Of a stretch of 64,000 nucleotides of DNA, positions 1 through 64,000 are shown one piece after another. Position numbers and translations under genes: made by a program. The stretch spans positions 62,001-126,000 of the forward strand of contig JANYGI010000061.1 in NCBI GenBank assembly GCA_025362495.1, read 5' to 3'. Origin of the DNA: Byssovorax sp. (GTDB lineage: Bacteria > Myxococcota_A > Polyangia > Polyangiales > Polyangiaceae). The number at the start of each line of letters is the position of its first letter. Within the stretch, counting starts at the first letter, position 1. Below the pieces are notes generated by a model. It was not told the DNA's origin. It did not search any database and saw only the letters and a list, made by a program, of their open reading frames with translations.

Positions 1-2
1 GC

Positions 3-251
3 ACCGTCGTCGTCGTCGACGAGGGCGTGCAGATCGACGTCCAGATCCTGAGCCCCACCGCGAAGGGCGCCGAGAAGGCCCTCCGGTTTCTCACGGCGCT
101 GAAGGACAACGTGGAGGATCCTCGCGTCGCGATGGTGATCCGCAAGGTAGCGATGGAGCAGATCGAAGGCACTCTGCGGATCCGCCTGCTGTTGCCCGGC
201 AAGGTGGTGCTCGCGCTCCTCGCATCGCAGGTCGACGAGCCCGCGAAGTGA
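3..251 (+). CDS. C-terminal part of an unidentified protein
   Basis: The frame is open from the left edge of the window and ends at TGA 249-251, so only the last 82 residues are visible. They begin with a run of valines followed by an Asp/Glu pair and then a mixed alpha/beta stretch containing several Leu/Val/Arg segments. There is no signal peptide or membrane segment in the visible part. An internal GTG at 27 could be read as a start, but the frame continues upstream without a stop and with the same codon bias, so a truncated larger gene is more likely. I do not recognise the family. Confidence 0.55.
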   Translation, partial: TVVVVDEGVQIDVQILSPTAKGAEKALRFLTALKDNVEDPRVAMVIRKVAMEQIEGTLRIRLLLPGKVVLALLASQVDEPAK

Positions 252-286
252 CGGAGTCGGCGCGGCGCAACCGCCGTTCGCGCTCG

Positions 287-295
287 TGATATGGT
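287..295 (+). promoter_or_regulatory. Extended -10 element for the gene at 303
   Basis: TG at 287-288, one base, then TATGGT at 290-295. Only 7 nt separate the hexamer from ATG 303, so transcription would start at or next to the A of ATG. No Shine-Dalgarno is visible. This supports 303 rather than 291 as the start. Confidence 0.5.
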
Positions 296-302
296 CGCCT
301 TC

Positions 303-1088
303 ATGGCTTCTTCTTCATGGTCCCTCGCTCGCCGCGCACCTCTCGGCGCCGCGCTGCTCACGGGCGCGCTGCTCTCTTCCCTCAGCGCCGTCGCGCACGC
401 CGAGCCGACGGCGCCCGCTCCCGGCGCGCTCGTGGCTCCGGCTCCCCCGCCGGCGACGCCGATCGCGCCCGCTCCGTACTCGCCTGGATCGCTGCCAGTG
501 GGCGGCGCCTCGCCGGGCCCCGTCCCGGATTACCTCTACTTCCCCGAGGCCGCTATCCCGGGAATGCCCAGCGTCCAGCTCATGGCCCCGCTCCCGAGCA
601 CGCGAGTCTGGTACGGCTGGCAAACGCTGCTCGTCTTCGGCGGCTCGCTCGGCGTGGGGCTCATCGGCGGGATCGTCGGCGGCGCGAGCAACTCGGACGC
701 CCTGCTGTTCGGCGGTCTCAGCCTCGGCGGAGGCGGCTTCTTGCTGGGCGGCCCGGTCACCCACTGGGTCCACGGCAACGTCGCAAAGGGCTTTGAATCG
801 CTCGGCCTCAACTTCGGTATGCCGGTCGTGGGCGGGGGCCTGGGCGCCGGCATCGTGTGCATCTCGGCCGGCTGCGACGCCGATCAAGGAATCGATATCT
901 TCCTCGGCGTCGTGGTGGGCGCGAGCCTCGGGCTCATCGCCTCGATGATCGTCGACGTGTCGGTGCTCTCGTACGGAAACGAGCCGGCGAAGCCGGTCGT
1001 CTCGCGGCGGGCGCCGGGCTGGAAGATCGTCCCCGATCTCAAGATCACCCACGAAAAGACCACGTTCGGGTTCGCCGGAGTCTTCTGA
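303..1088 (+). CDS. Envelope protein, Pro/Ala-rich then Gly-rich hydrophobic segments
   Basis: Encodes 261 residues. A signal peptide (residues about 1-34, Ala-x-Ala type end) is followed by a Pro/Ala linker to about residue 80. Glycine-rich hydrophobic stretches then appear near residues 105-150 and 175-215, and a charged tail follows. The pattern suggests an exported protein with glycine-zipper-like membrane segments; no enzyme motif is seen. ATG 303 is preferred over ATG 291 because an extended -10 box lies 7 nt upstream. Its TGA overlaps the ATG of the next lipoprotein gene (TGATG), so the two are translationally coupled and probably act together in the envelope. Family not recognised. 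Confidence 0.7.
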   Translation: MASSSWSLARRAPLGAALLTGALLSSLSAVAHAEPTAPAPGALVAPAPPPATPIAPAPYSPGSLPVGGASPGPVPDYLYFPEAAIPGMPSVQLMAPLPSTRVWYGWQTLLVFGGSLGVGLIGGIVGGASNSDALLFGGLSLGGGGFLLGGPVTHWVHGNVAKGFESLGLNFGMPVVGGGLGAGIVCISAGCDADQGIDIFLGVVVGASLGLIASMIVDVSVLSYGNEPAKPVVSRRAPGWKIVPDLKITHEKTTFGFAGVF

Positions 1089-1453
1089 TGCATCTCCCGC
1101 GCTGGCTGCTGCTGTCACCGCTGCTCCTTTCGCTCGCGTGCGCGGGCCCCAGCGCCGGCGCGAACGTGGCCAATGCGGCCATCGGCACCGGCCTCGCCGT
1201 CGCGGCGGCGGGGATCAACCGCGCGGTGAGCAAAGAGTGCTGGTCTGCTTGCCGGCCAGGCCTGGTCTGCGATCACGCGAGCGGCCTCTGCGTCGAGGCT
1301 GGCAGCGTGCAGAGCGGCGGGCCGCGGAGCCACCCGCTCGAGCTGGTCAATGCCAACCCGGCCGGCCACGAGTACGAGGTCCCCGCGCTCGGCGCCGACA
1401 GCGGCGACGCGGGCGCCTCGACCGACGCGGGCGACGACGAGCTGGCGCGTTGA
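1088..1453 (+). CDS. Small lipoprotein coupled to the preceding envelope gene
   Basis: A 121-residue protein starting at ATG 1088, inside the stop codon of the previous gene. The N-terminus is Met-His, a short Leu-rich helix and a Ser-Leu-Ala-Cys lipobox at about residues 14-17, so lipidation at that Cys is expected. A small Ala/Gly segment follows, then four cysteines in a compact region (Cys-x3-Cys, later Cys-x6-Cys) that could form disulfides. The tail is acidic, rich in Asp, Ala and Gly. No functional motif is recognised. Tight coupling to 303-1088 suggests a shared envelope role. Confidence 0.7.
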   Translation: MHLPRWLLLSPLLLSLACAGPSAGANVANAAIGTGLAVAAAGINRAVSKECWSACRPGLVCDHASGLCVEAGSVQSGGPRSHPLELVNANPAGHEYEVPALGADSGDAGASTDAGDDELAR

Positions 1454-1506
1454 GCGGCGCTCGCCGGGCGCCCTCGTCGCTGCGGTGGCGTCGGCTTTCC
1501 CCGGGC

Positions 1507-1515
1507 TGCTAACGT
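1507..1515 (+). promoter_or_regulatory. Extended -10 element for the gene at 1527
   Basis: TG at 1507-1508, C, then TAACGT at 1510-1515. It ends 11 nt before ATG 1527, predicting a leader of only a few bases. No Shine-Dalgarno is seen. Confidence 0.4.
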
Positions 1516-1526
1516 AGGCCCGCCGC

Positions 1527-2684
1527 ATGGCCGACACGATCCTCCTCCCTCCCGACGACGAGCCGCCGCCCACGCTCGACGAGCCCCCGGTCCTCACCGA
1601 GGACGAGGCCGCCGCGCTCGACGACGCCAGCGATGACGAGCTCGAGCCCCCGCGCCGGACCGTGGTCGATCCGATCCCCGCGGCGCCGCGTCCGCCGATG
1701 CCGCGCGGCCGCAAGATCGCCATCGCGCTCTCGATCCTCGCGGCGATCCTCCTCGTCGCGGGCGCCTACGTGTACCTCTTCGTCGTTCGCTACGAGCCGC
1801 TCGCGCGGCGGCACATCCCGGGCAACGCCAACCTCGTCGCGCGCTTCGAGCTCGCCGATCTCGCGCTCTTCGGGCCGGTGCGCGAGCACCTCGTGCCGCT
1901 GTTCTTCGACGCCGCACCGAGCGAGGGATTGAAGGGGAAAACAAGGGCCGATCACGTCCGCGCCGCGACGGGCGTCAACCTCGCGACCGATCTGCGCGAG
2001 CTTGTCGTCGCCTCGGTCGAGGGGTCGACGTTCGTGGCGATCATCAGCGGCAAGATCGCGCGCGGGCGCTTCGTGAAGGGGCTCGCCGCCGTCGCGAAGG
2101 AAGAGGCGTGGCCGGGCGCGTGGCGCGTCTCGGGCGACCTCCTGATCGGGCCGGACGGCGTGGCGATCGGGCAGGCGGACGACGGCTCGATCCTCCTCGG
2201 CACGAACGAGGCGATCGTGATCGCCGCGCTGCCCGCGTCCGACGACTTCACGCGCCTCGCGCTGCCCGAGCGCGGAGGCTCGTCGTTCGCCGTCACCCAC
2301 GAGGCGTGGAGCGGCGCGGCGGGCGCGGCGGTGGTCGCGCACGCCAGCGTGCTCCGGAAAATCGAGCGCGCGAGCGGCACGTTCAACCTCGGCAAGTCGC
2401 CCGAGATCAGCATGTCGATCGAGCCGAGCGAGGCCAACCCGGCGGCGGCGCTGGCGGGCGAGATCGAGCAGCTCCTGGCCGAGATGCGCATCGTCGCGCT
2501 GCTCCTGCCCGATCGCGTCGGCGAGAAGGGCGCCCTCCAGGCGGCCAAGGTGACGTCCAGGGACGGGCGGGTGCTGGTGTCCGCGCCGTGGTCGTACGAG
2601 GCGCTCGACGGCGGCTGCGCGCGGCTGGCGGGCCTGATCCGCGTCGGCCTGAGCGCCGGCCCCGAAGCATTGCCTCGCCACTGA
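1527..2684 (+). CDS. Single-pass membrane protein with acidic N-terminus, unknown function
   Basis: 385 residues. Residues 1-60 are Pro/Asp/Glu-rich and cytoplasmic-looking. A basic patch (Arg-Gly-Arg-Lys) precedes one transmembrane helix at about residues 68-90. The remaining ~290 residues form a soluble extracytoplasmic domain of alternating hydrophobic strands and helices, with no catalytic motif I can name. It is monocistronic: an extended -10 box lies just upstream and a 318-base rpsA leader region lies downstream. The gene is probably lineage-specific; function unknown. Confidence 0.7.
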   Translation: MADTILLPPDDEPPPTLDEPPVLTEDEAAALDDASDDELEPPRRTVVDPIPAAPRPPMPRGRKIAIALSILAAILLVAGAYVYLFVVRYEPLARRHIPGNANLVARFELADLALFGPVREHLVPLFFDAAPSEGLKGKTRADHVRAATGVNLATDLRELVVASVEGSTFVAIISGKIARGRFVKGLAAVAKEEAWPGAWRVSGDLLIGPDGVAIGQADDGSILLGTNEAIVIAALPASDDFTRLALPERGGSSFAVTHEAWSGAAGAAVVAHASVLRKIERASGTFNLGKSPEISMSIEPSEANPAAALAGEIEQLLAEMRIVALLLPDRVGEKGALQAAKVTSRDGRVLVSAPWSYEALDGGCARLAGLIRVGLSAGPEALPRH

Positions 2685-2739
2685 ACGCATCAGCCTGGAA
2701 AATCGCCGATCCGTCGCCCTCCGGTCGCGGCGGTAGCGT

Positions 2740-2768
2740 TTGACTCGAAGCTCGGCCGAGAGTAACAG
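2740..2768 (+). promoter_or_regulatory. Sigma-70-type promoter of rpsA
   Basis: TTGACT at 2740-2745 and TAACAG at 2763-2768, with a 17-bp spacer. This is close to the housekeeping consensus. It predicts an rpsA transcript beginning near 2775 with a leader of about 225 nt. Nothing else recognisable lies in the 318-base gap 2685-3002 apart from this promoter, the leader and a purine-rich GGAAAGGA at about 2970-2980. Such a leader is a plausible site for S1 autoregulation; that is inference. Confidence 0.5.
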
Positions 2769-3002
2769 CACGCGCCTCTCCCGAAGCGGGCACGAGATCT
2801 ACGCACCCGTCCGTTCCGAAGCCTGGCCCTCCGAAAGGAAGGCCGGCCCGGCGCGGCGGAAACTCGAGCCCGACGCGCCGCCAGTCTCTTCGATTCACCT
2901 CGGGGATCCGCATTTGCGGTCCCAACCGAGACCGGCGGCACGGGTCCCCCACCAGGGACGCGGGAGAAATCTTTCGGAAAGGACGGACATAGACGAACGA
3001 AC

Positions 3003-4757
<1,755 letters not shown>

Positions 4758-4797
4758 TCAGCCAGCCGGGGTGACCCGGATGGAGTGATTCGCACGG

Positions 4798-4827
4798 CCC
4801 CTGCGCTCTCACGAGCGCGGGGGTTTT
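4798..4827 (+). terminator. Rho-independent terminator of rpsA
   Basis: An 11-bp stem (4798-4808 with 4813-4823, one G-U pair) and a TCAC loop are followed by TTTT at 4824-4827. It lies 40 nt after the rpsA stop and separates rpsA from the cytochrome gene. Confidence 0.8.
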
Positions 4828-4918
4828 GCTTTCGAACAAGCTGTTCCGCAGCTCTGGATGCCAGTCGACCAGGCTCCGAGGTCTTGTCGCGGGGCGCCCT
4901 GCATCCCAGGTGTGCGTC

Positions 4919-5605
4919 ATGGCCATGAGCACACGAAGCCATGAGAAGCCGACGGCCGGCGCGGCGCATGCGGCCTTTCTCTGGTCACGGCTCGGCTCGA
5001 TCCTCGCGGTCGCGCCGCTCGGCGTGTGGACGGTGATTCACCTCTGGAACAACCTCGCCGTGTTCAGCGGCGAGCGAGCCTGGGAGGCCGCCGTCACCGA
5101 GCACACGAGCCCGGTCAGCCTCGCCGTCACCACGGCTATCGTGCTCTTGCCGCTCGGGATCCACACCGGCTGGGGCCTGGCGCGACTGGCCACCTCGCGG
5201 CCGAACAACCGGCGTTATGGCTTCTTCGCCAACTTCAAATACCTGCTCCAGCGCGTCAGCGCCGTCGGCGTGCTGGCCTTCCTCGGGGCGCACCTCTGGC
5301 TCGCGTTCTTGCGGCCGCGCCTCGTGGAGCACCGGCCCGAGCCCTTCCGCGACATCGCCGCCGAGATGCGCCACCACCCGCCCACGCTCGTGGTCTATCT
5401 TCTCGGCACGCTGGGCGTCGCGTACCATCTCGCCAACGGCCTCACCGGCGTCGCGATGGGGTGGGGCGTCGTGGCGACGCAGGCCGGCCTGCGCAAGGCG
5501 GACCGCGTCGCCGCGGTGATCTTCGCGCTCCTGCTCGCGATGAGCTGGGGCGCCATCTACGGCCTCTGGAACGCTGGCCTCCCTTTCACCCCGGGTGTCG
5601 ACTGA
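4919..5605 (+). CDS. Succinate dehydrogenase/fumarate reductase cytochrome b subunit (SdhC/b558 type)
   Basis: 228 residues, about five hydrophobic helices. Family features visible are a His in the first helix (Val-Ile-His-Leu-Trp), Gly-Ile-His in the second, Leu-Gln-Arg-Val-Ser followed by a helix with Gly-Ala-His, and Tyr-His-Leu-Ala-Asn-Gly in the fourth. These are the expected heme-ligand and quinone-site positions of the diheme b558-type SdhC that anchors SdhA/SdhB and passes electrons to quinone. ATG 4919 is chosen because upstream in-frame codons overlap the rpsA terminator; ATG 4925 is possible. Unusually, sdhA and sdhB are not adjacent. The TGA overlaps the next ATG. Confidence 0.75.
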   Translation: MAMSTRSHEKPTAGAAHAAFLWSRLGSILAVAPLGVWTVIHLWNNLAVFSGERAWEAAVTEHTSPVSLAVTTAIVLLPLGIHTGWGLARLATSRPNNRRYGFFANFKYLLQRVSAVGVLAFLGAHLWLAFLRPRLVEHRPEPFRDIAAEMRHHPPTLVVYLLGTLGVAYHLANGLTGVAMGWGVVATQAGLRKADRVAAVIFALLLAMSWGAIYGLWNAGLPFTPGVD

Positions 5606-5985
5606 TGCGCTCTTCCGCTCTCCTCGCCGCGCCGCTCGCCGCGCTGCTCTTCCTCGCGCCGACCCGCGCCCACGCCGCGCCGCCGGATCCCGATCCCTGG
5701 TTTGGCCCGGACAAAGCCCTGCATTTCACGCTCAGCAGCCTCATCGCCGGCGGCGGCTACGGCCTCACGGCGCTCGCCGACGATCACCTCGCCACGCGCA
5801 TCGCGTTCGGCGCGGGCCTCGGCGTCGTCGTCGGCGCGGGCAAAGAGCTCTGGGATCTCGCCGGCCACGGTGACCCCTCGTGGAAAGACTTCACGTGGGA
5901 CCTCATCGGCACCGCCGTCGGCGTGGGGATCGCCATCACCATCGATCTCGCGACGCGCAGCCCGGAGCGCGCGGCCGCTCACTGA
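5605..5985 (+). CDS. YfiM/DUF2279-like small exported protein
   Basis: 126 residues with a cleavable-looking signal peptide (residues 1-22, ending Ala-His-Ala). Next comes the family hallmark Gly-Pro-Asp-Lys-Ala-Leu-His-Phe, then Gly-rich hydrophobic segments and a conserved Lys-Glu-Leu-Trp-Asp and Asp-Phe-Thr-Trp-Asp region. The start ATG lies inside the stop codon of the cytochrome gene, so it is translationally coupled to it. YfiM-type proteins are small envelope proteins of unknown role. Coupling to an SdhC homologue is unusual. Confidence 0.65.
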   Translation: MRSSALLAAPLAALLFLAPTRAHAAPPDPDPWFGPDKALHFTLSSLIAGGGYGLTALADDHLATRIAFGAGLGVVVGAGKELWDLAGHGDPSWKDFTWDLIGTAVGVGIAITIDLATRSPERAAAH

Positions 5986-6017
5986 AGAGACGCGCCGCGC
6001 CCGCGCGTGGGCGGCTG

Positions 6018-6026
6018 TGCTAGCGT
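6018..6026 (+). promoter_or_regulatory. Extended -10 element for the HIT gene
   Basis: TG at 6018-6019, C, then TAGCGT at 6021-6026, 10 nt before ATG 6037. It supports the shorter start, because the upstream candidate at 6007 would lie before the promoter. Confidence 0.45.
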
Positions 6027-6036
6027 CGCAGCCCTC

Positions 6037-6567
6037 ATGACCAACCCGCTCTGGGCGCCATGGCGCATGGAGTACATCCTCGGCCCGAAGAGCCACGATC
6101 AAGCGTGCATCTTCTGTGGCATCGCCGAGGCGACCCCGGAAGAGCGCCGTGAGCGGCTCGTCGTCGCGAGCACGCCGCGCGTCTTCGTGATGTTGAACCG
6201 CTTCCCGTTCGCGCCGGGGCACCTGCTGATCGTGCCGCACGCGCACGCCGGCCCGCTCGAAGATCTCACCCGCGAGGATCACGACGCGCTCTTCCTGATG
6301 GTGCGCGAGAGCTGCGTGCGCCTCAAGCGCGCGCTCCGCGCCGAGGGGCTCAACGTCGGGCTCAACCTCGGCGCCGTCGCCGGCGCGGGCGTGGCGGCGC
6401 ACCTCCACGTGCACGTCGTCCCGCGCTGGTCGGGCGACACCAACTTCATGCCCGTCATCGCCGACACGCGGGTGATGCCGCAGGCGCTCTCGGCGACGCA
6501 GGCCCACCTCGAGAAGTTCTTCGCCGATCTCGACGGCGGCGCTCGCGGGCCCGAGGCCGGCCCTTGA
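6037..6567 (+). CDS. HIT-family nucleotide hydrolase/phosphorylase (Ap4A-type)
   Basis: 176 residues. The histidine triad His-Leu-His-Val-His-Val-Val lies near residue 120 and supplies the nucleotidyl-transfer histidine. An N-terminal Cys-Ile-Phe-Cys pair is the usual zinc half-site of bacterial HIT proteins, and Trp-Ala-Pro-Trp-Arg-Met at the N-terminus is typical of the Ap4A phosphorylase/ATP adenylyltransferase-like branch. Cytoplasmic; expected to hydrolyse or phosphorolyse dinucleoside polyphosphates or AMP-lysine-type adducts. Start at ATG 6037 with a -10 box 10 nt upstream. Its TGA overlaps the TTG start of the next gene. Confidence 0.85.
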   Translation: MTNPLWAPWRMEYILGPKSHDQACIFCGIAEATPEERRERLVVASTPRVFVMLNRFPFAPGHLLIVPHAHAGPLEDLTREDHDALFLMVRESCVRLKRALRAEGLNVGLNLGAVAGAGVAAHLHVHVVPRWSGDTNFMPVIADTRVMPQALSATQAHLEKFFADLDGGARGPEAGP

Positions 6568-7898
6568 GCGGCGCCGGATCACCCCGGAGGAGGACGATCT
6601 TCCTCGCGGTGAGCGGCGTCATCGTGGCGGCGATCCTCATCGCAGCGCACCCGGTGCTGCTCCCGTTCGTGTTCGCGCTCGTCGTCGCCTACGTGCTCAC
6701 GCCCGCGGTGTGCCGCGTCGAGAAGCAGGCGCGCGTCCCGCGCTGGGCGGCGATCTTGCTCGTGTACGCGGTCACGCTCGGATCGGTCGGCGGCTTCGTA
6801 GCGCTGATCGTCCCGCGCCTCGTGGCCGAAGGGCAGGGCCTCGCCGCCGAGTGGCCGCACCTCACCGAGCGCGCGCGCGCCAACTGGCTCCCGGCGATCG
6901 ACGCCAAGCTCTCGGCGTGGTCCGGTCGCCCGATCGAGCCGGAGGCCAGCGCCCCTGCAAAACCAGGCGTTGACGTCGATGGCGCGCCGTTGACACCCGA
7001 CGACAAACCGCCCCCGTTCCGCCTGGTGCGCAAGGACGACGGCTCCTTCGACGTCCGCGTCACCGAGGGCGTGCAGTTCCGCGAGAAGCGCGACGGCGTG
7101 TGGCAGGTCGAGCAGGTCGAGCGCCGCCGCGGCCTCTCCAGCGCGGTGATGGTGCGCGACGGCTTCGACAAGGCCGCGGCCTACTTGCAGGAGAACTCGA
7201 TCGAGGTCCTGAAGATCGGCCGCGAGGTCGTCCTCGCCGTGGTGCGCAGCGTCTTCATGCTCGTCTGGACGCTGATGCTCGCGGGGTACTTGATCCTCAC
7301 CCACGAGAAGATCCTCGCCTTCCTGCGCGAGCTCGCCGCGCCCTCGTCGCGCCCCGCGTTCGATCGCTTCCTGCGCCGGCTCGATCGCGGCCTCTCCGGC
7401 GTCGTCCGCGGGCAGCTGGTGATCTGCGTCGTCAACGGCGTGCTCTCGGCGATCGGCTTCTCGCTCTTCGGCCTGAAATACTGGCCGATCCTCGCCCTGC
7501 TCGCGGGCGCGATGTCGGTGATCCCGATCTTCGGATCGATCCTGAGCTCGGTGCCCGCGGTGGCCATCGGCCTCACGCAGGGGCCGGCGACGGCGTTCGG
7601 CGTGCTCGCGTGGATCCTCGGCATCCACCAGCTCGAGGCGAACTTCCTCAACCCGAAGATCATCGGCGACGCGGCGAAGATCCACCCGGTGCTGGTGGTG
7701 TTCTCGCTCATGGCCGGCGAGCATTTTTTCCAGCTCGTGGGCGCCCTGTTCGCGGTGCCGGCCATGTCGATCGCCCAGACGATCTTCCTGCATTTCCGCG
7801 AGACTTCGCTGGGGATCTCCGATCCGACGGCGTCGATCATCCCCCCGGCTCGCCCGGCCGACGACGTGCTCAGCGACACGGCATCACCAGAAGATTGA
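6564..7898 (+). CDS. AI-2E family transporter (PerM-like membrane protein)
   Basis: 444 residues. An N-terminal pair of helices (about residues 11-70) is followed by a long soluble insert (about 95-210). The C-terminal block then has several helices, including the Gly-Gln-Leu region, Tyr-Trp-Pro-Ile-Leu-Ala and the conserved Asn-Pro-Lys-Ile-Ile-Gly and His-Pro-Val segments. This is the AI-2E/PerM fold (usually about 350 residues; here longer because of the insert). Members export small molecules or act as Na+/H+ antiporters; the substrate cannot be inferred. TTG 6564 overlaps the HIT stop (TTGA), giving coupling; GTG 6609 is an alternative. Confidence 0.8.
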   Translation: MSGAGSPRRRTIFLAVSGVIVAAILIAAHPVLLPFVFALVVAYVLTPAVCRVEKQARVPRWAAILLVYAVTLGSVGGFVALIVPRLVAEGQGLAAEWPHLTERARANWLPAIDAKLSAWSGRPIEPEASAPAKPGVDVDGAPLTPDDKPPPFRLVRKDDGSFDVRVTEGVQFREKRDGVWQVEQVERRRGLSSAVMVRDGFDKAAAYLQENSIEVLKIGREVVLAVVRSVFMLVWTLMLAGYLILTHEKILAFLRELAAPSSRPAFDRFLRRLDRGLSGVVRGQLVICVVNGVLSAIGFSLFGLKYWPILALLAGAMSVIPIFGSILSSVPAVAIGLTQGPATAFGVLAWILGIHQLEANFLNPKIIGDAAKIHPVLVVFSLMAGEHFFQLVGALFAVPAMSIAQTIFLHFRETSLGISDPTASIIPPARPADDVLSDTASPED

Positions 7899-7959
7899 AG
7901 ATTTCCGCTCCTGATATGAAATAAGCTCCCCCGACAGGTCGAACCAGCCGGGTGGTGCA

Positions 7960-9480
7960 ATGAGACGCTGCCAAGCTTTCCTCGTCTTCGGGATTCTCCT
8001 CGCCGGGCTCGGTGGGTGCGCTGCCGCGCCCGCGGCGCCCGTGGTTCCCACGCCGCCGCCGCCGCGGATCGAAGGCCCGACCGCGGCGCTCGCCGAGCCG
8101 GTGATGGCCGAGGTCGTCGCGCGCGCGCTGCCGGCCGTCGTGCTCCTGCTCAACACCAGGGCCGACGGGACGACGACGTACGGGGCGGGCCTCATCGTGG
8201 GCAAGGACGGGCGCGTCCTCACCAACTACCACGTGATCGCCGGCGCGAAGTCGCTCGGCGCGATGCTCTACAAGCCCGGCCGCGTCAGCTACACGCCGAT
8301 GGATGGTGGGCTCTCGCGCTACATCTTCGAGAACCAGAACGACGTGATTGCCACGACGCTGATCGAGGGCGACGCGACGTCGGATCTCGCGATCGTGAAG
8401 ATCGACGCCGACACGTCGGCGCTGCCCGAGCTGGTCTTCTCGAAGGAAAAGGTGCGCCCGGGCGAGCGCGTGTTCGCGCTCGGGCACCCGCAGGAGACGG
8501 TGTGGTCGTTCACGGCGGGCGCGGTCTCGGCCCTGCACAACGGGGCGATCCAGCACGACGCCGTGCTCAGCAGCGGGAGCTCGGGCGGCCCGCTGCTCAA
8601 CGCGCGCGGCGAGGTCGTCGGCGTCAACACGGCGCGGGTCACGAGCGAGAGCCGCGGCCTCTCGTTCGCGCGACCGATCGAGATGGCGAGCCGCTTCCTC
8701 GCGCGTGGAGCCGATCGCGACGAGCTCGATCAGACCTCGCCCGAGAAGGCCGTCGTGAGCTGCTGGCACGCGCACGAACTCTCGTCGCCGAGCGTGACCG
8801 AGTGCGTGGACTGGGACGCGCAGTGGCAGGTGTTCCGCTCGGCGATCGACGCCGTGCGCTCGCCGCGCCTGTCGCCGAAGACGGCCGAGCTCGTGGCGCG
8901 CTACGGCGGCTCGAGCGACGACAAGGCCGGCTGGATCCAGAAGAGCAAGGCCGCCTTCGCCGATCACCTGCGATCCTCGACCGGATCGCGCAGTGAGCCG
9001 ATGCAGCGGGCCGTCGCGGCGGCGCGCGCGCTCACGTCGACGGGGGCCGAGGCTGCGTCGTCGTCGTCGCGCGCGCCCGGCGCGGTCGAGGCCACGGCCG
9101 AGGGCGGCGCGGTGGCCGAGCTCGCCACCATCGACGCCGATCGGCAGAAGAAGAAGCGCGAGCAGAACGGGATCAAGGTCGACCTCGAGAACCCGAAGAC
9201 GGTGCGCGATCTGCTGCGCATGGGCGTCCGCGTCGAGGAGACGCGCGCCGTCGACGCCGACCGCGTCTGGGTGCTCCTCGCCGGTCGGAACCCCGACGGC
9301 AGCCCCTATCACTACTCCGAGTGCTGGGTGAAGGTCGGCGCCCGCTGGGTGCAGCGCACCTCGCCGCGAAACGAAGATCTGGCCCTGTTGCCCTCCGGCT
9401 GGGCCCCGCCGATCGATGATTTTCAGTATGCCCGGCAGCGCCTGATTGCCACTCTCGTGAGCGGCGGAGTCGGCGGCTAG
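7960..9480 (+). CDS. Lipoprotein trypsin-like serine protease (S1C/HtrA-like) with extra C-terminal domain
   Basis: 506 residues. A signal peptide ends in Leu-Gly-Gly-Cys (lipobox Cys at about residue 20), so it is a lipid-anchored envelope protease. The triad is visible as His in Asn-Tyr-His-Val (about residue 89), Asp in Ser-Asp-Leu-Ala-Ile-Val (about 145) and Ser in Ser-Gly-Ser-Ser-Gly-Gly-Pro (about 209). There is no clear PDZ domain. The last ~250 residues are a helical, Lys/Glu-rich region plus a small beta domain whose function I cannot name. It probably degrades or senses misfolded envelope proteins. A TATGAA-like -10 lies about 40 nt upstream. Confidence 0.85.
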   Translation: MRRCQAFLVFGILLAGLGGCAAAPAAPVVPTPPPPRIEGPTAALAEPVMAEVVARALPAVVLLLNTRADGTTTYGAGLIVGKDGRVLTNYHVIAGAKSLGAMLYKPGRVSYTPMDGGLSRYIFENQNDVIATTLIEGDATSDLAIVKIDADTSALPELVFSKEKVRPGERVFALGHPQETVWSFTAGAVSALHNGAIQHDAVLSSGSSGGPLLNARGEVVGVNTARVTSESRGLSFARPIEMASRFLARGADRDELDQTSPEKAVVSCWHAHELSSPSVTECVDWDAQWQVFRSAIDAVRSPRLSPKTAELVARYGGSSDDKAGWIQKSKAAFADHLRSSTGSRSEPMQRAVAAARALTSTGAEAASSSSRAPGAVEATAEGGAVAELATIDADRQKKKREQNGIKVDLENPKTVRDLLRMGVRVEETRAVDADRVWVLLAGRNPDGSPYHYSECWVKVGARWVQRTSPRNEDLALLPSGWAPPIDDFQYARQRLIATLVSGGVGG

Positions 9481-9492
9481 GAGCCTGGCGCG

Positions 9493-10389
9493 TCAAGCCT
9501 CGAGGATGCGGCGAAAGGCCTCTTCGATGGCCTTCGCGACGGCGCGTATCCGCGGGACGCTGCGAAGATCCTTGTGGCAAACGAGCCAGGCGTCGATGGC
9601 CGGCGGCGCCTCGTCACCGGTGAAATCAGTGGTGATCTCGACGAGCTTCGCGTCGCGGCCGACGAGCTCGGGGAGCAGGCAGATGCCCTGTCCGGCGGCC
9701 ACGGCGGCCAGGTGCGCGAGGTCGGAGCTCGATCGGAGGGTGAAGCGCGCGGCGCCCCGGGCGACGAGCCAGGCTTCCGGGGGCATGCGGCGCAAGGCGC
9801 CGTCGAAGCCGAGGAAATCGTGGGCGGCGAAGTCGCCGCGGCCGAGGTGCCTTTGCGGGAGCCGCCGCGCGACGTAGCGCTCGGAGGCGAAGAGGCCATA
9901 GCGGATCGTGCCGAGTCGGCGCTCGACCAGCACGTCGGACGACGACCGCACCATGCGGATGCCGAGATCGGCCTCGCGGCCGGCGATATCGACGAGGCGA
10001 GCGTCGGAGGAGAGCTCGAACAGCGTCTCGGGGTGCAGCTCCTGGAACGCGGCGAGCACCGGGGCGATGGGGCGGAGAAAGCCTTCGCCGACCGAGATCC
10101 GCACCGTCCCCGCGAACGGCGCGGCCTGCCCGTCGCGGCGGATCGCCTGGAGGCCCCGCTCGATCTGCTCGGCGAGCGCGACCAGATCGAGCGCGTCGGG
10201 CACGACCGAGGTCCCGGTGGTGGTGCGGAGGACGAGCGGGCGTCCCAGAGCGGCTTCGAGCGCGTCGATGCGGCGTGACGCCGTCGACGTCGAGAGCCCG
10301 AGCGCGCGGCCCACGGCGAGGAAGCTGCCATGTCGGTGGACGGCGAGCAGCACGCGGAGATCGTCCCAGGTCGGCGCGTCGCTTTCCAT
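9493..10389 (-). CDS. LysR-family transcriptional regulator (intact copy)
   Basis: 298 residues. The N-terminal winged helix-turn-helix (residues about 8-65, with Ser-Thr-Ser-Thr-Ala-Ser-Arg-Arg as recognition helix) is followed by a periplasmic-binding-protein-like effector domain (about 90-295). Length is normal for LysR. It is transcribed divergently from the SDR at 10512, the classic layout for a LysR regulator and its target, so it probably controls that dehydrogenase in response to its substrate. The first ~55 codons and the intergenic region are duplicated at 14206-14510. Confidence 0.9.
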   Translation of the reverse strand: MESDAPTWDDLRVLLAVHRHGSFLAVGRALGLSTSTASRRIDALEAALGRPLVLRTTTGTSVVPDALDLVALAEQIERGLQAIRRDGQAAPFAGTVRISVGEGFLRPIAPVLAAFQELHPETLFELSSDARLVDIAGREADLGIRMVRSSSDVLVERRLGTIRYGLFASERYVARRLPQRHLGRGDFAAHDFLGFDGALRRMPPEAWLVARGAARFTLRSSSDLAHLAAVAAGQGICLLPELVGRDAKLVEITTDFTGDEAPPAIDAWLVCHKDLRSVPRIRAVAKAIEEAFRRILEA

Positions 10390-11352
10390 TCGTGGAAATC
10401 AGCTTGTCATCCCTGCCCATTCCCGGCCACCCCCCTGACGACGCATATCTCCCTGGCGACCTCGTTTCCCTGGATCACCCGGGGCCGGCGGCGCGGAACG
10501 AGCTCATCGTCATGCACGCATATCCCTTCTCGGACAAGGTCGTGGTCGTCACCGGCGCTTCTCGCGGAATCGGAGAGGCCTTTGCGCGTGAGCTGGTGAG
10601 TCGCGGCGCGCGCCTCGTCCTGGTGGCGCGGAGCGAGCCCGGCTTGCGGCGCCTCGCCGACGAGCTCGCCCACGCGCCCGGGGCAAAGCACGCGGCCGAG
10701 ATCGTCGCGGCGGACCTCTCGGCGCCGGGCGCGGCGGCGAAGCTGGCGGCCACGCTGCGCGAGCGCGGCCTCTCGGTCGATGTCCTGGTGAACAACGCTG
10801 GCTTTGGCACCTTCGGCCGCTTCGGGGATCTGCCGCTCCAGGAGCAGAGCAACGAGATCGATCTCAACGTGCGGGCCCTCGTCGAGCTGACGCACGTGTT
10901 GCTGCCGCAGATCGAGAAGAACCGGGGTGGCATCATCCAGGTGGCCTCGACGGCGGCGTTCCAGCCCCTCCCGTACATGGCAGTGTATGCTGCCACGAAA
11001 GCCTTCGTGCTCTCGTTCAGCGAGGCGCTCTGGGCCGAGTATCGCCCGCGCGGCGTGCGCGTGCTCGCGCTCTGCCCCGGCGCCACCGATACGCCCTTCT
11101 TCGAGCGGAGCGGGGATGAGGCCGCTGTCGGCGTCAAGGCCTCTCCTGCCGAGGTGGTCCGCGTCGGGCTCGCGGCGTTCGACCGCAACCGGAGCCACGT
11201 CATCCAGGGCGCGAAGAACTACCTGACGGCGCAGATCAGCCGGCTGGTACCGCGGCAAACGACGCTGCGGATCACCACCGGGATCCTGGAGCCCCGGGCT
11301 CGAGGCCTCGAGTCGAAGTCGGGCGGCGCCGCGGCGCGGATGCGCTGACACC
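10212..11352. repeat. Segmental duplication, copy A (lysR head, intergenic region, SDR)
   Basis: About 1.14 kb that matches 14206-15360 in the same orientation. The match covers the first ~58 codons of lysR, the divergent intergenic region and the whole SDR gene, and stops just after the SDR stop codon. By eye the intergenic part is roughly 85-90% identical. Copy A has intact genes. Confidence 0.85.
10512..11348 (+). CDS. Short-chain dehydrogenase/reductase (SDR), intact copy
   Basis: 278 residues. The Rossmann cofactor motif Thr-Gly-Ala-Ser-Arg-Gly-Ile-Gly is at residues 14-21 (Arg after Ser suggests NADP(H)). Asn-Asn-Ala-Gly is near residue 94, the catalytic Ser is in Ala-Ser-Thr-Ala, and Tyr-x3-Lys is in Tyr-Ala-Ala-Thr-Lys. 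These match a classical SDR oxidoreductase. The substrate is not predictable. ATG 10512 gives the normal SDR N-terminus. The divergent LysR gene shares the 122-bp intergenic region and is the likely regulator. A frameshifted paralogue lies at 14510-15356. Confidence 0.9.
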   Translation: MHAYPFSDKVVVVTGASRGIGEAFARELVSRGARLVLVARSEPGLRRLADELAHAPGAKHAAEIVAADLSAPGAAAKLAATLRERGLSVDVLVNNAGFGTFGRFGDLPLQEQSNEIDLNVRALVELTHVLLPQIEKNRGGIIQVASTAAFQPLPYMAVYAATKAFVLSFSEALWAEYRPRGVRVLALCPGATDTPFFERSGDEAAVGVKASPAEVVRVGLAAFDRNRSHVIQGAKNYLTAQISRLVPRQTTLRITTGILEPRARGLESKSGGAAARMR

Positions 11353-11357
11353 GTTGA

Positions 11358-12161
11358 TCACGGCTTCGCGCTCTCGTCGTGCGGAGCGGCGTCGCCGGTG
11401 AGGGCCTGGAGACGGACGCCATAGGGGGTGTTCGGGTGGAGGGCGATGAAGCGCCGCGCGCGCGCCGTCGCCACGTTCGCGTGGCCCGATCGCGCGAGCG
11501 CCTCGATGCGGAGCACCTCGGCCTCGATGCCGAGGAGGCCATGCGGGAACTGCTTCTGGTGGGCTTCGAGCGTCGCGAGCGCGCGGGCGGGCTGCCCCGC
11601 GAGGAGCTCGGAGCGGGCCTGTTGCAGCGAGGCTACCTCGTCGGCGAGGTGGCTTTGCGGGGGCGAGGACGCGACGGCGGGCGCCTCGGCGGGCTTCGCG
11701 GGATCGGCGTCGACCGCCGATGGGACCGCGGCGCGAGCCTGGACGGTGGGAGTCGTCGATTGCGGCGCCACAGGCCCGCTCAGGGCCTCGACGGGCTCCG
11801 GCGGAGACTCGGTGGCTGCCGCGGGGAGGACAGGTGGGCTCGGCGCGACGCGGGGAGGCGCCGTCGTGACGGCGACCGAGCTCGAGCGCGCGTGCGAAAG
11901 CGCGGCGAGGACACCGCCGCTCGTGACCGCGATCGCGACGACGAGGCCGAGGACCACGCTCTTGGTCAGGAGCGCTGCTGCGAGGCTCTTCGGGAGGACC
12001 CTCGCGGCGATCGACGCGGCCGTCACGCCGGCGCCGGAGGCCGCGACGCCGAGCAGCGCGATCTTGCGCGCGCGCGCGTCGTCCGCGTCGAGCACGCGCG
12101 CCGCCGACAGCAGCGACGCGCCGAGATCGCCTTCTTCCACGAGCCGCCTGGGATCACTCAT
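11358..12161 (-). CDS. Membrane-anchored TPR-type protein paired with ECF sigma (possible anti-sigma)
   Basis: 267 residues. An N-terminal cytoplasmic segment of ~60 residues, one transmembrane helix (about 63-90), a Pro/Ala/Ser/Thr-rich linker, and a C-terminal helical repeat region (about 180-260) with TPR-like Gln-Pro-Ala-Arg-Ala-Leu and His-Pro-Asn-Thr-Pro-Tyr motifs. The start ATG overlaps the stop of the sigma gene (ATGA). Gene order and topology fit a membrane regulator that holds the sigma factor until an envelope signal is sensed. No zinc-binding anti-sigma motif is visible, so the anti-sigma role rests on context. Confidence 0.6.
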   Translation of the reverse strand: MSDPRRLVEEGDLGASLLSAARVLDADDARARKIALLGVAASGAGVTAASIAARVLPKSLAAALLTKSVVLGLVVAIAVTSGGVLAALSHARSSSVAVTTAPPRVAPSPPVLPAAATESPPEPVEALSGPVAPQSTTPTVQARAAVPSAVDADPAKPAEAPAVASSPPQSHLADEVASLQQARSELLAGQPARALATLEAHQKQFPHGLLGIEAEVLRIEALARSGHANVATARARRFIALHPNTPYGVRLQALTGDAAPHDESAKP

Positions 12162-12772
12162 CGACCGTTCCTCGGTGTGCGCGCCTTGAGTCGCGCGACC
12201 TCCGCCTGAAAGAGCTCGCGACCGCGGCGGAGCCTCGAGGCCGCCGTGCCTTGCGGGGCGCCGATCAGCGCCGCGATCTCCGCGAGCGTCATCTGTTCGA
12301 GCTCGAACAGGATGAAGACGGCGCGCACGTCGAGCGGCAGCGACGCGAGCACCTCGTCGAGGAGATCGCGGGCGCGGCGCTGATCGAGCAGCTCGTCGGC
12401 GGCGGGCACGGGATCTTCGTGGGCCGCCAGGGCGTCGTCGCCGATCTCGCCGCGGCGCTTGATCGCGCGGCGCGCGTGGGACGCGACGCGGAGCGCGATG
12501 CCGAAGAGATAGCTGCGCTCGCTCCCGGCCGTGATGTTCGCGAGCTTGCGCGCCGCGAGGAGGAACACCCGCTGCGCGGCGTCGTCGACGTCGGCCGCGG
12601 GGACGCCGAGGCGCCGGAGCGAGCGCCACACGAGCTCGAAGTGTTCGTGGCGCAGGGCGCGGAAGCGGGCCTCGTCGAACGCGAGCGCGGGCTCGTCTCG
12701 GTCTTCGGCCTCCATGCCGAAGGCGGGATCATCGTCGAACGCGGCCCCGATTTCGAGCATTGCTGGCGTCAT
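12158..12772 (-). CDS. ECF-type RNA polymerase sigma factor
   Basis: 204 residues. Region 2 (about residues 35-105) is recognisable from the Phe-Arg-Ala-Leu...Trp-Arg-Ser-Leu-Arg-Arg start, the acidic Asp-Val-Asp-Asp-Ala-Ala segment and a helix rich in Leu/Ala/Arg. Region 4 (about 125-185) has Leu-Pro-Leu-Asp-Val-Arg-Ala-Val-Phe and the helix-turn-helix Thr-Leu-Ala-Glu-Ile-Ala-Ala-Leu-Ile-Gly with Arg-Leu-Arg-Arg-Gly. Regions 1 and 3 are absent, as in ECF (sigma-70 group 4) factors. It is first in a probable operon with the membrane TPR protein at 11358-12161. Confidence 0.88.
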   Translation of the reverse strand: MTPAMLEIGAAFDDDPAFGMEAEDRDEPALAFDEARFRALRHEHFELVWRSLRRLGVPAADVDDAAQRVFLLAARKLANITAGSERSYLFGIALRVASHARRAIKRRGEIGDDALAAHEDPVPAADELLDQRRARDLLDEVLASLPLDVRAVFILFELEQMTLAEIAALIGAPQGTAASRLRRGRELFQAEVARLKARTPRNGR

Positions 12773-12793
12773 GCCCCGGACCGCGATCTTTGA

Positions 12794-13843
12794 TCACGGA
12801 AAGCGCGGCGGGGTCGTCGAGCCGAGGAGGAAGCCCGCGCCGAGGCTCGCGAAGCCGGCGATCGGGGGCGCGGTGTGGGCGTCGACCGGCGGCGTACCGA
12901 GGACGAAGCGATCGCGGATCAGCGGTAGCGCGAGGCCCGCTTCGAGCTCGACGTGCATCGACGCGGTGATCGTCCACTGCACGCGCGCGGCGAGCGTCGG
13001 CGCGATCCACGGGCGCGTGGCCGCGGCCGGGTGCGCGAGATCGCCGCCCTGGCCGTGAAGGATCCCCGCGTCGATCCCCGAGCAAGGGCGCGTGGTGAGC
13101 GGCCCGAGCGCGAGCGCGACCGGGCACGCCGAGGCGCGCGCGGTGAGCCAGACGAACGTCACCGTGCCGCCCGGCGTGGGGGTGGTGGGGCTCGCGGCGA
13201 AGGCGAGGGCGAAGCGCAACGAGGGGGCGAACCCGCTCGTGGTGCGCCACGTGCTCCAGTCGAAGAACGGCTCGACGCCGCCGGCGAGCCCGGGCGCGAG
13301 GCCGCCGCGCGCGCTCGCCATCGCGCCGAGCTCGACGCGCGGCCAGGGCGCCTGATCGCGTGATGCGAGGCGATCCGGGGGCGCGGGGAGGGGAGCGGGT
13401 CGTGGTGAAGGCGCGCGCACGGGCGCCGGTGATCGCGCGCGCGGGGGTGACGCCGTGGGGCCGCTGTCGATCGTGAGCGCCGTGAACAGCGCGAGCGCGG
13501 AGACGATCTCGTCGCAGCGCGGGCTCGCGACGTCGCGGCTGAACGTCGTCCCGTCGAGCTCGTCGACGCGGAGGCGGCCCACGAGCTGGTTGCCTTCGGG
13601 GGCGATCGCGATCGCGAGCCGCCGCGCCGGCGCGCCCGGCGGCGCCTCGAGCAGGTTCGGTGTCTGCGCGCGCACGGCATCGAGAAACGCAGCCTCGTCC
13701 GGGCAGGCGGCGGCGGCGTTGTAGGCGATCACGACCGGCGCGATGGTCGCGGAAGCGAGGAGCGGTGAGCAGAGGACGACGAGGCCGGCGCTCCAGGCCG
13801 CCGCGCGGGCGCAGGCGGAGCGAGAGGTGCGAGGCCGGCCCAT
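12794..13843 (-). CDS. Exported protein, probable beta-rich outer-membrane/envelope protein
   Basis: 349 residues with an Arg-rich N-terminus and signal peptide (to about residue 32). A conserved-looking domain with two Cys (Ala-Ala-Cys-Pro-Asp-Glu and Pro-Arg-Cys-Asp-Glu-Ile) comes first, then a Pro/Ala/Arg linker (about 135-165). The C-terminal half has alternating amphipathic strands typical of an outer-membrane barrel. It is transcribed in the same direction as, and 21 bp ahead of, the sigma gene. It may be part of the same envelope-stress unit, either as a sensor or as a regulated product. Family not recognised. Confidence 0.55.
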   Translation of the reverse strand: MGRPRTSRSACARAAAWSAGLVVLCSPLLASATIAPVVIAYNAAAACPDEAAFLDAVRAQTPNLLEAPPGAPARRLAIAIAPEGNQLVGRLRVDELDGTTFSRDVASPRCDEIVSALALFTALTIDSGPTASPPRARSPAPVRAPSPRPAPLPAPPDRLASRDQAPWPRVELGAMASARGGLAPGLAGGVEPFFDWSTWRTTSGFAPSLRFALAFAASPTTPTPGGTVTFVWLTARASACPVALALGPLTTRPCSGIDAGILHGQGGDLAHPAAATRPWIAPTLAARVQWTITASMHVELEAGLALPLIRDRFVLGTPPVDAHTAPPIAGFASLGAGFLLGSTTPPRFP

Positions 13844-13892
13844 GGCTTTCCGGCTATCACAAAGCGCCGCGCTCGGCCGGGCTGTCGCGCGA

Positions 13893-14387
13893 TCAGGGAG
13901 CGAGCTTGTCCACCGTCATGTGCGGGCCAGCGTCGTACGCGCCGACGACGGCGCCACACGGATCCACCTTCACGGTCGTGTGATCCGGCCAGGGATGCTG
14001 CCAGAGAAACGCCCCGCCGCCGTCGAGCTTCACGGCGTACGTCTGCGCGGCCATGCTGCCGAGGGGGCCTCCGCCGGAGTCCACCCAGCCGGTGAGCGCG
14101 CCCGAGAGAACCACGCTCCCGTTGGCGTCGGCGACGGCGTTGCAGCGCTGGCCGAGGCCGCCGCAGAGCCCGACACCGGGGCTGCCGAAGCTCTTGCTCC
14201 ACACGTGGGCGCCGGTGGCGCTCCGGTGCACGAGCGGGCGGCCCAAGGCGGTCTCGAGCGCGTCGCTGCGGCGTGACGCCGTCGACGTCGACAGCCCGAG
14301 CGCGCGACCCACGGCGAGGAAGCTGCCGTGCCGGTGGACGGCGAGCAGCACGCGGAGATCGTCCCGGGTCGGAGGAGCGTTATCCAT
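13893..14387 (-). CDS. Chimeric ORF: LysR DNA-binding head fused to beta-propeller lipoprotein tail
   Basis: 164 residues in one uninterrupted frame. Residues 1-58 match the helix-turn-helix head of the LysR regulator at 9493-10389 almost residue for residue. From about residue 60 the protein is the C-terminal end of the lipoprotein at 15422-17236: His-Val-Trp-Ser, Gly-Ser-Val-Val-Leu-Ser-Gly, Leu-Gly-Ser-Met and Val-Asp-Pro-Cys-Gly-Ala-Val occur in the same order. There is no effector domain and no export signal, so the propeller part would stay in the cytoplasm. It is most likely a recombination relic. If expressed, it would be a DNA-binding protein able to compete for the lysR operator. 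Confidence 0.75.
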   Translation of the reverse strand: MDNAPPTRDDLRVLLAVHRHGSFLAVGRALGLSTSTASRRSDALETALGRPLVHRSATGAHVWSKSFGSPGVGLCGGLGQRCNAVADANGSVVLSGALTGWVDSGGGPLGSMAAQTYAVKLDGGGAFLWQHPWPDHTTVKVDPCGAVVGAYDAGPHMTVDKLAP

Positions 14388-15360
14388 TCCTGGAAATCAG
14401 CTTGTCGTCCCTGCCCATTCCCGGCCACCCCCCTGGCGACCCATGTTGCGGGTGCAGACCCCGTTTCCCCGGATCACCGGGGCCGGCGGCTCGCCTCGGG
14501 CTCATCGTCATGCACGCGTATCCCTTCGTCAACAAGGTCGTTGTCGTCACCGGCGCTTCTCGTGGAATCGGAGAGGCCTTTGCCCGCGAGCTCGTGGCCC
14601 GCGTGGCCCCGTGGCCCTCGTGGCGCGGAGCGAGGCGGGGCTCCGGCGCCTCGCTGACGAGCTGGCGCGGCGCCCGGTGGGGGCGCCGCGCCAAAGCATG
14701 CTCCGCAGTTCGTCGCGGCGGATCTCTCGGCGCCCGGGGCGGCGTCGAGGCTCGCGGCCACCCTGCGCGAGCGCGGGCTGTCGGTCGACGTCCTGGTGAA
14801 CAACGCGGGGTTTGGCACCTTCGGCCGCTTCGGGGATCTGCCGCTGGAGGAGCAGAGCAACGAGATCGATCTCAACGTGCGCGCGCTCGTGGAGCTGACC
14901 CACGTGTTCTTGCCGCAGATCGAGCAGAACCAGGGCGGGATCATCCAGGTCGCCTCGACGGCGTCGTTTCAGCCCGTCCCGTTCATGGCAGTCTATGCTG
15001 CCACGAAGGCGTTCGTACTCTCGTTCAGCGAGGCGCTCTGGGCTGAATACGGCCCGCGGGGCGTGCGCGTGCTGGCCCTGTGCCCCGGCGCTACCGACAC
15101 TCCCTTCTTCGAGCGGAGCGGGGAAGAGGCCGCCGTGGGCGCCAGGGCCTCTCCCCTGGATCTGGTCCGTGTCGGGCTCCTGGCGTTCGATCGCAACCGC
15201 AGCCACGTCATCCACGGCGCGAAGAACTACCTGACGGCCCAGACGAGCCGCTTCGTCCCGCGGGAGGCGGCGCTGCGGATCACCTCTGGAATCATGGAGC
15301 CCCGGGCGCGGAGCCTCGAAGCGAAGTCCAGCGGCGCCGCGGCGCGGATGCGCTGATCGA
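14206..15360. repeat. Segmental duplication, copy B (lysR head, intergenic region, decayed SDR)
   Basis: Partner of 10212-11352. The left junction, near 14206, lies inside the chimeric ORF, where LysR codons give way to lipoprotein codons. The right end is just past the SDR stop. About 4.0 kb separates the copies, and the sigma/TPR/envelope cluster lies between them. Confidence 0.85.
14510..15356 (+). pseudogene. Frameshifted SDR paralogue
   Basis: The SDR frame begins at ATG 14510 with the same Met-His-Ala-Tyr-Pro-Phe N-terminus and cofactor motif as the intact copy, then leaves frame near 14605. The homologous reading continues in a second frame (about 14612-14680) and a third (about 14707 to the stop at 15356). 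Between the ATG and the Asn-Asn-Ala-Gly motif this copy has 10 nt more than the intact gene, so no single frame spans it. A GTG at 14796 opens a 186-residue ORF holding the Ser/Tyr/Lys catalytic half without the cofactor-binding half. Two sequencing errors are the alternative explanation. Confidence 0.75.
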
Positions 15361-15421
15361 GGCGGGCACCCGGGTCGTCGGCCATGATGATGGGCGTGGA
15401 CCGCGGCAGGGGTGCTGTCGA

Positions 15422-17236
15422 TCACGGAGCGAGCTTGTTCACCGTCACGCCCACGGCCACTCCCACGTCTCTGGCGCAGAGCACCGCGCCGCACGGATCG
15501 ACCGTCGTCAAGGTGTGAGCGGGGAGCAGATGGTGCCAGAGGAACGCGCCCGAGCCGTCGAGCTTCACGACGTACGTCTGCTCGACCATGCTCCCGAGGG
15601 GCCCTCCGCCGAAATCGACCCAGCCCGTGAGCGGGCCCGAGAGGACCACGCTGCCGTCGGCCGCCGCCGTGGCCTTCCCCGATTGACCGCAAGAGGGCCA
15701 ATCCGGGCAGAACGCCGCGCCGGGAGCGCCAAACCGCTCGCTCCACACGTGGGCTCCGGAGGCATCGAGTCGCGCGATCGCCAGGTCGCGCGTGCCCAGG
15801 CTGGTGAGCGGTCCTCCGCCGAGGTCGATGGTCCCCGTGAACGGGAGGCTCACGAGCAGGTCACCCGACGGAGACAGGCGGATGTCTGGATCGATGACGT
15901 CGAGCTTCTGGCTCCAGACGCAGGCGCCCGAAGCGTCGACCTTGGCGAGCAGAGTGCTTCCGCTCGGGCTGCTCGTCAGCGGTCCGCAGCCCACGTCGAC
16001 CGTGCCTTGAAAATGGACGTCGAAGAGGATGACGCTTCCATCGGCCGTCTGGCCGAGGGAGTCGAGATAGCCAGTCGCGCCGTAGTCGACGTCGATACCG
16101 TGGCTCCAGAGGCATTGCCCGGTGGCGTCGAGTCGGGCCAGGTACGCCGCTCCGGGGCCCGCGATGGGGCCGCAGCCGAGGTCGAAACCCGCGCCCTGCG
16201 TTCCGGCGAGGAAGATGTCTCCGCCAGCGCCGGGGATGAGCGACACGTGGTCGGGGACGGTCCTCGAGAACACCTGCTGTCCGGCGGTGTTCAACTTGAA
16301 GAGCTCGGACGGCACTCCTGCCTGGCGATAGACGGCGAAGAGCTCGCCGCCGGCGTTGACCGTGCTGGGGAAGACTCCAGCTTTGTATCCGAGATTGAAC
16401 CAGCCCTGGGCGATCGTGTCAGTCTCGATCTTGTCCGAGTGTAAGCCCATTCCTTCCAGGATCGTGGCCGAAAACACGTGATGTCGGTCGCCATAGACCC
16501 ACGCGCCAGCGAAGATCCCGCCGCCGACGCCGGTCAGGGCTCGATTGCCCAGGTACAGGCCACTGCTGTCGAGCTCGTCGAGCTGGATGCCGACTGCGTG
16601 GGTGCCGCCGGCGACCGCGATGGAATACGACGTGCTCACGAAGATGCGGGCTGTGGAGCCCGCGAAGATGTCCTGGAGCTGCCAGCCCTGGGGATCGTTG
16701 ACGAAGAACGGTGACGGCCCGGGCGCCGGGCGGGTGGTGGTCCAGGCGATGTCGCCGCCGTTGAATCCCGGCGTCGCGCAATCGAGCACGGGCGCTCCGC
16801 CGGTGCCGGAGGACGAGGCGGACGAGGCGGACGAGGCGGACGAGTCACCGGTGCTCGCAGCAGACGAAGAAGCGAAGGCGCCACCCGCTCCAGCGCTCGT
16901 CGACGAGGCCGGCGCGCCCCCTGCGCCGCTGCTGCTCGCGGAGGTGGCCGATACCGCGGCTCCACCGGCCCCGCCCACGCTCGCCGACGCTGATGACGAG
17001 CTCGTGGAAGCAACCCCACCGCCGCCGCTCGTGGACGCGACGCTGGAGACGCTGCCGAGGCCCGTCGACGAGGATGCGCTCGCGCCGCCCGCGCCGCCGG
17101 TGACAGTGGTGGACGGGGTGCAGCCCGGCGATCCTCCGGCGGCGGCGAGGAGGAGCGCGGCGCCGAGCACACCGCGCGTGGGAGCTGTGAAGACGAGGTG
17201 ATCGGAGGAGCTGGAGCGAGGTCGAGCGATGGTCAT
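15422..17236 (-). CDS. Lipoprotein with low-complexity linker and beta-propeller-like repeats
   Basis: 604 residues. A basic N-terminus and hydrophobic helix end in Ser-Pro-Gly-Cys (about residue 39), a slightly atypical lipobox. A Ser/Ala/Gly/Thr linker runs to about residue 150. The rest contains repeated strands ending in Leu-Asp-Ala-(Ser/Thr)-Gly-x-x-(Leu/Val)-Trp-Ser, typical of a quinoprotein-like or FG-GAP-like propeller. ATG 17236 is preferred to 17263 because GGAG lies 10 nt upstream. The tail is duplicated in the chimeric ORF at 13893-14387. A surface-exposed binding role is likely; the ligand is unknown. Confidence 0.75.
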   Translation of the reverse strand: MTIARPRSSSSDHLVFTAPTRGVLGAALLLAAAGGSPGCTPSTTVTGGAGGASASSSTGLGSVSSVASTSGGGGVASTSSSSASASVGGAGGAAVSATSASSSGAGGAPASSTSAGAGGAFASSSAASTGDSSASSASSASSSGTGGAPVLDCATPGFNGGDIAWTTTRPAPGPSPFFVNDPQGWQLQDIFAGSTARIFVSTSYSIAVAGGTHAVGIQLDELDSSGLYLGNRALTGVGGGIFAGAWVYGDRHHVFSATILEGMGLHSDKIETDTIAQGWFNLGYKAGVFPSTVNAGGELFAVYRQAGVPSELFKLNTAGQQVFSRTVPDHVSLIPGAGGDIFLAGTQGAGFDLGCGPIAGPGAAYLARLDATGQCLWSHGIDVDYGATGYLDSLGQTADGSVILFDVHFQGTVDVGCGPLTSSPSGSTLLAKVDASGACVWSQKLDVIDPDIRLSPSGDLLVSLPFTGTIDLGGGPLTSLGTRDLAIARLDASGAHVWSERFGAPGAAFCPDWPSCGQSGKATAAADGSVVLSGPLTGWVDFGGGPLGSMVEQTYVVKLDGSGAFLWHHLLPAHTLTTVDPCGAVLCARDVGVAVGVTVNKLAP

Positions 17237-17382
17237 GGGCGGCGATCTCCGGCGAGCGGTCACCCTCCTCGCCGCTCTTCGAAAGATCTTCGCCCTGCTG
17301 ATCAGAAAGCTCGGAAGGCGCGCCGAGCGCCGTGCTGCGCATCGCGCGAAGCGCTTGGCGCTCGATCCGCAGCCTGGTGGAG

Positions 17383-18318
17383 CTAGCGCGAGGCCGCGGG
17401 AGTCAGCGCGGCGGCGATCTCCTCGGCCGATTTCGCGGTGAACAGGTCAGCCCACTGGTCGAGCGTGTCAGCGTCGTGCATCGCGTCGATCGCGGCGAGG
17501 ATCGCCGACGGAGGGGCACCGAACCGGGCTTGATAGAGCCGGGGCAGCATCTTCTTGACGCCCTGCTCGAGGCCCTTCTTGACGCCCTGCTCGACGCCCT
17601 TCCTCTCGATCTGCAACGCCCACTGCTCGTAGAGCTCCATCGTGCTCATCAGGTACTCCCTTTCGTCGGCGTCCGTCGGATCCTGCGGGATCTCGATCCG
17701 CAGCGCAAGCAGCGGCGGCATGGCGACGTCCCGCTCCCAGGCGTCGATCGGCAGCCGCCCGAGCTCGACGATGGCCTCGCGCAGGACCTCGCTCGCGCCC
17801 ATCAACCGCAGCAGCAGCGTCTCGCGCGTTCGGGGCAGCTCGCGCAGCACCACGACACCGACGTGCTCGGCGGCTCGCCCCTCCACGAACGCGGACGGGT
17901 ATGTCGGGCTCGGTGCAAGCGCGTAGCCGCGGATCACCGCGTCTGGACGACCGGCGGCGAGGATCCACAGCCGCGGGAACGGCGGGCGGGGACCCTTCTG
18001 CCGTCGCGCTTCGAGGACGTCGGCGTGATCCGCCAGGAGCTGCTTGCGCACGCAGTCTCGGTAGTCGTCGACGCTGGGCGCATCGTGGAAGGCCTCGAAC
18101 AGCGTCGAGGGGCCGTCGATCATCCGGCCGAGCAAGCCAATGCGTGCGAGCTCGGCGGACAGGGCCGGATCCAGCTTGAACCACGTATCGATCGCGTGCG
18201 CTTCGGCGGCCACTTCGCGCTGGCTTTCGACGAGGCCAGCGCGCGCGTAGACGGCGCGGAGGATGCGCTTGGCGAGCTGATCGAACCGCTTCTGGACCAG
18301 GGGAGTCGACGAGCCCAT
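17383..18318 (-). CDS. Rpn/PD-(D/E)XK-like hypothetical protein
   Basis: 311 residues, cytoplasmic. The core has mixed alpha/beta segments. The C-terminal quarter contains Val-Glu-Gln-Gly-Val-Lys-Lys-Gly-Leu-Glu-Gln-Gly repeats followed by a short helical domain ending Ser-Ala-Glu-Glu-Ile. That tail is characteristic of Rpn-type (recombination-promoting nuclease/putative transposase) and DUF4351-containing proteins. I do not see an unambiguous PD-(D/E)XK catalytic set, so nuclease activity is uncertain. ATG 18318 is chosen because GGAGGT lies 5 nt upstream; the in-frame ATG 18333 lacks this. The upstream region carries a tandem repeat array. Confidence 0.55.
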   Translation of the reverse strand: MGSSTPLVQKRFDQLAKRILRAVYARAGLVESQREVAAEAHAIDTWFKLDPALSAELARIGLLGRMIDGPSTLFEAFHDAPSVDDYRDCVRKQLLADHADVLEARRQKGPRPPFPRLWILAAGRPDAVIRGYALAPSPTYPSAFVEGRAAEHVGVVVLRELPRTRETLLLRLMGASEVLREAIVELGRLPIDAWERDVAMPPLLALRIEIPQDPTDADEREYLMSTMELYEQWALQIERKGVEQGVKKGLEQGVKKMLPRLYQARFGAPPSAILAAIDAMHDADTLDQWADLFTAKSAEEIAAALTPAASR

Positions 18319-18358
18319 GCCGCACCTCCGCATGAAGAGCGAGGCCGTGTACCACGGG

Positions 18359-18609
18359 GCCTGCTCCTCTCGCGATCTTCCCCGCCCGAAAGAGCGTGGG
18401 CTTGCTCCACGCGCGATTTCCTCTCGCCGAAATTGCGCGTCGCTTGCTCCACGCGCGATTTTTGTTGACCTCGATGTGACGGGGCTTGCTCGTCTGGAGA
18501 ATCTCCGACCACGAAATTTTGTGGCGCGTGCTATCCGCGCGAACTCCTTCGAGGAAATCCTGCTGCGCCTGCTCCGCCCGGCCGAGTTGCGGGGCTCGTC
18601 GACGAAACC
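18359..18609. repeat. Degenerate ~42-bp tandem repeat array
   Basis: Units start at 18359, 18400, 18442, 18484, 18525 and 18567 (period 41-43). Each begins with a variant of GC(T/C)TGCTCC. Most then have (C)GCGCGA followed by T/A-rich bases, and units 1, 2 and 4 share a CCGAAA/ACGAAA block near position 30. Units 2 and 3 are identical over their first 20 bases; units 4-6 are more diverged but keep phase. The array fills most of the 329-base gap between the divergent genes at 18318(-) and 18648(+). No gene is seen in this gap. Confidence 0.65.
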
Positions 18610-18635
18610 GCTTCCAGGTTTGCAAAGCGGTGCCT

Positions 18636-18641
18636 TACGAT
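18636..18641 (+). promoter_or_regulatory. -10 element for the gene at 18648
   Basis: TACGAT, 6 nt before ATG 18648, with no Shine-Dalgarno. It predicts a leaderless transcript and supports this start over upstream in-frame ATG codons inside the repeat array. Confidence 0.4.
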
Positions 18642-18647
18642 TTGCGC

Positions 18648-19553
18648 ATGGCTGGAATTTCCACTGCGGACGACAAAACGGAATCCTTCGACAGCTTGCG
18701 CGGACGCTGGCGGTTCGCGCTCTCCCGCTTGAAGAGCGAACCCCATGCGGCGGCTTACGTCGCCGATTTCGTGGCTTTCGGGTCGAAGTGGGCGGCGGCA
18801 GACCACAAGGAGATGAGCAGGGAGGACGGCATCACCGACGCCGAGGCCGCGGCGGCGACGGCGGATGGGGGCCTTGATGGGCTCGGGCGGCGGGTGTCGG
18901 GCGCCCTCTTCGGCGGCAAGAAGGTGGATGCCACGCTGCCCGCGGCGCAGCCCTATTTCGGCGGCGTGGCGCCGTCGGAGTTCATGCGGCCGCAGCTCGG
19001 AAAGCAGCTCATCGGGATGACCGCGTGGCCGGCGCTGCTGAGCCAGGCGACGCAGCCGGCGCTGCTGGCGCTCGCGCCCGAGGCGGCGGCGGTGGTCCCC
19101 GCGGCCGAGACTGCGGCGAAGACGTTGATCGCGGCGATCGCGGACCGCGATCTGTTCGAAAACGGCGGGGAGCGGAAGGCGCTGTTCGATACGTTCAACG
19201 CGCTCTCGGCGGCGGCGTACGGCGGGCTGAAGGCGTTCGTGCACAGCCACCCGGAGCTGGATTTGCCCGCGGGGTGGGCGGAGTCGTTCTTCCAGCAGGG
19301 CGTGGCGGCGTCCGCGCAGCCGAGGACGCTCGGGGCGGCGAACGCGCTGGTCGCGCGGCTCGAGCAAAAGCTCGGCAAAGCGAAGGCCGTGCAGTCGGAG
19401 CTGGCGGAGAAGGAAGCCGGGCGGGAGGCGCAGGGGAAGGCGTACGAGGCGGCCCTTGCCGGGGAGGCGGCGGCGCGGAAGGCGGAGGCCGAGGCGAAGA
19501 AGGCGCGGAAGGCCGCGGAGGCCGAGGCGAAGAAGGCGAAGCCGAAGAAGTAG
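18648..19553 (+). CDS. Hypothetical protein with Ala/Lys/Glu-rich coiled-coil tail
   Basis: 301 residues. The first ~230 residues are helical with many Ala and a central hydrophobic segment (about 130-165). The last ~65 form a highly charged Ala/Glu/Lys heptad-like region ending in Lys-Pro-Lys-Lys, typical of a coiled coil or nucleic-acid-binding tail. There is no signal peptide. I do not recognise the family. The gene is followed by a strong hairpin at 19625-19652, so it is probably a single unit. Confidence 0.6.
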   Translation: MAGISTADDKTESFDSLRGRWRFALSRLKSEPHAAAYVADFVAFGSKWAAADHKEMSREDGITDAEAAAATADGGLDGLGRRVSGALFGGKKVDATLPAAQPYFGGVAPSEFMRPQLGKQLIGMTAWPALLSQATQPALLALAPEAAAVVPAAETAAKTLIAAIADRDLFENGGERKALFDTFNALSAAAYGGLKAFVHSHPELDLPAGWAESFFQQGVAASAQPRTLGAANALVARLEQKLGKAKAVQSELAEKEAGREAQGKAYEAALAGEAAARKAEAEAKKARKAAEAEAKKAKPKK

Positions 19554-19624
19554 TGCCGGACTGCTGCGCGCGGATGCGACGGAGCGATCGGAAAAATTCG
19601 CGATTTCCGGCATCCGCGAGCTGG

Positions 19625-19652
19625 TGCGCCGCGGGCTCCGCCCCGCGGCGCA
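19625..19652 (+). terminator. Hairpin terminator after the Ala/Lys-rich gene
   Basis: A perfect 11-bp inverted repeat (19625-19635 with 19642-19652) with a 6-nt loop. There is no U-tract after it, so it may be a weak intrinsic terminator or an RNA 3'-end stabiliser. Confidence 0.45.
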
Positions 19653-19684
19653 GATGAAACGGTGACCGCAGCCAGCGGTGACAA

Positions 19685-19690
19685 TAGACT
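19685..19690 (+). promoter_or_regulatory. -10 element for the AAA ATPase gene
   Basis: TAGACT, 5 nt before ATG 19696. It supports 19696 over the earlier in-frame start at 19678, which would lie upstream of the promoter. Confidence 0.35.
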
Positions 19691-19695
19691 CAGGT

Positions 19696-20841
19696 ATGTC
19701 GCCTCCGACGGCCCTCCTTGTGTCTCGTTACCGCGCCTTTGCTGGCGACGAGACGCTGCCCTTGCGGCCCCTCACGCTGCTGTACGGTCGCAACAACTCC
19801 GGCAAGAGCGCGCTTTCGCGCGCGCTTGCCATTGTTGGCGCGTCGGTCGCGGAGGACGCCCCCAGCGCGCTCGTCGTTCCGTCGGAGATCCTCCGCAACG
19901 GGAGCTTCAAGGACCTGGCCTGGCAGGGAGACGCGGGCGACTACTCGTTCACCCTTGGCCTGCGCTGGGACGCAGGGGAATTGCGAGAAGCTCGCTACAC
20001 ACTCGATGGGGGCCCGGGCCGGCCAACGTACGTGAAGGAACTGGTGCTCAGCGGTGAGGGAGGCAAGGTCTTGTGGTCCGGGCTCGCGCCTCCTCCGCCA
20101 CGTCTCCTGCGCGCACAAAGCGATCACGGCGGCAGCGAGCTGCGCCTGGTCGGGCTGATCCCACAAGACACCCAGGTTCCTGCTTTGCAATCGTTGCGTG
20201 CGCGGATGGTGGCTCTTCGCGGCCGCGTGCAGTGGCTAGACGGTGTTCGTGCTCGACCTGAGCGCGATATCAAGCGCACCGGGACGGCGCCGACCCAATT
20301 GACCTCGAACGGGTCCAACACGGCTCAGTTTCTCGTCGAGAGGCCAGATCTGGTGGAGGCGGTGGGGCAGTTTTACGCTTCCCTCAATCCTGCTCGCGAT
20401 CTGGAGGTCAAGGAGGTGCTGGATATCGGCCATCAGATCACGTTGAATCCCAGGAATCGAGCGAGCTTCAGAATCGATCTCGTCGATACCGGCGAGGGCA
20501 TGGCGCAGGTGCTCCCTGTGCTGGTCGCCGCGACGTTGGCGGCGCGCGAGGGAGCAGGTGGCTTGCTCGCCATGGAAGCGCCGGAGAGTCACCTCCATGA
20601 GCGAGAACGAGTAGTGCGGCGCGAAACCAGGCCCATGCGCCGCGACCTGGCACCCTGTCTCTCTCTCGGTTCGGTAGCCTGGCGCCAGGTTAACGCCTAT
20701 GCCCCCGGCTCCCCCATCGCCGCGATCCGCTCCAAGCACACCCGCTCCACCCGATCGCGCAGATCCCGCACCCACCCCGCGATCACCGCCAGCTCCTCCG
20801 CCGTGATCACATACTTGCTGCTGTACCGCGCGTCGACATAA
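19696..20841 (+). CDS. AAA-family (OLD/SMC-like) ATPase, 3'-truncated
   Basis: The open frame encodes 381 residues, but only about the first 300 look native. Walker A is Gly-Arg-Asn-Asn-Ser-Gly-Lys-Ser (about residues 31-38). An ABC-like Gly-Glu-Gly-Met-Ala-Gln-Val-Leu-Pro segment and the Walker B stretch Leu-Leu-Ala-Met-Glu-Ala-Pro-Glu-Ser-His-Leu-His follow near 275-300. In OLD-like and DUF3696-type ATPases the protein continues with a conserved helix and D-loop region. Here it switches after His-Leu-His (about 20600) to Arg-rich sequence that runs antisense into the next gene. The 3' end has probably been lost by rearrangement. Such ATPases often belong to defence modules. Confidence 0.65.
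   Translation: MSPPTALLVSRYRAFAGDETLPLRPLTLLYGRNNSGKSALSRALAIVGASVAEDAPSALVVPSEILRNGSFKDLAWQGDAGDYSFTLGLRWDAGELREARYTLDGGPGRPTYVKELVLSGEGGKVLWSGLAPPPPRLLRAQSDHGGSELRLVGLIPQDTQVPALQSLRARMVALRGRVQWLDGVRARPERDIKRTGTAPTQLTSNGSNTAQFLVERPDLVEAVGQFYASLNPARDLEVKEVLDIGHQITLNPRNRASFRIDLVDTGEGMAQVLPVLVAATLAAREGAGGLLAMEAPESHLHERERVVRRETRPMRRDLAPCLSLGSVAWRQVNAYAPGSPIAAIRSKHTRSTRSRRSRTHPAITASSSAVITYLLLYRAST
20678..20689. other. 12-bp perfect palindrome at the ATPase/HEPN gene junction
   Basis: CCTGGCGCCAGG reads the same on both strands. It lies between the last native part of the truncated ATPase and the stop codon of the MNT-HEPN gene (20697). It could mark a junction or be a small bidirectional hairpin. 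Confidence 0.35.
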
Positions 20842-21551
20842 GCCTTCTTCAGCAGCTTGAAGAGCCGCTCTTCCTCCGATGTCCCGTGAGGAAACACGTT
20901 GCGCAGCTCCGGGTGCAAATCCGCCGCGCGCTTGCCGAGGACTTCGAGGTTGTGAGTCTTTGGCTTGTACGCCGTGAGCACGAGGAGGACGCAGTGATAG
21001 TACCGCTCCGTGGCCTGATGGAGCTCGAAGGCCGCCTCCTTGCAATATCCCTTCGCGAGACCGAACTCGAACATCTCGTAGAAGCGACCGGCGCTCTTGA
21101 ACCACTCCTCGAACCAGACCCGAGCCTGCGCGCTCCGCTCCTCCCGCGTCCGCTCCTTGGCCTCGGCGAGCTGGAACTTCCCCGAATCGTGGAGCATGAT
21201 CCCCTCCTTCTTGACGTCGCTGAAAAAGTAGAACCCCTTCTCGAGCTGCTCGTTCACGTCCTTGATGTCGTGCACGATCAGTGACAGCTCCGTCGGCGCC
21301 GCGATCTTCTGCGCCCGGTCCTCGATCTTCGCCCAGAGATCGAGCTTGTCGACCAGCGACGGGCTCTTCACGATCACCAGCACATCGAAGTCGCTGAAGT
21401 AGTCGCCCACGGGATCCGCCACCCAGTCCCCGCGGGCGTGGCTGCCGAACAGCACGATCATCTCCACCTTTGCCTCGGCGCGGATGAGCTCGGTGAGCCC
21501 TTGGAGCTGGCGTTGCTTCTTGGGCGGGAGGTGGTCGAGGGTGTCTTTCAT
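20697..21551 (-). CDS. Single-chain nucleotidyltransferase (MNT)-HEPN protein
   Basis: 284 residues. The N-terminal domain (about 20-125) has the polymerase-beta-fold motif Gly-Ser-His-Ala-Arg-Gly-Asp with a second acidic motif Ser-Asp-Phe-Asp-Val-Leu-Val, expected to bind metal and NTP. The C-terminal domain (about 140-275) is a HEPN-type helical bundle with Leu-His-Gln-Ala-Thr-Glu-Arg-Tyr-Tyr-His and Ala-Tyr-Val-Asp-Ala-Arg-Tyr; an Arg-x4-His (Arg-Ala-Ala-Asp-Leu-His) is a candidate RNase motif. In MntA-HepT toxin-antitoxin pairs these domains are separate proteins and MNT adenylylates HEPN; here they are fused. TATACT at 21568-21573 is a good -10. Confidence 0.8.
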   Translation of the reverse strand: MKDTLDHLPPKKQRQLQGLTELIRAEAKVEMIVLFGSHARGDWVADPVGDYFSDFDVLVIVKSPSLVDKLDLWAKIEDRAQKIAAPTELSLIVHDIKDVNEQLEKGFYFFSDVKKEGIMLHDSGKFQLAEAKERTREERSAQARVWFEEWFKSAGRFYEMFEFGLAKGYCKEAAFELHQATERYYHCVLLVLTAYKPKTHNLEVLGKRAADLHPELRNVFPHGTSEEERLFKLLKKAYVDARYSSKYVITAEELAVIAGWVRDLRDRVERVCLERIAAMGEPGA

Positions 21552-21567
21552 GGCCTTGGAGCCGGCG

Positions 21568-21573
21568 AGTATA
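21568..21573 (-). promoter_or_regulatory. -10 element of the MNT-HEPN gene
   Basis: On the minus strand this reads TATACT, 16 nt before ATG 21551. No clear -35 or Shine-Dalgarno was identified. Confidence 0.45.
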
Positions 21574-21682
21574 TGCCGACGCGAGCGCGGGATCGGTCAC
21601 CCGGTCATCCGGTCACGCGGTGAGCTGGAACCGAGCAATTTCTCCGGCCTGGCGAAAGCTCCGCAGCGCGCCGCGGATCGGC

Positions 21683-21688
21683 TAGATC
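21683..21688 (+). promoter_or_regulatory. -10-like element for the gene at 21695
   Basis: TAGATC, 6 nt before ATG 21695, with no Shine-Dalgarno; probably leaderless. Confidence 0.35.
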
Positions 21689-21694
21689 GGATCG

Positions 21695-22393
21695 ATGTCG
21701 ATCGACGCCGTCGCTCTGTTTCGCCCGAAAAATCTCGCCGCGCTCCGCCCGTATCTCGATCTCGACGAGGACAGCGAGGAGAGCAACGGCCTCTACGCCG
21801 AGGCGCTCGACGACGGCTCCCTGCTCGTTCACACGTTTCAATCGTACGCGGCGTTCGCAGAGAGCCCGATCGAGGGGCGCGCGTGGCTCGCGCAGTTCGG
21901 CGCCGATCTCCCGCAGGTCCATGAGGATCCGCGCGGGCTGCTCTTCTTCCCCGACGTCGCCGAGCCGAGCGGGCGCACCTACGACGCCGTGGTGGCCGAG
22001 GTCGGTGCGGCCGGCGTGTGGATCCCGGCGACCGCGCTGACGGCCGACGAGGCGCACGCGCGCGAGGCTCAGCTCGTCGTCGGCGTCGCCGAGATCCAGC
22101 AGGGCGACGCGCTGCCGCCGCTCGACATGGCGGGGCTCCCGGCGATGGCGCAGCAGCTCTTCGCGTCGATGAACCTCGGATCGCCCGACGGGCCGACGGA
22201 CATCAACCAGATCATGGCCGCGCTGCAGAAGCAGCTGATGGGCGCGATGGGCGACGCGATGGGCGCGAGCGGCGCGGACCTCGACGCCGAGTTTCCGGGC
22301 GACGAGGACGACGAGGAAGACGAGCTCGATCCGCTCGACGCCGCGAAGCAGGCGACCCTGCGCAAGCTCCTCGGCCCGAGTTCGAACGAGTGA
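21695..22393 (+). CDS. Acidic hypothetical protein
   Basis: 232 residues, no signal peptide. The first ~140 residues form an alpha/beta region with Phe-Arg-Pro-Lys-Asn near the start. A Met/Gln/Ala-rich helix follows (about 155-190), then a very acidic Asp/Glu cluster (about 200-212) and a short basic tail. Low isoelectric point and small size suggest a cytoplasmic protein. Family not recognised. It is convergent with the PPC-domain gene, with a hairpin between them. Confidence 0.6.
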   Translation: MSIDAVALFRPKNLAALRPYLDLDEDSEESNGLYAEALDDGSLLVHTFQSYAAFAESPIEGRAWLAQFGADLPQVHEDPRGLLFFPDVAEPSGRTYDAVVAEVGAAGVWIPATALTADEAHAREAQLVVGVAEIQQGDALPPLDMAGLPAMAQQLFASMNLGSPDGPTDINQIMAALQKQLMGAMGDAMGASGADLDAEFPGDEDDEEDELDPLDAAKQATLRKLLGPSSNE

Positions 22394-22403
22394 CGCGTGG
22401 AGA

Positions 22404-22429
22404 AGCGCGGCGCCCGTGAGCGCCGCGCT
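22404..22429. terminator. Bidirectional hairpin terminator
   Basis: Perfect 10-bp stem (22404-22413 with 22420-22429) and a 6-nt loop, exactly in the 41-bp gap between convergent genes ending at 22393 and 22435. Confidence 0.6.
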
Positions 22430-22434
22430 CGCGA

Positions 22435-23435
22435 TCAGTTCTTGCGGCCGAGCATGAAGTGCCGCCGCCCGTCCGGCAGGATCGTCGGATCGGCGATCTT
22501 CAGCATCGCGAGGGCGACCTCGCGCACGCGGCCGTCCTTGTCCTGACGGAGGCGAATGCGATCGCCGTCGGAGCTGATCACCGTGCACTCGCCGAAGTGG
22601 AAGTGCGCGACGGAGTCCCCGATCTCGGGGTACGCGTCCATCTGCTCTTGTTTGGGCGCGCGGTTCGGCCGCGTGAGGATCGTCGGCGCCTCGGCCGGCG
22701 CGGCCGTCGACGTGCCGTAGTGGAGCGCCGCGCGAGCCGCGTCGGTCTTCGGCGGGGACGAGGCCTGGGGGGCGGCGCGCATCGGCGCGGCCGGCGGCGG
22801 CGGCTCGACGCGGGGGGGAGCCGCGGGCAGCTCGATCCGCGCCGGCGGCGCCTCGGCGCGCACCGGCGCTTCGAGACGGATCGGAGCTTCAGCGCGAGGC
22901 GGCGGCGCCTCGACGCGAGCCGACGGCGGCTCCGCAGCAGGCTGCGCAGGGGCCTCGATGCGAGCGGGCGCCGAGGACGAGAGCGGCGCGGAGAGCTTGC
23001 GCCCCGAGAGCTTCGCGAGGCCGGTGCGCTCGTCGATCGCGCGCGCGAGCGTGACATCGTCGAAAGCCGTGACGCTGAGCTCGATCGCGAAGGCGCGGGC
23101 CCAGACGAGCTGGCCGGCGATGATCTCGTTGCCGGCGTCCGTCTCGCGCGCGAGCGTGACGGTGAGGTGCAGATCGAGGGCGCCGCTCTCGATCGCAGCG
23201 TTGCCGATGAGCGAGACCAGCGTGGTCGGCGTCTCGATGCGACGGGTCGGCCCCCAGGTGCGCGTCACCTGATCGAAGACGGCGATCTCGGCGGCCTCGA
23301 GCGAGCCCGTGCCGATGATCCACGCGGAGCGGGCCTCGGCCTCGCCCAGCGCGCGGATCAACCCGACCGGGAGCTCTTCTCCCCGGTCCATCGCGATGAT
23401 CAGCGTGCGGGTGCGGTTCGATTCCTGGACGTTCA

Positions 23436-23436
<1 letters not shown>
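22435..23436 (-). CDS. PPC (DUF296) domain protein with Pro/Ala linker and extra C-terminal domain
   Basis: 333 residues. The first ~130 form the PPC/DUF296 fold, recognisable by Asp-Arg-Gly-Glu-Glu-Leu-Pro, Ile-Gly-Thr-Gly-Ser-Leu, Leu-Ile-Gly-Asn-Ala-Ala and Leu-His-Leu. A long Pro/Ala/Arg/Glu linker (about 150-255) has repeated Glu-Ala-Pro-x-Arg. A small C-terminal beta domain (about 272-325) begins Gly-Asp-Ser-Val-Ala-His-Phe-His-Phe-Gly-Glu. Its start overlaps the stop of the OmpA-family gene (TGATG), so the two form an operon. Bacterial PPC proteins are mostly uncharacterised; plant members bind AT-rich DNA. Metal or ligand binding is possible here. Confidence 0.7.
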
Positions 23437-25481
<2,045 letters not shown>

Positions 25482-25614
25482 CGCGGCGTGCTCTACACCC
25501 GCTGCGGGCAGGCTCGGAAGCTCATTCGTCCGGCGCGGAGAAACACGCCCGGGAGGCGGCGATTTACCTGGGTGCTTGCTCGCGCCGACGCGCCAACGTA
25601 CGTCGCCGCCGCTC

Positions 25615-26244
25615 ATGATCGACCCTCTTCATCCGCTCCTTCTCGGCTCGGCGTCGCCTCGGCGGCGCGAGATCCTCGCCACGCTCGGCCTGCCGCTCGT
25701 GGTGATCCCCGCCGTCGTCGACGAGTCGGTCTTGCGTGGAGAAGAAGCTCTTCCGTACCTCGCGCGCGTCGCGGCGATGAAGCTCGCGGCGACCGGCGCG
25801 CGGCCTGAAGCGGCGAGCGCGGGCGCCGTGCTGGTGGCCGACACGACGGTGATCCTCGACGCGCAGATCCTGGGCAAGCCGGCCGATGAAGCCGAGGCGC
25901 GAGCGATGCTGCGCGCGCTCTCCGGCCGCGCCCACCAGGTCTCGACGCGCTTCGCGATCTCCGGCCCCGACGCGCCGACGCGCCCGCTCCACGAGGAGAC
26001 GGTGAGCACCCAGGTGTTCTTCCGCGCGCTCGACGAGGCGGAGATCGAAGGCTACGCGGCGACGGGCGAGGGCCTCGACAAGGCGGGCGGCTACGCGGTG
26101 CAAGGCCTCGGATCGTTCGCCGTGGCGCGCCTCGAAGGCTCGTACGCCAATGTCGTCGGCTTGCCCGCGTGCGAGGTGGTGAGCGCGCTGCGGAAGCTCG
26201 GGCTGCTCGCGACGTTCCCGCTCGCGGCGCGGCGCTCGGCGTGA
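25615..26244 (+). CDS. maf: Maf-family nucleoside triphosphate pyrophosphatase
   Basis: 209 residues, normal for the family. The N-terminal signature Leu-Gly-Ser-Ala-Ser-Pro-Arg-Arg is followed by the catalytic Asp-Thr-Thr-Val and Leu-Gly-Lys-Pro, then Leu-Ser-Gly-Arg-Ala-His-Gln-Val and, near the end, Gly-Tyr-Ala-Val-Gln-Gly-Leu-Gly with Asn-Val-Val-Gly-Leu-Pro. Maf proteins hydrolyse non-canonical or modified dNTP/NTPs to monophosphates (house-cleaning) and are linked to septum inhibition. Cytoplasmic. The stop overlaps the GTG start of the glycosyltransferase gene (GTGA), so the two are co-translated. Confidence 0.9.
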   Translation: MIDPLHPLLLGSASPRRREILATLGLPLVVIPAVVDESVLRGEEALPYLARVAAMKLAATGARPEAASAGAVLVADTTVILDAQILGKPADEAEARAMLRALSGRAHQVSTRFAISGPDAPTRPLHEETVSTQVFFRALDEAEIEGYAATGEGLDKAGGYAVQGLGSFAVARLEGSYANVVGLPACEVVSALRKLGLLATFPLAARRSA

Positions 26245-27626
26245 TCGTGGAGGCGCCCGCGTCTCGCAGCGACGCGCGCTGGGTCACCGCGCTCGCGCTC
26301 GAGGTGCGCCTCGCCGTGGTGATCTGGGCGGCGTCGCGCTTCCCGCCGACGGCGGATGGAACCTATTACCAGCGCATCGCCGAGCGCATCGCCCAGGGCC
26401 TCGGCTACACGTGGCTCTGGCCTGACGGCGCGGTGACGTACGCCGCGCACTACCCGATCGGCTACCCCGGCGCGGTGGGCGCGATCTACGCGCTCGTGGG
26501 GCCGCACCCGTGGGCGGCGATGGTCCTCAACGCCGTGCTCGGCGCGCTCGCCGCGTACGCCGCGCATCGCCTGGCTGCGCGCTCGGGATCGCGCGCGATC
26601 GCGCTCGTCGCCGGGCTGCTCGTCGCGCTGCACCCGGGCCTCGTCGCGTACACGCCGGCGCTGATGACCGAGGGCGTCGTCGCCTCGCTCCTGGTGATCG
26701 CCGCGGCCGTCGCGGCCTCCACGCGCGATCGAAATGGCTCGCGCTGGCCAGGCCTCGCGCTCCTCGGCGTCGTCCTCGGCGCGGCGACGCTGGTGCGCCC
26801 GCAGTCGCTGGTGCTCGCGCCGCTCTTCGCCGCGCTCGCCATCGACGGCGGCCTGCGGCGTCGCGCGATCGCCGCAGCCTTCGCCACGATGATCGCGCTC
26901 GCGGTGTGCGCGCCGTGGACCGCGCGCAACTGCGTACGGATGAAGCGCTGCGCCCTCGTGAGCGTCAACGGCGGGTGGAACTTGCTCATCGGCGCCGACG
27001 CCGCGTCGACGGGCGCGTGGTCGCCGGTGCAGGTCCCCGACGCCTGCCGCGAGGTCTACGACGAGGCCGAGAAAGATCGCTGCTTCGGCCGCGCCGCGCA
27101 GGGCTACATCGCCGAGCACCCGCTGGCGTGGGTCGGCCTCGCGCCGAAGAAGCTCGCCGCGACGTTCGACTACGCGGGCGCGGCCGGATGGTATCTCCAC
27201 GCCTCGAACGCCGAGGCGTTCCCCGATCGCGCCAAGGTCGCGCTGGGCGCGGTGGAGACGCTGTTCGAACGTGTCGTGCTGGTCCTCGCGCTGGTGGGCA
27301 TGGCGCGCCGCCCGGGCCTCGACGAGCCGCGTCGTCGTCGGATCGCGCGCGTCGTCGTCACGCTCGTCGGCGTCGCCTTCGCGCTGACGCTCCACGCCTG
27401 GGTCGGCTACGCGGCCCTCGTCGTCGCGGCGATCCTCCACGGCCGGGCGCTCCTGCGCGGGCCGGTGCTCGTCAGCGCGACCGCCGCGACCGTGGCGGCG
27501 ACGGTGGCCACGCACGCCGTGTTCTTCGGGGCCGGGCGTTACTCGCTCGTGGTGTTCCCCCTCGTCTCGGCGCTCGCGGCCCTCGCGTTCACCCCGACTC
27601 GCACGACGACGTCACCGCGTCTTTGA
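26241..27626 (+). CDS. Polytopic GT39/ArnT-like glycosyltransferase
   Basis: 461 residues with about ten hydrophobic helices. The first periplasmic loop contains Ala-Asp-Gly-Thr-Tyr-Tyr followed by a His-Tyr-Pro-Ile-Gly-Tyr-Pro motif. This is the layout of PMT/GT39 and ArnT-like enzymes, where an acidic residue in that loop is catalytic and the donor is a polyprenyl-phosphate sugar. It likely transfers a sugar to protein or lipid at the periplasmic face; the acceptor is unknown. The GTG start at 26241 overlaps the Maf stop. The second half has a charged loop with several Cys (about 215-290). Confidence 0.75.
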   Translation: MIVEAPASRSDARWVTALALEVRLAVVIWAASRFPPTADGTYYQRIAERIAQGLGYTWLWPDGAVTYAAHYPIGYPGAVGAIYALVGPHPWAAMVLNAVLGALAAYAAHRLAARSGSRAIALVAGLLVALHPGLVAYTPALMTEGVVASLLVIAAAVAASTRDRNGSRWPGLALLGVVLGAATLVRPQSLVLAPLFAALAIDGGLRRRAIAAAFATMIALAVCAPWTARNCVRMKRCALVSVNGGWNLLIGADAASTGAWSPVQVPDACREVYDEAEKDRCFGRAAQGYIAEHPLAWVGLAPKKLAATFDYAGAAGWYLHASNAEAFPDRAKVALGAVETLFERVVLVLALVGMARRPGLDEPRRRRIARVVVTLVGVAFALTLHAWVGYAALVVAAILHGRALLRGPVLVSATAATVAATVATHAVFFGAGRYSLVVFPLVSALAALAFTPTRTTTSPRL

Positions 27627-27652
27627 CAGGGCCGCGCCGGGCGGCCTATTCT
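27623..27652 (+). promoter_or_regulatory. Sigma-70-type promoter for the 87-residue protein gene
   Basis: TTGACA at 27623-27628 (perfect consensus, overlapping the preceding stop codon) and TATTCT at 27647-27652 with an 18-bp spacer. The predicted leader is about 35 nt and carries GGAGGAAAG at 27677-27685 ahead of ATG 27694. This is the best classical promoter in the window. Confidence 0.7.
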
Positions 27653-27693
27653 GCGCTGCGACTCGTTACCGTGGCGGTGGAGGAAAGACCGAG

Positions 27694-27957
27694 ATGGCCC
27701 TGATCGAGACTGAAGAGGCTGCTCGCCGGCTGGCGCGCGCCATCGCGAGCGATCTCTCGCTCTACAACGAAGAGAAGATCGTGCAGGGCATCCAGAGCGA
27801 CGACCTCTTCGCGAAGCTCGCCGAGGAGATCGAAGAAGGCCGCGCGCTCTACAAGAGCCGCGTCCAGCCCGACCTCTACCAGAAGAATTTCTACGACCGC
27901 GCCCTCGTCGACATCCTCGTGAAGTCGAAAGGTCACATCAAGTCGAAGATCTGGTAG
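27694..27957 (+). CDS. Small conserved hypothetical protein
   Basis: 87 residues, soluble, rich in Glu/Asp/Leu/Ile. It has a helical first half with Glu-Glu-Lys-Ile-Val-Gln-Gly-Ile and ends with Tyr-Asp-Arg-Ala-Leu-Val-Asp-Ile-Leu-Val and a Lys/Ser/Ile/Trp C-terminus. Similar short proteins occur in other myxobacteria as far as I recall; function is unknown. A consensus promoter and a strong Shine-Dalgarno suggest constitutive, fairly high expression. Confidence 0.75.
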   Translation: MALIETEEAARRLARAIASDLSLYNEEKIVQGIQSDDLFAKLAEEIEEGRALYKSRVQPDLYQKNFYDRALVDILVKSKGHIKSKIW

Positions 27958-27965
27958 CGCGCCCG

Positions 27966-28007
27966 GCGCCTGTCGGCCGGGGCCCGGAGCCCTACCGCGA
28001 CAGGCGC
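27966..28007. terminator. Inverted repeat between convergent genes
   Basis: A 10-bp perfect stem (27966-27975 with 27998-28007) enclosing a GC-rich 22-nt loop that can itself fold. It spans the gap between genes ending at 27957 and 27992 and extends into the last codons of rluD. Confidence 0.45.
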
Positions 28008-28969
28008 TTCCGCAGCGCGGCGAGGCAGCGCGCGAGATCGTCGGGCAGCGGGCTCTCCCAGCGCACCGGCTTCTTCGTCGCGGGATGGACGAAGCCGAGC
28101 ACGCGCGCGTGGAGGGCCTGGCGTCCGAGCGCCGCTCCCGCAGCGCGCAGCGTCGGATCCTGGGGCATCTTCCCGTAGAGCGGATCGCCGAGGATCGGCG
28201 TGCCGCCGCGCTCGGTGAGGTGCACGCGGATCTGGTGGGTGCGCCCCGTCTCGAGGCGACACGACACCAGCGTCGCCGCGCCGAGCGCCTCGACGACGCG
28301 CACGTGCGTGATCGCGACCTTGCCGCTGTCGGTGAGTGACGTGAAGCGCAGCCGCTCGCTGCGGTGCCGCCCGTAGAGCGTGCTGATGGTCGCGTCCTTC
28401 GCGTGGCCGACGACGATCGCCCAGTATTCGCGCTCGATCGCGTGCTTCGCGAAGAGCGTCTTCAGCGCCTCGCGGGTGCGCGCGTCCTTGGCGACGACGA
28501 GCAGCCCGCTGGTGCCCTTGTCGATGCGGTGCACGATCCCGGGGCGCAGGTGCCCCGCCGGATCGCGCGGATCGATCGGCGCGCGATCGAAGCCGCCGCG
28601 CGCGAGCAGGCCGTTCACAAGCGTGCCGGTCGCGTGGCCGCGCGCGGGGTGCACGACGAGCCCCGCGGGCTTGTCGACGACGATGAGGTGCGGGTCCTCG
28701 TGCACGACGCGGAACACCACCGAGGCATCGGGCAGCGCCGTCGTGGCCGCGGGCGGCTCGGGCTCGATCGCCACGCGCGCGCCGGCCGCGATCTTCCCCG
28801 CGACGCGCCCCGGGACGCCGTCGACGAGGACGCGCCCGTGCTCGATCCAGCGCTGCACCTCGGCCCGCGACGCCCCCTGGCCCGCGCGCTCGAGGAGCTT
28901 CACCACCAGCTTGTCGAGGCGGTCGCGCGGATCGGTCGGCGCGACCTCGAACGTCATCGGCGCGCTCAC
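27992..28969 (-). CDS. rluD: RluD-type 23S rRNA pseudouridine synthase
   Basis: 325 residues. The N-terminal S4 RNA-binding domain (about 12-75) begins Asp-Arg-Leu-Asp-Lys-Leu. The catalytic domain has His-Arg-Ile-Asp-Lys-Gly-Thr-Ser-Gly-Leu-Leu with the essential Asp (about residue 150), and the downstream Glu-Thr-Gly-Arg-Thr-His-Gln-Ile-Arg-Val-His motif. This is the RluA/RluD family that converts uridine to pseudouridine in 23S rRNA helix 69. Length and domain order match RluD; RluC-like specificity cannot be excluded. Cytoplasmic. Confidence 0.9.
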   Translation of the reverse strand: MSAPMTFEVAPTDPRDRLDKLVVKLLERAGQGASRAEVQRWIEHGRVLVDGVPGRVAGKIAAGARVAIEPEPPAATTALPDASVVFRVVHEDPHLIVVDKPAGLVVHPARGHATGTLVNGLLARGGFDRAPIDPRDPAGHLRPGIVHRIDKGTSGLLVVAKDARTREALKTLFAKHAIEREYWAIVVGHAKDATISTLYGRHRSERLRFTSLTDSGKVAITHVRVVEALGAATLVSCRLETGRTHQIRVHLTERGGTPILGDPLYGKMPQDPTLRAAGAALGRQALHARVLGFVHPATKKPVRWESPLPDDLARCLAALRKRLSR

Positions 28970-28994
28970 GCGATCTGGATCTCGTGCAACGGGC

Positions 28995-29786
28995 TCAGTA
29001 GTCCGTCTCGCCGTCGTCTTCTTCTTCGCCCGAGCCGAGCTCCGGGTTCGCCGCGACGTGCGACTCGAGATCGTCGAGCCGCTGCGTCTCGTTCAGCGCG
29101 AGGAGCCCCGACTGATCGCACAGGTAGAGGTCGAACGCCGTGTAGCGCACGTACACCCGCACGTTGGTGTCCTCGTTCTCGAGGCCGAGGATCGGCAGCT
29201 CGCCGTCGCGCCGCGCCTCGCCGAGGTAGAGCGCGTTCCACGGCTGGCCAGGCAGCCCCGGCAGGCGCACGACCTTGGCGCGGATGCGCGAGTCGGTCCA
29301 CCCGAGGTCGGTCTTGGCCTCGGCCAGCTTGCGCACGCTGGTGATGCGCGGCCGCGGCGTCACCGGATCGGTGCCGAAGCGCCCGCGCCCATGGAAGCGC
29401 TTTCCCAGGGTGCTGAAGGTGTAGTCGAACGCGAGGAAGGCTCGCAGCGAGGGCGGGAGCTCCACCATCAGCTTCGACTCGAGGCGGTCGAGGGCGATCG
29501 GGCTCGCGCCGACGGCCTCGACCGCGTTGGGTCGCTTCTTCAGCCGATCGATGACCCGCTGCACGAGCCGAGCCCCGCCGGAAGGCGCGCTCTTGATAAC
29601 CGGGCCACGTTGGTTGGATGCCATGTCCTCAACACCGCCGACGCGGCTGCTCCTCGTTCTTGGCTGGGCGTCGTTGCGCTCCCAGGCGTTCGGGTCGGGC
29701 TTCCATGCTTTCACACTGTCCCGAGGCCCATCGTCAAGGCGTTTTTTCGATTCCGACTTCCGCCGTCGCTTCTGATCCGTCCCCAT
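28995..29786 (-). CDS. Hypothetical protein, SMI1/KNR4-like look
   Basis: 263 residues from the upstream ATG. The first ~50 residues are very basic and low-complexity. The conserved-looking part starts near residue 55 and has Leu-Pro-Pro-Ser-Leu-Arg-Ala-Phe-Leu, reminiscent of SMI1/KNR4 domains, and an acidic Asp/Glu tail. ATG 29624 would give 209 residues, avoid the 53-bp overlap with the flippase-like gene and sit just after GAGG, though very close to it. I give the longer form but rate the shorter start nearly as likely. Function unknown. Confidence 0.55.
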   Translation of the reverse strand: MGTDQKRRRKSESKKRLDDGPRDSVKAWKPDPNAWERNDAQPRTRSSRVGGVEDMASNQRGPVIKSAPSGGARLVQRVIDRLKKRPNAVEAVGASPIALDRLESKLMVELPPSLRAFLAFDYTFSTLGKRFHGRGRFGTDPVTPRPRITSVRKLAEAKTDLGWTDSRIRAKVVRLPGLPGQPWNALYLGEARRDGELPILGLENEDTNVRVYVRYTAFDLYLCDQSGLLALNETQRLDDLESHVAANPELGSGEEEDDGETDY

Positions 29787-30747
29787 TCGCGGCTAGCGAG
29801 GGGTTTCGTGCTCGTAGCAGAGCGAGGGCGATGAAGCCCACCGCAACCGCGAACCACAGCGTCGCGAAGCGCACGAGGAGCATCGCGGCCGTCGCCGTCG
29901 CCGCCCCGATGTGCGCCAGCGACGCCATCTGACCCTTGAGCAGCCCGTCGGTCACGCCGAGACCGCCGGGCAGTGGGACCAGGGCGCCCGCGAGCGTCGC
30001 CGTCGCGTAGATGAACGCCGTCGTCGTCAGCGGCGGGTGCTCGTCGAAGCCGCCGAGGATCACCCAGAGCGCGATCCCCTCGAGCGACCAGGCGGCGATC
30101 GAGAGCAGCGTCGGCCAGATCAAGCGCCGCGGCGTCGTCAGCTCGCGCAGGCCGCGGAGCGCGACCGAGACCTTGCTCTCGACCTTCGCGCCGCCGCGCC
30201 CGAGGGCGCCGGGCAGCCGCGGCAGCGCGTTCAGGAAGCGCGCCGAGAGCGCGGCCGATGAGACGAACACCAGCAGCGCGATCACCAGGCCCGCGCCGAC
30301 CGAGGCCCACACCAGCCCGCCCGGGAGGCTCAGGCTGCCGAGGGCGATCAGCGTGATCACCCCGATGAGATCCGTGACCCGCTCGGCGATCACGATCGGC
30401 GCGGTGCGCTCGACGGGGACGCCGCGGATCTCCTTCAAAATAATGGATTTGAACACCTCGCCGACCTTGCCCGGCGTCACCGTGAGCACGAAGCCGGAGA
30501 GGAAGATCAGCAGGCTCTCGCCCTTGGGGACGCCGCGGATCTCGAGGACGCCGAGGTAGTATTCCCACTTGAGAAAGCGGACCAGGTAGTTCGAGAACGC
30601 GAGGCCGCAGGCGGCCGCGAACGTCCACCACGCGAAGGAGCCGAACCTGGCCGCGATGAGCCCGACGCCGCTGTAGAGCACGAACGCGCCGTACACGGCG
30701 ATGGCGAGGAGCATCGCTCCGATCACCCGGCGGACCGTCTTGCTCAT
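29734..30747 (-). CDS. Flippase-like/UPF0104 (lysylphosphatidylglycerol synthase TM region) protein
   Basis: 337 residues with about eight transmembrane helices. Family features are Phe-Leu-Lys-Trp near residue 50, Pro-Gly-Lys-Val-Gly-Glu-Val (about 90), Ala-Glu-Arg-Val-Thr-Asp (about 120) and, near the end, Pro-Leu-Pro-Gly-Gly-Leu-Gly. This is the MprF-type flippase domain without the synthase domain. Such proteins move lipids or lipid-linked intermediates across the inner membrane. ATG 30747 overlaps the stop of a small upstream ORF (ATGA). Confidence 0.8.
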   Translation of the reverse strand: MSKTVRRVIGAMLLAIAVYGAFVLYSGVGLIAARFGSFAWWTFAAACGLAFSNYLVRFLKWEYYLGVLEIRGVPKGESLLIFLSGFVLTVTPGKVGEVFKSIILKEIRGVPVERTAPIVIAERVTDLIGVITLIALGSLSLPGGLVWASVGAGLVIALLVFVSSAALSARFLNALPRLPGALGRGGAKVESKVSVALRGLRELTTPRRLIWPTLLSIAAWSLEGIALWVILGGFDEHPPLTTTAFIYATATLAGALVPLPGGLGVTDGLLKGQMASLAHIGAATATAAMLLVRFATLWFAVAVGFIALALLRARNPSLAANGDGSEATAEVGIEKTP

Positions 30748-30917
30748 GGTCGCGCTCCCGGCCCGCGTCGCGCCCCGAGCCCGCGCGCGACGAGGAACGC
30801 CACGGCGAGCGCGGTCACGACGCCGCCGACGAGGAGGATCGCCCACCACGGAGCCGGCCAGCGCCCGCGCGCGAGCCCGGTGGGATCGGCGCTCTGAGCG
30901 AGGAGAAGCAGGTGCAC
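30744..30917 (-). CDS. Small single-pass membrane ORF coupled to the flippase-like gene
   Basis: 57 residues from GTG 30917. A polar N-terminus is followed by Trp-Pro-Ala-Pro-Trp-Trp and one strong transmembrane helix (about residues 27-45), then an Arg-rich tail. The stop overlaps the start of the flippase-like gene (ATGA). Third-position GC is high through the whole ORF. A Shine-Dalgarno is not obvious, and the start could be a little further upstream. It may be a small accessory subunit; this is inference. Confidence 0.4.
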   Translation of the reverse strand: MHLLLLAQSADPTGLARGRWPAPWWAILLVGGVVTALAVAFLVARGLGARRGPGARP

Positions 30918-31202
30918 GCGCGGGTCGATACACGCGAGGCCCGCTCAGGGCAACCGATCCGCCACTCGGACACCGTCAATGCACGCACGGCCCCCGTCGT
31001 CGAGACGCACGATCGCGGCCTCCGTCCGAGCACGGATTTTCGAGGCGCGGAGCGATCCAAGGCTTTCTATCGGGCCTGGAATTTGCTCTGCTGGGACGGC
31101 TCGCCGACCGTGTCGCTTCGCGGCGCTCGGTCCTCGTCGACTTCCTTCGCCGACGCGCCGCTTCCCTGGGCTGCTCGTGCCCGTCTCGAGAGGTTTCACC
31201 CG

Positions 31203-33290
31203 ATGCACTCCTCGTCCTCGCCCCGTCGCGGGCTCCTCGCGCGACTTCGAAGCAACGTCTTCGTCGTCTCGCTCGCGGCGACGTTCGCCGTCTCGACCTT
31301 CGCCGCGTGCGGCCGATCGGGCCTCGACGACATCGACGGTGAAGGCGTCGGCGGCAGCGGCGGCACGACGACGATGGGCTCGCAGTCGAGCGGATCGCAG
31401 TCGAGCGGGTCGCAGTCGAGCGGGTCGCAGTCGAGCGGGTCGCAGTCGAGCGGGTCGCAGTCGAGCGGCTCGCAGTCGAGCGGCTCGATGACCAGCGGGT
31501 CGATGAGCAGCGGCTCGATGACGAGCGGTTCGATGAGCAGCAGCGCTTCGTCAGGCGGGCAGATGTGCTTCACCGCGGCCGACTGCAACGACGGCGACAA
31601 CTGCACCTCCGACATCTGCGACGGCGGCGCCTGCTCGCACCCGCCGCGCGACGACGACAAGGACGGGCACTTCCCCGTCGGCTGCTTCGTCAACGGCGTC
31701 GCCGGCGACGACTGCAACGATCTCAACCCCAGCGTCTTCCCCGGCCACCCCGAGGACTGCAAAGACGGCACCGACAACGACTGCAACGGCGTCGCCGATT
31801 GCTTCGACGCGGCCTGCAAGGGCGTCCCCGACTGCGGCTGCGTCCCCACGCCCGGCGGCGAGAAGTGCAGCAACGGCAAGGACGACGACTGCGACGGCAA
31901 GGTCGACTGCAACGATCCCGACTGCGTCGGGACGCCGGCCTGCGGGTGCGCGCCCACCGAGAGCGGGAAATGCGTCAACGGCTTCGACGACGACTGCGAC
32001 GGCCAGATCGACTGCGCCGACTCCGACTGCGCGAGCGATCCCGCCTGCACCTGCTCGAGCAACCCCGAATTCTGCGGTGACGGCGTCGACAACAACTGCA
32101 ACGGCCTCATCGACTGCGCCGATCCGCAGTGCGCGGGCACGGGCGCGTGCAAGTGCGTGATGCCGGGCTTCCCCGAGGTCTGCAACAACGGCATCGACGA
32201 CGACTGCGACGGCCTCGCCGACTGCGCCGATCCCGACTGCTTGCTCAACGTGGCCTGCCAGCAGTGCACCGCCGAGATCTGCAACGACGGCATCGACAAC
32301 AGCTGCGACGGGAAGATCGACTGCGCCGATCCGGCCTGCTTCTTCGCCCCCAACTGCAAGCCCGTCGCCGAGATCTGCAACAACAACAAGGACGACGACA
32401 ACGACGGCAAGATCGATTGCCAGGACACCGACTGCGCCAACAACCCGTTCTGCGTGATCAAGCAGGCCAACTGCCTGTCTCCCAAGCTCATCCCGGGCTC
32501 GGGCACCTTCACCGGCGACACGACGGGCAACATCAGCGAGACCAAGGGCCAGTGCGGCGGCGACGCCGGAGAGGCCGTGTTCTACTTCGTGCTCTCGCAG
32601 CCCTCGAAGGTCCACCTCGACTCCGCCGGCACCAGCTTCGACTCGGTGGTGTACGTGCGCACCGGCGCCTGCAACAGCGGCAAAGAGATTGGCTGCAACG
32701 ACGACGACGGGGGCAACCACGCGGGCAAGCTCGACTTCACGATCCTCTACCCGGGCACGTACTACGTGTTCCTCGACGGCTTCACGGTCGACGTCAACGG
32801 CGGCGCCAACGAGGGCCCGTTCCAGCTCAACGTCACCATCACGCCGAACCCGCCCGAGGTCTGCAACGACGGCCTCGACAACGACGGCGACCACTTCGTC
32901 GACTGCGCCGACCCGGACTGCGTCAACGCGCCGAACTGCTTCAAGTGCAACAACGGCAAGGATCCCAAGCCGGAGTTCGGCCCGGGGGCCTGCACCGACG
33001 GCGAGGACAACGACTGCGACGGCAAGGTCGACTGCGCCGACCCCGATTGCAAGGCGAGTGACTACTACCTGAACGAGTGCTGCAACGGCGCCGACGACAA
33101 CGGCAATGGCATCGTCGACGACTTCAACTGCCGCTGCGCCAGCAACGCGGACTGCACCGGCGGCCAGCTCTGCTACACCCACACGGCGTACGCGTGCGGT
33201 ATCCCCTGCGACAGCTTCTTCGGGGACGTGTGCCCCTTCGTCGCCGCCGGGTCCTCTTGCAACGCCAACACGCATCAATGTGAGTTTTGA
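31203..33290 (+). CDS. Lipoprotein with MopE-like cysteine/aspartate repeats
   Basis: 695 residues. A signal peptide ends Thr-Phe-Ala-Ala-Cys (about residue 36). A short linker is followed by 11 pentapeptide repeats (about 60-114), and then about ten Cys/Asp units with Cys-Asn-(Asp/Asn)-Gly-x-Asp-(Asn/Asp)-Asp-Cys-(Asp/Asn)-Gly and Asp-Cys-Ala-Asp-Pro-Asp-Cys. These units resemble the putative metal-binding motif of MopE-like proteins. A PPC-like beta domain interrupts them at about 420-540. Surface-exposed, calcium- or copper-binding is plausible. GAGAGG lies about 9 nt before ATG 31203. It is followed 10 bp later by another lipoprotein gene. Confidence 0.8.
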   Translation: MHSSSSPRRGLLARLRSNVFVVSLAATFAVSTFAACGRSGLDDIDGEGVGGSGGTTTMGSQSSGSQSSGSQSSGSQSSGSQSSGSQSSGSQSSGSMTSGSMSSGSMTSGSMSSSASSGGQMCFTAADCNDGDNCTSDICDGGACSHPPRDDDKDGHFPVGCFVNGVAGDDCNDLNPSVFPGHPEDCKDGTDNDCNGVADCFDAACKGVPDCGCVPTPGGEKCSNGKDDDCDGKVDCNDPDCVGTPACGCAPTESGKCVNGFDDDCDGQIDCADSDCASDPACTCSSNPEFCGDGVDNNCNGLIDCADPQCAGTGACKCVMPGFPEVCNNGIDDDCDGLADCADPDCLLNVACQQCTAEICNDGIDNSCDGKIDCADPACFFAPNCKPVAEICNNNKDDDNDGKIDCQDTDCANNPFCVIKQANCLSPKLIPGSGTFTGDTTGNISETKGQCGGDAGEAVFYFVLSQPSKVHLDSAGTSFDSVVYVRTGACNSGKEIGCNDDDGGNHAGKLDFTILYPGTYYVFLDGFTVDVNGGANEGPFQLNVTITPNPPEVCNDGLDNDGDHFVDCADPDCVNAPNCFKCNNGKDPKPEFGPGACTDGEDNDCDGKVDCADPDCKASDYYLNECCNGADDNGNGIVDDFNCRCASNADCTGGQLCYTHTAYACGIPCDSFFGDVCPFVAAGSSCNANTHQCEF
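31380..31544 (+). repeat. 15-bp minisatellite encoding (Ser-Gln-Ser-Ser-Gly)7 and four variants
   Basis: Seven nearly identical 15-bp units (31380-31484) encode Ser-Gln-Ser-Ser-Gly. Four diverged units (31485-31544) encode Ser-Met-(Thr/Ser)-Ser-(Gly/Ser). The array forms the linker between lipid anchor and Cys-rich domains. Near-identity of the first block suggests recent expansion and possible length variation. Confidence 0.9.
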
Positions 33291-33300
33291 GGAAGGTGCC

Positions 33301-34404
33301 ATGAGAAACAGAATCTTTGCGGTGGGCGTCATCGGGGCCATGGCCGCGATGGCTTACGGCTGCGGCGGGACCGACACGACGACCGGGACCACGGGGACGG
33401 GGGGCTCGGCCACCACCTCCACGGCCACGGCGACGGCCTCCGCGACGGCCTCCTCGACGAGCGGCGGGACGACGTCGACCGGATCGATGGGCACGGGCGG
33501 CGCCGCGCCGATCGTGTGCACGCCGAGCGACGGCGTGGTCCTGGCGATCGACACGCTGAATTTCGGCGACATGGGGACGAACACCGCCGCTTCGCAGTCG
33601 CTCGGCTTCGACGTCGATGGCCTGGTGAGCACCGCGGCGTCGACCGATCTCTGCCAGCCCGCCAGCGGCGGCACCAAGAGCGCCGTTTACCCGGACGGGA
33701 CGAACGGGATCGACAACTCATTCGGGAAGAACGTCCTCCCGCTGCTCCTGATGATCGCGCCCGGGTTCTCCGACAACACCACCGCCAACATCACCAGCGG
33801 CTCGTTCTCCATCCTGCTCGACTTCGTCGGGCTGGCCGCGACGCCGGATCAGGCGTCGCTCGTGACGCGCCTGTACGGCGGCGGGGACCTCGGCGCGCCG
33901 CCCGCGTTCGACGGCAAGGACTGCTGGCCGGTCAATCCCGATCTGCTCAAGGACGTGACCGACATCAAGTCGTCGACCGTCATCTTCGACAAGAGCTCCG
34001 TCGTCGGCGACAAGTGGAGCTCGGGCGCCGCGGGGACGATAACGCTCACGGTCCCGGCGCAGAGCGCGTCGATCACCCTGACGATCCACAAGGCCTCGGT
34101 AACGCTCAACCTCGCGCCGGATCACAAGTCCGCGACGGGCGGCCTGATCGGCGGCGTCCTCGACACCGACGAGTTCGTGACGCAGGTCAAGAAGGCGATC
34201 TTCGCCATCAACCCGAACTACTGCGCGCTGATCAGCACGGTCGAGAGCAAGATCCGCCAGAGCTCGGACATCATGAACGACGGCTCGCAGGACAAGACCA
34301 AGACCTGCAACGGCATCTCGATCGGCTTCGGCTTCACGATGAAAGAGGCCCAGCTCGGCGGCGTCGGCCCGAAGAAGGTCCCTGTCCCGGGCACCTGCCC
34401 CTGA
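33301..34404 (+). CDS. Lipoprotein of unknown function, second gene of operon
   Basis: 367 residues. A short signal peptide ends Ala-Tyr-Gly-Cys (about residue 21). A Thr/Ser/Gly/Ala linker (to about 65) leads to a ~300-residue beta-rich domain with four scattered Cys, Gly-Phe-Asp-Val-Asp-Gly and repeated Thr/Ser-rich strands. AGGAAGG ends 4 nt before ATG 33301, and the gene starts 10 bp after the MopE-like gene, so the two are co-transcribed. No known domain is recognised. It may be a partner of the Cys-repeat lipoprotein at the cell surface. Confidence 0.7.
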   Translation: MRNRIFAVGVIGAMAAMAYGCGGTDTTTGTTGTGGSATTSTATATASATASSTSGGTTSTGSMGTGGAAPIVCTPSDGVVLAIDTLNFGDMGTNTAASQSLGFDVDGLVSTAASTDLCQPASGGTKSAVYPDGTNGIDNSFGKNVLPLLLMIAPGFSDNTTANITSGSFSILLDFVGLAATPDQASLVTRLYGGGDLGAPPAFDGKDCWPVNPDLLKDVTDIKSSTVIFDKSSVVGDKWSSGAAGTITLTVPAQSASITLTIHKASVTLNLAPDHKSATGGLIGGVLDTDEFVTQVKKAIFAINPNYCALISTVESKIRQSSDIMNDGSQDKTKTCNGISIGFGFTMKEAQLGGVGPKKVPVPGTCP

Positions 34405-34419
34405 TTGCCTCTCTGGCCT

Positions 34420-34457
34420 GAGGCCCGGGCGCGCCCCTCGCGGCGCCGCCCGGCCTC
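34420..34457. terminator. Bidirectional GC-rich hairpin terminator
   Basis: GAGGCC...GGCCTC arms with an additional GC-rich inner stem and a CCTCGC-type loop. It sits between the convergent genes ending at 34404 and 34456. Confidence 0.5.
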
Positions 34458-35184
34458 AACGCCTCTCCTGCTCGTTCTTCCTCGCAATCACGAGCTTCAT
34501 CCACCGATCGGCGAGCGTCCGGCCCACGGCCTCTGCCGCCGCGAGGTGCTCGTTCATGTGCCGTCGCCAGAGGGCCGCGAGATCCGGTGTTCCCATGGCC
34601 TCCTGCGCCTCGGGCAGCGCCGCCCACGCCTCGACTATCCGGCGATCGACCTCGGGGTGAAACTGCATTCCATACGTGGTCGCGGAGGCGCGGTACGCCT
34701 GGTGGCGGCAGGCCGCGCTGGTGGCGAGGAGCGCCGCGCCCGCGGGCAAGTCGAAGGTGTCTTCGTGCCATTGCATCGGGTGGAGCAGCGGCCCGAGCCC
34801 CGCGAAGAGCGGATCGGCTCGCCCCTCGTCGGTGATCTCCACAAGGCAGAACCCGACCTCCGTCGTCGCGTTCCGATAGACGCGCTGCCCCAGCGCGCGG
34901 GCCACGATCTGCGAGCCGAGGCAGATCCCGAGGAGCGGCTTGCCTTCCTCGTGGAAGGCTCGCGCCAGCGCGAACAGGTGGGGATCGGGAGGATGGGTAT
35001 TGTCGTCGGCCACGCTCATCGGGCCGCCGAGGAACACCGCCGCTGCAAAGCCTGCCGAGCTCGCCGGCAGCGCCTCACCCCGGTGCGGTGACACGGTGAT
35101 CCGCTCTCCGCCGCCCGCGTCGATCTGCTCGCCGACGACGCCCGCCGGGCCCTCGTCGTCGTGCTGTACCACCAGGATCTTCAT
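34456..35184 (-). CDS. Class I glutamine amidotransferase (GMP synthase-like)
   Basis: 242 residues, stand-alone GATase1. The nucleophile elbow is Leu-Gly-Ile-Cys-Leu-Gly-Ser-Gln (Cys at about residue 90), and the catalytic His-Glu pair is Phe-His-Pro-Glu-Val (about 178). It resembles the GMP-synthase glutaminase half but has no ATP-pyrophosphatase partner domain. Members of this stand-alone group hydrolyse gamma-glutamyl amides or have unassigned roles. TAGGCT upstream is a candidate -10. Cytoplasmic. Confidence 0.82.
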   Translation of the reverse strand: MKILVVQHDDEGPAGVVGEQIDAGGGERITVSPHRGEALPASSAGFAAAVFLGGPMSVADDNTHPPDPHLFALARAFHEEGKPLLGICLGSQIVARALGQRVYRNATTEVGFCLVEITDEGRADPLFAGLGPLLHPMQWHEDTFDLPAGAALLATSAACRHQAYRASATTYGMQFHPEVDRRIVEAWAALPEAQEAMGTPDLAALWRRHMNEHLAAAEAVGRTLADRWMKLVIARKNEQERR

Positions 35185-35377
35185 CGGCTCTCTCCGCGCT
35201 CCGGGGCCGAGCCTACGCGGGATCGCCCGCGAACGGGAGGGCCACCTCGGGCGCCGCTCTCGGCGCTTGACAGGCGGCGCGCGCTCTGGTGCTGCTCTTA
35301 CTGTCGCCGCGCCCGCCGCCTCGCTCGAAGAGCGGGTGGGGTGCCGCGCGGGGCCGCGAAAAGGAGCGGGTGGGCGC

Positions 35378-37255
35378 ATGGCCAGCAATCCAGAGCAGGA
35401 CGAGGACCGGATCCGCAGCAAGATGGTCGGCTGGTACGATCCGCGGCAGCTGGCGTTCACCGCCTTCGAGACGGTGCTCTCCGGCCTGTTCGCCGACAGG
35501 GCCGATTACCGCCTGATCGAGGCGCTGCAGAAGCCGCCCGAGCCCGGCGATTACCGCAGCAAAGACGAGATCTGGATCGACTACGTGTCCGACCTCGGCG
35601 ACGGCTTCAACTCCACGTACTCCATCGCGCGCGTGCTCGCCGAGGAGTCGCTCCCGGCCGGCTCCGACGACGAGCTCCCCCGCGGCAGCGTGCTGATCAT
35701 GGGCGGCGACGAGGTCTATCCGACGCCGAGCCACGCGGCCTATCAAGAGCGCCTCGTCCGCCCCTACGCCGCCGCCCTCGATGCCAGGGACACAAGCGAT
35801 CTGCTCGAGCTCTACGCCATCCCCGGCAACCACGACTGGTACGACGGACTCGGCAGCTTCATGAACCTGTTCTGCCACGGGAACCGCATCGGCGCGTGGC
35901 AAACCCCGCAGAAACGCAGCTATTTCGCCCTCCAGCTCGCCCATGGCTACTGGCTCCTCGGCGTCGACATCCAGCTCCAGTCCGACGTCGACAACCCGCA
36001 GATCGACTACTTCCTCGGGCTCCCGATCAAGGAGGGAGATCGGGTGATCCTCTGCACCGCGGAGCCCGACTGGATCTACGGCAACATCTACGAGGGCAAG
36101 AAGAACCTCAGCGTGCTCGAGACGCGCCTCCAGGAGGAGAAGAAGGCCGTCATCGTCCTCCAGCTCGCGGGCGATCTCCACCACTATCGCCGTCACACCC
36201 TCGTCGAGGAGGGCGGCAAGAAGGGTGATATTCACCTGGTCACGGCCGGCGGCGGCGGGGCCTTTCTCCACCCGACCCACACCCATGACGTCGACACCAT
36301 CAAGGTGGGTAGCCCGGGCAAGCTCGCCACCTACGCGCTCGACAAGGAGACCGAGTATCCCACGCGCGCCGTCTCGCGGGGGATGGGCTTCCTCAACGTC
36401 GCCTTCGTCTTCAAGAACCCCTGGTTCGGGATCGCCACAGGCGCCATCTATACCATCCTCTCGTGGGTGATGCCGACGAGCAAGCTCGGTGAAGGCCCGC
36501 TCTACGAGGCGTTTCCGCGGATGATCTGGTCCGGAGTCGAGAGCGTCGCCTCCACCCGGGGGGCGCCCTCGGGCCTCGTCTGGGTGGTGGGCATCCTCCT
36601 CGCGTTCGTGGCCTTCACCGACACGCACAAGCCGGCGTACCGGTGGCTCGCGGGCCTGTTCCATGGCTCGATCCACCTGGCGGCGGCGCTGGCGATCTCC
36701 GCGGTGACCACCCACCTGCTCTCCGAGCAAGCGATGAACCCGGTGCTCGAGCGCTTCGTCGGCTCGCTGATGACGTTCGTGGGCGGGTACTTCATCGGCG
36801 CGACGATCATGGGGATTTATCTCATCATCTCGGTGGTCGTCTTCCGGCGCCATGGCAACGAGGCCTTCTCGTCGCTGAAGATCGAGGGCTACAAGAACTT
36901 CCTCCGCATGCGCTTGAACGCCGACGGCCTCTCCGTCTGGGCCTTTGGCCTGAAGGACGTGCCCACCAAGTCCGACTGGGTGTGGACGAAGGGCAAGAGC
37001 GGAGCGGGCCGCTACGAGCCCGCGCCCGGCGCGCCCGCGCTCCTGCCCACGGTGATTGACCACTTCGTGATCCCCGCGAAGAAGGCGTCACCACCCCTCC
37101 GGGGATGGGCATCGCGTCGGTCGGGACCGCGGCGTACAGCGCCAGCACACTGTCGGACTCCTGGGCGCAGTGAAGCGCGCTTCCAGCCGGAGACCGATCG
37201 CGGCGAGCGGAGCCGGTCGCTCGTCGTCCGGGCGCACGATTCGCGCCGCGGGTGA
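35378..37255 (+). CDS. Membrane metallophosphatase (calcineurin-like), C-terminus probably disrupted
   Basis: The frame encodes 625 residues. The calcineurin-like phosphoesterase part (about 100-320) has Gly-Gly-Asp-Glu-Val-Tyr, Gly-Asn-His-Asp-Trp-Tyr-Asp and Gly-Asp-Leu-His-His-Tyr, the expected metal-binding Asp/His/Asn set. Several transmembrane helices follow (about 360-380, 420-440, 445-465, 480-500). AAGGAG lies about 12 nt before ATG 35378. After about residue 570 (37085) the codon bias collapses in this frame and rises on the other strand, so the last ~55 residues look foreign and the native 3' end may be lost. The substrate is unknown. Confidence 0.75.
   Translation: MASNPEQDEDRIRSKMVGWYDPRQLAFTAFETVLSGLFADRADYRLIEALQKPPEPGDYRSKDEIWIDYVSDLGDGFNSTYSIARVLAEESLPAGSDDELPRGSVLIMGGDEVYPTPSHAAYQERLVRPYAAALDARDTSDLLELYAIPGNHDWYDGLGSFMNLFCHGNRIGAWQTPQKRSYFALQLAHGYWLLGVDIQLQSDVDNPQIDYFLGLPIKEGDRVILCTAEPDWIYGNIYEGKKNLSVLETRLQEEKKAVIVLQLAGDLHHYRRHTLVEEGGKKGDIHLVTAGGGGAFLHPTHTHDVDTIKVGSPGKLATYALDKETEYPTRAVSRGMGFLNVAFVFKNPWFGIATGAIYTILSWVMPTSKLGEGPLYEAFPRMIWSGVESVASTRGAPSGLVWVVGILLAFVAFTDTHKPAYRWLAGLFHGSIHLAAALAISAVTTHLLSEQAMNPVLERFVGSLMTFVGGYFIGATIMGIYLIISVVVFRRHGNEAFSSLKIEGYKNFLRMRLNADGLSVWAFGLKDVPTKSDWVWTKGKSGAGRYEPAPGAPALLPTVIDHFVIPAKKASPPLRGWASRRSGPRRTAPAHCRTPGRSEARFQPETDRGERSRSLVVRAHDSRRG
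37088..37250 (-). pseudogene. Possible antisense gene relic overlapping the metallophosphatase 3' end
   Basis: On the minus strand two short protein-like stretches in adjacent frames show high third-position GC. One (about 37180-37250) contains Ile-Val-Arg-Pro-Asp-Asp-Glu-Arg. The other (about 37090-37175) contains Cys-Ala-Gln-Glu-Ser-Asp-Ser-Val and Ala-Ala-Val-Pro-Thr-Asp-Ala-Met. They may be one broken fragment of an unrelated gene. Identification is not possible from the sequence alone. Confidence 0.3.
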
Positions 37256-37273
37256 TCGACATGGCAAGCTTGC

Positions 37274-37282
37274 TGCTACTCT
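37274..37282 (+). promoter_or_regulatory. Extended -10 element of the Uma2 gene
   Basis: TG at 37274-37275, C, then TACTCT at 37277-37282, 7 nt before ATG 37290. Leaderless transcription is predicted, and this fixes the start at 37290 rather than 37170. Confidence 0.45.
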
Positions 37283-37289
37283 GCCGCTC

Positions 37290-37880
37290 ATGAGCGTCGC
37301 CGCCCGGAAGCTACCGGCCCCCGCCACCATCGCCGATCTCCTGGCCATGCCGGAGGAGGATCGTTACGAGATCGTCGATGGCGAGCTGGTCCCCAAGGAG
37401 GCGGCGCGGGCACCGCACGGGCGGGCGCAAGGAGAGACATTCCACCTGCTCAGCCCGTACCGCCGGAGCGCCGGTGGTCCCCCGGATCGACCGGGCGGCT
37501 GGTGGTTCGCGACGGAGGTGTTGATCGAGCTGGATCCGGGGCAAATCAGGCGTCCCGATCTGGCCGGGTGGCGGCGCGAGCGCATGCCGGAGATGCCGAC
37601 GGAATCACCCATCACCCTCGTTCCAGACTGGATTGGTGAGGTCCTCTCGCCGACCAACGCTGGAACCGACACGGTGACGAAGATGAGCCTTTATCACCAG
37701 AACAACGTGGCCCATTACTGGATCATCGATCCGGAGCGAGAGACGCTAGCAGTGTACCGGTGGACGCGGGACGGCTACCTGTACGCGCTCGGGGCCCGTC
37801 GCGGTGATCGCGTCCGGGCCGAGCCTTTCGAGGCCGTGGAGCTGCAGGTGGGCGTGCTCTTCGGCGACGACGAAGCGTAG
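37290..37880 (+). CDS. Uma2-family (DUF820) putative restriction-type endonuclease
   Basis: 196 residues. Characteristic segments in order are Tyr-Glu-Ile-Val-Asp-Gly-Glu-Leu, Val-Leu-Ile-Glu-Leu-Asp with Pro-Asp-Leu-Ala-Gly, Glu-Val-Leu-Ser-Pro-Thr, and Tyr-His-Gln-Asn-Asn-Val-Ala-His-Tyr-Trp-Ile-Ile-Asp-Pro. These match the PD-(D/E)XK-fold Uma2 family (PF05685), with the Asp and Glu of the nuclease core visible. Members are common in multicopy in cyanobacteria and myxobacteria; their biological role is unclear. It follows the disrupted metallophosphatase 3' end. Confidence 0.82.
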   Translation: MSVAARKLPAPATIADLLAMPEEDRYEIVDGELVPKEAARAPHGRAQGETFHLLSPYRRSAGGPPDRPGGWWFATEVLIELDPGQIRRPDLAGWRRERMPEMPTESPITLVPDWIGEVLSPTNAGTDTVTKMSLYHQNNVAHYWIIDPERETLAVYRWTRDGYLYALGARRGDRVRAEPFEAVELQVGVLFGDDEA

Positions 37881-37934
37881 AGCCGAGAGCGGGGCAGGGG
37901 ACCAGCGTCGCGCCGATCCCCCGGACGAACAAGC

Positions 37935-39020
37935 TCAGAAGTTGCCGCTGCCGCCCGCCATGCAGCCGGCGCAGCCCGGCCCGTTCGGGTTGGTGTTGCA
38001 CGACAGAGGACAGTAGTTGACGCGATTGAACACCTTGTCGATGCCCTCGCACTCGTCGGACTGGCCGACGACGCTCATCTCGCCGTAGCCGCCCGAATCG
38101 ACGAACTGCTGCGCGCAGGCGACCGAGCCGGGATCGGCGAGCCAGCCCGGCAACGGCGGGAGCGGCTGCACGGCGTTGGCCACCGAGTAGTAGGCCTCGG
38201 AGCACACCTTGATGATCTCGCAGTCGGTGGGCAGCGGCGTCATGGCTTTGCCGGCCTTGAGCGAATAGCAGAGCTTGAAGCTGCCCGTGCAGTCGGTGGT
38301 GATGGTGTCGGTGGCCCACGGCTCGGCCGGAGCGGTGGTGTCGTCCGAGGGGCACTGGGTGGCGCCGCCCTGGAGGAACGTCGAGGTCGTCGCGACGACG
38401 GGGCCGTTCTGCGCCGACGAGAAGAAGCAGGGAGAGAGGTTGTCGATGGCCCACTTGCCGCCCGAGAAGCAGCCGCAGGCGGCCTTGCCCATGGTCCCGG
38501 TCGGGAGCTGCTCGCCGACGCACGGGCCCCAGGCGAGGTCGTTCTCGCCGGTGAGCATGCAGGTGGTCTGGCCGTCTTTGCAGACGCCGTGGAGGCGATT
38601 CTTGCGCAGGCCCGTCCAGCAAGCGGCCTTGGCGCCGCCCGAGGGACAGCCGCAGCCCGGGAGGTTCTTGTCGTCGGGGCACTCGGGCGTTCCGCCCGGC
38701 GGGTGCGCCATGCCGCCGCCGTCGCAGGAGAGCGGGGGAGGATCGTTCTCGAAGAAATCTTCCGCGGAGTAATCCTTGGTCTGGACATCGATGGTGATGT
38801 CGCCGCCGGCGCCCGAGGGGCCCGTCATCGAGGACATGGTGCCGCCGGCGCCGCCCATCGCGCTCCCCGCGGAGGCCGAGCCCCCGAACCCCGATCCGGT
38901 GCCCGAGCTCAGCGTGGTCGAGCCGGCCCCGCCGCAATGAACGCTGGACGCGCCGACGAGGAAAGAAAATGTCGCGCCGGCCAGGAGATGAAACTTACGT
39001 GCATTGACGGGAGAAGTCAT
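37935..39020 (-). CDS. Cysteine-rich exported lipoprotein, unknown function
   Basis: 361 residues. The signal peptide ends Ser-Ser-Val-His-Cys (about residue 29), an atypical lipobox. A Gly/Ser/Thr/Ala linker (to about 72) is followed by a ~290-residue domain with more than 20 Cys, several as Cys-Gly-Cys or Cys-x6-Cys. No repeat unit is obvious. GAGGTGA (39024-39030) precedes ATG 39020, and an extended -10 lies at 39046-39054, so this gene has a normal ~25-nt leader. A disulfide-stabilised surface protein is likely. Confidence 0.7.
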   Translation of the reverse strand: MTSPVNARKFHLLAGATFSFLVGASSVHCGGAGSTTLSSGTGSGFGGSASAGSAMGGAGGTMSSMTGPSGAGGDITIDVQTKDYSAEDFFENDPPPLSCDGGGMAHPPGGTPECPDDKNLPGCGCPSGGAKAACWTGLRKNRLHGVCKDGQTTCMLTGENDLAWGPCVGEQLPTGTMGKAACGCFSGGKWAIDNLSPCFFSSAQNGPVVATTSTFLQGGATQCPSDDTTAPAEPWATDTITTDCTGSFKLCYSLKAGKAMTPLPTDCEIIKVCSEAYYSVANAVQPLPPLPGWLADPGSVACAQQFVDSGGYGEMSVVGQSDECEGIDKVFNRVNYCPLSCNTNPNGPGCAGCMAGGSGNF

Positions 39021-39045
39021 GATTCACCTCGGAGATGGGAGACCG

Positions 39046-39054
39046 AGGCTATCA
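39046..39054 (-). promoter_or_regulatory. Extended -10 element of the Cys-rich lipoprotein gene
   Basis: On the minus strand TG-A-TAGCCT. Between it and ATG 39020 lies GAGGTGA, a good Shine-Dalgarno. Confidence 0.5.
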
Positions 39055-39088
39055 CCGATCGTCACCGGAGGGGCGGTGGACTGTGAGG

Positions 39089-39152
39089 GCGTCTGCTCGG
39101 CCTCGATTGCGCCGTGGGGGTGCATGCGCCGACCAAGGTCGGGTGTCTCGAC
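39089..39152. repeat. 64-bp dispersed repeat, copy 1
   Basis: Matches 41923-41986 in the same orientation at 55 of 64 positions by eye. It lies in the 323-base gap 39021-39343 between a divergent lipoprotein gene and the TetR gene; no gene was seen in that gap. Confidence 0.7.
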
Positions 39153-39343
39153 GAGAGCGAGCGGCGCCGGGGCGAGGCCGCGTCCGCCCGGGAGCTTGAA
39201 CTGCCGGCGAGTCGCTGGAGCGGGTCGCAGAGCAGCGCGGCGAAGTTTCGCGCGGCGCTCGTCGTGTGCAGCGCCTCGGTGGCGATATCGCCGGGCGCGG
39301 CCGCGGGGTGGACAGGGGCGGGCGTTGCTGTTGTTCTCGATCC

Positions 39344-40018
39344 ATGAAACCGAACGACGATGACAGTCGCGAACGACTCGGCGTGGTTGAGCGCTTCCTC
39401 CGGCGTCGGCCCCACCAGACGCGCTCGCGGGCGCTCGTGGACGCAGTCATGGAGGCGTACAACGCCCTGCTCGTCGCGGGCGAGCTCCCCGAACGAATCA
39501 CGCTCGAACGCCTCATTCTTCGCGCCGGCGTCGGCGTCGGCTCGTTCTACGAATACTTCGAGAGCAAAGAGTCCTTCGTTGGGGCGTTCATCGGAGAGAT
39601 CAACCGACGACTCTTCGATGCGCTGGTGCGAGAGGTGGAACGCCCACTCGACGGCGCGGTCCACGACTCTCTGGAGGCAAAGATCGAACACGTCGCGGCG
39701 GCTGTCGCGAAGGCCTACCTCGCGCACCCGGCTCGAACGCGCGCGGTCATCGACTCGATCGGCCGCCTGGGCCTCATCGGGTTCACGTCGCGCGAGCGAG
39801 ATCGTTTCGCCGAGCAGCTCCTTCGTGAGATCGCGCCCTGGTTCCCGGCCGTGAGCGAGGCCGAGCTCCGGGTCACGATGCGCGTCGTCGCCGACGCCGG
39901 CTATGGCGCCATCCTGGGCGCGCTCTATCGCGACCCTCCCGGGCCCGTCGAAGCGACGAGCGCGGTGGTTCGCGACCTCACCCTCGCCTGGCTCGAGCGA
40001 CGGCACGCTCGATCGTAG
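39344..40018 (+). CDS. TetR-family transcriptional regulator
   Basis: 224 residues. The N-terminal helix-turn-helix (about 20-70) has Thr-Leu-Glu-Arg-Leu-Ile-Leu-Arg-Ala-Gly-Val-Gly-Val-Gly-Ser-Phe-Tyr-Glu-Tyr-Phe, the TetR recognition-helix signature. It is followed by Ser-Lys-Glu-Ser-Phe and a helical ligand-binding domain to the end. ATG 39344 gives a typical TetR N-terminal extension; an earlier in-frame start at 39266 runs through the intergenic region. It is divergent from the Cys-rich lipoprotein and may regulate it or the downstream lyase. The inducer is unknown. Confidence 0.88.
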   Translation: MKPNDDDSRERLGVVERFLRRRPHQTRSRALVDAVMEAYNALLVAGELPERITLERLILRAGVGVGSFYEYFESKESFVGAFIGEINRRLFDALVREVERPLDGAVHDSLEAKIEHVAAAVAKAYLAHPARTRAVIDSIGRLGLIGFTSRERDRFAEQLLREIAPWFPAVSEAELRVTMRVVADAGYGAILGALYRDPPGPVEATSAVVRDLTLAWLERRHARS

Positions 40019-40048
40019 CCGCGGGCGCGGGAAGGCGCGAAGCGACGG

Positions 40049-41647
40049 TCACGGGGCGTTGAGCTGGTCGAGCCACGCCTGATCGAACGGCAGGAGCTTC
40101 GACGAAATCTCGAAGGAGTAGTACGTGAACTTGTGATCGTGGGGAGCCGCGTACCCCGTGCCGCCGACGTAGATGTCCGCCCAGAATTCGGAAGGGAGCG
40201 TGTCAGGCGTAGCCTTGCCGCGCCAGACGATGCCCGTCCACTGAAGCACGCACGTACCGTTCTTCCAGTACGAGAGCTCGCCGTCGGCGTTCGGAGTACC
40301 GTTGCCCGTGATCGAGTTCAGCTTGATGCGCTGGTCGATCACCTCGTATCGATTCCTCTTCACGGGGCGGTTGAAGGAGACCACTTGGCCCCAGACGTCG
40401 GGGCCATTCTGTACATAAGAGTACGTGTGAAAGCCGACGTACTGGTCGCCGAACTGCTCGGTGGGGTTGCTGGAAAACCCGGTGCGCGCGCTCCAGCAAA
40501 CGCCGTCCTTCGGCGATTGCTGCCAGTTTCCCCAAGCGCACTTGTGGGCGCGGCCGTCGCCCATTCCAGTGTTCGTCATGCCCGGGATCTTGCCGCCCCA
40601 GCCGTCCATGTCGAAGGAAGTGTCGAGCTTGAGGACGAACCGCGCATAGAGCTCGACCGCGCGGCCACCCACGGGGATCGACCAGATGGTGCTCGAGCCG
40701 GTGTCCGCGCCCTTGGGCACCCAGCCGGTCAGCGTGCCGTCCGGATTGACGACGCTGTGCGCCTTGTCGTTTGCCGAGCGCAGATCCCAGTCGCTCGCGC
40801 CCTTCCATCGCTTGATGATGTCCGCTTCGCTCCCGAGAGGCACGTTGGGACACGCCTGCGGCTTCGGGTGGGGGTAATTCTTGAACACTTGCAGCGTCTG
40901 ATTGCCGTACTGCTTCGCGGCGGTCAGCTGCAGCGTTGCTTTCGTGATCGAAGGGTCAGCGCTCTGCGCGAAGCGGATCAAGACCCCGTCGGTGCCGTTC
41001 AGCTGGTCCGTGAGCCCCTGCGGGCTCGAGGTGCTCTTGGTGACGAACGTGTCCGCCTCGGCCTGGAGCGTGGTGGTCTGTGCGCCGCGAGCGACGACGA
41101 GAACCGGCCGCTTCGCGGCGTCGCTCGCTTCACGGCTGTAATAGAAGAAGGCGATACCACCCTCGTGGTTGATCCGGAAATCGGCCGCATTGCTCTGCAC
41201 CATCGAGGTCACGTCGAAGGCAACCACCTTCTCCTTGTCGTCATCAACGACGTCCAGCGAGGCGAACGGGGAGCTTCCCTGGAGAGCGCCGTTTGCGTCC
41301 AGCCAGTCGCCGAGGTTGTTCTCCCATTCCAGCTCGAGCGCCCCGTTGAAGTGCGTTCGGCTCGCCGTGTCTTCGGTCCACGTGAAGAGCTCCGGCTCGC
41401 ATTGCTCCTCGGGGCAGCCCCCCGAGCCGCCGGCGTTCTGTCCTCCGGCGCCCGTCGTCGCGCTCGCGCTGGTCGTGCCGCCCGACCCGCCGGGGCCACT
41501 CGCGGTGCCGACGGAGACCGTGGGGCCGCTCGTGGCGCCGCCGGCGCCGGTCGCGCCGACTGGATTCGCGACGGACCCGCCGCCACACCCGAGGGGAAAG
41601 GCGACGGTGATGAGGGCGAGGCTGGAGAGAACGAGAGTGGGTTTCAT
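40049..41647 (-). CDS. Secreted lipoprotein polysaccharide lyase-like protein (PL14-like) with N-terminal DNRLRE/CBM-like domain
   Basis: 532 residues. A signal peptide ends Pro-Leu-Gly-Cys (about residue 21), followed by a Gly/Ser/Thr linker (to about 75). A beta-sandwich domain (about 80-255) has the Asp-Val-Thr-Ser-Met-Val and Thr-Leu-Gln-Leu-Thr pattern of DNRLRE-type modules. The C-terminal ~280 residues contain Trp-Gly-Gly-Lys-Ile-Pro-Gly-Met, Ser-Ala-Arg, Tyr-x-Tyr and Asp-Gly-Glu-Leu-Ser-Tyr-Trp-Lys-Asn-Gly, recalling the PL14/alginate-lyase-like jelly roll. GAGGAG lies 7 nt before ATG 41647 and TATCCT further upstream is a likely -10. It may digest algal or microbial uronates. Confidence 0.7.
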   Translation of the reverse strand: MKPTLVLSSLALITVAFPLGCGGGSVANPVGATGAGGATSGPTVSVGTASGPGGSGGTTSASATTGAGGQNAGGSGGCPEEQCEPELFTWTEDTASRTHFNGALELEWENNLGDWLDANGALQGSSPFASLDVVDDDKEKVVAFDVTSMVQSNAADFRINHEGGIAFFYYSREASDAAKRPVLVVARGAQTTTLQAEADTFVTKSTSSPQGLTDQLNGTDGVLIRFAQSADPSITKATLQLTAAKQYGNQTLQVFKNYPHPKPQACPNVPLGSEADIIKRWKGASDWDLRSANDKAHSVVNPDGTLTGWVPKGADTGSSTIWSIPVGGRAVELYARFVLKLDTSFDMDGWGGKIPGMTNTGMGDGRAHKCAWGNWQQSPKDGVCWSARTGFSSNPTEQFGDQYVGFHTYSYVQNGPDVWGQVVSFNRPVKRNRYEVIDQRIKLNSITGNGTPNADGELSYWKNGTCVLQWTGIVWRGKATPDTLPSEFWADIYVGGTGYAAPHDHKFTYYSFEISSKLLPFDQAWLDQLNAP

Positions 41648-41922
41648 GGTCGAGCTCCTCTGCAATCGTGGCGTCACGCGAGGATAAGCGGAGGAGGACC
41701 CGGCGTAACCTCGGGTCTTGTCAGCTCACAAGTATCGAGAATCGTTGTTGAAACTTCGACGCGTTCGAACGCCGCTCGGGTCCGGCGCTGCGGCGTGATT
41801 CAGGGCCCGTCGCGAACGTCGCCGAGGATCCCTCGGCGCTGCTCGAGGTCGCTCACCGCGACGGCCATCGCCTGCGGCTCGATCGGCGGTGGCGTGAGAT
41901 CGAGCTCGCTCGGCGAGACGGC

Positions 41923-41986
41923 GCGTCGGCTCGGTCTCGGTTGCGCGGTGGGGGAGCATGCGCTGACCCAGGTTCGGTGTCTCGAC
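41923..41986. repeat. 64-bp dispersed repeat, copy 2
   Basis: Partner of 39089-39152. It lies in the 376-base divergent gap 41648-42023, nearer the + strand gene at 42024. Both copies sit between a minus-strand lipoprotein gene and a plus-strand gene. No other gene was seen in this gap. Confidence 0.7.
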
Positions 41987-42006
41987 GCGAGCTCCCCGCA
42001 GTGTGG

Positions 42007-42015
42007 TGGTAGGCT
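42007..42015 (+). promoter_or_regulatory. Extended -10 element for the gene at 42024
   Basis: TG at 42007-42008, G, then TAGGCT at 42010-42015, 8 nt before ATG 42024. No Shine-Dalgarno; probably leaderless. Confidence 0.45.
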
Positions 42016-42023
42016 CGGTCTCC

Positions 42024-42704
42024 ATGGCACCTCGTCCTCTCAAGCTGGTGGTCTTCGATACGACGGATACGCCCCGCGCGGCGCGGGAGCGGCGGCGCGC
42101 GGCGGGCGCCTCGCCCGACGGCCGAGCGATGGGATCGCCTGGCCTGTCCCCGATCTGGCGCGCGGGGACGCTGCTCCATCGCCTCGCGTTCGCGGCCGAC
42201 GCGTCGCTCGGCGCGACGAGCTGGTCCGAAGCGCTGGAGTGGGCCGCCGCGAAATCGCGCGAGCTCGGGCGCCCGATTGCCTCGCTCCAGGTGTGGGGCC
42301 ACGGCGGCTGGGGCTCGATGGCCATCGGCGCGACCGAGCTCGACCGCGCCGCGCTTCGCCCGGGGAGCGCGCTGGCCGCCTCGATCGACGCCTTCAAGGC
42401 CGCGCTCGCAGGCCCCGAGTCCCTCTTCTGGCTGCGGTGCTGCAGCGCCTTTGGCCACACGACAGGACAGCAGTTCGCCGAGGCGCTCGCGGTCCGCCTC
42501 GGGTGCCGCGTCGCCGGGCACACCCACATCATCGGGGTCGTCCAGAGCGGCACGCACTCGCTCCGGCCCGGGGAAAAGGCCGCATGGGACGCCGACGAGG
42601 GCGTGAAGAAATCCGGGGGACGGGCCATCGCGGCGTTGACCTCGGCGCTGGACGCGCCCAATACCGTCTCGTGCCTCGCCCTGGGGCTCCCGGAGGACTA
42701 TTGA
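42024..42704 (+). CDS. Hypothetical protein with His/Cys-containing alpha/beta fold
   Basis: 226 residues, cytoplasmic. It has Leu-Gln-Val-Trp-Gly-His-Gly-Gly-Trp-Gly, Trp-Leu-Arg-Cys-Cys-Ser-Ala-Phe-Gly and Val-Ala-Gly-His-Thr-His-Ile-Ile. The Gly-His-Gly-Gly and Arg-Cys-Cys pairing resembles the His-Cys arrangement of caspase-like (CHAT/C14/C25-type) folds, but I cannot confirm it and leave it as hypothetical. The stop overlaps the TTG start of the next lipoprotein gene, so the two are coupled. Confidence 0.6.
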   Translation: MAPRPLKLVVFDTTDTPRAARERRRAAGASPDGRAMGSPGLSPIWRAGTLLHRLAFAADASLGATSWSEALEWAAAKSRELGRPIASLQVWGHGGWGSMAIGATELDRAALRPGSALAASIDAFKAALAGPESLFWLRCCSAFGHTTGQQFAEALAVRLGCRVAGHTHIIGVVQSGTHSLRPGEKAAWDADEGVKKSGGRAIAALTSALDAPNTVSCLALGLPEDY

Positions 42705-43801
42705 TCTCGCGATCGTCACGCGCCGCGCTCCGGCACCTGGTCGGCTCCACGCTGGTGTTCGGCCTCGGGGGCGGCGCGCTCTCCTGCAAGCACCCGGAGG
42801 ATCACGGCCACAGGACGGTGCCACTCGCGAGCGCGTCCGTCGACGCTCCCGCCCCGAGCGAGCCCGCGCCCGCGCCTCCGCCCGAGGTCGCGCGCCACGC
42901 GGACGCGCAGGAGGCGGATCCCGTCGAGGATCCCGGCCCGCCCGTCCCCGCGGCCGAGGTGCGCCGGACGACGCTGCACCGGCTCGCCGAGGACAGGGCC
43001 CTCGGCCCGCACGAGGCGGCGTTGAAGGAGCATTTCGGTAACCCGATCTCGTTCCCGCTCGCGGTGCAATCAGGCGCCCTCCCGGGCGGCGGGCGAGCGC
43101 TGCTGTTCCAGCGCGACGGCAAGGATCACAACCCGTTCATCCTGGTGCACGACGCCGCCGGACAGTCACTCTGGACCAAGGAGCGACCGCTCGCGGGGAT
43201 CGTCCCCGGGGTGTCCGAGATGGTCCTCGTCCCCACCGCGAAGGGGGATGTGCTGCTGTCCTGGTACGATCCGCCGACGAAGATCGTCGCCGCGCGCCAC
43301 TGGGACGCTCGGGGGAGCATCCTCGTGGATTTCCCGCTCGTGCACGCCGATACCTGCGCGGCGCTCTCCGGCGTCCACTGGCCCTCTCGTGGCTTCGTGG
43401 TCGCCGCGGCGACGGCCGGGGCGGCGCGCGTTCAGCTCCTCACCGACGCGGGGACACTGGCCTTCGCCGGCGAGGACGGCGTGGCTCTGCCGTGGACCTC
43501 GCGCGCCGACGCGCCGATATCCATCGCCGTCGACGCGGGCAAGGCCGTGACGTTCTTCCAGGCCGGTAACGCCGGCGCCGAGAGGCCGGGTGCGCCGCCG
43601 GATCACCTGCTCGCGGCGCGCTTCGATGCCCGCGGCAAAGCGCTCTGGGCGAAGCCGCTCGTCGTGGGGCCGGTGCCCGGCGCGGCGGGCGACCGGGTGG
43701 TGTTGACGGCGGGCAACGATGGCAACGTCGCGATTCCCAGGCTCGGGGTCACGGTGACGCCGGGTGGATCGGTAATCTCTCTCGGGGGAAAGCGGCGATG
43801 A
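42701..43801 (+). CDS. Lipoprotein, TTG start, coupled to upstream gene
   Basis: 366 residues from TTG 42701, which overlaps the preceding stop (TTGA) and has GGAGGA 4-5 nt upstream. The signal peptide ends Gly-Ala-Leu-Ser-Cys (about residue 29). A Pro/Ala/Glu linker (to about 85) leads to a beta-rich domain with Trp-containing strands such as Gln-Ser-Leu-Trp-Thr-Lys and Lys-Ala-Leu-Trp-Ala-Lys, suggestive of a propeller. The open frame extends far upstream, but that part runs antisense through other genes and is not coding. If the upstream protein is protease-like, this could be its surface partner; that is speculative. Confidence 0.7.
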   Translation: MISRSSRAALRHLVGSTLVFGLGGGALSCKHPEDHGHRTVPLASASVDAPAPSEPAPAPPPEVARHADAQEADPVEDPGPPVPAAEVRRTTLHRLAEDRALGPHEAALKEHFGNPISFPLAVQSGALPGGGRALLFQRDGKDHNPFILVHDAAGQSLWTKERPLAGIVPGVSEMVLVPTAKGDVLLSWYDPPTKIVAARHWDARGSILVDFPLVHADTCAALSGVHWPSRGFVVAAATAGAARVQLLTDAGTLAFAGEDGVALPWTSRADAPISIAVDAGKAVTFFQAGNAGAERPGAPPDHLLAARFDARGKALWAKPLVVGPVPGAAGDRVVLTAGNDGNVAIPRLGVTVTPGGSVISLGGKRR

Positions 43802-43819
43802 GCGTGGCTCTTCGGCCTC

Positions 43820-43837
43820 CCGCCGAACGATCGGCGG
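43820..43837. terminator. Hairpin between convergent genes
   Basis: Perfect 7-bp stem (43820-43826 with 43831-43837) and ACGA loop in the gap between genes ending at 43801 and 43879. Confidence 0.4.
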
Positions 43838-43878
43838 TGCCGGGCGAGGACGCGGCGGGCTGATCCCCGTCGCCCTCG

Positions 43879-46182
43879 TCATCGCGCGGCGACGGCCAGC
43901 ACCTGACGAACGTCGACGTGCCCGGCCAGCGCCTTCTCGATCCCGTCTTCCAGCAGGGTCGTCATCCCGCCCTCCATCGCGGCCTTGCGGATCTCCGCCA
44001 CCGGCGCGCGCCGCGCGATCAAAGGCTTGGTGCGCTCGTCGTTCACCAGGAGCTCGTGGATCGCCATCCGCCCGCGGTAGCCGGTGCCCGAGCACTCGTC
44101 GCAGCCCTTGGCGCGGGCGAGCATGAAGCTCGGGCCGAACGTCCGACCGAGCCGCTCCTCCATCGCCTTCTCCCCGTACAGCGCCACGATCTCGTCCCAC
44201 TCCGCGCGCGTGCCCGGGTACGTCTCGCGGCACGCCTTGCAGAGCGTGCGCGTGAGCCGCTGCGCGAGGACGCCGAGGAGCGCGTCGCCGAAGTTGAAGG
44301 GATCGAGCCCCATGTCGAGCAAGCGGGTGATCGTTTCCGAGGCGCTGTTGGTGTGGAGCGTGGAGAGGACGAGGTGGCCGGTGAGCGACGACTCGACGGC
44401 GATCTGCGCCGTCTCGTGATCGCGCATCTCGCCGATCATGATCACGTCGGGATCGGCGCGCAAAAACGAGCGCAGCGCCGTCGCGAAGGTGAGGCCGATC
44501 TTGGGGTTCATCTGCACCTGGCGCAGGCCCGCTTGCGTGATCTCGACCGGATCCTCCGCGGTCCAGATCTTCATGTCGATGTTGTTGATGGCGCCGAGCG
44601 CCGAGTGGAGCGTCGTGGTCTTGCCGGAGCCGGTGGGCCCGACGCAGAGGACGAGGCCGTAGGGCTTGGCGATCACCGATCGCAGCGCCGCGAGGTTGCG
44701 CGCGCCCATCCCCATTCGCTCGAGCGGGAGCGGGCGCGCGTTGGCGAGGATGCGCATCACCACGTCCTCGTTGTCGCCGACGGTGGGGATCGTCGCGACG
44801 CGGAGCTCGATCGGTCGGTCCTTGAGCTGGAGCCGGATCTTGCCGTCCTGCGGCTTGCGGCGCTCGGAGATGTCGAGCTGGGCCATGATCTTGATCCGGG
44901 CCACGAGCGAGCGCCGGTACGCCGGGGGGATGTCGCGGTACGCCACGCAGTCGCCGTCGACGCGGAAGCGGACCACGGCGCTGCGCTCGCGCCCGTTGGG
45001 CTCGATGTGGATGTCGGAGGCGCCGGCCCGGTACGCGTCCATGATGATCTGGTTCGCGAGCTTGATGACGGCGCTGTCGCTCTCCTGGACCTCGACGCCC
45101 TGGAGCGGATTCTGCTCTTCGACGACCGGCTGCTCATCGCCGGCGAGCTCTTCGAGGATCCGATCGACGCCGCCGAGCTCCTCGATCTGACGGGCCTCGA
45201 GGTGCCGATCGACGTAGCGCCGGAGCTGACTCGGGACGACGATCACCTCGCGGACTTGCTTGTTGGCCTGGAAGCGAAGCAGATCCACGGCCTCCATCGC
45301 CAGCGGATCGCCGATGGCGAGGGTGATCGCGTGGGCGTCGGCGTCGACGGGGAGGACGCAGTACTTGGTGATGATCTCCGCGCTCACCTCGGTGGCCGCG
45401 GCCGGGTTCACCGCGCACTGATCGAGATCGATGAACGGGATGTTGAACTTTCTCGCGAGGGTGATCGCGAGATCCTTCTCGGAGACAATGTTCATCTCCA
45501 CGAGCACGTCACCGAGCCGCTTGCCGGCGCGCTTCTTCTGCTCGACGAGGGCGGCGTCAATGTCCTCCTTGGTCGCCAGCTTCTCCTCGATCAGCACCTC
45601 GCCGAGGCGCATGCGGCGGCGCGCCTGGATGGCGACCGCGTCCTCGAGCGAGGCCGGAGCGATCTTCTTTTGCTCGAGCAAGATCTGGCCGATGGGCACG
45701 TTGCGTCGGGCCGCGTGCTCGGCGAGCCCGCGCTCGAGGTCTTGCTTGTTCACTAGGCCGCCGTCGACCAGCATCGTCCCGATGAGCTCGACGTCTTCGA
45801 CGGCGTTCACGCCCTGCGTGTAGAAGAAGATCTCCTCGAACTGGCTCTGCGATTCGGCAGGGAGGCAGTAGAACCCGAGGCGCGAGGCGATGTCGGCGGC
45901 GCGAACCTCGACGATGAAGCTTCGGCCCCCGGGCAAGTGCACCTTGCGCAGCACCCGGTCGCGATCGGCGAGCTTGGCGCCGGTGCGACCGCTCCGGTGA
46001 AGACCGACGTAGGCCACGGTCTCCGTCGGCAGCGGGACGCGGATCTTCTGCCCACCCGCGCCCACGAGCTCGAGCGAGATCTCGGGATCACGCGGCAGGA
46101 AGCCGGCGACGCGGCCGATCTTGGTCCCGCCGTCGATGAGGCCGACGGTGGCGAAATAGGGGGACCGCCGTTCGTTCAGCAC
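43879..46182 (-). CDS. GspE/PilB-family secretion or pilus assembly ATPase
   Basis: 767 residues. An N-terminal domain of ~115 residues (PilZ-like look, not confirmed) is followed by two MshEN-type segments (about 140-330). The ATPase core has Walker A Gly-Pro-Thr-Gly-Ser-Gly-Lys-Thr-Thr-Thr (about 514-523), Asp box Asp-Pro-Asp-Val-Ile-Met-Ile-Gly-Glu, and His box Gly-His-Leu-Val-Leu-Ser-Thr-Leu-His-Thr-Asn. A zinc module Cys-Lys-Ala-Cys (about 647) and Cys-Asp-Glu-Cys (about 693) is present. The GTG start at 46182 has GGAGGT upstream. It powers pseudopilus or pilus assembly; tandem MshEN modules often bind c-di-GMP. Other pilus genes are not adjacent. Confidence 0.9.
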   Translation of the reverse strand: MLNERRSPYFATVGLIDGGTKIGRVAGFLPRDPEISLELVGAGGQKIRVPLPTETVAYVGLHRSGRTGAKLADRDRVLRKVHLPGGRSFIVEVRAADIASRLGFYCLPAESQSQFEEIFFYTQGVNAVEDVELIGTMLVDGGLVNKQDLERGLAEHAARRNVPIGQILLEQKKIAPASLEDAVAIQARRRMRLGEVLIEEKLATKEDIDAALVEQKKRAGKRLGDVLVEMNIVSEKDLAITLARKFNIPFIDLDQCAVNPAAATEVSAEIITKYCVLPVDADAHAITLAIGDPLAMEAVDLLRFQANKQVREVIVVPSQLRRYVDRHLEARQIEELGGVDRILEELAGDEQPVVEEQNPLQGVEVQESDSAVIKLANQIIMDAYRAGASDIHIEPNGRERSAVVRFRVDGDCVAYRDIPPAYRRSLVARIKIMAQLDISERRKPQDGKIRLQLKDRPIELRVATIPTVGDNEDVVMRILANARPLPLERMGMGARNLAALRSVIAKPYGLVLCVGPTGSGKTTTLHSALGAINNIDMKIWTAEDPVEITQAGLRQVQMNPKIGLTFATALRSFLRADPDVIMIGEMRDHETAQIAVESSLTGHLVLSTLHTNSASETITRLLDMGLDPFNFGDALLGVLAQRLTRTLCKACRETYPGTRAEWDEIVALYGEKAMEERLGRTFGPSFMLARAKGCDECSGTGYRGRMAIHELLVNDERTKPLIARRAPVAEIRKAAMEGGMTTLLEDGIEKALAGHVDVRQVLAVAAR

Positions 46183-46302
46183 CGTACCTCCGAAGCCATG
46201 ATTGGCTCTGCGGGGATCGGCGGCGACGGGGCGAGCTTGAGCGCGTTGCGACGCGCTGGCCGATCCGGCGCGCGCCCCCGTGCGACGTCACCGCGGCGGT
46301 AG

Positions 46303-46311
46303 TGCTAGGCT
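46303..46311 (+). promoter_or_regulatory. Extended -10 element for the HEAT/TPR gene
   Basis: TG-C-TAGGCT, 17 nt before ATG 46329; predicts a ~10-nt leader. Confidence 0.45.
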
Positions 46312-46328
46312 CGCGCCCTCCGAGCCCC

Positions 46329-48194
46329 ATGAGCAACCGCCCCGTCCACGAGCTCCGCCAGGAGGCCAGCGCCGCCCTCGCCCGCGGCGATTTTCCTCGC
46401 GCCGTCAGCGCGCTCCAGGCCGCCCTCCAGCACACCGTCGCCCGCGAGGAAGACTACGTCGGCGCCACGACCGAGCTCCGCGACGTGTACACGCGGGTAG
46501 GCGATCACCGCTCGGCGCTCACCCTCGACTGGTACTCGGGCGGCGAGCGCACGCAGCGGGCGCTGATCCAGCAGGTCCCGGCCATCGATCGCGCGCGGAC
46601 GCTGCTGGCGTGGGCCGATCGCGCCACCGATCGCGATCGCGCCGCGGGCGTCTACGCCAAGGCCGCCGACGAGTACGAGGCGGCAGGCCTCGTGGCCCAG
46701 GCCGCGATCGCGCGGGAGCGCGGGGGTGATTTCCAGCGGGCGCGCGCGCTCTGGTCGCGCCTCGCGCAGATCTTGAGCGCCTCGGGATCGGACCTCTACG
46801 CGGCCGGCCTCGCGCGCTTCAACCTCGCTCGCACCTCGCTGCGCACCGGCGACGCCGCGGCGGCGCGCGAGGCCGTGGTCGCCGCCGTTCACCTGCTCGA
46901 AGAGGCCGCCGATCGCTACGAGACCATCGGACAGCGCGAGCGCGCCTTCGACTGCTATCAAGTGCTGATCGCCGTCGGCCGCGAGAGCGGCGAGTTCGAG
47001 CACGTGCTCGAGGGGTTCGTGAACGTGATCCGCATCCTGCGGGAAGATCACCTGCGCTACTACGCGCTCCAGTCCTACGAAGAGGCGGTGGCGGCCGCCG
47101 AGAAGCAAGGCGAGGTGTCGGCCGCGGCGACGCTGGCGCGCGAGATGAGCGCGTACGCCCGCAAAGAGGGCCTGACGGCCGTGGCCGGCTTCGCGACGCT
47201 CACGCAAGCGCGCCTGTGGCAAGAGGTGGCCATCGCCTCGCAGAAGCGGAAATCCCCGCCCGAGATCGCCGAGAACGCCCTGCTCGCGGCGGTGATCGCC
47301 CTCGGCGAAGCGGGCCAGTACCGCCAGGTAGGTACGGTGTATGGGTCCCTGTCGGGATTGCCGCTCGAAGAGTCGCGGACCAAGCATTACACCCGCGCTC
47401 GCACCCGCTACACCGAGGCTCAGGATCTGGCCATCGACGCCGCGCCCTTGCCCGCGCACCTCCGGCACGAGGTGGGCTTCCCCGAGGTGTGGCACGTCGA
47501 TCTCGTGGAGTGGGAGCAGGGCGGGAGCGCGAGCCAGGCCTGCGGCGACATCATCCTCGATCCGGGCCAGTGGTCCGAGGTGACGCGGCGCCGCGCGATG
47601 CTGGCGCGCCTGAGCGCCCTCGCCCTCGAGGCGCCGCCGCCGGCCGGGCAGCGCGGGCCTGGCCCCGAAGCGTACGCGCGCCTGGCCGAGCAGCTCGCGC
47701 TGGTCGAGCTCTACACGATCCTCTCGCCGCTCGAGCACATGTTCCGCCGGCCCGAGGCGCCGGTGCGCGTCGCCGTGGTGCGGGCCCTCTCACGCTTCCT
47801 TTACAAGCGCACCTTCATCACCCTGCGCGAGGCGCTCGTCGACGGCGATCCGAGCATCGTCCACGAGGGCGCCAAGGCGCTGGAAGAGCTTCGTTTCCCG
47901 CACGCCTTCGATCCGCTGGCCCGCATCTACCGCGAGTCGCAGAGCGCCGCGGTGCGCTGCTCGGCGCTCCGTGCCCTGTCGAAGATTGACACTCTCGAAG
48001 CCGCGGAGATGCTCCTCGGCGTCATCCAGCACGACGGGGCCGAGGAGCGCGGCGCCGCGCTCGACGCCCTGAAGAAGGCGCGCGGCCTGCGCTTCGTGGA
48101 TCTCGCGCGCGATCAGCTGAAGACGCTGGCCGGCCCGGCGCGCGCCGCCGTGAGAGACGTGCTCCAGGCCCGCGGCGTCAGCGTCGGGGCCTGA
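46329..48194 (+). CDS. TPR/HEAT-repeat scaffold protein
   Basis: 621 residues, no signal peptide. Residues about 5-300 are helical pairs with TPR-like spacing (Ala-Leu-Ala-Arg-Gly-Asp-Phe, Tyr-Glu-Ala-Ala-Gly). Residues about 470-615 look like HEAT/PBS-type repeats (Val-Arg-Val-Ala-Val-Val-Arg-Ala-Leu; Ala-Val-Arg-Cys-Ser-Ala-Leu-Arg-Ala-Leu). No catalytic motif is seen, so a protein-protein scaffold is likely. It is divergent from the GspE-like ATPase with a shared 146-bp intergenic region, which may imply a functional link. Confidence 0.72.
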   Translation: MSNRPVHELRQEASAALARGDFPRAVSALQAALQHTVAREEDYVGATTELRDVYTRVGDHRSALTLDWYSGGERTQRALIQQVPAIDRARTLLAWADRATDRDRAAGVYAKAADEYEAAGLVAQAAIARERGGDFQRARALWSRLAQILSASGSDLYAAGLARFNLARTSLRTGDAAAAREAVVAAVHLLEEAADRYETIGQRERAFDCYQVLIAVGRESGEFEHVLEGFVNVIRILREDHLRYYALQSYEEAVAAAEKQGEVSAAATLAREMSAYARKEGLTAVAGFATLTQARLWQEVAIASQKRKSPPEIAENALLAAVIALGEAGQYRQVGTVYGSLSGLPLEESRTKHYTRARTRYTEAQDLAIDAAPLPAHLRHEVGFPEVWHVDLVEWEQGGSASQACGDIILDPGQWSEVTRRRAMLARLSALALEAPPPAGQRGPGPEAYARLAEQLALVELYTILSPLEHMFRRPEAPVRVAVVRALSRFLYKRTFITLREALVDGDPSIVHEGAKALEELRFPHAFDPLARIYRESQSAAVRCSALRALSKIDTLEAAEMLLGVIQHDGAEERGAALDALKKARGLRFVDLARDQLKTLAGPARAAVRDVLQARGVSVGA

Positions 48195-48279
48195 GCCTTC
48201 ACCGGAGCCGCGCGATCAACGGCGCGAGCCGCGGGGCGCGCTTGTCCGTTTCTTCCAATCCTCGCCGGATGCCGAGGGC

Positions 48280-48285
48280 TACGGT
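48280..48285 (+). promoter_or_regulatory. -10 element for the epimerase gene
   Basis: TACGGT, 6 nt before ATG 48292, no Shine-Dalgarno; leaderless transcript predicted. Confidence 0.4.
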
Positions 48286-48291
48286 CGGTGC

Positions 48292-49119
48292 ATGAAAATC
48301 CTCGTCACCGGAGCGACTGGAAAGGTCGGAAGCCGACTCGGCAAGCGACTCGCGCAGCGCGGCGATCACGTGCGCGCCCTGGTGCGCGACAGAGCGCGTG
48401 CAGCCGATTTGCTCGAAGCGGGTATCGAGCTCGTCGAGGGCGACTTGCTCGCTGTGGATTCGCTCCCTGCCGCGGTGCGCGGCGTCGATGCGGTGGTCCA
48501 CTGCGCCGCGTTCTTTCGCGGCGCGACCACCGAGCAAGCGCACGCCGTCAACGATCTCGGCACCCAGCACCTCGCGAACGCCGCCCGCGCGGCCGCGGTG
48601 AAGCGTTTCATCTTCACGAGCACTGGCCTGGTGTACGGCCCGAGCGGTGGCCGCCTCCTCGGCGAGGACGATGCCTGCGCGCCGACCTCGGCCTACCCGG
48701 CGAGCAAGCTCGCCGCCGAGCGCTTCCTCCTCGCGCTGGAGGGCCTCGACGTGCGCGTGCTGCGCCTGCCGTTCGTGTACGGCGACGGCGATCCGCACAT
48801 CGAGGAGGTGATCCCGATGATGCTCAGCTTCCCGCCGGCGCTCCGCATGTCGATTGGCCACCACGCCGACATCGCCCAGGCCGTCGCTCGCTTGCTCGAT
48901 ATACCGTCTCCTTCCCATCGCATCTACAACGTGGTCGACGACGAGGCCCCCGATCTCGCCACGCTGTTTGCGTCCGTGGGGGCGCCGCCGCCGGACGGGT
49001 CGGACGCCGAGCGCGCGCGCCCCTTCGAGATGGTCCTCGACGGTCGCCGCATCCGCGAAGATCTCGGCTTCAAGCCCGAGTTTCCGCGCCTCGCCGACGC
49101 GATCGCCCGACGCGCGTAG
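48292..49119 (+). CDS. NAD-dependent epimerase/dehydratase (extended SDR)
   Basis: 275 residues. The cofactor motif Gly-Ala-Thr-Gly-Lys-Val-Gly is at residues 7-13. The catalytic Ser/Thr is in Phe-Thr-Ser-Thr-Gly and the Tyr-x3-Lys in Tyr-Pro-Ala-Ser-Lys (about residue 140). The Leu-Arg-Leu-Pro-Phe-Val-Tyr-Gly segment and the short C-terminal domain fit nucleotide-sugar epimerases or related oxidoreductases. It is a little shorter than typical UDP-sugar epimerases (about 310), closer to atypical extended SDRs. The substrate is unassigned. Confidence 0.85.
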   Translation: MKILVTGATGKVGSRLGKRLAQRGDHVRALVRDRARAADLLEAGIELVEGDLLAVDSLPAAVRGVDAVVHCAAFFRGATTEQAHAVNDLGTQHLANAARAAAVKRFIFTSTGLVYGPSGGRLLGEDDACAPTSAYPASKLAAERFLLALEGLDVRVLRLPFVYGDGDPHIEEVIPMMLSFPPALRMSIGHHADIAQAVARLLDIPSPSHRIYNVVDDEAPDLATLFASVGAPPPDGSDAERARPFEMVLDGRRIREDLGFKPEFPRLADAIARRA

Positions 49120-49182
49120 ACGCGGCGCTCGTCGCAAGGCGGACGAGATTACCTGCCGCCCGTACGAGAGCGCCGATGGCCG

Positions 49183-49208
49183 GGCGAGGGGGCGTGTTCC
49201 CCCTCGCC
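49183..49208. terminator. Bidirectional hairpin terminator
   Basis: Perfect 10-bp stem (49183-49192 with 49199-49208), loop CGTGTT, in the gap between convergent genes ending at 49119 and 49217. Confidence 0.6.
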
Positions 49209-49216
49209 GCGTGCTC

Positions 49217-52200
49217 TCAAAGGCAGCAGCGGAATCCCACGTCGCAGTCCTGGTATTTGATCGGGTACGACGCGAGCTCGTCGCAGCGGAGATCCCCGCC
49301 GGGCGCGGTGCCGCTCTCGCAGTGCGACCCGCCGCGGACGTGGCAGACCGTGGGAGTCGCCGCGTCGCAGGAGTTCTCCCACTCGGCCACGTTGCCGCTC
49401 ATGGCGAAGAGGCCAATCACGCCGCCCTGGCACGAGGCGTAGCTCGCGTTCGCGGAGCCGATGGCGCCGATACAGGCGTTGGTGGGGGTGGGGTTCGCCG
49501 CCGTCGGACACACGCCGGCGACGGCGCTGCTGCTGAGCTGATCGACGCCGCGACAGCTCCCGTGGTTGTAAACGTCGCTGTACGGATAGTCGTTGTTCCC
49601 GCTGAAGGTGCAGGCGTTGAACCACTCGCTCTTCGTCGAATCATCGTACTCGACGTCGGCCGGATCGATGTCGAGCCCGCCGCTGACCTTGCCGCAAAGG
49701 TGCTTGTGGGAGTAGGCGCAGTACGCCCGGGCATCGCACCAGTCGACATGAGCGACGGGGACCTGGAGCTGCGACGGCTGGGGCGGCCACACGCCGGGCA
49801 CGTACCCGGGCGGATTGGACTTGTAGGCGCAAACGGCGGGCTGATTGGCGGGGACCTGGCCCGACGTGAGGAAGACGTCGTACTCGCTGTTCGTCACCTC
49901 GGAGGCGTCGATGCAGTACGTGCCGCCGCCGACCTTGGGGATGACCTTCATCGTCGACGGGCAAGCGCACTTGTTCGCGGTGCAGATCTGGCCCTCACAG
50001 TTGAGCGCGACAGCACACTTCTGGCCCGTCGTGCACGGGGCGCAGCCGCCGCCGCCACAGTCGATGTCGCTCTCGCCCCCGTTCTGGATCCCGTCGCTGC
50101 AGGTCGCGGGCAGGCACGTCTTGGCGGTGGGATCGCAGTGGATCGAGGCGCAATCCGTGTCGATCTTGCACTTCAGGTTGTTGGCGCACGGGGCGCAGGT
50201 GCCGCCGCCGCAGTCGACGTCAGTCTCGGGCGTGCCCGGGTTCTGCACCGCGTCGGTGCAGGTCGGCGCGCAGGTGAGGGCGACGCACGACCCTCCCTTG
50301 CAGTCACTGCCAATCTTGCACGCCAGGGTGGGTCCGCAGCCGGGGCACGCGCCACCACCACAGTCGATGTCGGTCTCGGTGCCATTCTTGACGACGTCGA
50401 CGCAGGTCGCGGCCTTGCACAGGCCGCCCGTGCAAACGCCGGTGCTGCAGTCGGCTCCCGCGGCGCAGCCCTTCCCGACCGCGCAGGCCTGGCAGGAGCC
50501 GCCACAGTCGGTGTCGGTCTCGGTGCCATTCTTGACGAAATCGGAGCACGTCGCGGCCTTGCAGAGGTTGCCCGCGCAAACCCCGGTCGTGCAGTCCGCG
50601 CTCACGCTGCAGCCCTTGCCCGGCACGCAGGCGCTGCAGAGCGGACCACCACAGTCGATGTCGGTCTCGGCGGCGTTCTTGGCGAGATCGCTGCATGTGG
50701 AAGCCTGGCAGACGCCACCCGTGCACACGTGGCTCGCGCAGTCGGCCGCCACCGCGCAGCCCTTGCCCGTCGCGCACGCGCTGCAGGTGCCGCCGCAGTC
50801 GACGTCGGTCTCGGCGCCGTTCTGAACGACGTCAAAGCACGTCGCGGCCTTGCACTGGCCGCCCTGGCAGGAGCCGGCAAAGCAGTCGGCATTCACGAGA
50901 CAGAACTTGTTGATCGCGCAGACCGGGCACGTCCCGCCGCCACAATCGATGTCGGTCTCGGTGCCGTTCTTGTTCATATCCATGCACGTGGGCGCCGCAC
51001 AGACGCCGCCCGTGCAGACGTGGCTCGCGCAGTCGGTGCCGAGGGCGCAGACCTTGGCCGTGGCGCAGGCGGGGCAGGTGCCACCGCCACAGTCGATGTC
51101 GGTCTCGGCCGCGTTCTTGACGGTGTCAGTGCACGTCGCGCTCTTGCACACGCCGGCCGTGCAGACTCCGGTGCTGCAATCGGCGCCCGCGCCGCAGATC
51201 TTCCCGGTCGCGCACTTCTGGCAGGTCGGGCCGCCGCAATCGACGTCCGTCTCGGAGCCATTCTTGACGTTGTCGGTGCAGAGCGGAGCCTTGCAGAGGC
51301 CGCCGGTGCAGATGCCGTCGATGCAGTCGAGAGCGACGCTGCAGATCTTGCCCGTCGCGCAGCCCCCGCAGGTCCCTCCGCCGCAATCGACGTCGGTCTC
51401 GCTGCCGTTCTTGACGAGATCGCTGCACGTGGGCGGCTTGCAGATGCCTCCCGAGCACACGTGCGTCGCGCAGTCACCGCCGACGAGGCAGGCGAGGCCC
51501 GTCGCGCACTTCGCGCAGGTCGGGCCGCCACAGTCGATGTCGGTCTCGTTCTTGTTCTTCACCCCGTCGCTGCAGGTCGCGAGGCAGACGCTGCCCGAGC
51601 ACTGACCGCTGACGCAGTCGGTGCCCATCGAGCACTTCTCGCCGGCCGGGCACGAGGGGCACGCGGCGCCGCCGCAGTCGACGTCGGTCTCGACGCCGTT
51701 CTTGATGACATCGTTGCACGTGGGCGCCGCGCAGACGTTGCCTGCGCAGACGCCGTTCGCGCAGTCCGCGCCGCCGATACAGGCCTTCCCCGTGGCGCAG
51801 CCGAGGCAGCTCGGGCCGCCGCAGTCGACGTCGGTCTCGGTGCCGTTCAGCTTCGCGTCGACGCAGGTGGGCGCGACGCATTTACCGGCCTTGCACACGG
51901 CCCCCGGGCAATCGATGCTGGAGAGGCACTCGATGCAGATGCCCGTCCCATCGCAGAGCTTGCCATTGCCGGCGTTGGTGCAGGCCGTGCCCTTCATGGT
52001 CGGTGTGTTGACGACCGCGCCGGCCATGCAGCCATCGGTGGTGCAAAGGTTCTTGTCGTCGAACGGATCATCGGTGGCGTCCACCGACTTGGTCGCGCCG
52101 GCCCCGTCGCAAACGATCGTCTTGCAGTCGCCGGCGGTCTGCGTTTTCGCCGCCGTGCCGCTGGCCACGAAATCGAGGCCGCACACGCCGCCGCTGCAGG

Positions 52201-52501
52201 TGGCTGTCTGGCACTCCGTCGTGGTCCCGGGGCAGTCTGCGGCCGTCGTGCAGCCGCCCATCCCGCCGCCGCTGCCGCTCGCCGAGCTCGAGCTCGAGCT
52301 CGCGCTCGCGCTGCTGCTCGCCGTCGTCCCGCCGCCGGTCCCCGTGGTCGTCGCGTCGCCACCGCTGCTGCTGCTCACCGTCGATGTCTTTGGAGGCGGT
52401 GGGGCGCTGGAGCTCGTCCCCTCTCCGCCGCACGACGCCGCGCCGACCGTGGTGAGCGCAAACAAGACGAGCAGCGAAGTCAAGGTGTTACGCGATGTCA
52501 T
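49217..52501 (-). CDS. Lipoprotein with 13 Cys repeats and a C-terminal FGE/SUMF1-like domain
   Basis: 1094 residues from ATG 52501. The signal peptide ends Gly-Ala-Ala-Ser-Cys (about residue 24), followed by a Ser/Thr/Gly linker to about 80. A Cys-rich N-module (about 80-200) is shared with the proteins at 59591 and 63232. Thirteen units of ~46 residues then carry Lys-Asn-Gly-x-Glu-Thr-Asp-(Val/Ile)-Asp-Cys-Gly-Gly and six further Cys each. The last ~240 residues resemble the formylglycine-generating-enzyme fold (Glu-Val-Thr-Asn-Ser-Glu-Tyr, Asn-Val-Ala-Glu-Trp-Glu-Asn, Arg-Gly-Gly-Ser, Gly-Phe-Arg-Cys) with many extra Cys. ATG 52540 lies upstream of the inferred transcript start and is rejected. 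A large surface-exposed, disulfide-rich adhesin-like protein is likely. Confidence 0.82.
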   Translation of the reverse strand: MTSRNTLTSLLVLFALTTVGAASCGGEGTSSSAPPPPKTSTVSSSSGGDATTTGTGGGTTASSSASASSSSSSASGSGGGMGGCTTAADCPGTTTECQTATCSGGVCGLDFVASGTAAKTQTAGDCKTIVCDGAGATKSVDATDDPFDDKNLCTTDGCMAGAVVNTPTMKGTACTNAGNGKLCDGTGICIECLSSIDCPGAVCKAGKCVAPTCVDAKLNGTETDVDCGGPSCLGCATGKACIGGADCANGVCAGNVCAAPTCNDVIKNGVETDVDCGGAACPSCPAGEKCSMGTDCVSGQCSGSVCLATCSDGVKNKNETDIDCGGPTCAKCATGLACLVGGDCATHVCSGGICKPPTCSDLVKNGSETDVDCGGGTCGGCATGKICSVALDCIDGICTGGLCKAPLCTDNVKNGSETDVDCGGPTCQKCATGKICGAGADCSTGVCTAGVCKSATCTDTVKNAAETDIDCGGGTCPACATAKVCALGTDCASHVCTGGVCAAPTCMDMNKNGTETDIDCGGGTCPVCAINKFCLVNADCFAGSCQGGQCKAATCFDVVQNGAETDVDCGGTCSACATGKGCAVAADCASHVCTGGVCQASTCSDLAKNAAETDIDCGGPLCSACVPGKGCSVSADCTTGVCAGNLCKAATCSDFVKNGTETDTDCGGSCQACAVGKGCAAGADCSTGVCTGGLCKAATCVDVVKNGTETDIDCGGGACPGCGPTLACKIGSDCKGGSCVALTCAPTCTDAVQNPGTPETDVDCGGGTCAPCANNLKCKIDTDCASIHCDPTAKTCLPATCSDGIQNGGESDIDCGGGGCAPCTTGQKCAVALNCEGQICTANKCACPSTMKVIPKVGGGTYCIDASEVTNSEYDVFLTSGQVPANQPAVCAYKSNPPGYVPGVWPPQPSQLQVPVAHVDWCDARAYCAYSHKHLCGKVSGGLDIDPADVEYDDSTKSEWFNACTFSGNNDYPYSDVYNHGSCRGVDQLSSSAVAGVCPTAANPTPTNACIGAIGSANASYASCQGGVIGLFAMSGNVAEWENSCDAATPTVCHVRGGSHCESGTAPGGDLRCDELASYPIKYQDCDVGFRCCL

Positions 52502-52510
52502 GGGGAGAAC

Positions 52511-52540
52511 ATCGTGCACATTTGCGGAGTCGCGTGTCAA
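52511..52540 (-). promoter_or_regulatory. Promoter of the 13-repeat lipoprotein gene
   Basis: On the minus strand TTGACA (52535-52540), 18-bp spacer, CACGAT (52511-52516), then 9 nt to ATG 52501. Geometry and both hexamers are identical to those of the paralogue at 54530-54559. Most of the remaining gap 52502-52927 is somewhat AT-richer and holds no gene I can support. Confidence 0.6.
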
Positions 52541-52894
52541 TCTCCGTGATTCGCACGCAGGGTCGCGCGCCCGCGCGGTTGCGTTGATTCCGCGAGGGAC
52601 AGGGGCGTCCCGCGATGGACTTCAGGGCGTCTTTTCGATGGCTGGCGTGGCGCGAACGCGCCCTTCGTGGAGGCTGGTGCCATCTGGTACCCGCCACGCG
52701 CTGCGTGGTTCGTGCTCCTGCACGCGGCAGAAAATCCTGCCCGCCCGTGCCCAAGCGGCATTCGACTCGAGATGGCTATTCCGGTACGCGGAGTGGCCGG
52801 CACTGAACTTTGGCCTTTGCCGAGCGGCAAATTTGGTCAATGCGTCAAGTGCGGTTCGGGGTATGGGGGGCCCCGGCGAGCTTTGCTCGACGGA

Positions 52895-52918
52895 GGGAAA
52901 GGGCGCGAGCCCTTTCCC
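52895..52918 (-). terminator. Terminator of the 4-repeat lipoprotein gene
   Basis: Perfect 10-bp stem (52895-52904 with 52909-52918) closed by a GCGA (GNRA) tetraloop, 10 nt after the stop at 52928. Confidence 0.6.
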
Positions 52919-52927
52919 GGGACTGAA

Positions 52928-54520
52928 TCAAAAGCAGCAGCGGAATCCGACGTCGCAGTCCTGGTACTTGTACGGCTTCGAGATGAGCTCATCGCAGCGG
53001 AGGGCGCCGCCGGACGCGCTCCCCGACTCGCAGTGCGAGCCGCCGCGGACATGGCAGGCGGTCGGGTTGGCGGGATCGTCGCACGAGTTCTCCCACTCGG
53101 CGAGGTTGCCGCTCATGCCGTAGAGGCCAATCACACCGCCCTGACAGGTGGAGTCGGTGATGGCGTCGACGACGCCCGCGCAGGAGTTGACGGGGTTCGG
53201 ATTGGCGGCCGTGGGGCAGACGCCGGCCGGGGCGTTCGTGGTGGCATGATCGACGCCGCGACAGGACGTGTGATTGTAGATGTCGCCGTAAGGAAAGTCG
53301 TTGTTGCCCTGGGCGCTGCAGGCGTTGAACCACTCGCTCTTGGTGGTGTCGAGGTAGTTCACGTTGCCGGGATCGTTGTTGGCGCCGCCGCCGATCTTCC
53401 CGCAAAGGTGCTTCTTCGAGTACGCGCAGTAGGCGTAGGCATCGCACCAGTCGACGTAGGACACAGGGAGGTTGATCTGCGCGGGCGCGGGCGGCCACAT
53501 GCCCGGCACGTAGCCCGGCAGGCTGGCCTTGTAAGCGCAGGCCGGGGGCAGGTTCTGGATGACCTGGCCCGCCGTCAGAAACACGTTGTAATCGCTGTTC
53601 GTCACCTCGGCGGCGTCGATGCAATACGTGCCTCCACCGGCCTTGGGGACGATGGCCATGCCCGGGGGACAGGCGCACTTGTTCATCGTGCAGATCTGGC
53701 TGAGGCAGTTGGCCGCGACGGCGCACGTCTGGCCGGTCGAGCACTGCGGGCAGACCCCGCCGCCACAGTCGATGTCGGTCTCGGCCCCGTTCTGGATGCC
53801 ATCGTTGCACGTCGCGGGGACGCAGGTCTTCTTGACGGGATCGCAGATGCTGGAGGCGCAGTCCGCGTCGATCTTGCAAACGAGGTTGTTGGCGCACGGG
53901 GCGCACGCGCCGCCGCAGTCGACGTCGGTCTCGCTGGTGCCCGGGTTCTTCACGCCGTCGGAGCACGAGGGCGAGCAGGTATGAGTCATCACGCTGCAGG
54001 CAGAGCCTTTGCAGTCGTTCCCCGTGTTGCAGGTCTCGCCGGGGCCGCAGCCGTTGCAGGGGCCGCCGCAGTCGAGATCGCTCTCGGTGCCGTTGGCGAT
54101 GCCGTCGGTGCACGAGGGCGCGACGCAGAGCTTGCTGACCGGGTCGCAGTGCTTGGATTTACAGTCCTTGTCGACTTTGCATTTGCCACTGTCGTTGCAG
54201 GGATCGCAGACGGGGCCGCCGCAGTCTTTGTCGGTCTCCTTGCCGTCCATCATCATGTCGGTGCAGGTGACGGAGCCGCCCGTCCCGCTGCCCCCGCCCG
54301 CGCCGCCCGCGCCGCCCGCGCCGCCCGAGCCGCCCATGCCGGTGGTGGTGCTCATCTCGCCGCTGCCCGAGGTGACGGCCCCGCTGCCGCTGCTCGTCGT
54401 CGACGTCTTCGGCGGCGGTGGAGCGCTCGAGCTCGATCCCGATCCGCCGCACGAAGCCGCGGCGACGATCGATAGCGTGAAGAGCGCGAGGAGCGAGGAG
54501 ACGGTGGTGCGCGAAGTCAT
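52928..54520 (-). CDS. Lipoprotein with 4 Cys repeats and a C-terminal FGE/SUMF1-like domain
   Basis: 530 residues, close paralogue of 49217-52501. The signal peptide ends Ala-Ala-Ala-Ser-Cys, the linker is rich in Gly/Ala/Ser, and four Cys units carry Glu-(Thr/Ser)-Asp-x-Asp-Cys-Gly-Gly. The C-terminal ~240-residue FGE-like domain aligns along its whole length with the larger protein (Gly-Gly-Gly-Thr-Tyr-Cys-Ile-Asp, Val-Asp-Trp-Cys-Asp, Ser-Glu-Trp-Phe-Asn-Ala-Cys). It lacks the Cys-rich N-module of its paralogue. The two genes are tandem, same strand, each with its own promoter and terminator, so a gene duplication with change in repeat number is clear. Confidence 0.82.
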   Translation of the reverse strand: MTSRTTVSSLLALFTLSIVAAASCGGSGSSSSAPPPPKTSTTSSGSGAVTSGSGEMSTTTGMGGSGGAGGAGGAGGGSGTGGSVTCTDMMMDGKETDKDCGGPVCDPCNDSGKCKVDKDCKSKHCDPVSKLCVAPSCTDGIANGTESDLDCGGPCNGCGPGETCNTGNDCKGSACSVMTHTCSPSCSDGVKNPGTSETDVDCGGACAPCANNLVCKIDADCASSICDPVKKTCVPATCNDGIQNGAETDIDCGGGVCPQCSTGQTCAVAANCLSQICTMNKCACPPGMAIVPKAGGGTYCIDAAEVTNSDYNVFLTAGQVIQNLPPACAYKASLPGYVPGMWPPAPAQINLPVSYVDWCDAYAYCAYSKKHLCGKIGGGANNDPGNVNYLDTTKSEWFNACSAQGNNDFPYGDIYNHTSCRGVDHATTNAPAGVCPTAANPNPVNSCAGVVDAITDSTCQGGVIGLYGMSGNLAEWENSCDDPANPTACHVRGGSHCESGSASGGALRCDELISKPYKYQDCDVGFRCCF

Positions 54521-54529
54521 GCGACTTCA

Positions 54530-54559
54530 ATCGTGCGCGGGATACGAGCCGCGTGTCAA
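54530..54559 (-). promoter_or_regulatory. Promoter of the 4-repeat lipoprotein gene
   Basis: On the minus strand TTGACA (54554-54559), 18-bp spacer, CACGAT (54530-54535), 9 nt to ATG 54520. The TTGACACGCG start of the element is shared with the paralogue's promoter. It overlaps the 3' end of the MFS gene (stop at 54556). Confidence 0.6.
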
Positions 54560-55881
54560 TGTGCGCGATCCGCGGCGACGACGGCGCGCGGCGACGCTGC
54601 GATCGGCCACAGCAGCCAGGCGATGCAGCCCGGGAAGACCCACGACGTGAGCGTGAGGAACGCGGCCGTGTAGCTCCCCGTGCGCTGGATTGACCAGCCA
54701 ATCAGGGGGTTTGCGATGATGTACGCCAGTGACTGAGCCGCCGCCGTGAGGCCGCCCGCCGCCGAGACCTGGCGCGAGGGGACGCGCGCCAGCATCTCGG
54801 TGGTCGCCAGCGCGAAGAGGCCGCCGCCGCCCGCGAGGCTGACGCTGGCGCAGACGAGGACCGCATACGGGCCTCCCGCGAACGGGGCGACGAAGCTCAC
54901 CGCCATCAGCGCCGTCGCCATGGCGACGAGGCGACGCGGGACCGAGGCCTCGCCGCCGTGGCGCGCGCGGCTCGCCGCGTGGCCGAAGAGGATGGCGCCG
55001 GCGTCGAAGACCAGCGGCGGAAACCAGAGATACCGCGCGAGATCGCCCTGCAAGAGGTGCTGATCGTGGACGAGGTACTTGGCGGTCCAGTTGAAGTAAA
55101 AGCTGAGAATGGGCGAGGTCGCGAGCACCACGACGATGGCCCGGAGCACGGCCGGGTGCCCGAGGAGCGCGAGCGGCCCGAGCGCCGGGCGAGGCGCCGC
55201 GGGATCCGCGCTGTCGTGCGCGCTCACCGCGGGCGTTCCGGCCTCGTCGTCGTCGTGGCGATCGAGGGCCGCGCGGGCAGCGGGCGCGCGCGTGACGTAG
55301 AGCCAGATCGGGACCCACGAGAGACCGACGAACGCGGTGCCCGCGAAGGCGAAGCGCCAGCCGAAACGAGCCGCGAGCGACGTCGCCAGGAGCGGCGCGA
55401 ACATCGCCCCGATCGAGCTGCCGCTGAAGAGCACGCCGAGCGCGCGCGGCCGATCCTTCGCGGGGAGGGCGCGGTGGATCGTCTGCGCTGCCCCGGGAAA
55501 TGAAGGCGATTCAGCGAGGCCGAGGGCGATGCGGAGCGCGAAGAGCACGCCGAAGCCGGGCACGAGCGTGTGCAGCGCGGCGACGCCGGACCACACGAGC
55601 ACCGCGACGAGGAGGCCGCGGCGCGCGCCGACGCGATCGATGAGCCGCCCGGCGATCGGGGCGCCGACGAGGTAGGCGATCGAGAACGCGGAGACGAGCC
55701 AGCCATAGGCCACGTCGTCGATGCCGAGCTTCGCCTGCACGGTCGGCGCGATGACGGAGAGCGTCTGCCGATCGATGTAGCTGACCGCCATCGTGAAGGT
55801 GGCGACGAGCGTGAGAGCCCACGCGTGGCGGCGGGTGAGGCCGCCGCTCGGGGCGGCGAAGGGGTTCGACGACGGGATCAT
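54556..55881 (-). CDS. MFS transporter (anion:cation symporter/ACS-like)
   Basis: 441 residues with twelve predicted helices and a central charged loop (about 205-235). The N-terminal half has Ser-Tyr-Ile-Asp-Arg-Gln-Thr-Leu-Ser after helix 1 and Arg-Leu-Ile-Asp-Arg-Val-Gly-Ala-Arg-Arg between helices 2 and 3, the MFS signature. Arg-(Ile)-Ala-Leu-Gly-Leu-Ala-Glu-Ser-Pro in helix 4 is typical of the ACS family, which takes up hexuronates, glucarate or similar organic anions. The substrate is not certain; uptake of uronates would match a PL14-like lyase elsewhere in the window. TATCCT lies 11 nt before ATG 55881. Confidence 0.85.
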   Translation of the reverse strand: MIPSSNPFAAPSGGLTRRHAWALTLVATFTMAVSYIDRQTLSVIAPTVQAKLGIDDVAYGWLVSAFSIAYLVGAPIAGRLIDRVGARRGLLVAVLVWSGVAALHTLVPGFGVLFALRIALGLAESPSFPGAAQTIHRALPAKDRPRALGVLFSGSSIGAMFAPLLATSLAARFGWRFAFAGTAFVGLSWVPIWLYVTRAPAARAALDRHDDDEAGTPAVSAHDSADPAAPRPALGPLALLGHPAVLRAIVVVLATSPILSFYFNWTAKYLVHDQHLLQGDLARYLWFPPLVFDAGAILFGHAASRARHGGEASVPRRLVAMATALMAVSFVAPFAGGPYAVLVCASVSLAGGGGLFALATTEMLARVPSRQVSAAGGLTAAAQSLAYIIANPLIGWSIQRTGSYTAAFLTLTSWVFPGCIAWLLWPIAASPRAVVAADRAH

Positions 55882-56017
55882 GCGCTGCGCCGAGGATAGG
55901 CGGGCGCGCCCGCCTTGGAAATCGATCCCTCCGGCGCCGTCCGCCCGGCGGCCTTGATCCGGGGCGCCGTGTTGACGCCCGATCCCGCGCGGACACCACT
56001 ACTGACGCAAACTTGCA

Positions 56018-56136
56018 GCGGTAGTGCTGAACGGCGCGTAGCGCCGTGGGGTCCGGGGCTCGTCCCCCGGGGAGACAAAACTAGCGCTACCGCCCGCCGC
56101 AAAGCGGCGGCGCGCAGCGCGCAAACGAAGTTTGCG
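56018..56136. other. Hairpin-rich structured intergenic element
   Basis: Three perfect 7-bp hairpins with 3-nt loops lie at 56031-56047, 56094-56110 and 56120-56136. There is a CCGGGG/CCCCGG hairpin at about 56053-56070. An outer 11-bp arm pair (56018-56028 with 56083-56093, one G-U) encloses the first and second hairpins as a three-way junction. Density of perfect pairs far exceeds the surrounding sequence. Structured RNA, mobile REP-like element or terminator cluster are all possible. It fills much of the 281-bp gap between the MFS gene and 56163. Confidence 0.5.
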
Positions 56137-56144
56137 GCAATAGT

Positions 56145-56152
56145 GATAGACT
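56145..56152 (+). promoter_or_regulatory. Extended -10-like element downstream of the hairpin element
   Basis: TG at 56144-56145, A, then TAGACT at 56147-56152, 10 nt before ATG 56163; same form as the other short-leader promoters here. Confidence 0.35.
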
Positions 56153-56162
56153 CGCGCGCCTC

Positions 56163-56312
56163 ATGTCACCCTACCTCGCCTCCGACGCCCGCGACTTCGC
56201 CAACCCGATCGAGCCCTCCGGCGCCGGCGGGCGGAAGATCGCGCTGGCCATCGCCGGTGCGGTGGGAGCGGTCGAGTCGCCTGGTCGCAGGAGCATCCGC
56301 GCGGCGGGCTGA
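56163..56312 (+). CDS. Short ORF, probably the 5' remnant of a lost gene
   Basis: 49 residues starting Met-Ser-Pro-Tyr-Leu-Ala-Ser-Asp. The first ~37 codons have the strong third-position GC bias of real genes and include the start of a hydrophobic helix (Lys-Ile-Ala-Leu-Ala-Ile-Ala-Gly-Ala-Val). The bias then fades and the frame ends at TGA 56312. It has a good -10 just upstream. It looks like the N-terminal fragment of a membrane protein. The following gap 56313-56528 holds no gene I can support. Confidence 0.35.
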   Translation: MSPYLASDARDFANPIEPSGAGGRKIALAIAGAVGAVESPGRRSIRAAG

Positions 56313-56528
56313 GAGAGTGGCCGTTCATCGGCCGCGCTCGACCCACGCGGAGAAATCGGTTTGCTCCGAGGAGGCCAGTCACCTCGGCCCGGCCCGGCGG
56401 CGCGCGAGATCGGCGTGGAGCGGAATTGTGCACGGTGCTTTTTCGCTTGATCCGCGCCGGGCCGGCGTCGCCTAATGCGCCGCGATACCCGGAGTGAACA
56501 GCCTCGTGCGGAGTGAAGGAGCAACGAA

Positions 56529-57998
56529 ATGCGACGAACAGTGACGATGACGATGGTGGTGAGCGTGGTACTCGCGGCGTCGGCGGGCGTGGCGGAGGCA
56601 GCGACGCTCGAGGTCGGCCCCGGAAAGACCTACGCGACCCCGTGCGACGCCATCGCGGCGGCGATGCCCAATGACGTCGTCGAGGTCGCGGCGGGCACGT
56701 ACACCGACACCTGCTCCATCGGCGTCAAAGGCCTCACCGTGCGCGGCGTCGGCGGGCGGCCGAAGATCGATCTCTCGGCGACCGAGCACCCGTCCGGCTA
56801 CAAAGGCATCTACGTCATCGACGCCGACGACGTCACCCTCGACAACCTCGAGCTGACGGGCGCCCACATCAGCGACGACAACGGGGCCAACGGGGCCGGG
56901 ATCCGCATCCAGGCGGCGGGGCTCACCGTGCATGGCTGTTACATCCACGACAACCAGAATGGCATCCTCGGCGGGATCTCCCCGAACGGCGGGAAGATCA
57001 CCATCGAATACACCGAGTTTGCGCACAACGGGCTCGGCAACGGGTGCAACGTCGGCGGCTGCACTCACAACCTCTACATCAACCACGTCGACGAGCTGCT
57101 GTTCCAGTACAACTGGTCGCACGACATCCCGAACGACTTCCCCGACAAGGGGCACCTGCTCAAGTCGCGCGCCGCGAAGAACACCATCCTCTACAACCGG
57201 ATCACCGGCGAGATGGGGCACGACAGCTACGCCCTCAATTTCCCCAACGGCGGGCTGACGATCCTGGTCGGCAACCTGATCGAGAAGGGGCCGAACGGCG
57301 ACAACAAGATCCTGCTCAGCTACGCTGAAGAGGGCGCGAGCAACGCCGACAAGCGGGTCTTCCTCGCCAACAACACCTTCGTCAACGACGCCGCCGACGG
57401 GACGTTCGTCAAGCTGGCTGACGGCGATCTCGTGGCGCACAATAACCTCTTCGTCGGTCCGGGCACGGTGTCGTCCACGGGCGCGCTGCCGGCCGACAAC
57501 CTCTCCGGCGTCGATCCGAAGTTCGTCAATCAGGCGATGTTCGACTACCACCTCCAGGCGGGCTCGCCGGCCATCGACAAGGGCGTGGATCCCGGCAAGG
57601 CCGACGCCTTCTCGCTCACGCCGGTCGAGGAGTACGTTCAGCCGCTGAAGGGCGTGATGCGCAAGAGCGATGGGAAGCTCGATATCGGAGCGCTGGAGTT
57701 CGGTACCGACGTGACCGGGATGGGCGGCGGCGGCGCGACCGGGAGCAGCACCACGTCGGCCGGCGTCGGCGGCAGCGGGGCGACGGGCGCGGGCGGCGCG
57801 ACCGCGGCGGGGACCGGGAGCGGATCGGCCGCGACGGGCTCCGGCGGCGCGGGCGGCGGCGGCGCGACGAGCGGCGGTGAGAGCGGCGGTTGCGGCTGCG
57901 AGGTCGCAGGGCACGAGTCGGGCAGCGGCGCTCTCGGCCTCGTCGGCCTCGGCCTCGCCATGGCCGCTCTCGGCCGCAAGCGTCGTCAGGCACGCTGA
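56529..57998 (+). CDS. Secreted parallel beta-helix protein with MYXO-CTERM-like tail
   Basis: 489 residues. A signal peptide (about 1-24, ending Ala-Glu-Ala) precedes a right-handed beta-helix domain (about 30-390) with repeated short strands, Asn ladders and Gly-turns as in pectate-lyase-like proteins and CBM-linked polysaccharidases. A Gly/Ala/Ser/Thr linker (about 395-455) leads to Gly-Cys-Gly-Cys, a hydrophobic helix (about 465-482) and Arg-Lys-Arg-Arg at the end. That Cys-helix-Arg tail matches the MYXO-CTERM sorting signal, which in myxobacteria directs proteins to the cell surface after processing. The catalytic residues are not identified. A hairpin at 58022-58040 follows. Confidence 0.82.
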   Translation: MRRTVTMTMVVSVVLAASAGVAEAATLEVGPGKTYATPCDAIAAAMPNDVVEVAAGTYTDTCSIGVKGLTVRGVGGRPKIDLSATEHPSGYKGIYVIDADDVTLDNLELTGAHISDDNGANGAGIRIQAAGLTVHGCYIHDNQNGILGGISPNGGKITIEYTEFAHNGLGNGCNVGGCTHNLYINHVDELLFQYNWSHDIPNDFPDKGHLLKSRAAKNTILYNRITGEMGHDSYALNFPNGGLTILVGNLIEKGPNGDNKILLSYAEEGASNADKRVFLANNTFVNDAADGTFVKLADGDLVAHNNLFVGPGTVSSTGALPADNLSGVDPKFVNQAMFDYHLQAGSPAIDKGVDPGKADAFSLTPVEEYVQPLKGVMRKSDGKLDIGALEFGTDVTGMGGGGATGSSTTSAGVGGSGATGAGGATAAGTGSGSAATGSGGAGGGGATSGGESGGCGCEVAGHESGSGALGLVGLGLAMAALGRKRRQAR

Positions 57999-58021
57999 GA
58001 GGGAGTGGGGAGGTGAGGGAG

Positions 58022-58040
58022 CGGCCAATGAACGGCCGCT
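58022..58040 (+). terminator. Hairpin terminator of the beta-helix gene
   Basis: A perfect stem of about 7-8 bp (AGCGGCC with GGCCGCT) and a 7-nt loop, followed by CTCTTTC. A similar but diverged inverted copy occurs near 56313-56340, on the other side of the gene. Confidence 0.45.
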
Positions 58041-58045
58041 CTCTT

Positions 58046-59335
58046 TCAGTCTGCACGGGGCCGCGCGGTCTCGGCGACAGTGATCAGCGCGTGATAGTGG
58101 GCCTCGACCGGGCGCAGATCGACGGCGTCCATGAACGAGGTGAAGGCGAAGAAGGGCAGCAGTGTCTCCCACGCGGAGAGCCAGCGGGGCAGGTATCTCG
58201 GCCGCCTGAGGATGCCTCTGGCGCGGAGCTCGGCGAGGACGGCGACGTCGTCGAGGCAGATGCGGCCCGAGACGAGCAGCTCGACCTCGTCGCGAAATCC
58301 TCCGCGGATCACGGCCGAAAGGAAGGCGTGGACCTCGAGCAGGCCAGCGAGATAACAGGCATCCTTCGTGAACGGGGCGCCCCCCGTCACGAGGCCGCCG
58401 CGGCAGACCCGCTGCGCGTCGAAGTAAGCGTCGCGCGGCTCGGCGCCGCGCTCGACGAGGAAGCGGTAGAGATCGAGGAAGCTCGCGCCCTGTTCGGCCA
58501 TGTCGACCAGCTTGACCCGGGTGGCGAGGCGCGTGAGGCGGCCAATCGAGAGAGCGCGGTTGTAGAGCTCGGAGAACACCGCGAGGCCCTCCTGCGTGCG
58601 CGTGGTGCGCGGGCCGCCCGATCGCAGGAACGAGGCGCTCTGCTGGAGCGCGCCGTTCTGCGCCGTGAGCGCGTGAGTCTCGATTTCGTGGTGCCACAGG
58701 CCCTCGACTTCCCACGGCGCGAAGGTCGCGTCGGGGCGCACGCGGACGCGGTTCATCCCGGCGACGCATTTGGCCGTGGCGCGCTCGTCGAGGACGATCT
58801 CCAGCTCGAGCCGCGGGCGGCGCTTCGCGGCGCGGATCTGCAGGCGCGTCACGAGCTCGGGCGCGGTGATCACCGCGGCGCGCGAGTCCCGGGCCTCGTC
58901 CCAGCCGTGGACGCGGAGGCGCTCGATCAGGTGGTCGGCCAGATCGATGTTGCGCGCCGACGCGCCGAAGAAGGCCGTGCGCGCGCCGCCGTAGAGCGTG
59001 CGCGAGCGCTCGTAGAAGTCGCGCGTGCCGACGGCGAGGAGCAGCTCGTTGCCGTCGATGAGCGAACGAACCGTGGCGCGAAGCCACCCGGCGATGGAGT
59101 CGTCGCCCTCGATCGAGCCCTCGATGGCGGCGAGCTCCGCGACCTGGGCGCCGATGCCCTCGCGATCGATGGCGTGGTCGATGGTGGGCAGGCGCGTCGC
59201 GCCGGAGGCGAAGAAGGCCTCCTCGACCTCGCGAGGCCAGGCGATCTCTTCGAGGAGCTTGCCCTTGTTCCGGCGCTCGCCGAGGACGCGACCAACGCGC
59301 GCGATCTGCTCCGTGACGCGGCGCTCATTCTCCAT
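58046..59335 (-). CDS. DUF1704/QEGLA-motif metallopeptidase-like protein
   Basis: 429 residues from ATG 59335. The metal-binding motif His-His-Glu-Ile-Glu-Thr-His (about residue 213) and, later, Thr-Gln-Glu-Gly-Leu-Ala define the DUF1704 family ('flavohemoglobin expression-modulating QEGLA motif' proteins; tyrosine/glutamate carboxypeptidase MATCAP-type in eukaryotes). It is expected to be a zinc carboxypeptidase; bacterial substrates are unknown. An in-frame ATG at 59494 adds 53 residues but TATGTT 6 nt before 59335 supports the shorter leaderless start. Cytoplasmic. Confidence 0.82.
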   Translation of the reverse strand: MENERRVTEQIARVGRVLGERRNKGKLLEEIAWPREVEEAFFASGATRLPTIDHAIDREGIGAQVAELAAIEGSIEGDDSIAGWLRATVRSLIDGNELLLAVGTRDFYERSRTLYGGARTAFFGASARNIDLADHLIERLRVHGWDEARDSRAAVITAPELVTRLQIRAAKRRPRLELEIVLDERATAKCVAGMNRVRVRPDATFAPWEVEGLWHHEIETHALTAQNGALQQSASFLRSGGPRTTRTQEGLAVFSELYNRALSIGRLTRLATRVKLVDMAEQGASFLDLYRFLVERGAEPRDAYFDAQRVCRGGLVTGGAPFTKDACYLAGLLEVHAFLSAVIRGGFRDEVELLVSGRICLDDVAVLAELRARGILRRPRYLPRWLSAWETLLPFFAFTSFMDAVDLRPVEAHYHALITVAETARPRAD

Positions 59336-59341
59336 GCCCGG

Positions 59342-59347
59342 AACATA
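59342..59347 (-). promoter_or_regulatory. -10 element of the DUF1704 gene
   Basis: On the minus strand TATGTT, 6 nt before ATG 59335; leaderless transcript predicted. Confidence 0.4.
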
Positions 59348-59590
59348 GCCGCGCGGCGCGCACCGGTCGAAATGGTCGCGGAGCCGCTGGCGCAGGCCGA
59401 CTCTGGCGCAGGAAACGAGCGGCAGACGCAGGGAATGGCCCGCCGTGCGGCTTGACAGCGGGCGGCCGTTTGGGTTGTTTGGGACGGATCCCATTTCCCC
59501 GCACTTCGCGTCAGGGTGGCACCCGACCCGGAGTGTACCTGTTCATTTCGAACTGCCCCGGCGCTCTGCATGCCGGGGAACGAGGTCGTC

Positions 59591-62500
59591 GTGTCGCAAG
59601 ACCGCCTGTTCACTCTGGCGATGCTGAAACAGCTCGCCGCACCGTTCAGCATTCTCGCCCTGATCGGAGCCGCGACGGTGTCGTCCGCGGGCTGCGGCAG
59701 CACGCCGGATCCCACGGGCAGCGGCGGCGCAGGGGGCACTGCCGCCACCTCGACCACCACCGCGGCGTCCTCGACGACGACGGGCGGTGGCTGCGCGGTC
59801 CCCAGCGATTGCCCCGGGGTCGACACCGACTGCTCGAAGCGGAGCTGCTCGGCGGGCGTCTGTGGTGTCACGTTCACCGCGGCCGGCGCGGCGACCACCG
59901 ATCAGACCGCGGGCGACTGCCAGCAGAGCGTCTGCGATGGCAAGGGCGCGACGACCACGCAGAACGACGACACCGACGTCCTCGACGACGGCAACGACTG
60001 CACCGACGACGTGTGCACCGCGGGCGCGCCGGAGAACAAGCCGAAGGCCTCGGGCGCGACGTGCGCGTCGAACGGCGGCAAGGTCTGCGACGGCGCGAGC
60101 GCGTGCGTGGAGTGCGTCGACGCGGCGGGCTGCGCGAGCGGCGTGTGCGCGAAGAACGCCTGCATCGCGGCCTCGTGCACCGACGAGGTCAAGAACAACA
60201 CCGAGACCGACGTCGACTGCGGCGGCCCGGACTGTAACCCCTGCGCGGCCGGGAAGGCCTGCGCCGCGGGCACGGACTGCGTCGACACCATCTGCACGGC
60301 CGGCATCTGCGCCGCGGCGACGTGCAGCGACGCCGCGAAGAACGGCGCCGAGACCGACGTCGACTGCGGCGGTGGCATTTGCAAGGGCTGCGGCCCGACG
60401 CTCGGGTGCAAGATCGACGGCGACTGCGTCGGCGGCTCGTGCTCCGGCACGATCTGCCTCCCGACCTGCACCGACAAGGTGAAGAACAGCGGCGAGACCG
60501 ACGTCGACTGCGGCGGCCCGACCTGCACCGTGTGCGTGGACGGGAAGGCCTGCGCGGCGGCCGCGGATTGCAAGAGCAAGGTCTGCACGGCGGGCGTGTG
60601 CGTCGCCCCGAGCTGCACCGACGGCGTGCAGAACGGGACCGAGTCGGACAAGGACTGCGGCGGCCTCTGCGGCCCCTGTAACCCGACGCAGATGTGCACC
60701 AAGGGCGCCGACTGCGCGACCGGCGTGTGCACCGGCAACGTGTGCCAGGGCGCGGTCTGCAACGACAACACCAAGAACGGCAGCGAGACCGACGTCGACT
60801 GCGGCGGGATGTGCGCGACGAAGTGCGGCACGAGCAAGGCGTGCCTCGTGGCCGGCGACTGCGTGAGCCAGGTCTGCGCCGGCGGCGTCTGCCAGGCGGC
60901 GATCTGCGGCGACGGCGTGAAGAACGGCACCGAGGCCTGCGACGACGGTAACCCCGTGAGCGGCGATGGCTGCTCGTCGGGGTGCGCGGTCGAGGCGGGC
61001 TTCACCTGCGCCGGCTCCACCCCGACGGTCTGCTCCGCGATCTGCGGCGACGGCGTCAAGGTCGCCGGCGAGCAGTGCGACGACGGCAACGCGACGACGG
61101 GCGACGGCTGCTCGGCGGTCTGCGTGGTCGAGCAAGGCTTCACCTGCGGCGGCGCGCCCAGCGTCTGCACGACGACGTGCGGTGACGGCTTCAAGGCCGG
61201 CGCCGAGGCCTGCGACGACGGCAACGGCATCCCCAGCGACGGCTGCACGGCGTGCGTCGTCAACGCCGGCTTCACCTGCACTGGCTCGGCGCCGAGCGTC
61301 TGCACGGCGATCTGCGGCGACGGCATCAAGGCCGGCGCCGAGGGCTGCGACGACGGCAACACCGTCAACGGCGACGGCTGCTCGGCGACCTGCACCGTGC
61401 AGGCCGGCTACGCCTGCAACGGCGCGACGCCGAGCGTCTGCACGACGATCTGCGGCGACGGCGTCATCGCCGGCAGCGAGGCCTGCGACGACGGCAACAT
61501 CGCCAACGGCGACTGCTGCTCGTCGAGCTGTCACGTCGAGGCGGGCTGCGAGGTCGAGGCGAACAGCACCATCCCGACCACCAACGTGCTCTCGGCCGTG
61601 GCGATCAACAACAAGGTCAACGGGTTCATCAACCCGAGCGGCGACAAGGACTACTTCTCGTTCGCCGTCCCCGCGAACGCGACGGCCGTGCTCACCGCGC
61701 AGACCATCGACAACTTCCTCGGCATCACCTGCGCGTCGAACAACATCGACACTGTCGTGACGCTGTTCGACTCGTCGACGCCGGCGGTCTCGCTCGTCAG
61801 CAACGACGACTTCGGCGGCAACCACTGCTCGAAGATCGTCTCGAGCACGCTCAACCCCGGCACGTACTTCATCGAGGTCCGCGCCTACACGTTCGCGAGC
61901 CCCGCGACGTTCGCGTACACGCTCCAGACGAGCATCGCGCTGAAGATCTGCGGCAACGGCATCATCGAGGCGCCCGAGCAGTGCGACGGCGGCCCCACGT
62001 GCGCCGCGGACTGCACGCTGATCCCCGTCTGCGGTGACGGCACCATCAGCGGCACCGAGATCTGCGACGACGGCAACAGCGTCAACGGCGACGGCTGCAG
62101 CAGCGCCTGCGCGCTCGAGGGCGGCCAGAACGAGGTCGAGCCCAACGGCACCCTCGCGCTCGCCGATGCCCGCGCGCTCGACGCGACGCCGACGGTGTTC
62201 GCCGGCAGCAACACCCTGCTCGCCTCGATCGGCAAGGTCGGCGACAAGGATGTCTTCAAGGTCACCGTCGCCACCGCCGGCGTCGTGCGCTTCGAGACGT
62301 TCGAGACCGCGGCGCTCGACTGCCTCACGATCGCGACGAGGCTGACGCTGCTCGGCAGCGGCGGGACGACGCTCTACACGGACACGACGACGGGCATCAA
62401 GAGCTGCTCGGCGATCGACGCCTACCTCGCCGCGGGCACCTACTACATCCAGGCCGAGCAGGCCGCGGGCACGCTGACGATCCCGAAGTACCTGCTCCAG

Positions 62501-62938
62501 GTGAAGTTCGAGGGCAACGGCGGCAGCGAGATCGAGCCGAACGACTCGCCCGCGACGGCGACCGCGGTGGCGGGCGTGGACACCTTCGTCCTCGCCGCGC
62601 ACCCGCTCGCGACCGACGATGATTTCTACGCGATCACCGTGCCGGCCGGCATGTCGATCCGCGCCGAGGTCGTCGAGGGCGATCTGACCACGACCTGCGA
62701 GTCGGACGGCATCGACAGCAAGCTGACGCTGTACGACGCCGCGATGACGTCGCTGGCGACGGACGACGACAGCGGCCGCGGGTTCTGCTCGCTGATCGAC
62801 GGCACCGGCGCGACGCCCGCGTACACCGGCGCGCACAACCTGGCGGCCGGGACGTACTACCTGAAGGTGACGCCGTCGGACCTCGTCTCGCCCCCCGCGG
62901 ACGTCTTCAATTACCGCCTCGTCGTCACGGTGCGCTGA
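59591..62938 (+). CDS. Lipoprotein with ETDVDCGG repeats, DUF4215 repeats and PPC domains
   Basis: 1115 residues from GTG 59591, preceded by CGAGGTCGTC. The signal peptide ends Ser-Ser-Ala-Gly-Cys (about residue 34), then a Thr/Ser/Gly linker. A Cys-rich N-module (about 65-185) matches 49217-52501 and 63232-end. Five Cys units with Glu-(Thr/Ser)-Asp-x-Asp-Cys-Gly-Gly follow, then five DUF4215 units (Cys-Gly-Asp-Gly...Cys-Asp-Asp-Gly-Asn) and two more of these after the first PPC domain. Three PPC-like beta domains lie at about 650-760, 850-960 and 975-1115. ATG 59621 is an alternative, but the paralogue at 63232 shares the GTG and its surroundings. Surface adhesion or binding is the likely role. 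Confidence 0.82.
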
Positions 62939-62951
62939 GACGACAGCCCTC

Positions 62952-62983
62952 GCTCCTCTGCGGCGATCGTGCTGCGGAGGGGC
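62952..62983 (+). terminator. Hairpin terminator of the DUF4215 lipoprotein gene
   Basis: A 10-bp stem (62952-62961 with 62974-62983, two G-U pairs) starting 13 nt after the stop codon. There is no long U-tract. Confidence 0.4.
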
Positions 62984-63231
62984 GACCTCTCCCTCCCCAG
63001 ATCCACTTCATTTCAAGGCGATCCAGCTCGATCTGGGTCGCCGCTTCGGCGTGTCCGCGCGGCGCGATATAGCGCGCGCCGCGCCGAAACGGCGGTCGAT
63101 GCTTGACGTTCGGCGCGGAATTGGATTCCCTGAAAGAATTCTACACGCCTGTGCCCGGCCGTCCGGGCTGGGTAGTGCGCGTCGATGTCTTCAACCACCC
63201 GGTGTTTCGCTGGGTTGAATCGAGGTCTCGT

Positions 63232-64000
63232 GTGTCCCACGAACGCCTGAACAGATCCTTGTTAAAGAAACTGATGGCGCCGTTGACGGCGCTGCTGGTC
63301 ATGGGCGCCGGGGCCGCGAGCACGGGCGGCTGCGAGCTGATCACCACCGTCGATCGCAGCAAGATCGGAGAGGGTGGGCACGGGGGCGGTTCGACGGCGA
63401 CGGGCACCTCGGCGGCGAGCTCCACCGCCGCGGGGACGGGCGGCGCAGGCGGCGCGACGACGGGGACGGGCGGCGCGACGACGGGCACCGGCGGCGCGGG
63501 CGGAGGGACCTCGACCAGCACGGGCACCGGCACGAGCACGGCCTCGTCGTCGAGCAGCGGCGCCGGCGGCGGCGGCGGCTGCACGACGGCGGCGGACTGC
63601 CCCGGGACCACCACCGAGTGCCAGACGGTCACCTGCACGGGCACGGTGTGCGGCCTCGATTTCACGGCGAACGGCACGCCGCTGGCGATGCAGCTCGTCG
63701 GCGATTGCAAGACGGCCGTGTGCGACGGCGCCGGCGCGTCGACGACGATCAACGCGGCCGATCCCCTAGATGACGGTAACCCCTGCACCGACGATCTCTG
63801 CACCGCGGGCGCGCCCACGAACGTGCCGACGGCCTCGGGTACGGCGTGCACCAACGGCACCACCGGCAAGCTCTGCGACGGTAGCGGCGCCTGCGTCGAG
63901 TGCCTGGTCGGCGCCGACTGCGCGAGCCTGAATTGCCAGGCGAACAAGTGCGTCCCGCAGAGCTGCACCGACGCCGTGAAGAACGGGACGGAGACGGACG
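63232..64000 (+). CDS. Paralogous Cys-repeat lipoprotein, 3' end beyond window
   Basis: The frame is open from GTG 63232 to the window edge (256 codons). The signal peptide ends Ser-Thr-Gly-Gly-Cys (about residue 34). A long Gly/Thr/Ser/Ala linker (about 48-118) leads to the Cys-rich N-module (about 120-240; Asp-Cys-Pro-Gly-Thr-Thr-Thr-Glu-Cys and Cys-Val-Glu-Cys) that it shares with 49217-52501 and 59591-62938. The first Cys repeat (Lys-Asn-Gly-Thr-Glu-Thr-Asp) is just entered at the edge. GAGGT 5 nt upstream supports GTG 63232. It probably continues as another member of the same surface family. The 293-base gap before it holds no gene I can support. Confidence 0.78.
   Translation, partial: MSHERLNRSLLKKLMAPLTALLVMGAGAASTGGCELITTVDRSKIGEGGHGGGSTATGTSAASSTAAGTGGAGGATTGTGGATTGTGGAGGGTSTSTGTGTSTASSSSSGAGGGGGCTTAADCPGTTTECQTVTCTGTVCGLDFTANGTPLAMQLVGDCKTAVCDGAGASTTINAADPLDDGNPCTDDLCTAGAPTNVPTASGTACTNGTTGKLCDGSGACVECLVGADCASLNCQANKCVPQSCTDAVKNGTETD

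Follow-up and report, generated by a model that had tools for sequence, protein, structure and literature searches.

The 64,000-nucleotide stretch of Byssovorax sp. DNA analysed here (the window) carries, between a gene for an MFS transporter and one for a beta-helix protein, an element of 149 bp at positions 55997 to 56145, counted without its flanking 4-mers and delimited by alignment with a second copy in the same genome and with relatives. Read on the minus strand it has the order A-linker-B, A and B being two palindromic modules, and its interior is a chain of hairpins with mostly 3-nt loops. No gene lies inside it: the ORFs crossing the element (186 aa and 74 aa) are without a Pfam match, as is the 49-aa ORF to its right. 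Proteins most similar to the product of the adjacent MFS gene (51-61% identity) come from Polyangium species and an uncultured delta-proteobacterium, which points to a probable myxobacterial host near Polyangium. Three long ORFs in 49217-62938 (49217-52540 and 52928-54520 on the minus strand, 59516-62938 on the plus strand) encode cysteine-rich repeats of the ETDVDCGG type.

Architecture of the element

The element is bounded by terminal inverted repeats that read CACTACTGNCGCAAAYTT, the left one forming the B end (55997-56014, plus strand, CACTACTGACGCAAACTT) and the right one the A end (56128-56145, CACTATTGCCGCAAACTT read on the minus strand), with 16 of 18 bases equal between them. As judged by alignment, module B (55997-56029, minus strand) consists of its end and an inner arm (56018-56029), and module A (56081-56145, minus strand), also delimited by a model match, of an inner arm (56081-56093), three hairpins and the right end. 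Both inner arms resemble the element ends. A junction, GGGGAGACAAAACTAG (56069-56084, plus strand), resembles by sequence and alignment the GGGGACAAAACTAG of copies in the related genome G023. Aligned elements start with a flanking 4-mer, CACTACTGCC, and the three small hairpins plus inner arm of module A, and continue through a junction such as TTTTGTC, linker hairpins, and the module B palindrome ending GGCAGTAGTG to the second flanking 4-mer; the linker of the window copy is shorter than that in other genera.

Sequence and fold place two hairpins on the plus strand of the linker, one of 7 bp with loop GTA (56031-56047, ACGGCGC-GTA-GCGCCGT) and one that is GC-rich (56052-56073). Module A adds, on the same strand, a 7-bp hairpin with loop AAA (56094-56110, CCGCCGC-AAA-GCGGCGG), a hairpin with loop GCA inside 56110-56122 (GCGC-GCA-GCGC), and a 7-bp hairpin with loop GAA (56120-56136, CGCAAAC-GAA-GTTTGCG), the last of which extends into the right end (56128-56145), where it competes with pairing between the two ends. 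A closing helix of 11 bp, one of them a G.U pair, joins 56018-56028 to 56083-56093 in the minimum-energy folds. The earlier note had described a candidate structured RNA or mobile hairpin element at 56018-56163, and its three perfect 7-bp hairpins with 3-nt loops (GTA, AAA, GAA), additional GC hairpin and outer 11-bp helix are all present. Its interval takes in these hairpins but misses the left inverted end, the feature extending over 55997-56145; the letters TG-A-TAG that it saw ahead of an ORF are there as well, being the last bases of the element plus the right flanking 4-mer. Three of the four plus-strand 3-nt loops in 56031-56136 (GTA, GCA, GAA) fit C-GNA-G, and G023 copies have similar loops. 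C-GNA-G is a very stable DNA mini-hairpin, and we take the fit as no more than a hint.

The 64-kb window contains 10 perfect 7-bp hairpins with 3-nt loops, whereas 20 first-order Markov shuffles average 14.2, and a single hairpin of this kind is therefore uninformative. Three within 120 bp are on the other hand an outlier: in each of the shuffled sequences the densest span of that length held 1 or 2. Folding of 55993-56149 as RNA gave z -5.06 on the plus and z -5.56 on the minus strand, and as DNA z -5.23 on the plus strand, with 0 of 200 shuffles as low in each case; a fold of 56000-56180 reached z -2.63 only (3 of 200 shuffles as low). A chance cluster of hairpins would find some footing in the GC-rich genome, where single hairpins are common, but such density in none of the 20 shuffles and, above all, the existence of repeated copies with defined ends and duplications refute it, and we consider its probability negligible.

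Copies, relatives and target sites

The genome of origin (10,844,997 bases in 240 contigs) holds two element copies, the second (C232:120882-121035) being 94% identical to that of the window; a count of copies elsewhere in the genome, which the earlier note had proposed as a check alongside a covariation search, was thereby positive. A first search of relatives matched 3 of 59 genomes, namely the own genome (2 places), G023 (8 places) and G051, whose one 32-bp match was set aside as a stretch without element ends. The 14-mer GGCAGTAGTGCTAG was detected in 11 of 108 genomes of the family, with 60 occurrences in G023 versus 0 for the reversed control; the own genome lacks an exact match. Module A, searched as a covariance model, matched in 7 of 108 genomes of the family and, at the level of the order, in 8 of 183. 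Element relatives are present in two other genera of the family, and many copies were recovered only in G023 and in G003 and G087, the latter two belonging to genus g4 with about 20 copies each. G028, G019, G111 and G181 gave one weaker match each: the one in G019 carries element ends, that in G181 has an E value of 7.3e-4, and that in G028, a fold-back at a contig end, was not counted as a relative. A plasmid search returned no match to the element, and 40 stretches of viral contigs with one 15-mer match each were taken as chance.

The modules also occur separately, A alone at one locus (L066) and B alone at three (L067, L091, L117), and several loci hold truncated or internally deleted forms. 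In G023 one module B (L029, about 2405-2516, on contig C309) is interrupted at its CTAG by an element with ends like GAGTCTGTCGGAGAAAA. The window itself contains, at 46294-46308 on the minus strand, a solitary CTAGCACTACCGCCG, one mismatch from a G023 element end, possibly an end remnant or chance.

In G003 and G087 the flanking 4-mers are variable, mainly TTAG, CTAA, TTAA and CTAG, that is, of YTAR type, and the same 4-mer stands on both sides in 21 of 29 complete copies (11 from G003 and 18 from G087, out of the 35 loci L216-L250). Shuffling the right ends among copies gave a mean of 6.5, and 21 was reached in 0 of 100,000 permutations; six loci were left out of this count as incomplete (L224, L228, L229, L230, L231, L250), and lone B units in L219 and L221 were uncounted. 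These flanks are a 4-bp YTAR target-site duplication. YTAR targets are typical of IS701 in ISfinder. In G023, CTAG flanks both sides in 8 of 14 copies, counted among the 15 listed loci with both ends readable after exclusion of the interrupted L029; since this 4-mer is mostly CTAG, it could by itself be part of the element or of the target. No orthologous occupied sites were found between the fetched G003 and G087 loci, with no match over 230 bp.

The second copy in the own genome likewise has CTAG on both sides. It lies (L009:4884-5040) inside a CTAG at which two convergent ORFs (455 and 756 aa) both end, and each of them retains its stop codon. The window copy is flanked by ACAC on the left (55993-55996), which is neither YTAR nor equal to the ATAG on the right (56146-56149), and its flanking duplication has decayed or been lost; the insertion is probably old.

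Ends shared with an IS701-family insertion sequence

Allowing at most 2 mismatches, CACTACTGNCGCAAAYTT has 9 matches in the 10.8-Mb own genome, comprising 4 element ends, 4 ends of IS701-family insertion sequences (ISs) (C86 left, C99 left and right, C41 right) and 1 inner arm. The seven matches at 0 or 1 mismatch are the IS ends on C86, C99 and C41 plus the four element ends, and 2 mismatches add the C99 right end and the inner arm of the second element copy. At 3 mismatches the inner arm of the window copy appears with six others, presumably chance; as the total is then 16 versus 12 for a reversed control, only the ranking of the matches is informative. The C99 ORF is intact (407 aa) and matches NF033540 (IS701 family, E 4.9e-114) and PF13546 (DDE_5, E 3e-59). 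This IS starts CACTACTGTCGCAAATTTGG, a broken copy on C86 starts CACTACTGACGCAAATTTGG, and the own IS ends equal the B end of the window element at 17 and 18 of 20 bases. The own IS copies on C99 and C41 have CTAC on the left and GTAG on the right, without a direct repeat.

The association extends to relatives. An end survey covered 7 loci, and three IS701-family copies in the g14 genomes G112 and G114 (L306, L307, L310) carry CTAG-CACTACTCTGCC inverted at both ends, as does one in G111 (L308) with one changed base at the right; the own C99 IS (L175) scored 17/20, L312 has no ORF, and the end pair of L174 (16/20) was taken as spurious. CTAGCACTACTGCC lies just upstream of an IS701-type ORF in G095 and in G121, the G121 ORF matching NF033540 at E 3.9e-120, and a second CTAGCACTACTGCC end was not found at either ORF. 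PF13546 was detected in 4 of 8 tested genomes including the own one, G023 having a partial match only. Searches with this profile alone returned no match in G003 and G087; the mobiliser of their copies would accordingly be missing or lost, despite about 20 copies each.

Because the ends are shared with an IS701-family IS and the insertions duplicate their target, we assign the element to the MITEs of an IS701 subgroup. It is short and without a transposase gene (149 bp); its terminal inverted repeats agree at 16 of 18 bases; target-site duplications accompany copies in G003/G087 and G023 and the second own copy, though not the window copy; it is present twice in the own genome and many times in G023, G003 and G087; and it has ends in common with an autonomous element of the same genome. 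Thus, the hairpin cluster is very probably a non-autonomous transposon, with inverted ends that the DDE transposase of a resident IS701-family IS recognises. In the mechanism we propose, this transposase would bind the shared ends and move the element in trans, inserting it at YTAR (frequently CTAG) with duplication of those 4 bp. The inner arms might themselves be used as ends, and their resemblance to the ends would then account for A, B and A-linker-B each being found as separate insertions. With the IS701-family IS (NF033540 / PF13546) the element has terminal inverted repeats and CTAG-type flanks in common, in the own genome and in relatives, but it lacks the transposase gene, and its interior is, as far as seen and the ends excepted, unrelated.

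IS701 members are stated to make repeats of 4 or 5 bp, with 4-9 bp for two members (PMC8024623), 4 bp for ISTth8 (PMC6352166) and 5 bp for ISDge5 (PMC8533066). Bacterial MITEs with IS-like ends and stem-loops are on record (PMC11578231, PMC10969869), among them MITEPye1, which has IS1182-like ends (PMC11578231), and QMITE2 (PMC10969869). Like these, the present element is short and gene-less, shares inverted ends with a resident IS, has direct repeats and folds into stem-loops; unlike them it is partnered with IS701, consists of palindromic modules with 3-nt loops that are also dispersed separately, and is GC-rich, MITEs being typically AT-rich according to a review (PMC10969869). Neither an IS701-derived MITE nor the present family was found among the matches listed, mainly open-access papers, and the excerpts of papers naming IS701, MITE and transposase together were not seen to describe an IS701-derived MITE. 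The element forms a new family within the known MITE kind.

The earlier note had likened the cluster to REP elements. REP/BIME elements with RAYT are dispersed GC-rich hairpins, single or combined, and on such a reading a Y1 (RAYT/IS200-type) transposase would read the hairpins and move the repeat in single-stranded form. The present family indeed contains dispersed GC-rich hairpins, some single and some paired, and Y1_Tnp was matched in 3 of 6 tested genomes. However, a search with this profile (PF01797) found no match in the own genome, G003 or G112, and the three Y1_Tnp loci of the other genomes contain no element end or core motif. Moreover, Y1 elements are not known to make a target duplication, and neither the terminal inverted repeats nor the 4-bp duplications nor the ends shared with IS701 fit such a mechanism. 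We therefore regard the REP-like part of the suggestion as highly improbable. 'Mobile hairpin element', on the contrary, has been borne out: further copies exist, their ends are defined, and both target duplications and compensatory changes were observed.

Paired changes in the stems

The covariation search proposed in the earlier note found compensatory stem changes both in A modules and in the elements of genus g4. Across 18 A modules, those of the copies then available that could be read to both ends, 94.0% of cells pair, and two-sided changes occupy 9 cells of 4 pairs versus a shuffled mean of 1.2 cells; slid versions of the structure pair at 25-48%. Among 29 full g4 elements 98.4% of cells pair; two-sided changes fill 56 cells, spread over 9 of 56 pairs, versus shuffled means of 16.4 cells and 6.0 pairs, and further pair types number 21, below the shuffled mean of 23.4. 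In both sets the cells are inherited, so that events are fewer than cells, and the structure was derived from the very sequences counted. The stem of the GAA hairpin is among those changed two-sidedly in relatives.

Such pairing could also mark a structured RNA or an mRNA 3'-end or terminator element that is kept for its RNA fold, with dispersal as a consequence. Both strands fold very stably and compensatory changes are present, as this would predict, but paired changes would likewise arise if one inverted arm were corrected by the other. Paired change may thus reflect either selection on the hairpins or such correction, and the fold can equally be a DNA feature. Rfam gave no match at the gathering score in the window, a permissive scan of 55900-56250 returning 5 weak hits only, far below gathering. 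Nor are the copies enriched at gene stops. Insertion at stop codons as a rule, an idea prompted by the second own copy, was rejected: 32 of 55 element ends terminate a frame of 60 codons or more, versus 59% at random sites and 49% at other CTAG sites, and with a codon-bias filter 9 of 51 do, versus 12-13%. An RNA role of this kind is in our view improbable, and we retain the IS701-type MITE as the preferred reading.

A linker core in relatives

The linker contains in relatives a core of its own, GGGGTGAATYG-hairpin-CRAGAGGGGG, which was found in 10 of 108 family genomes from 4 genera, the reversed pattern in 0 of 108; the own genome has no match to it. Core loci (L273-L302) come from G003, G023, G085, G087 and the g14 genomes, six of the last having 7 to 50 matches each. 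At the g14 loci examined, the core sits inside elements with CTAG palindromes of other sequence or is nearly bare, and once it is in tandem. Conceivably these belong to a modular superfamily, in which the IS701-type palindromic ends carry a separately conserved core that has also spread in large-genome relatives, flanked there by quite other CTAG palindromes or nearly bare, its stems kept by paired changes, although we consider this rather unlikely at present. Were it true, the core would have a function of its own, be it a role at the protein or RNA level or a mobility signal, with the IS-type ends serving as interchangeable vehicles.

The family adds a MITE with an identified IS partner and explains hairpin clusters of this bacterial family that could pass for regulatory RNAs. 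Moreover, inner arms that copy the ends, together with a core common to elements with different ends, offer a natural example of the way in which miniature elements acquire and retain structure. Repeats with CTAGCACTACTGCC ends and other insides were also seen in G026 (L126, L130), G082 (L127, L131) and G121 (L113, L124, L128), several of them at contig ends.
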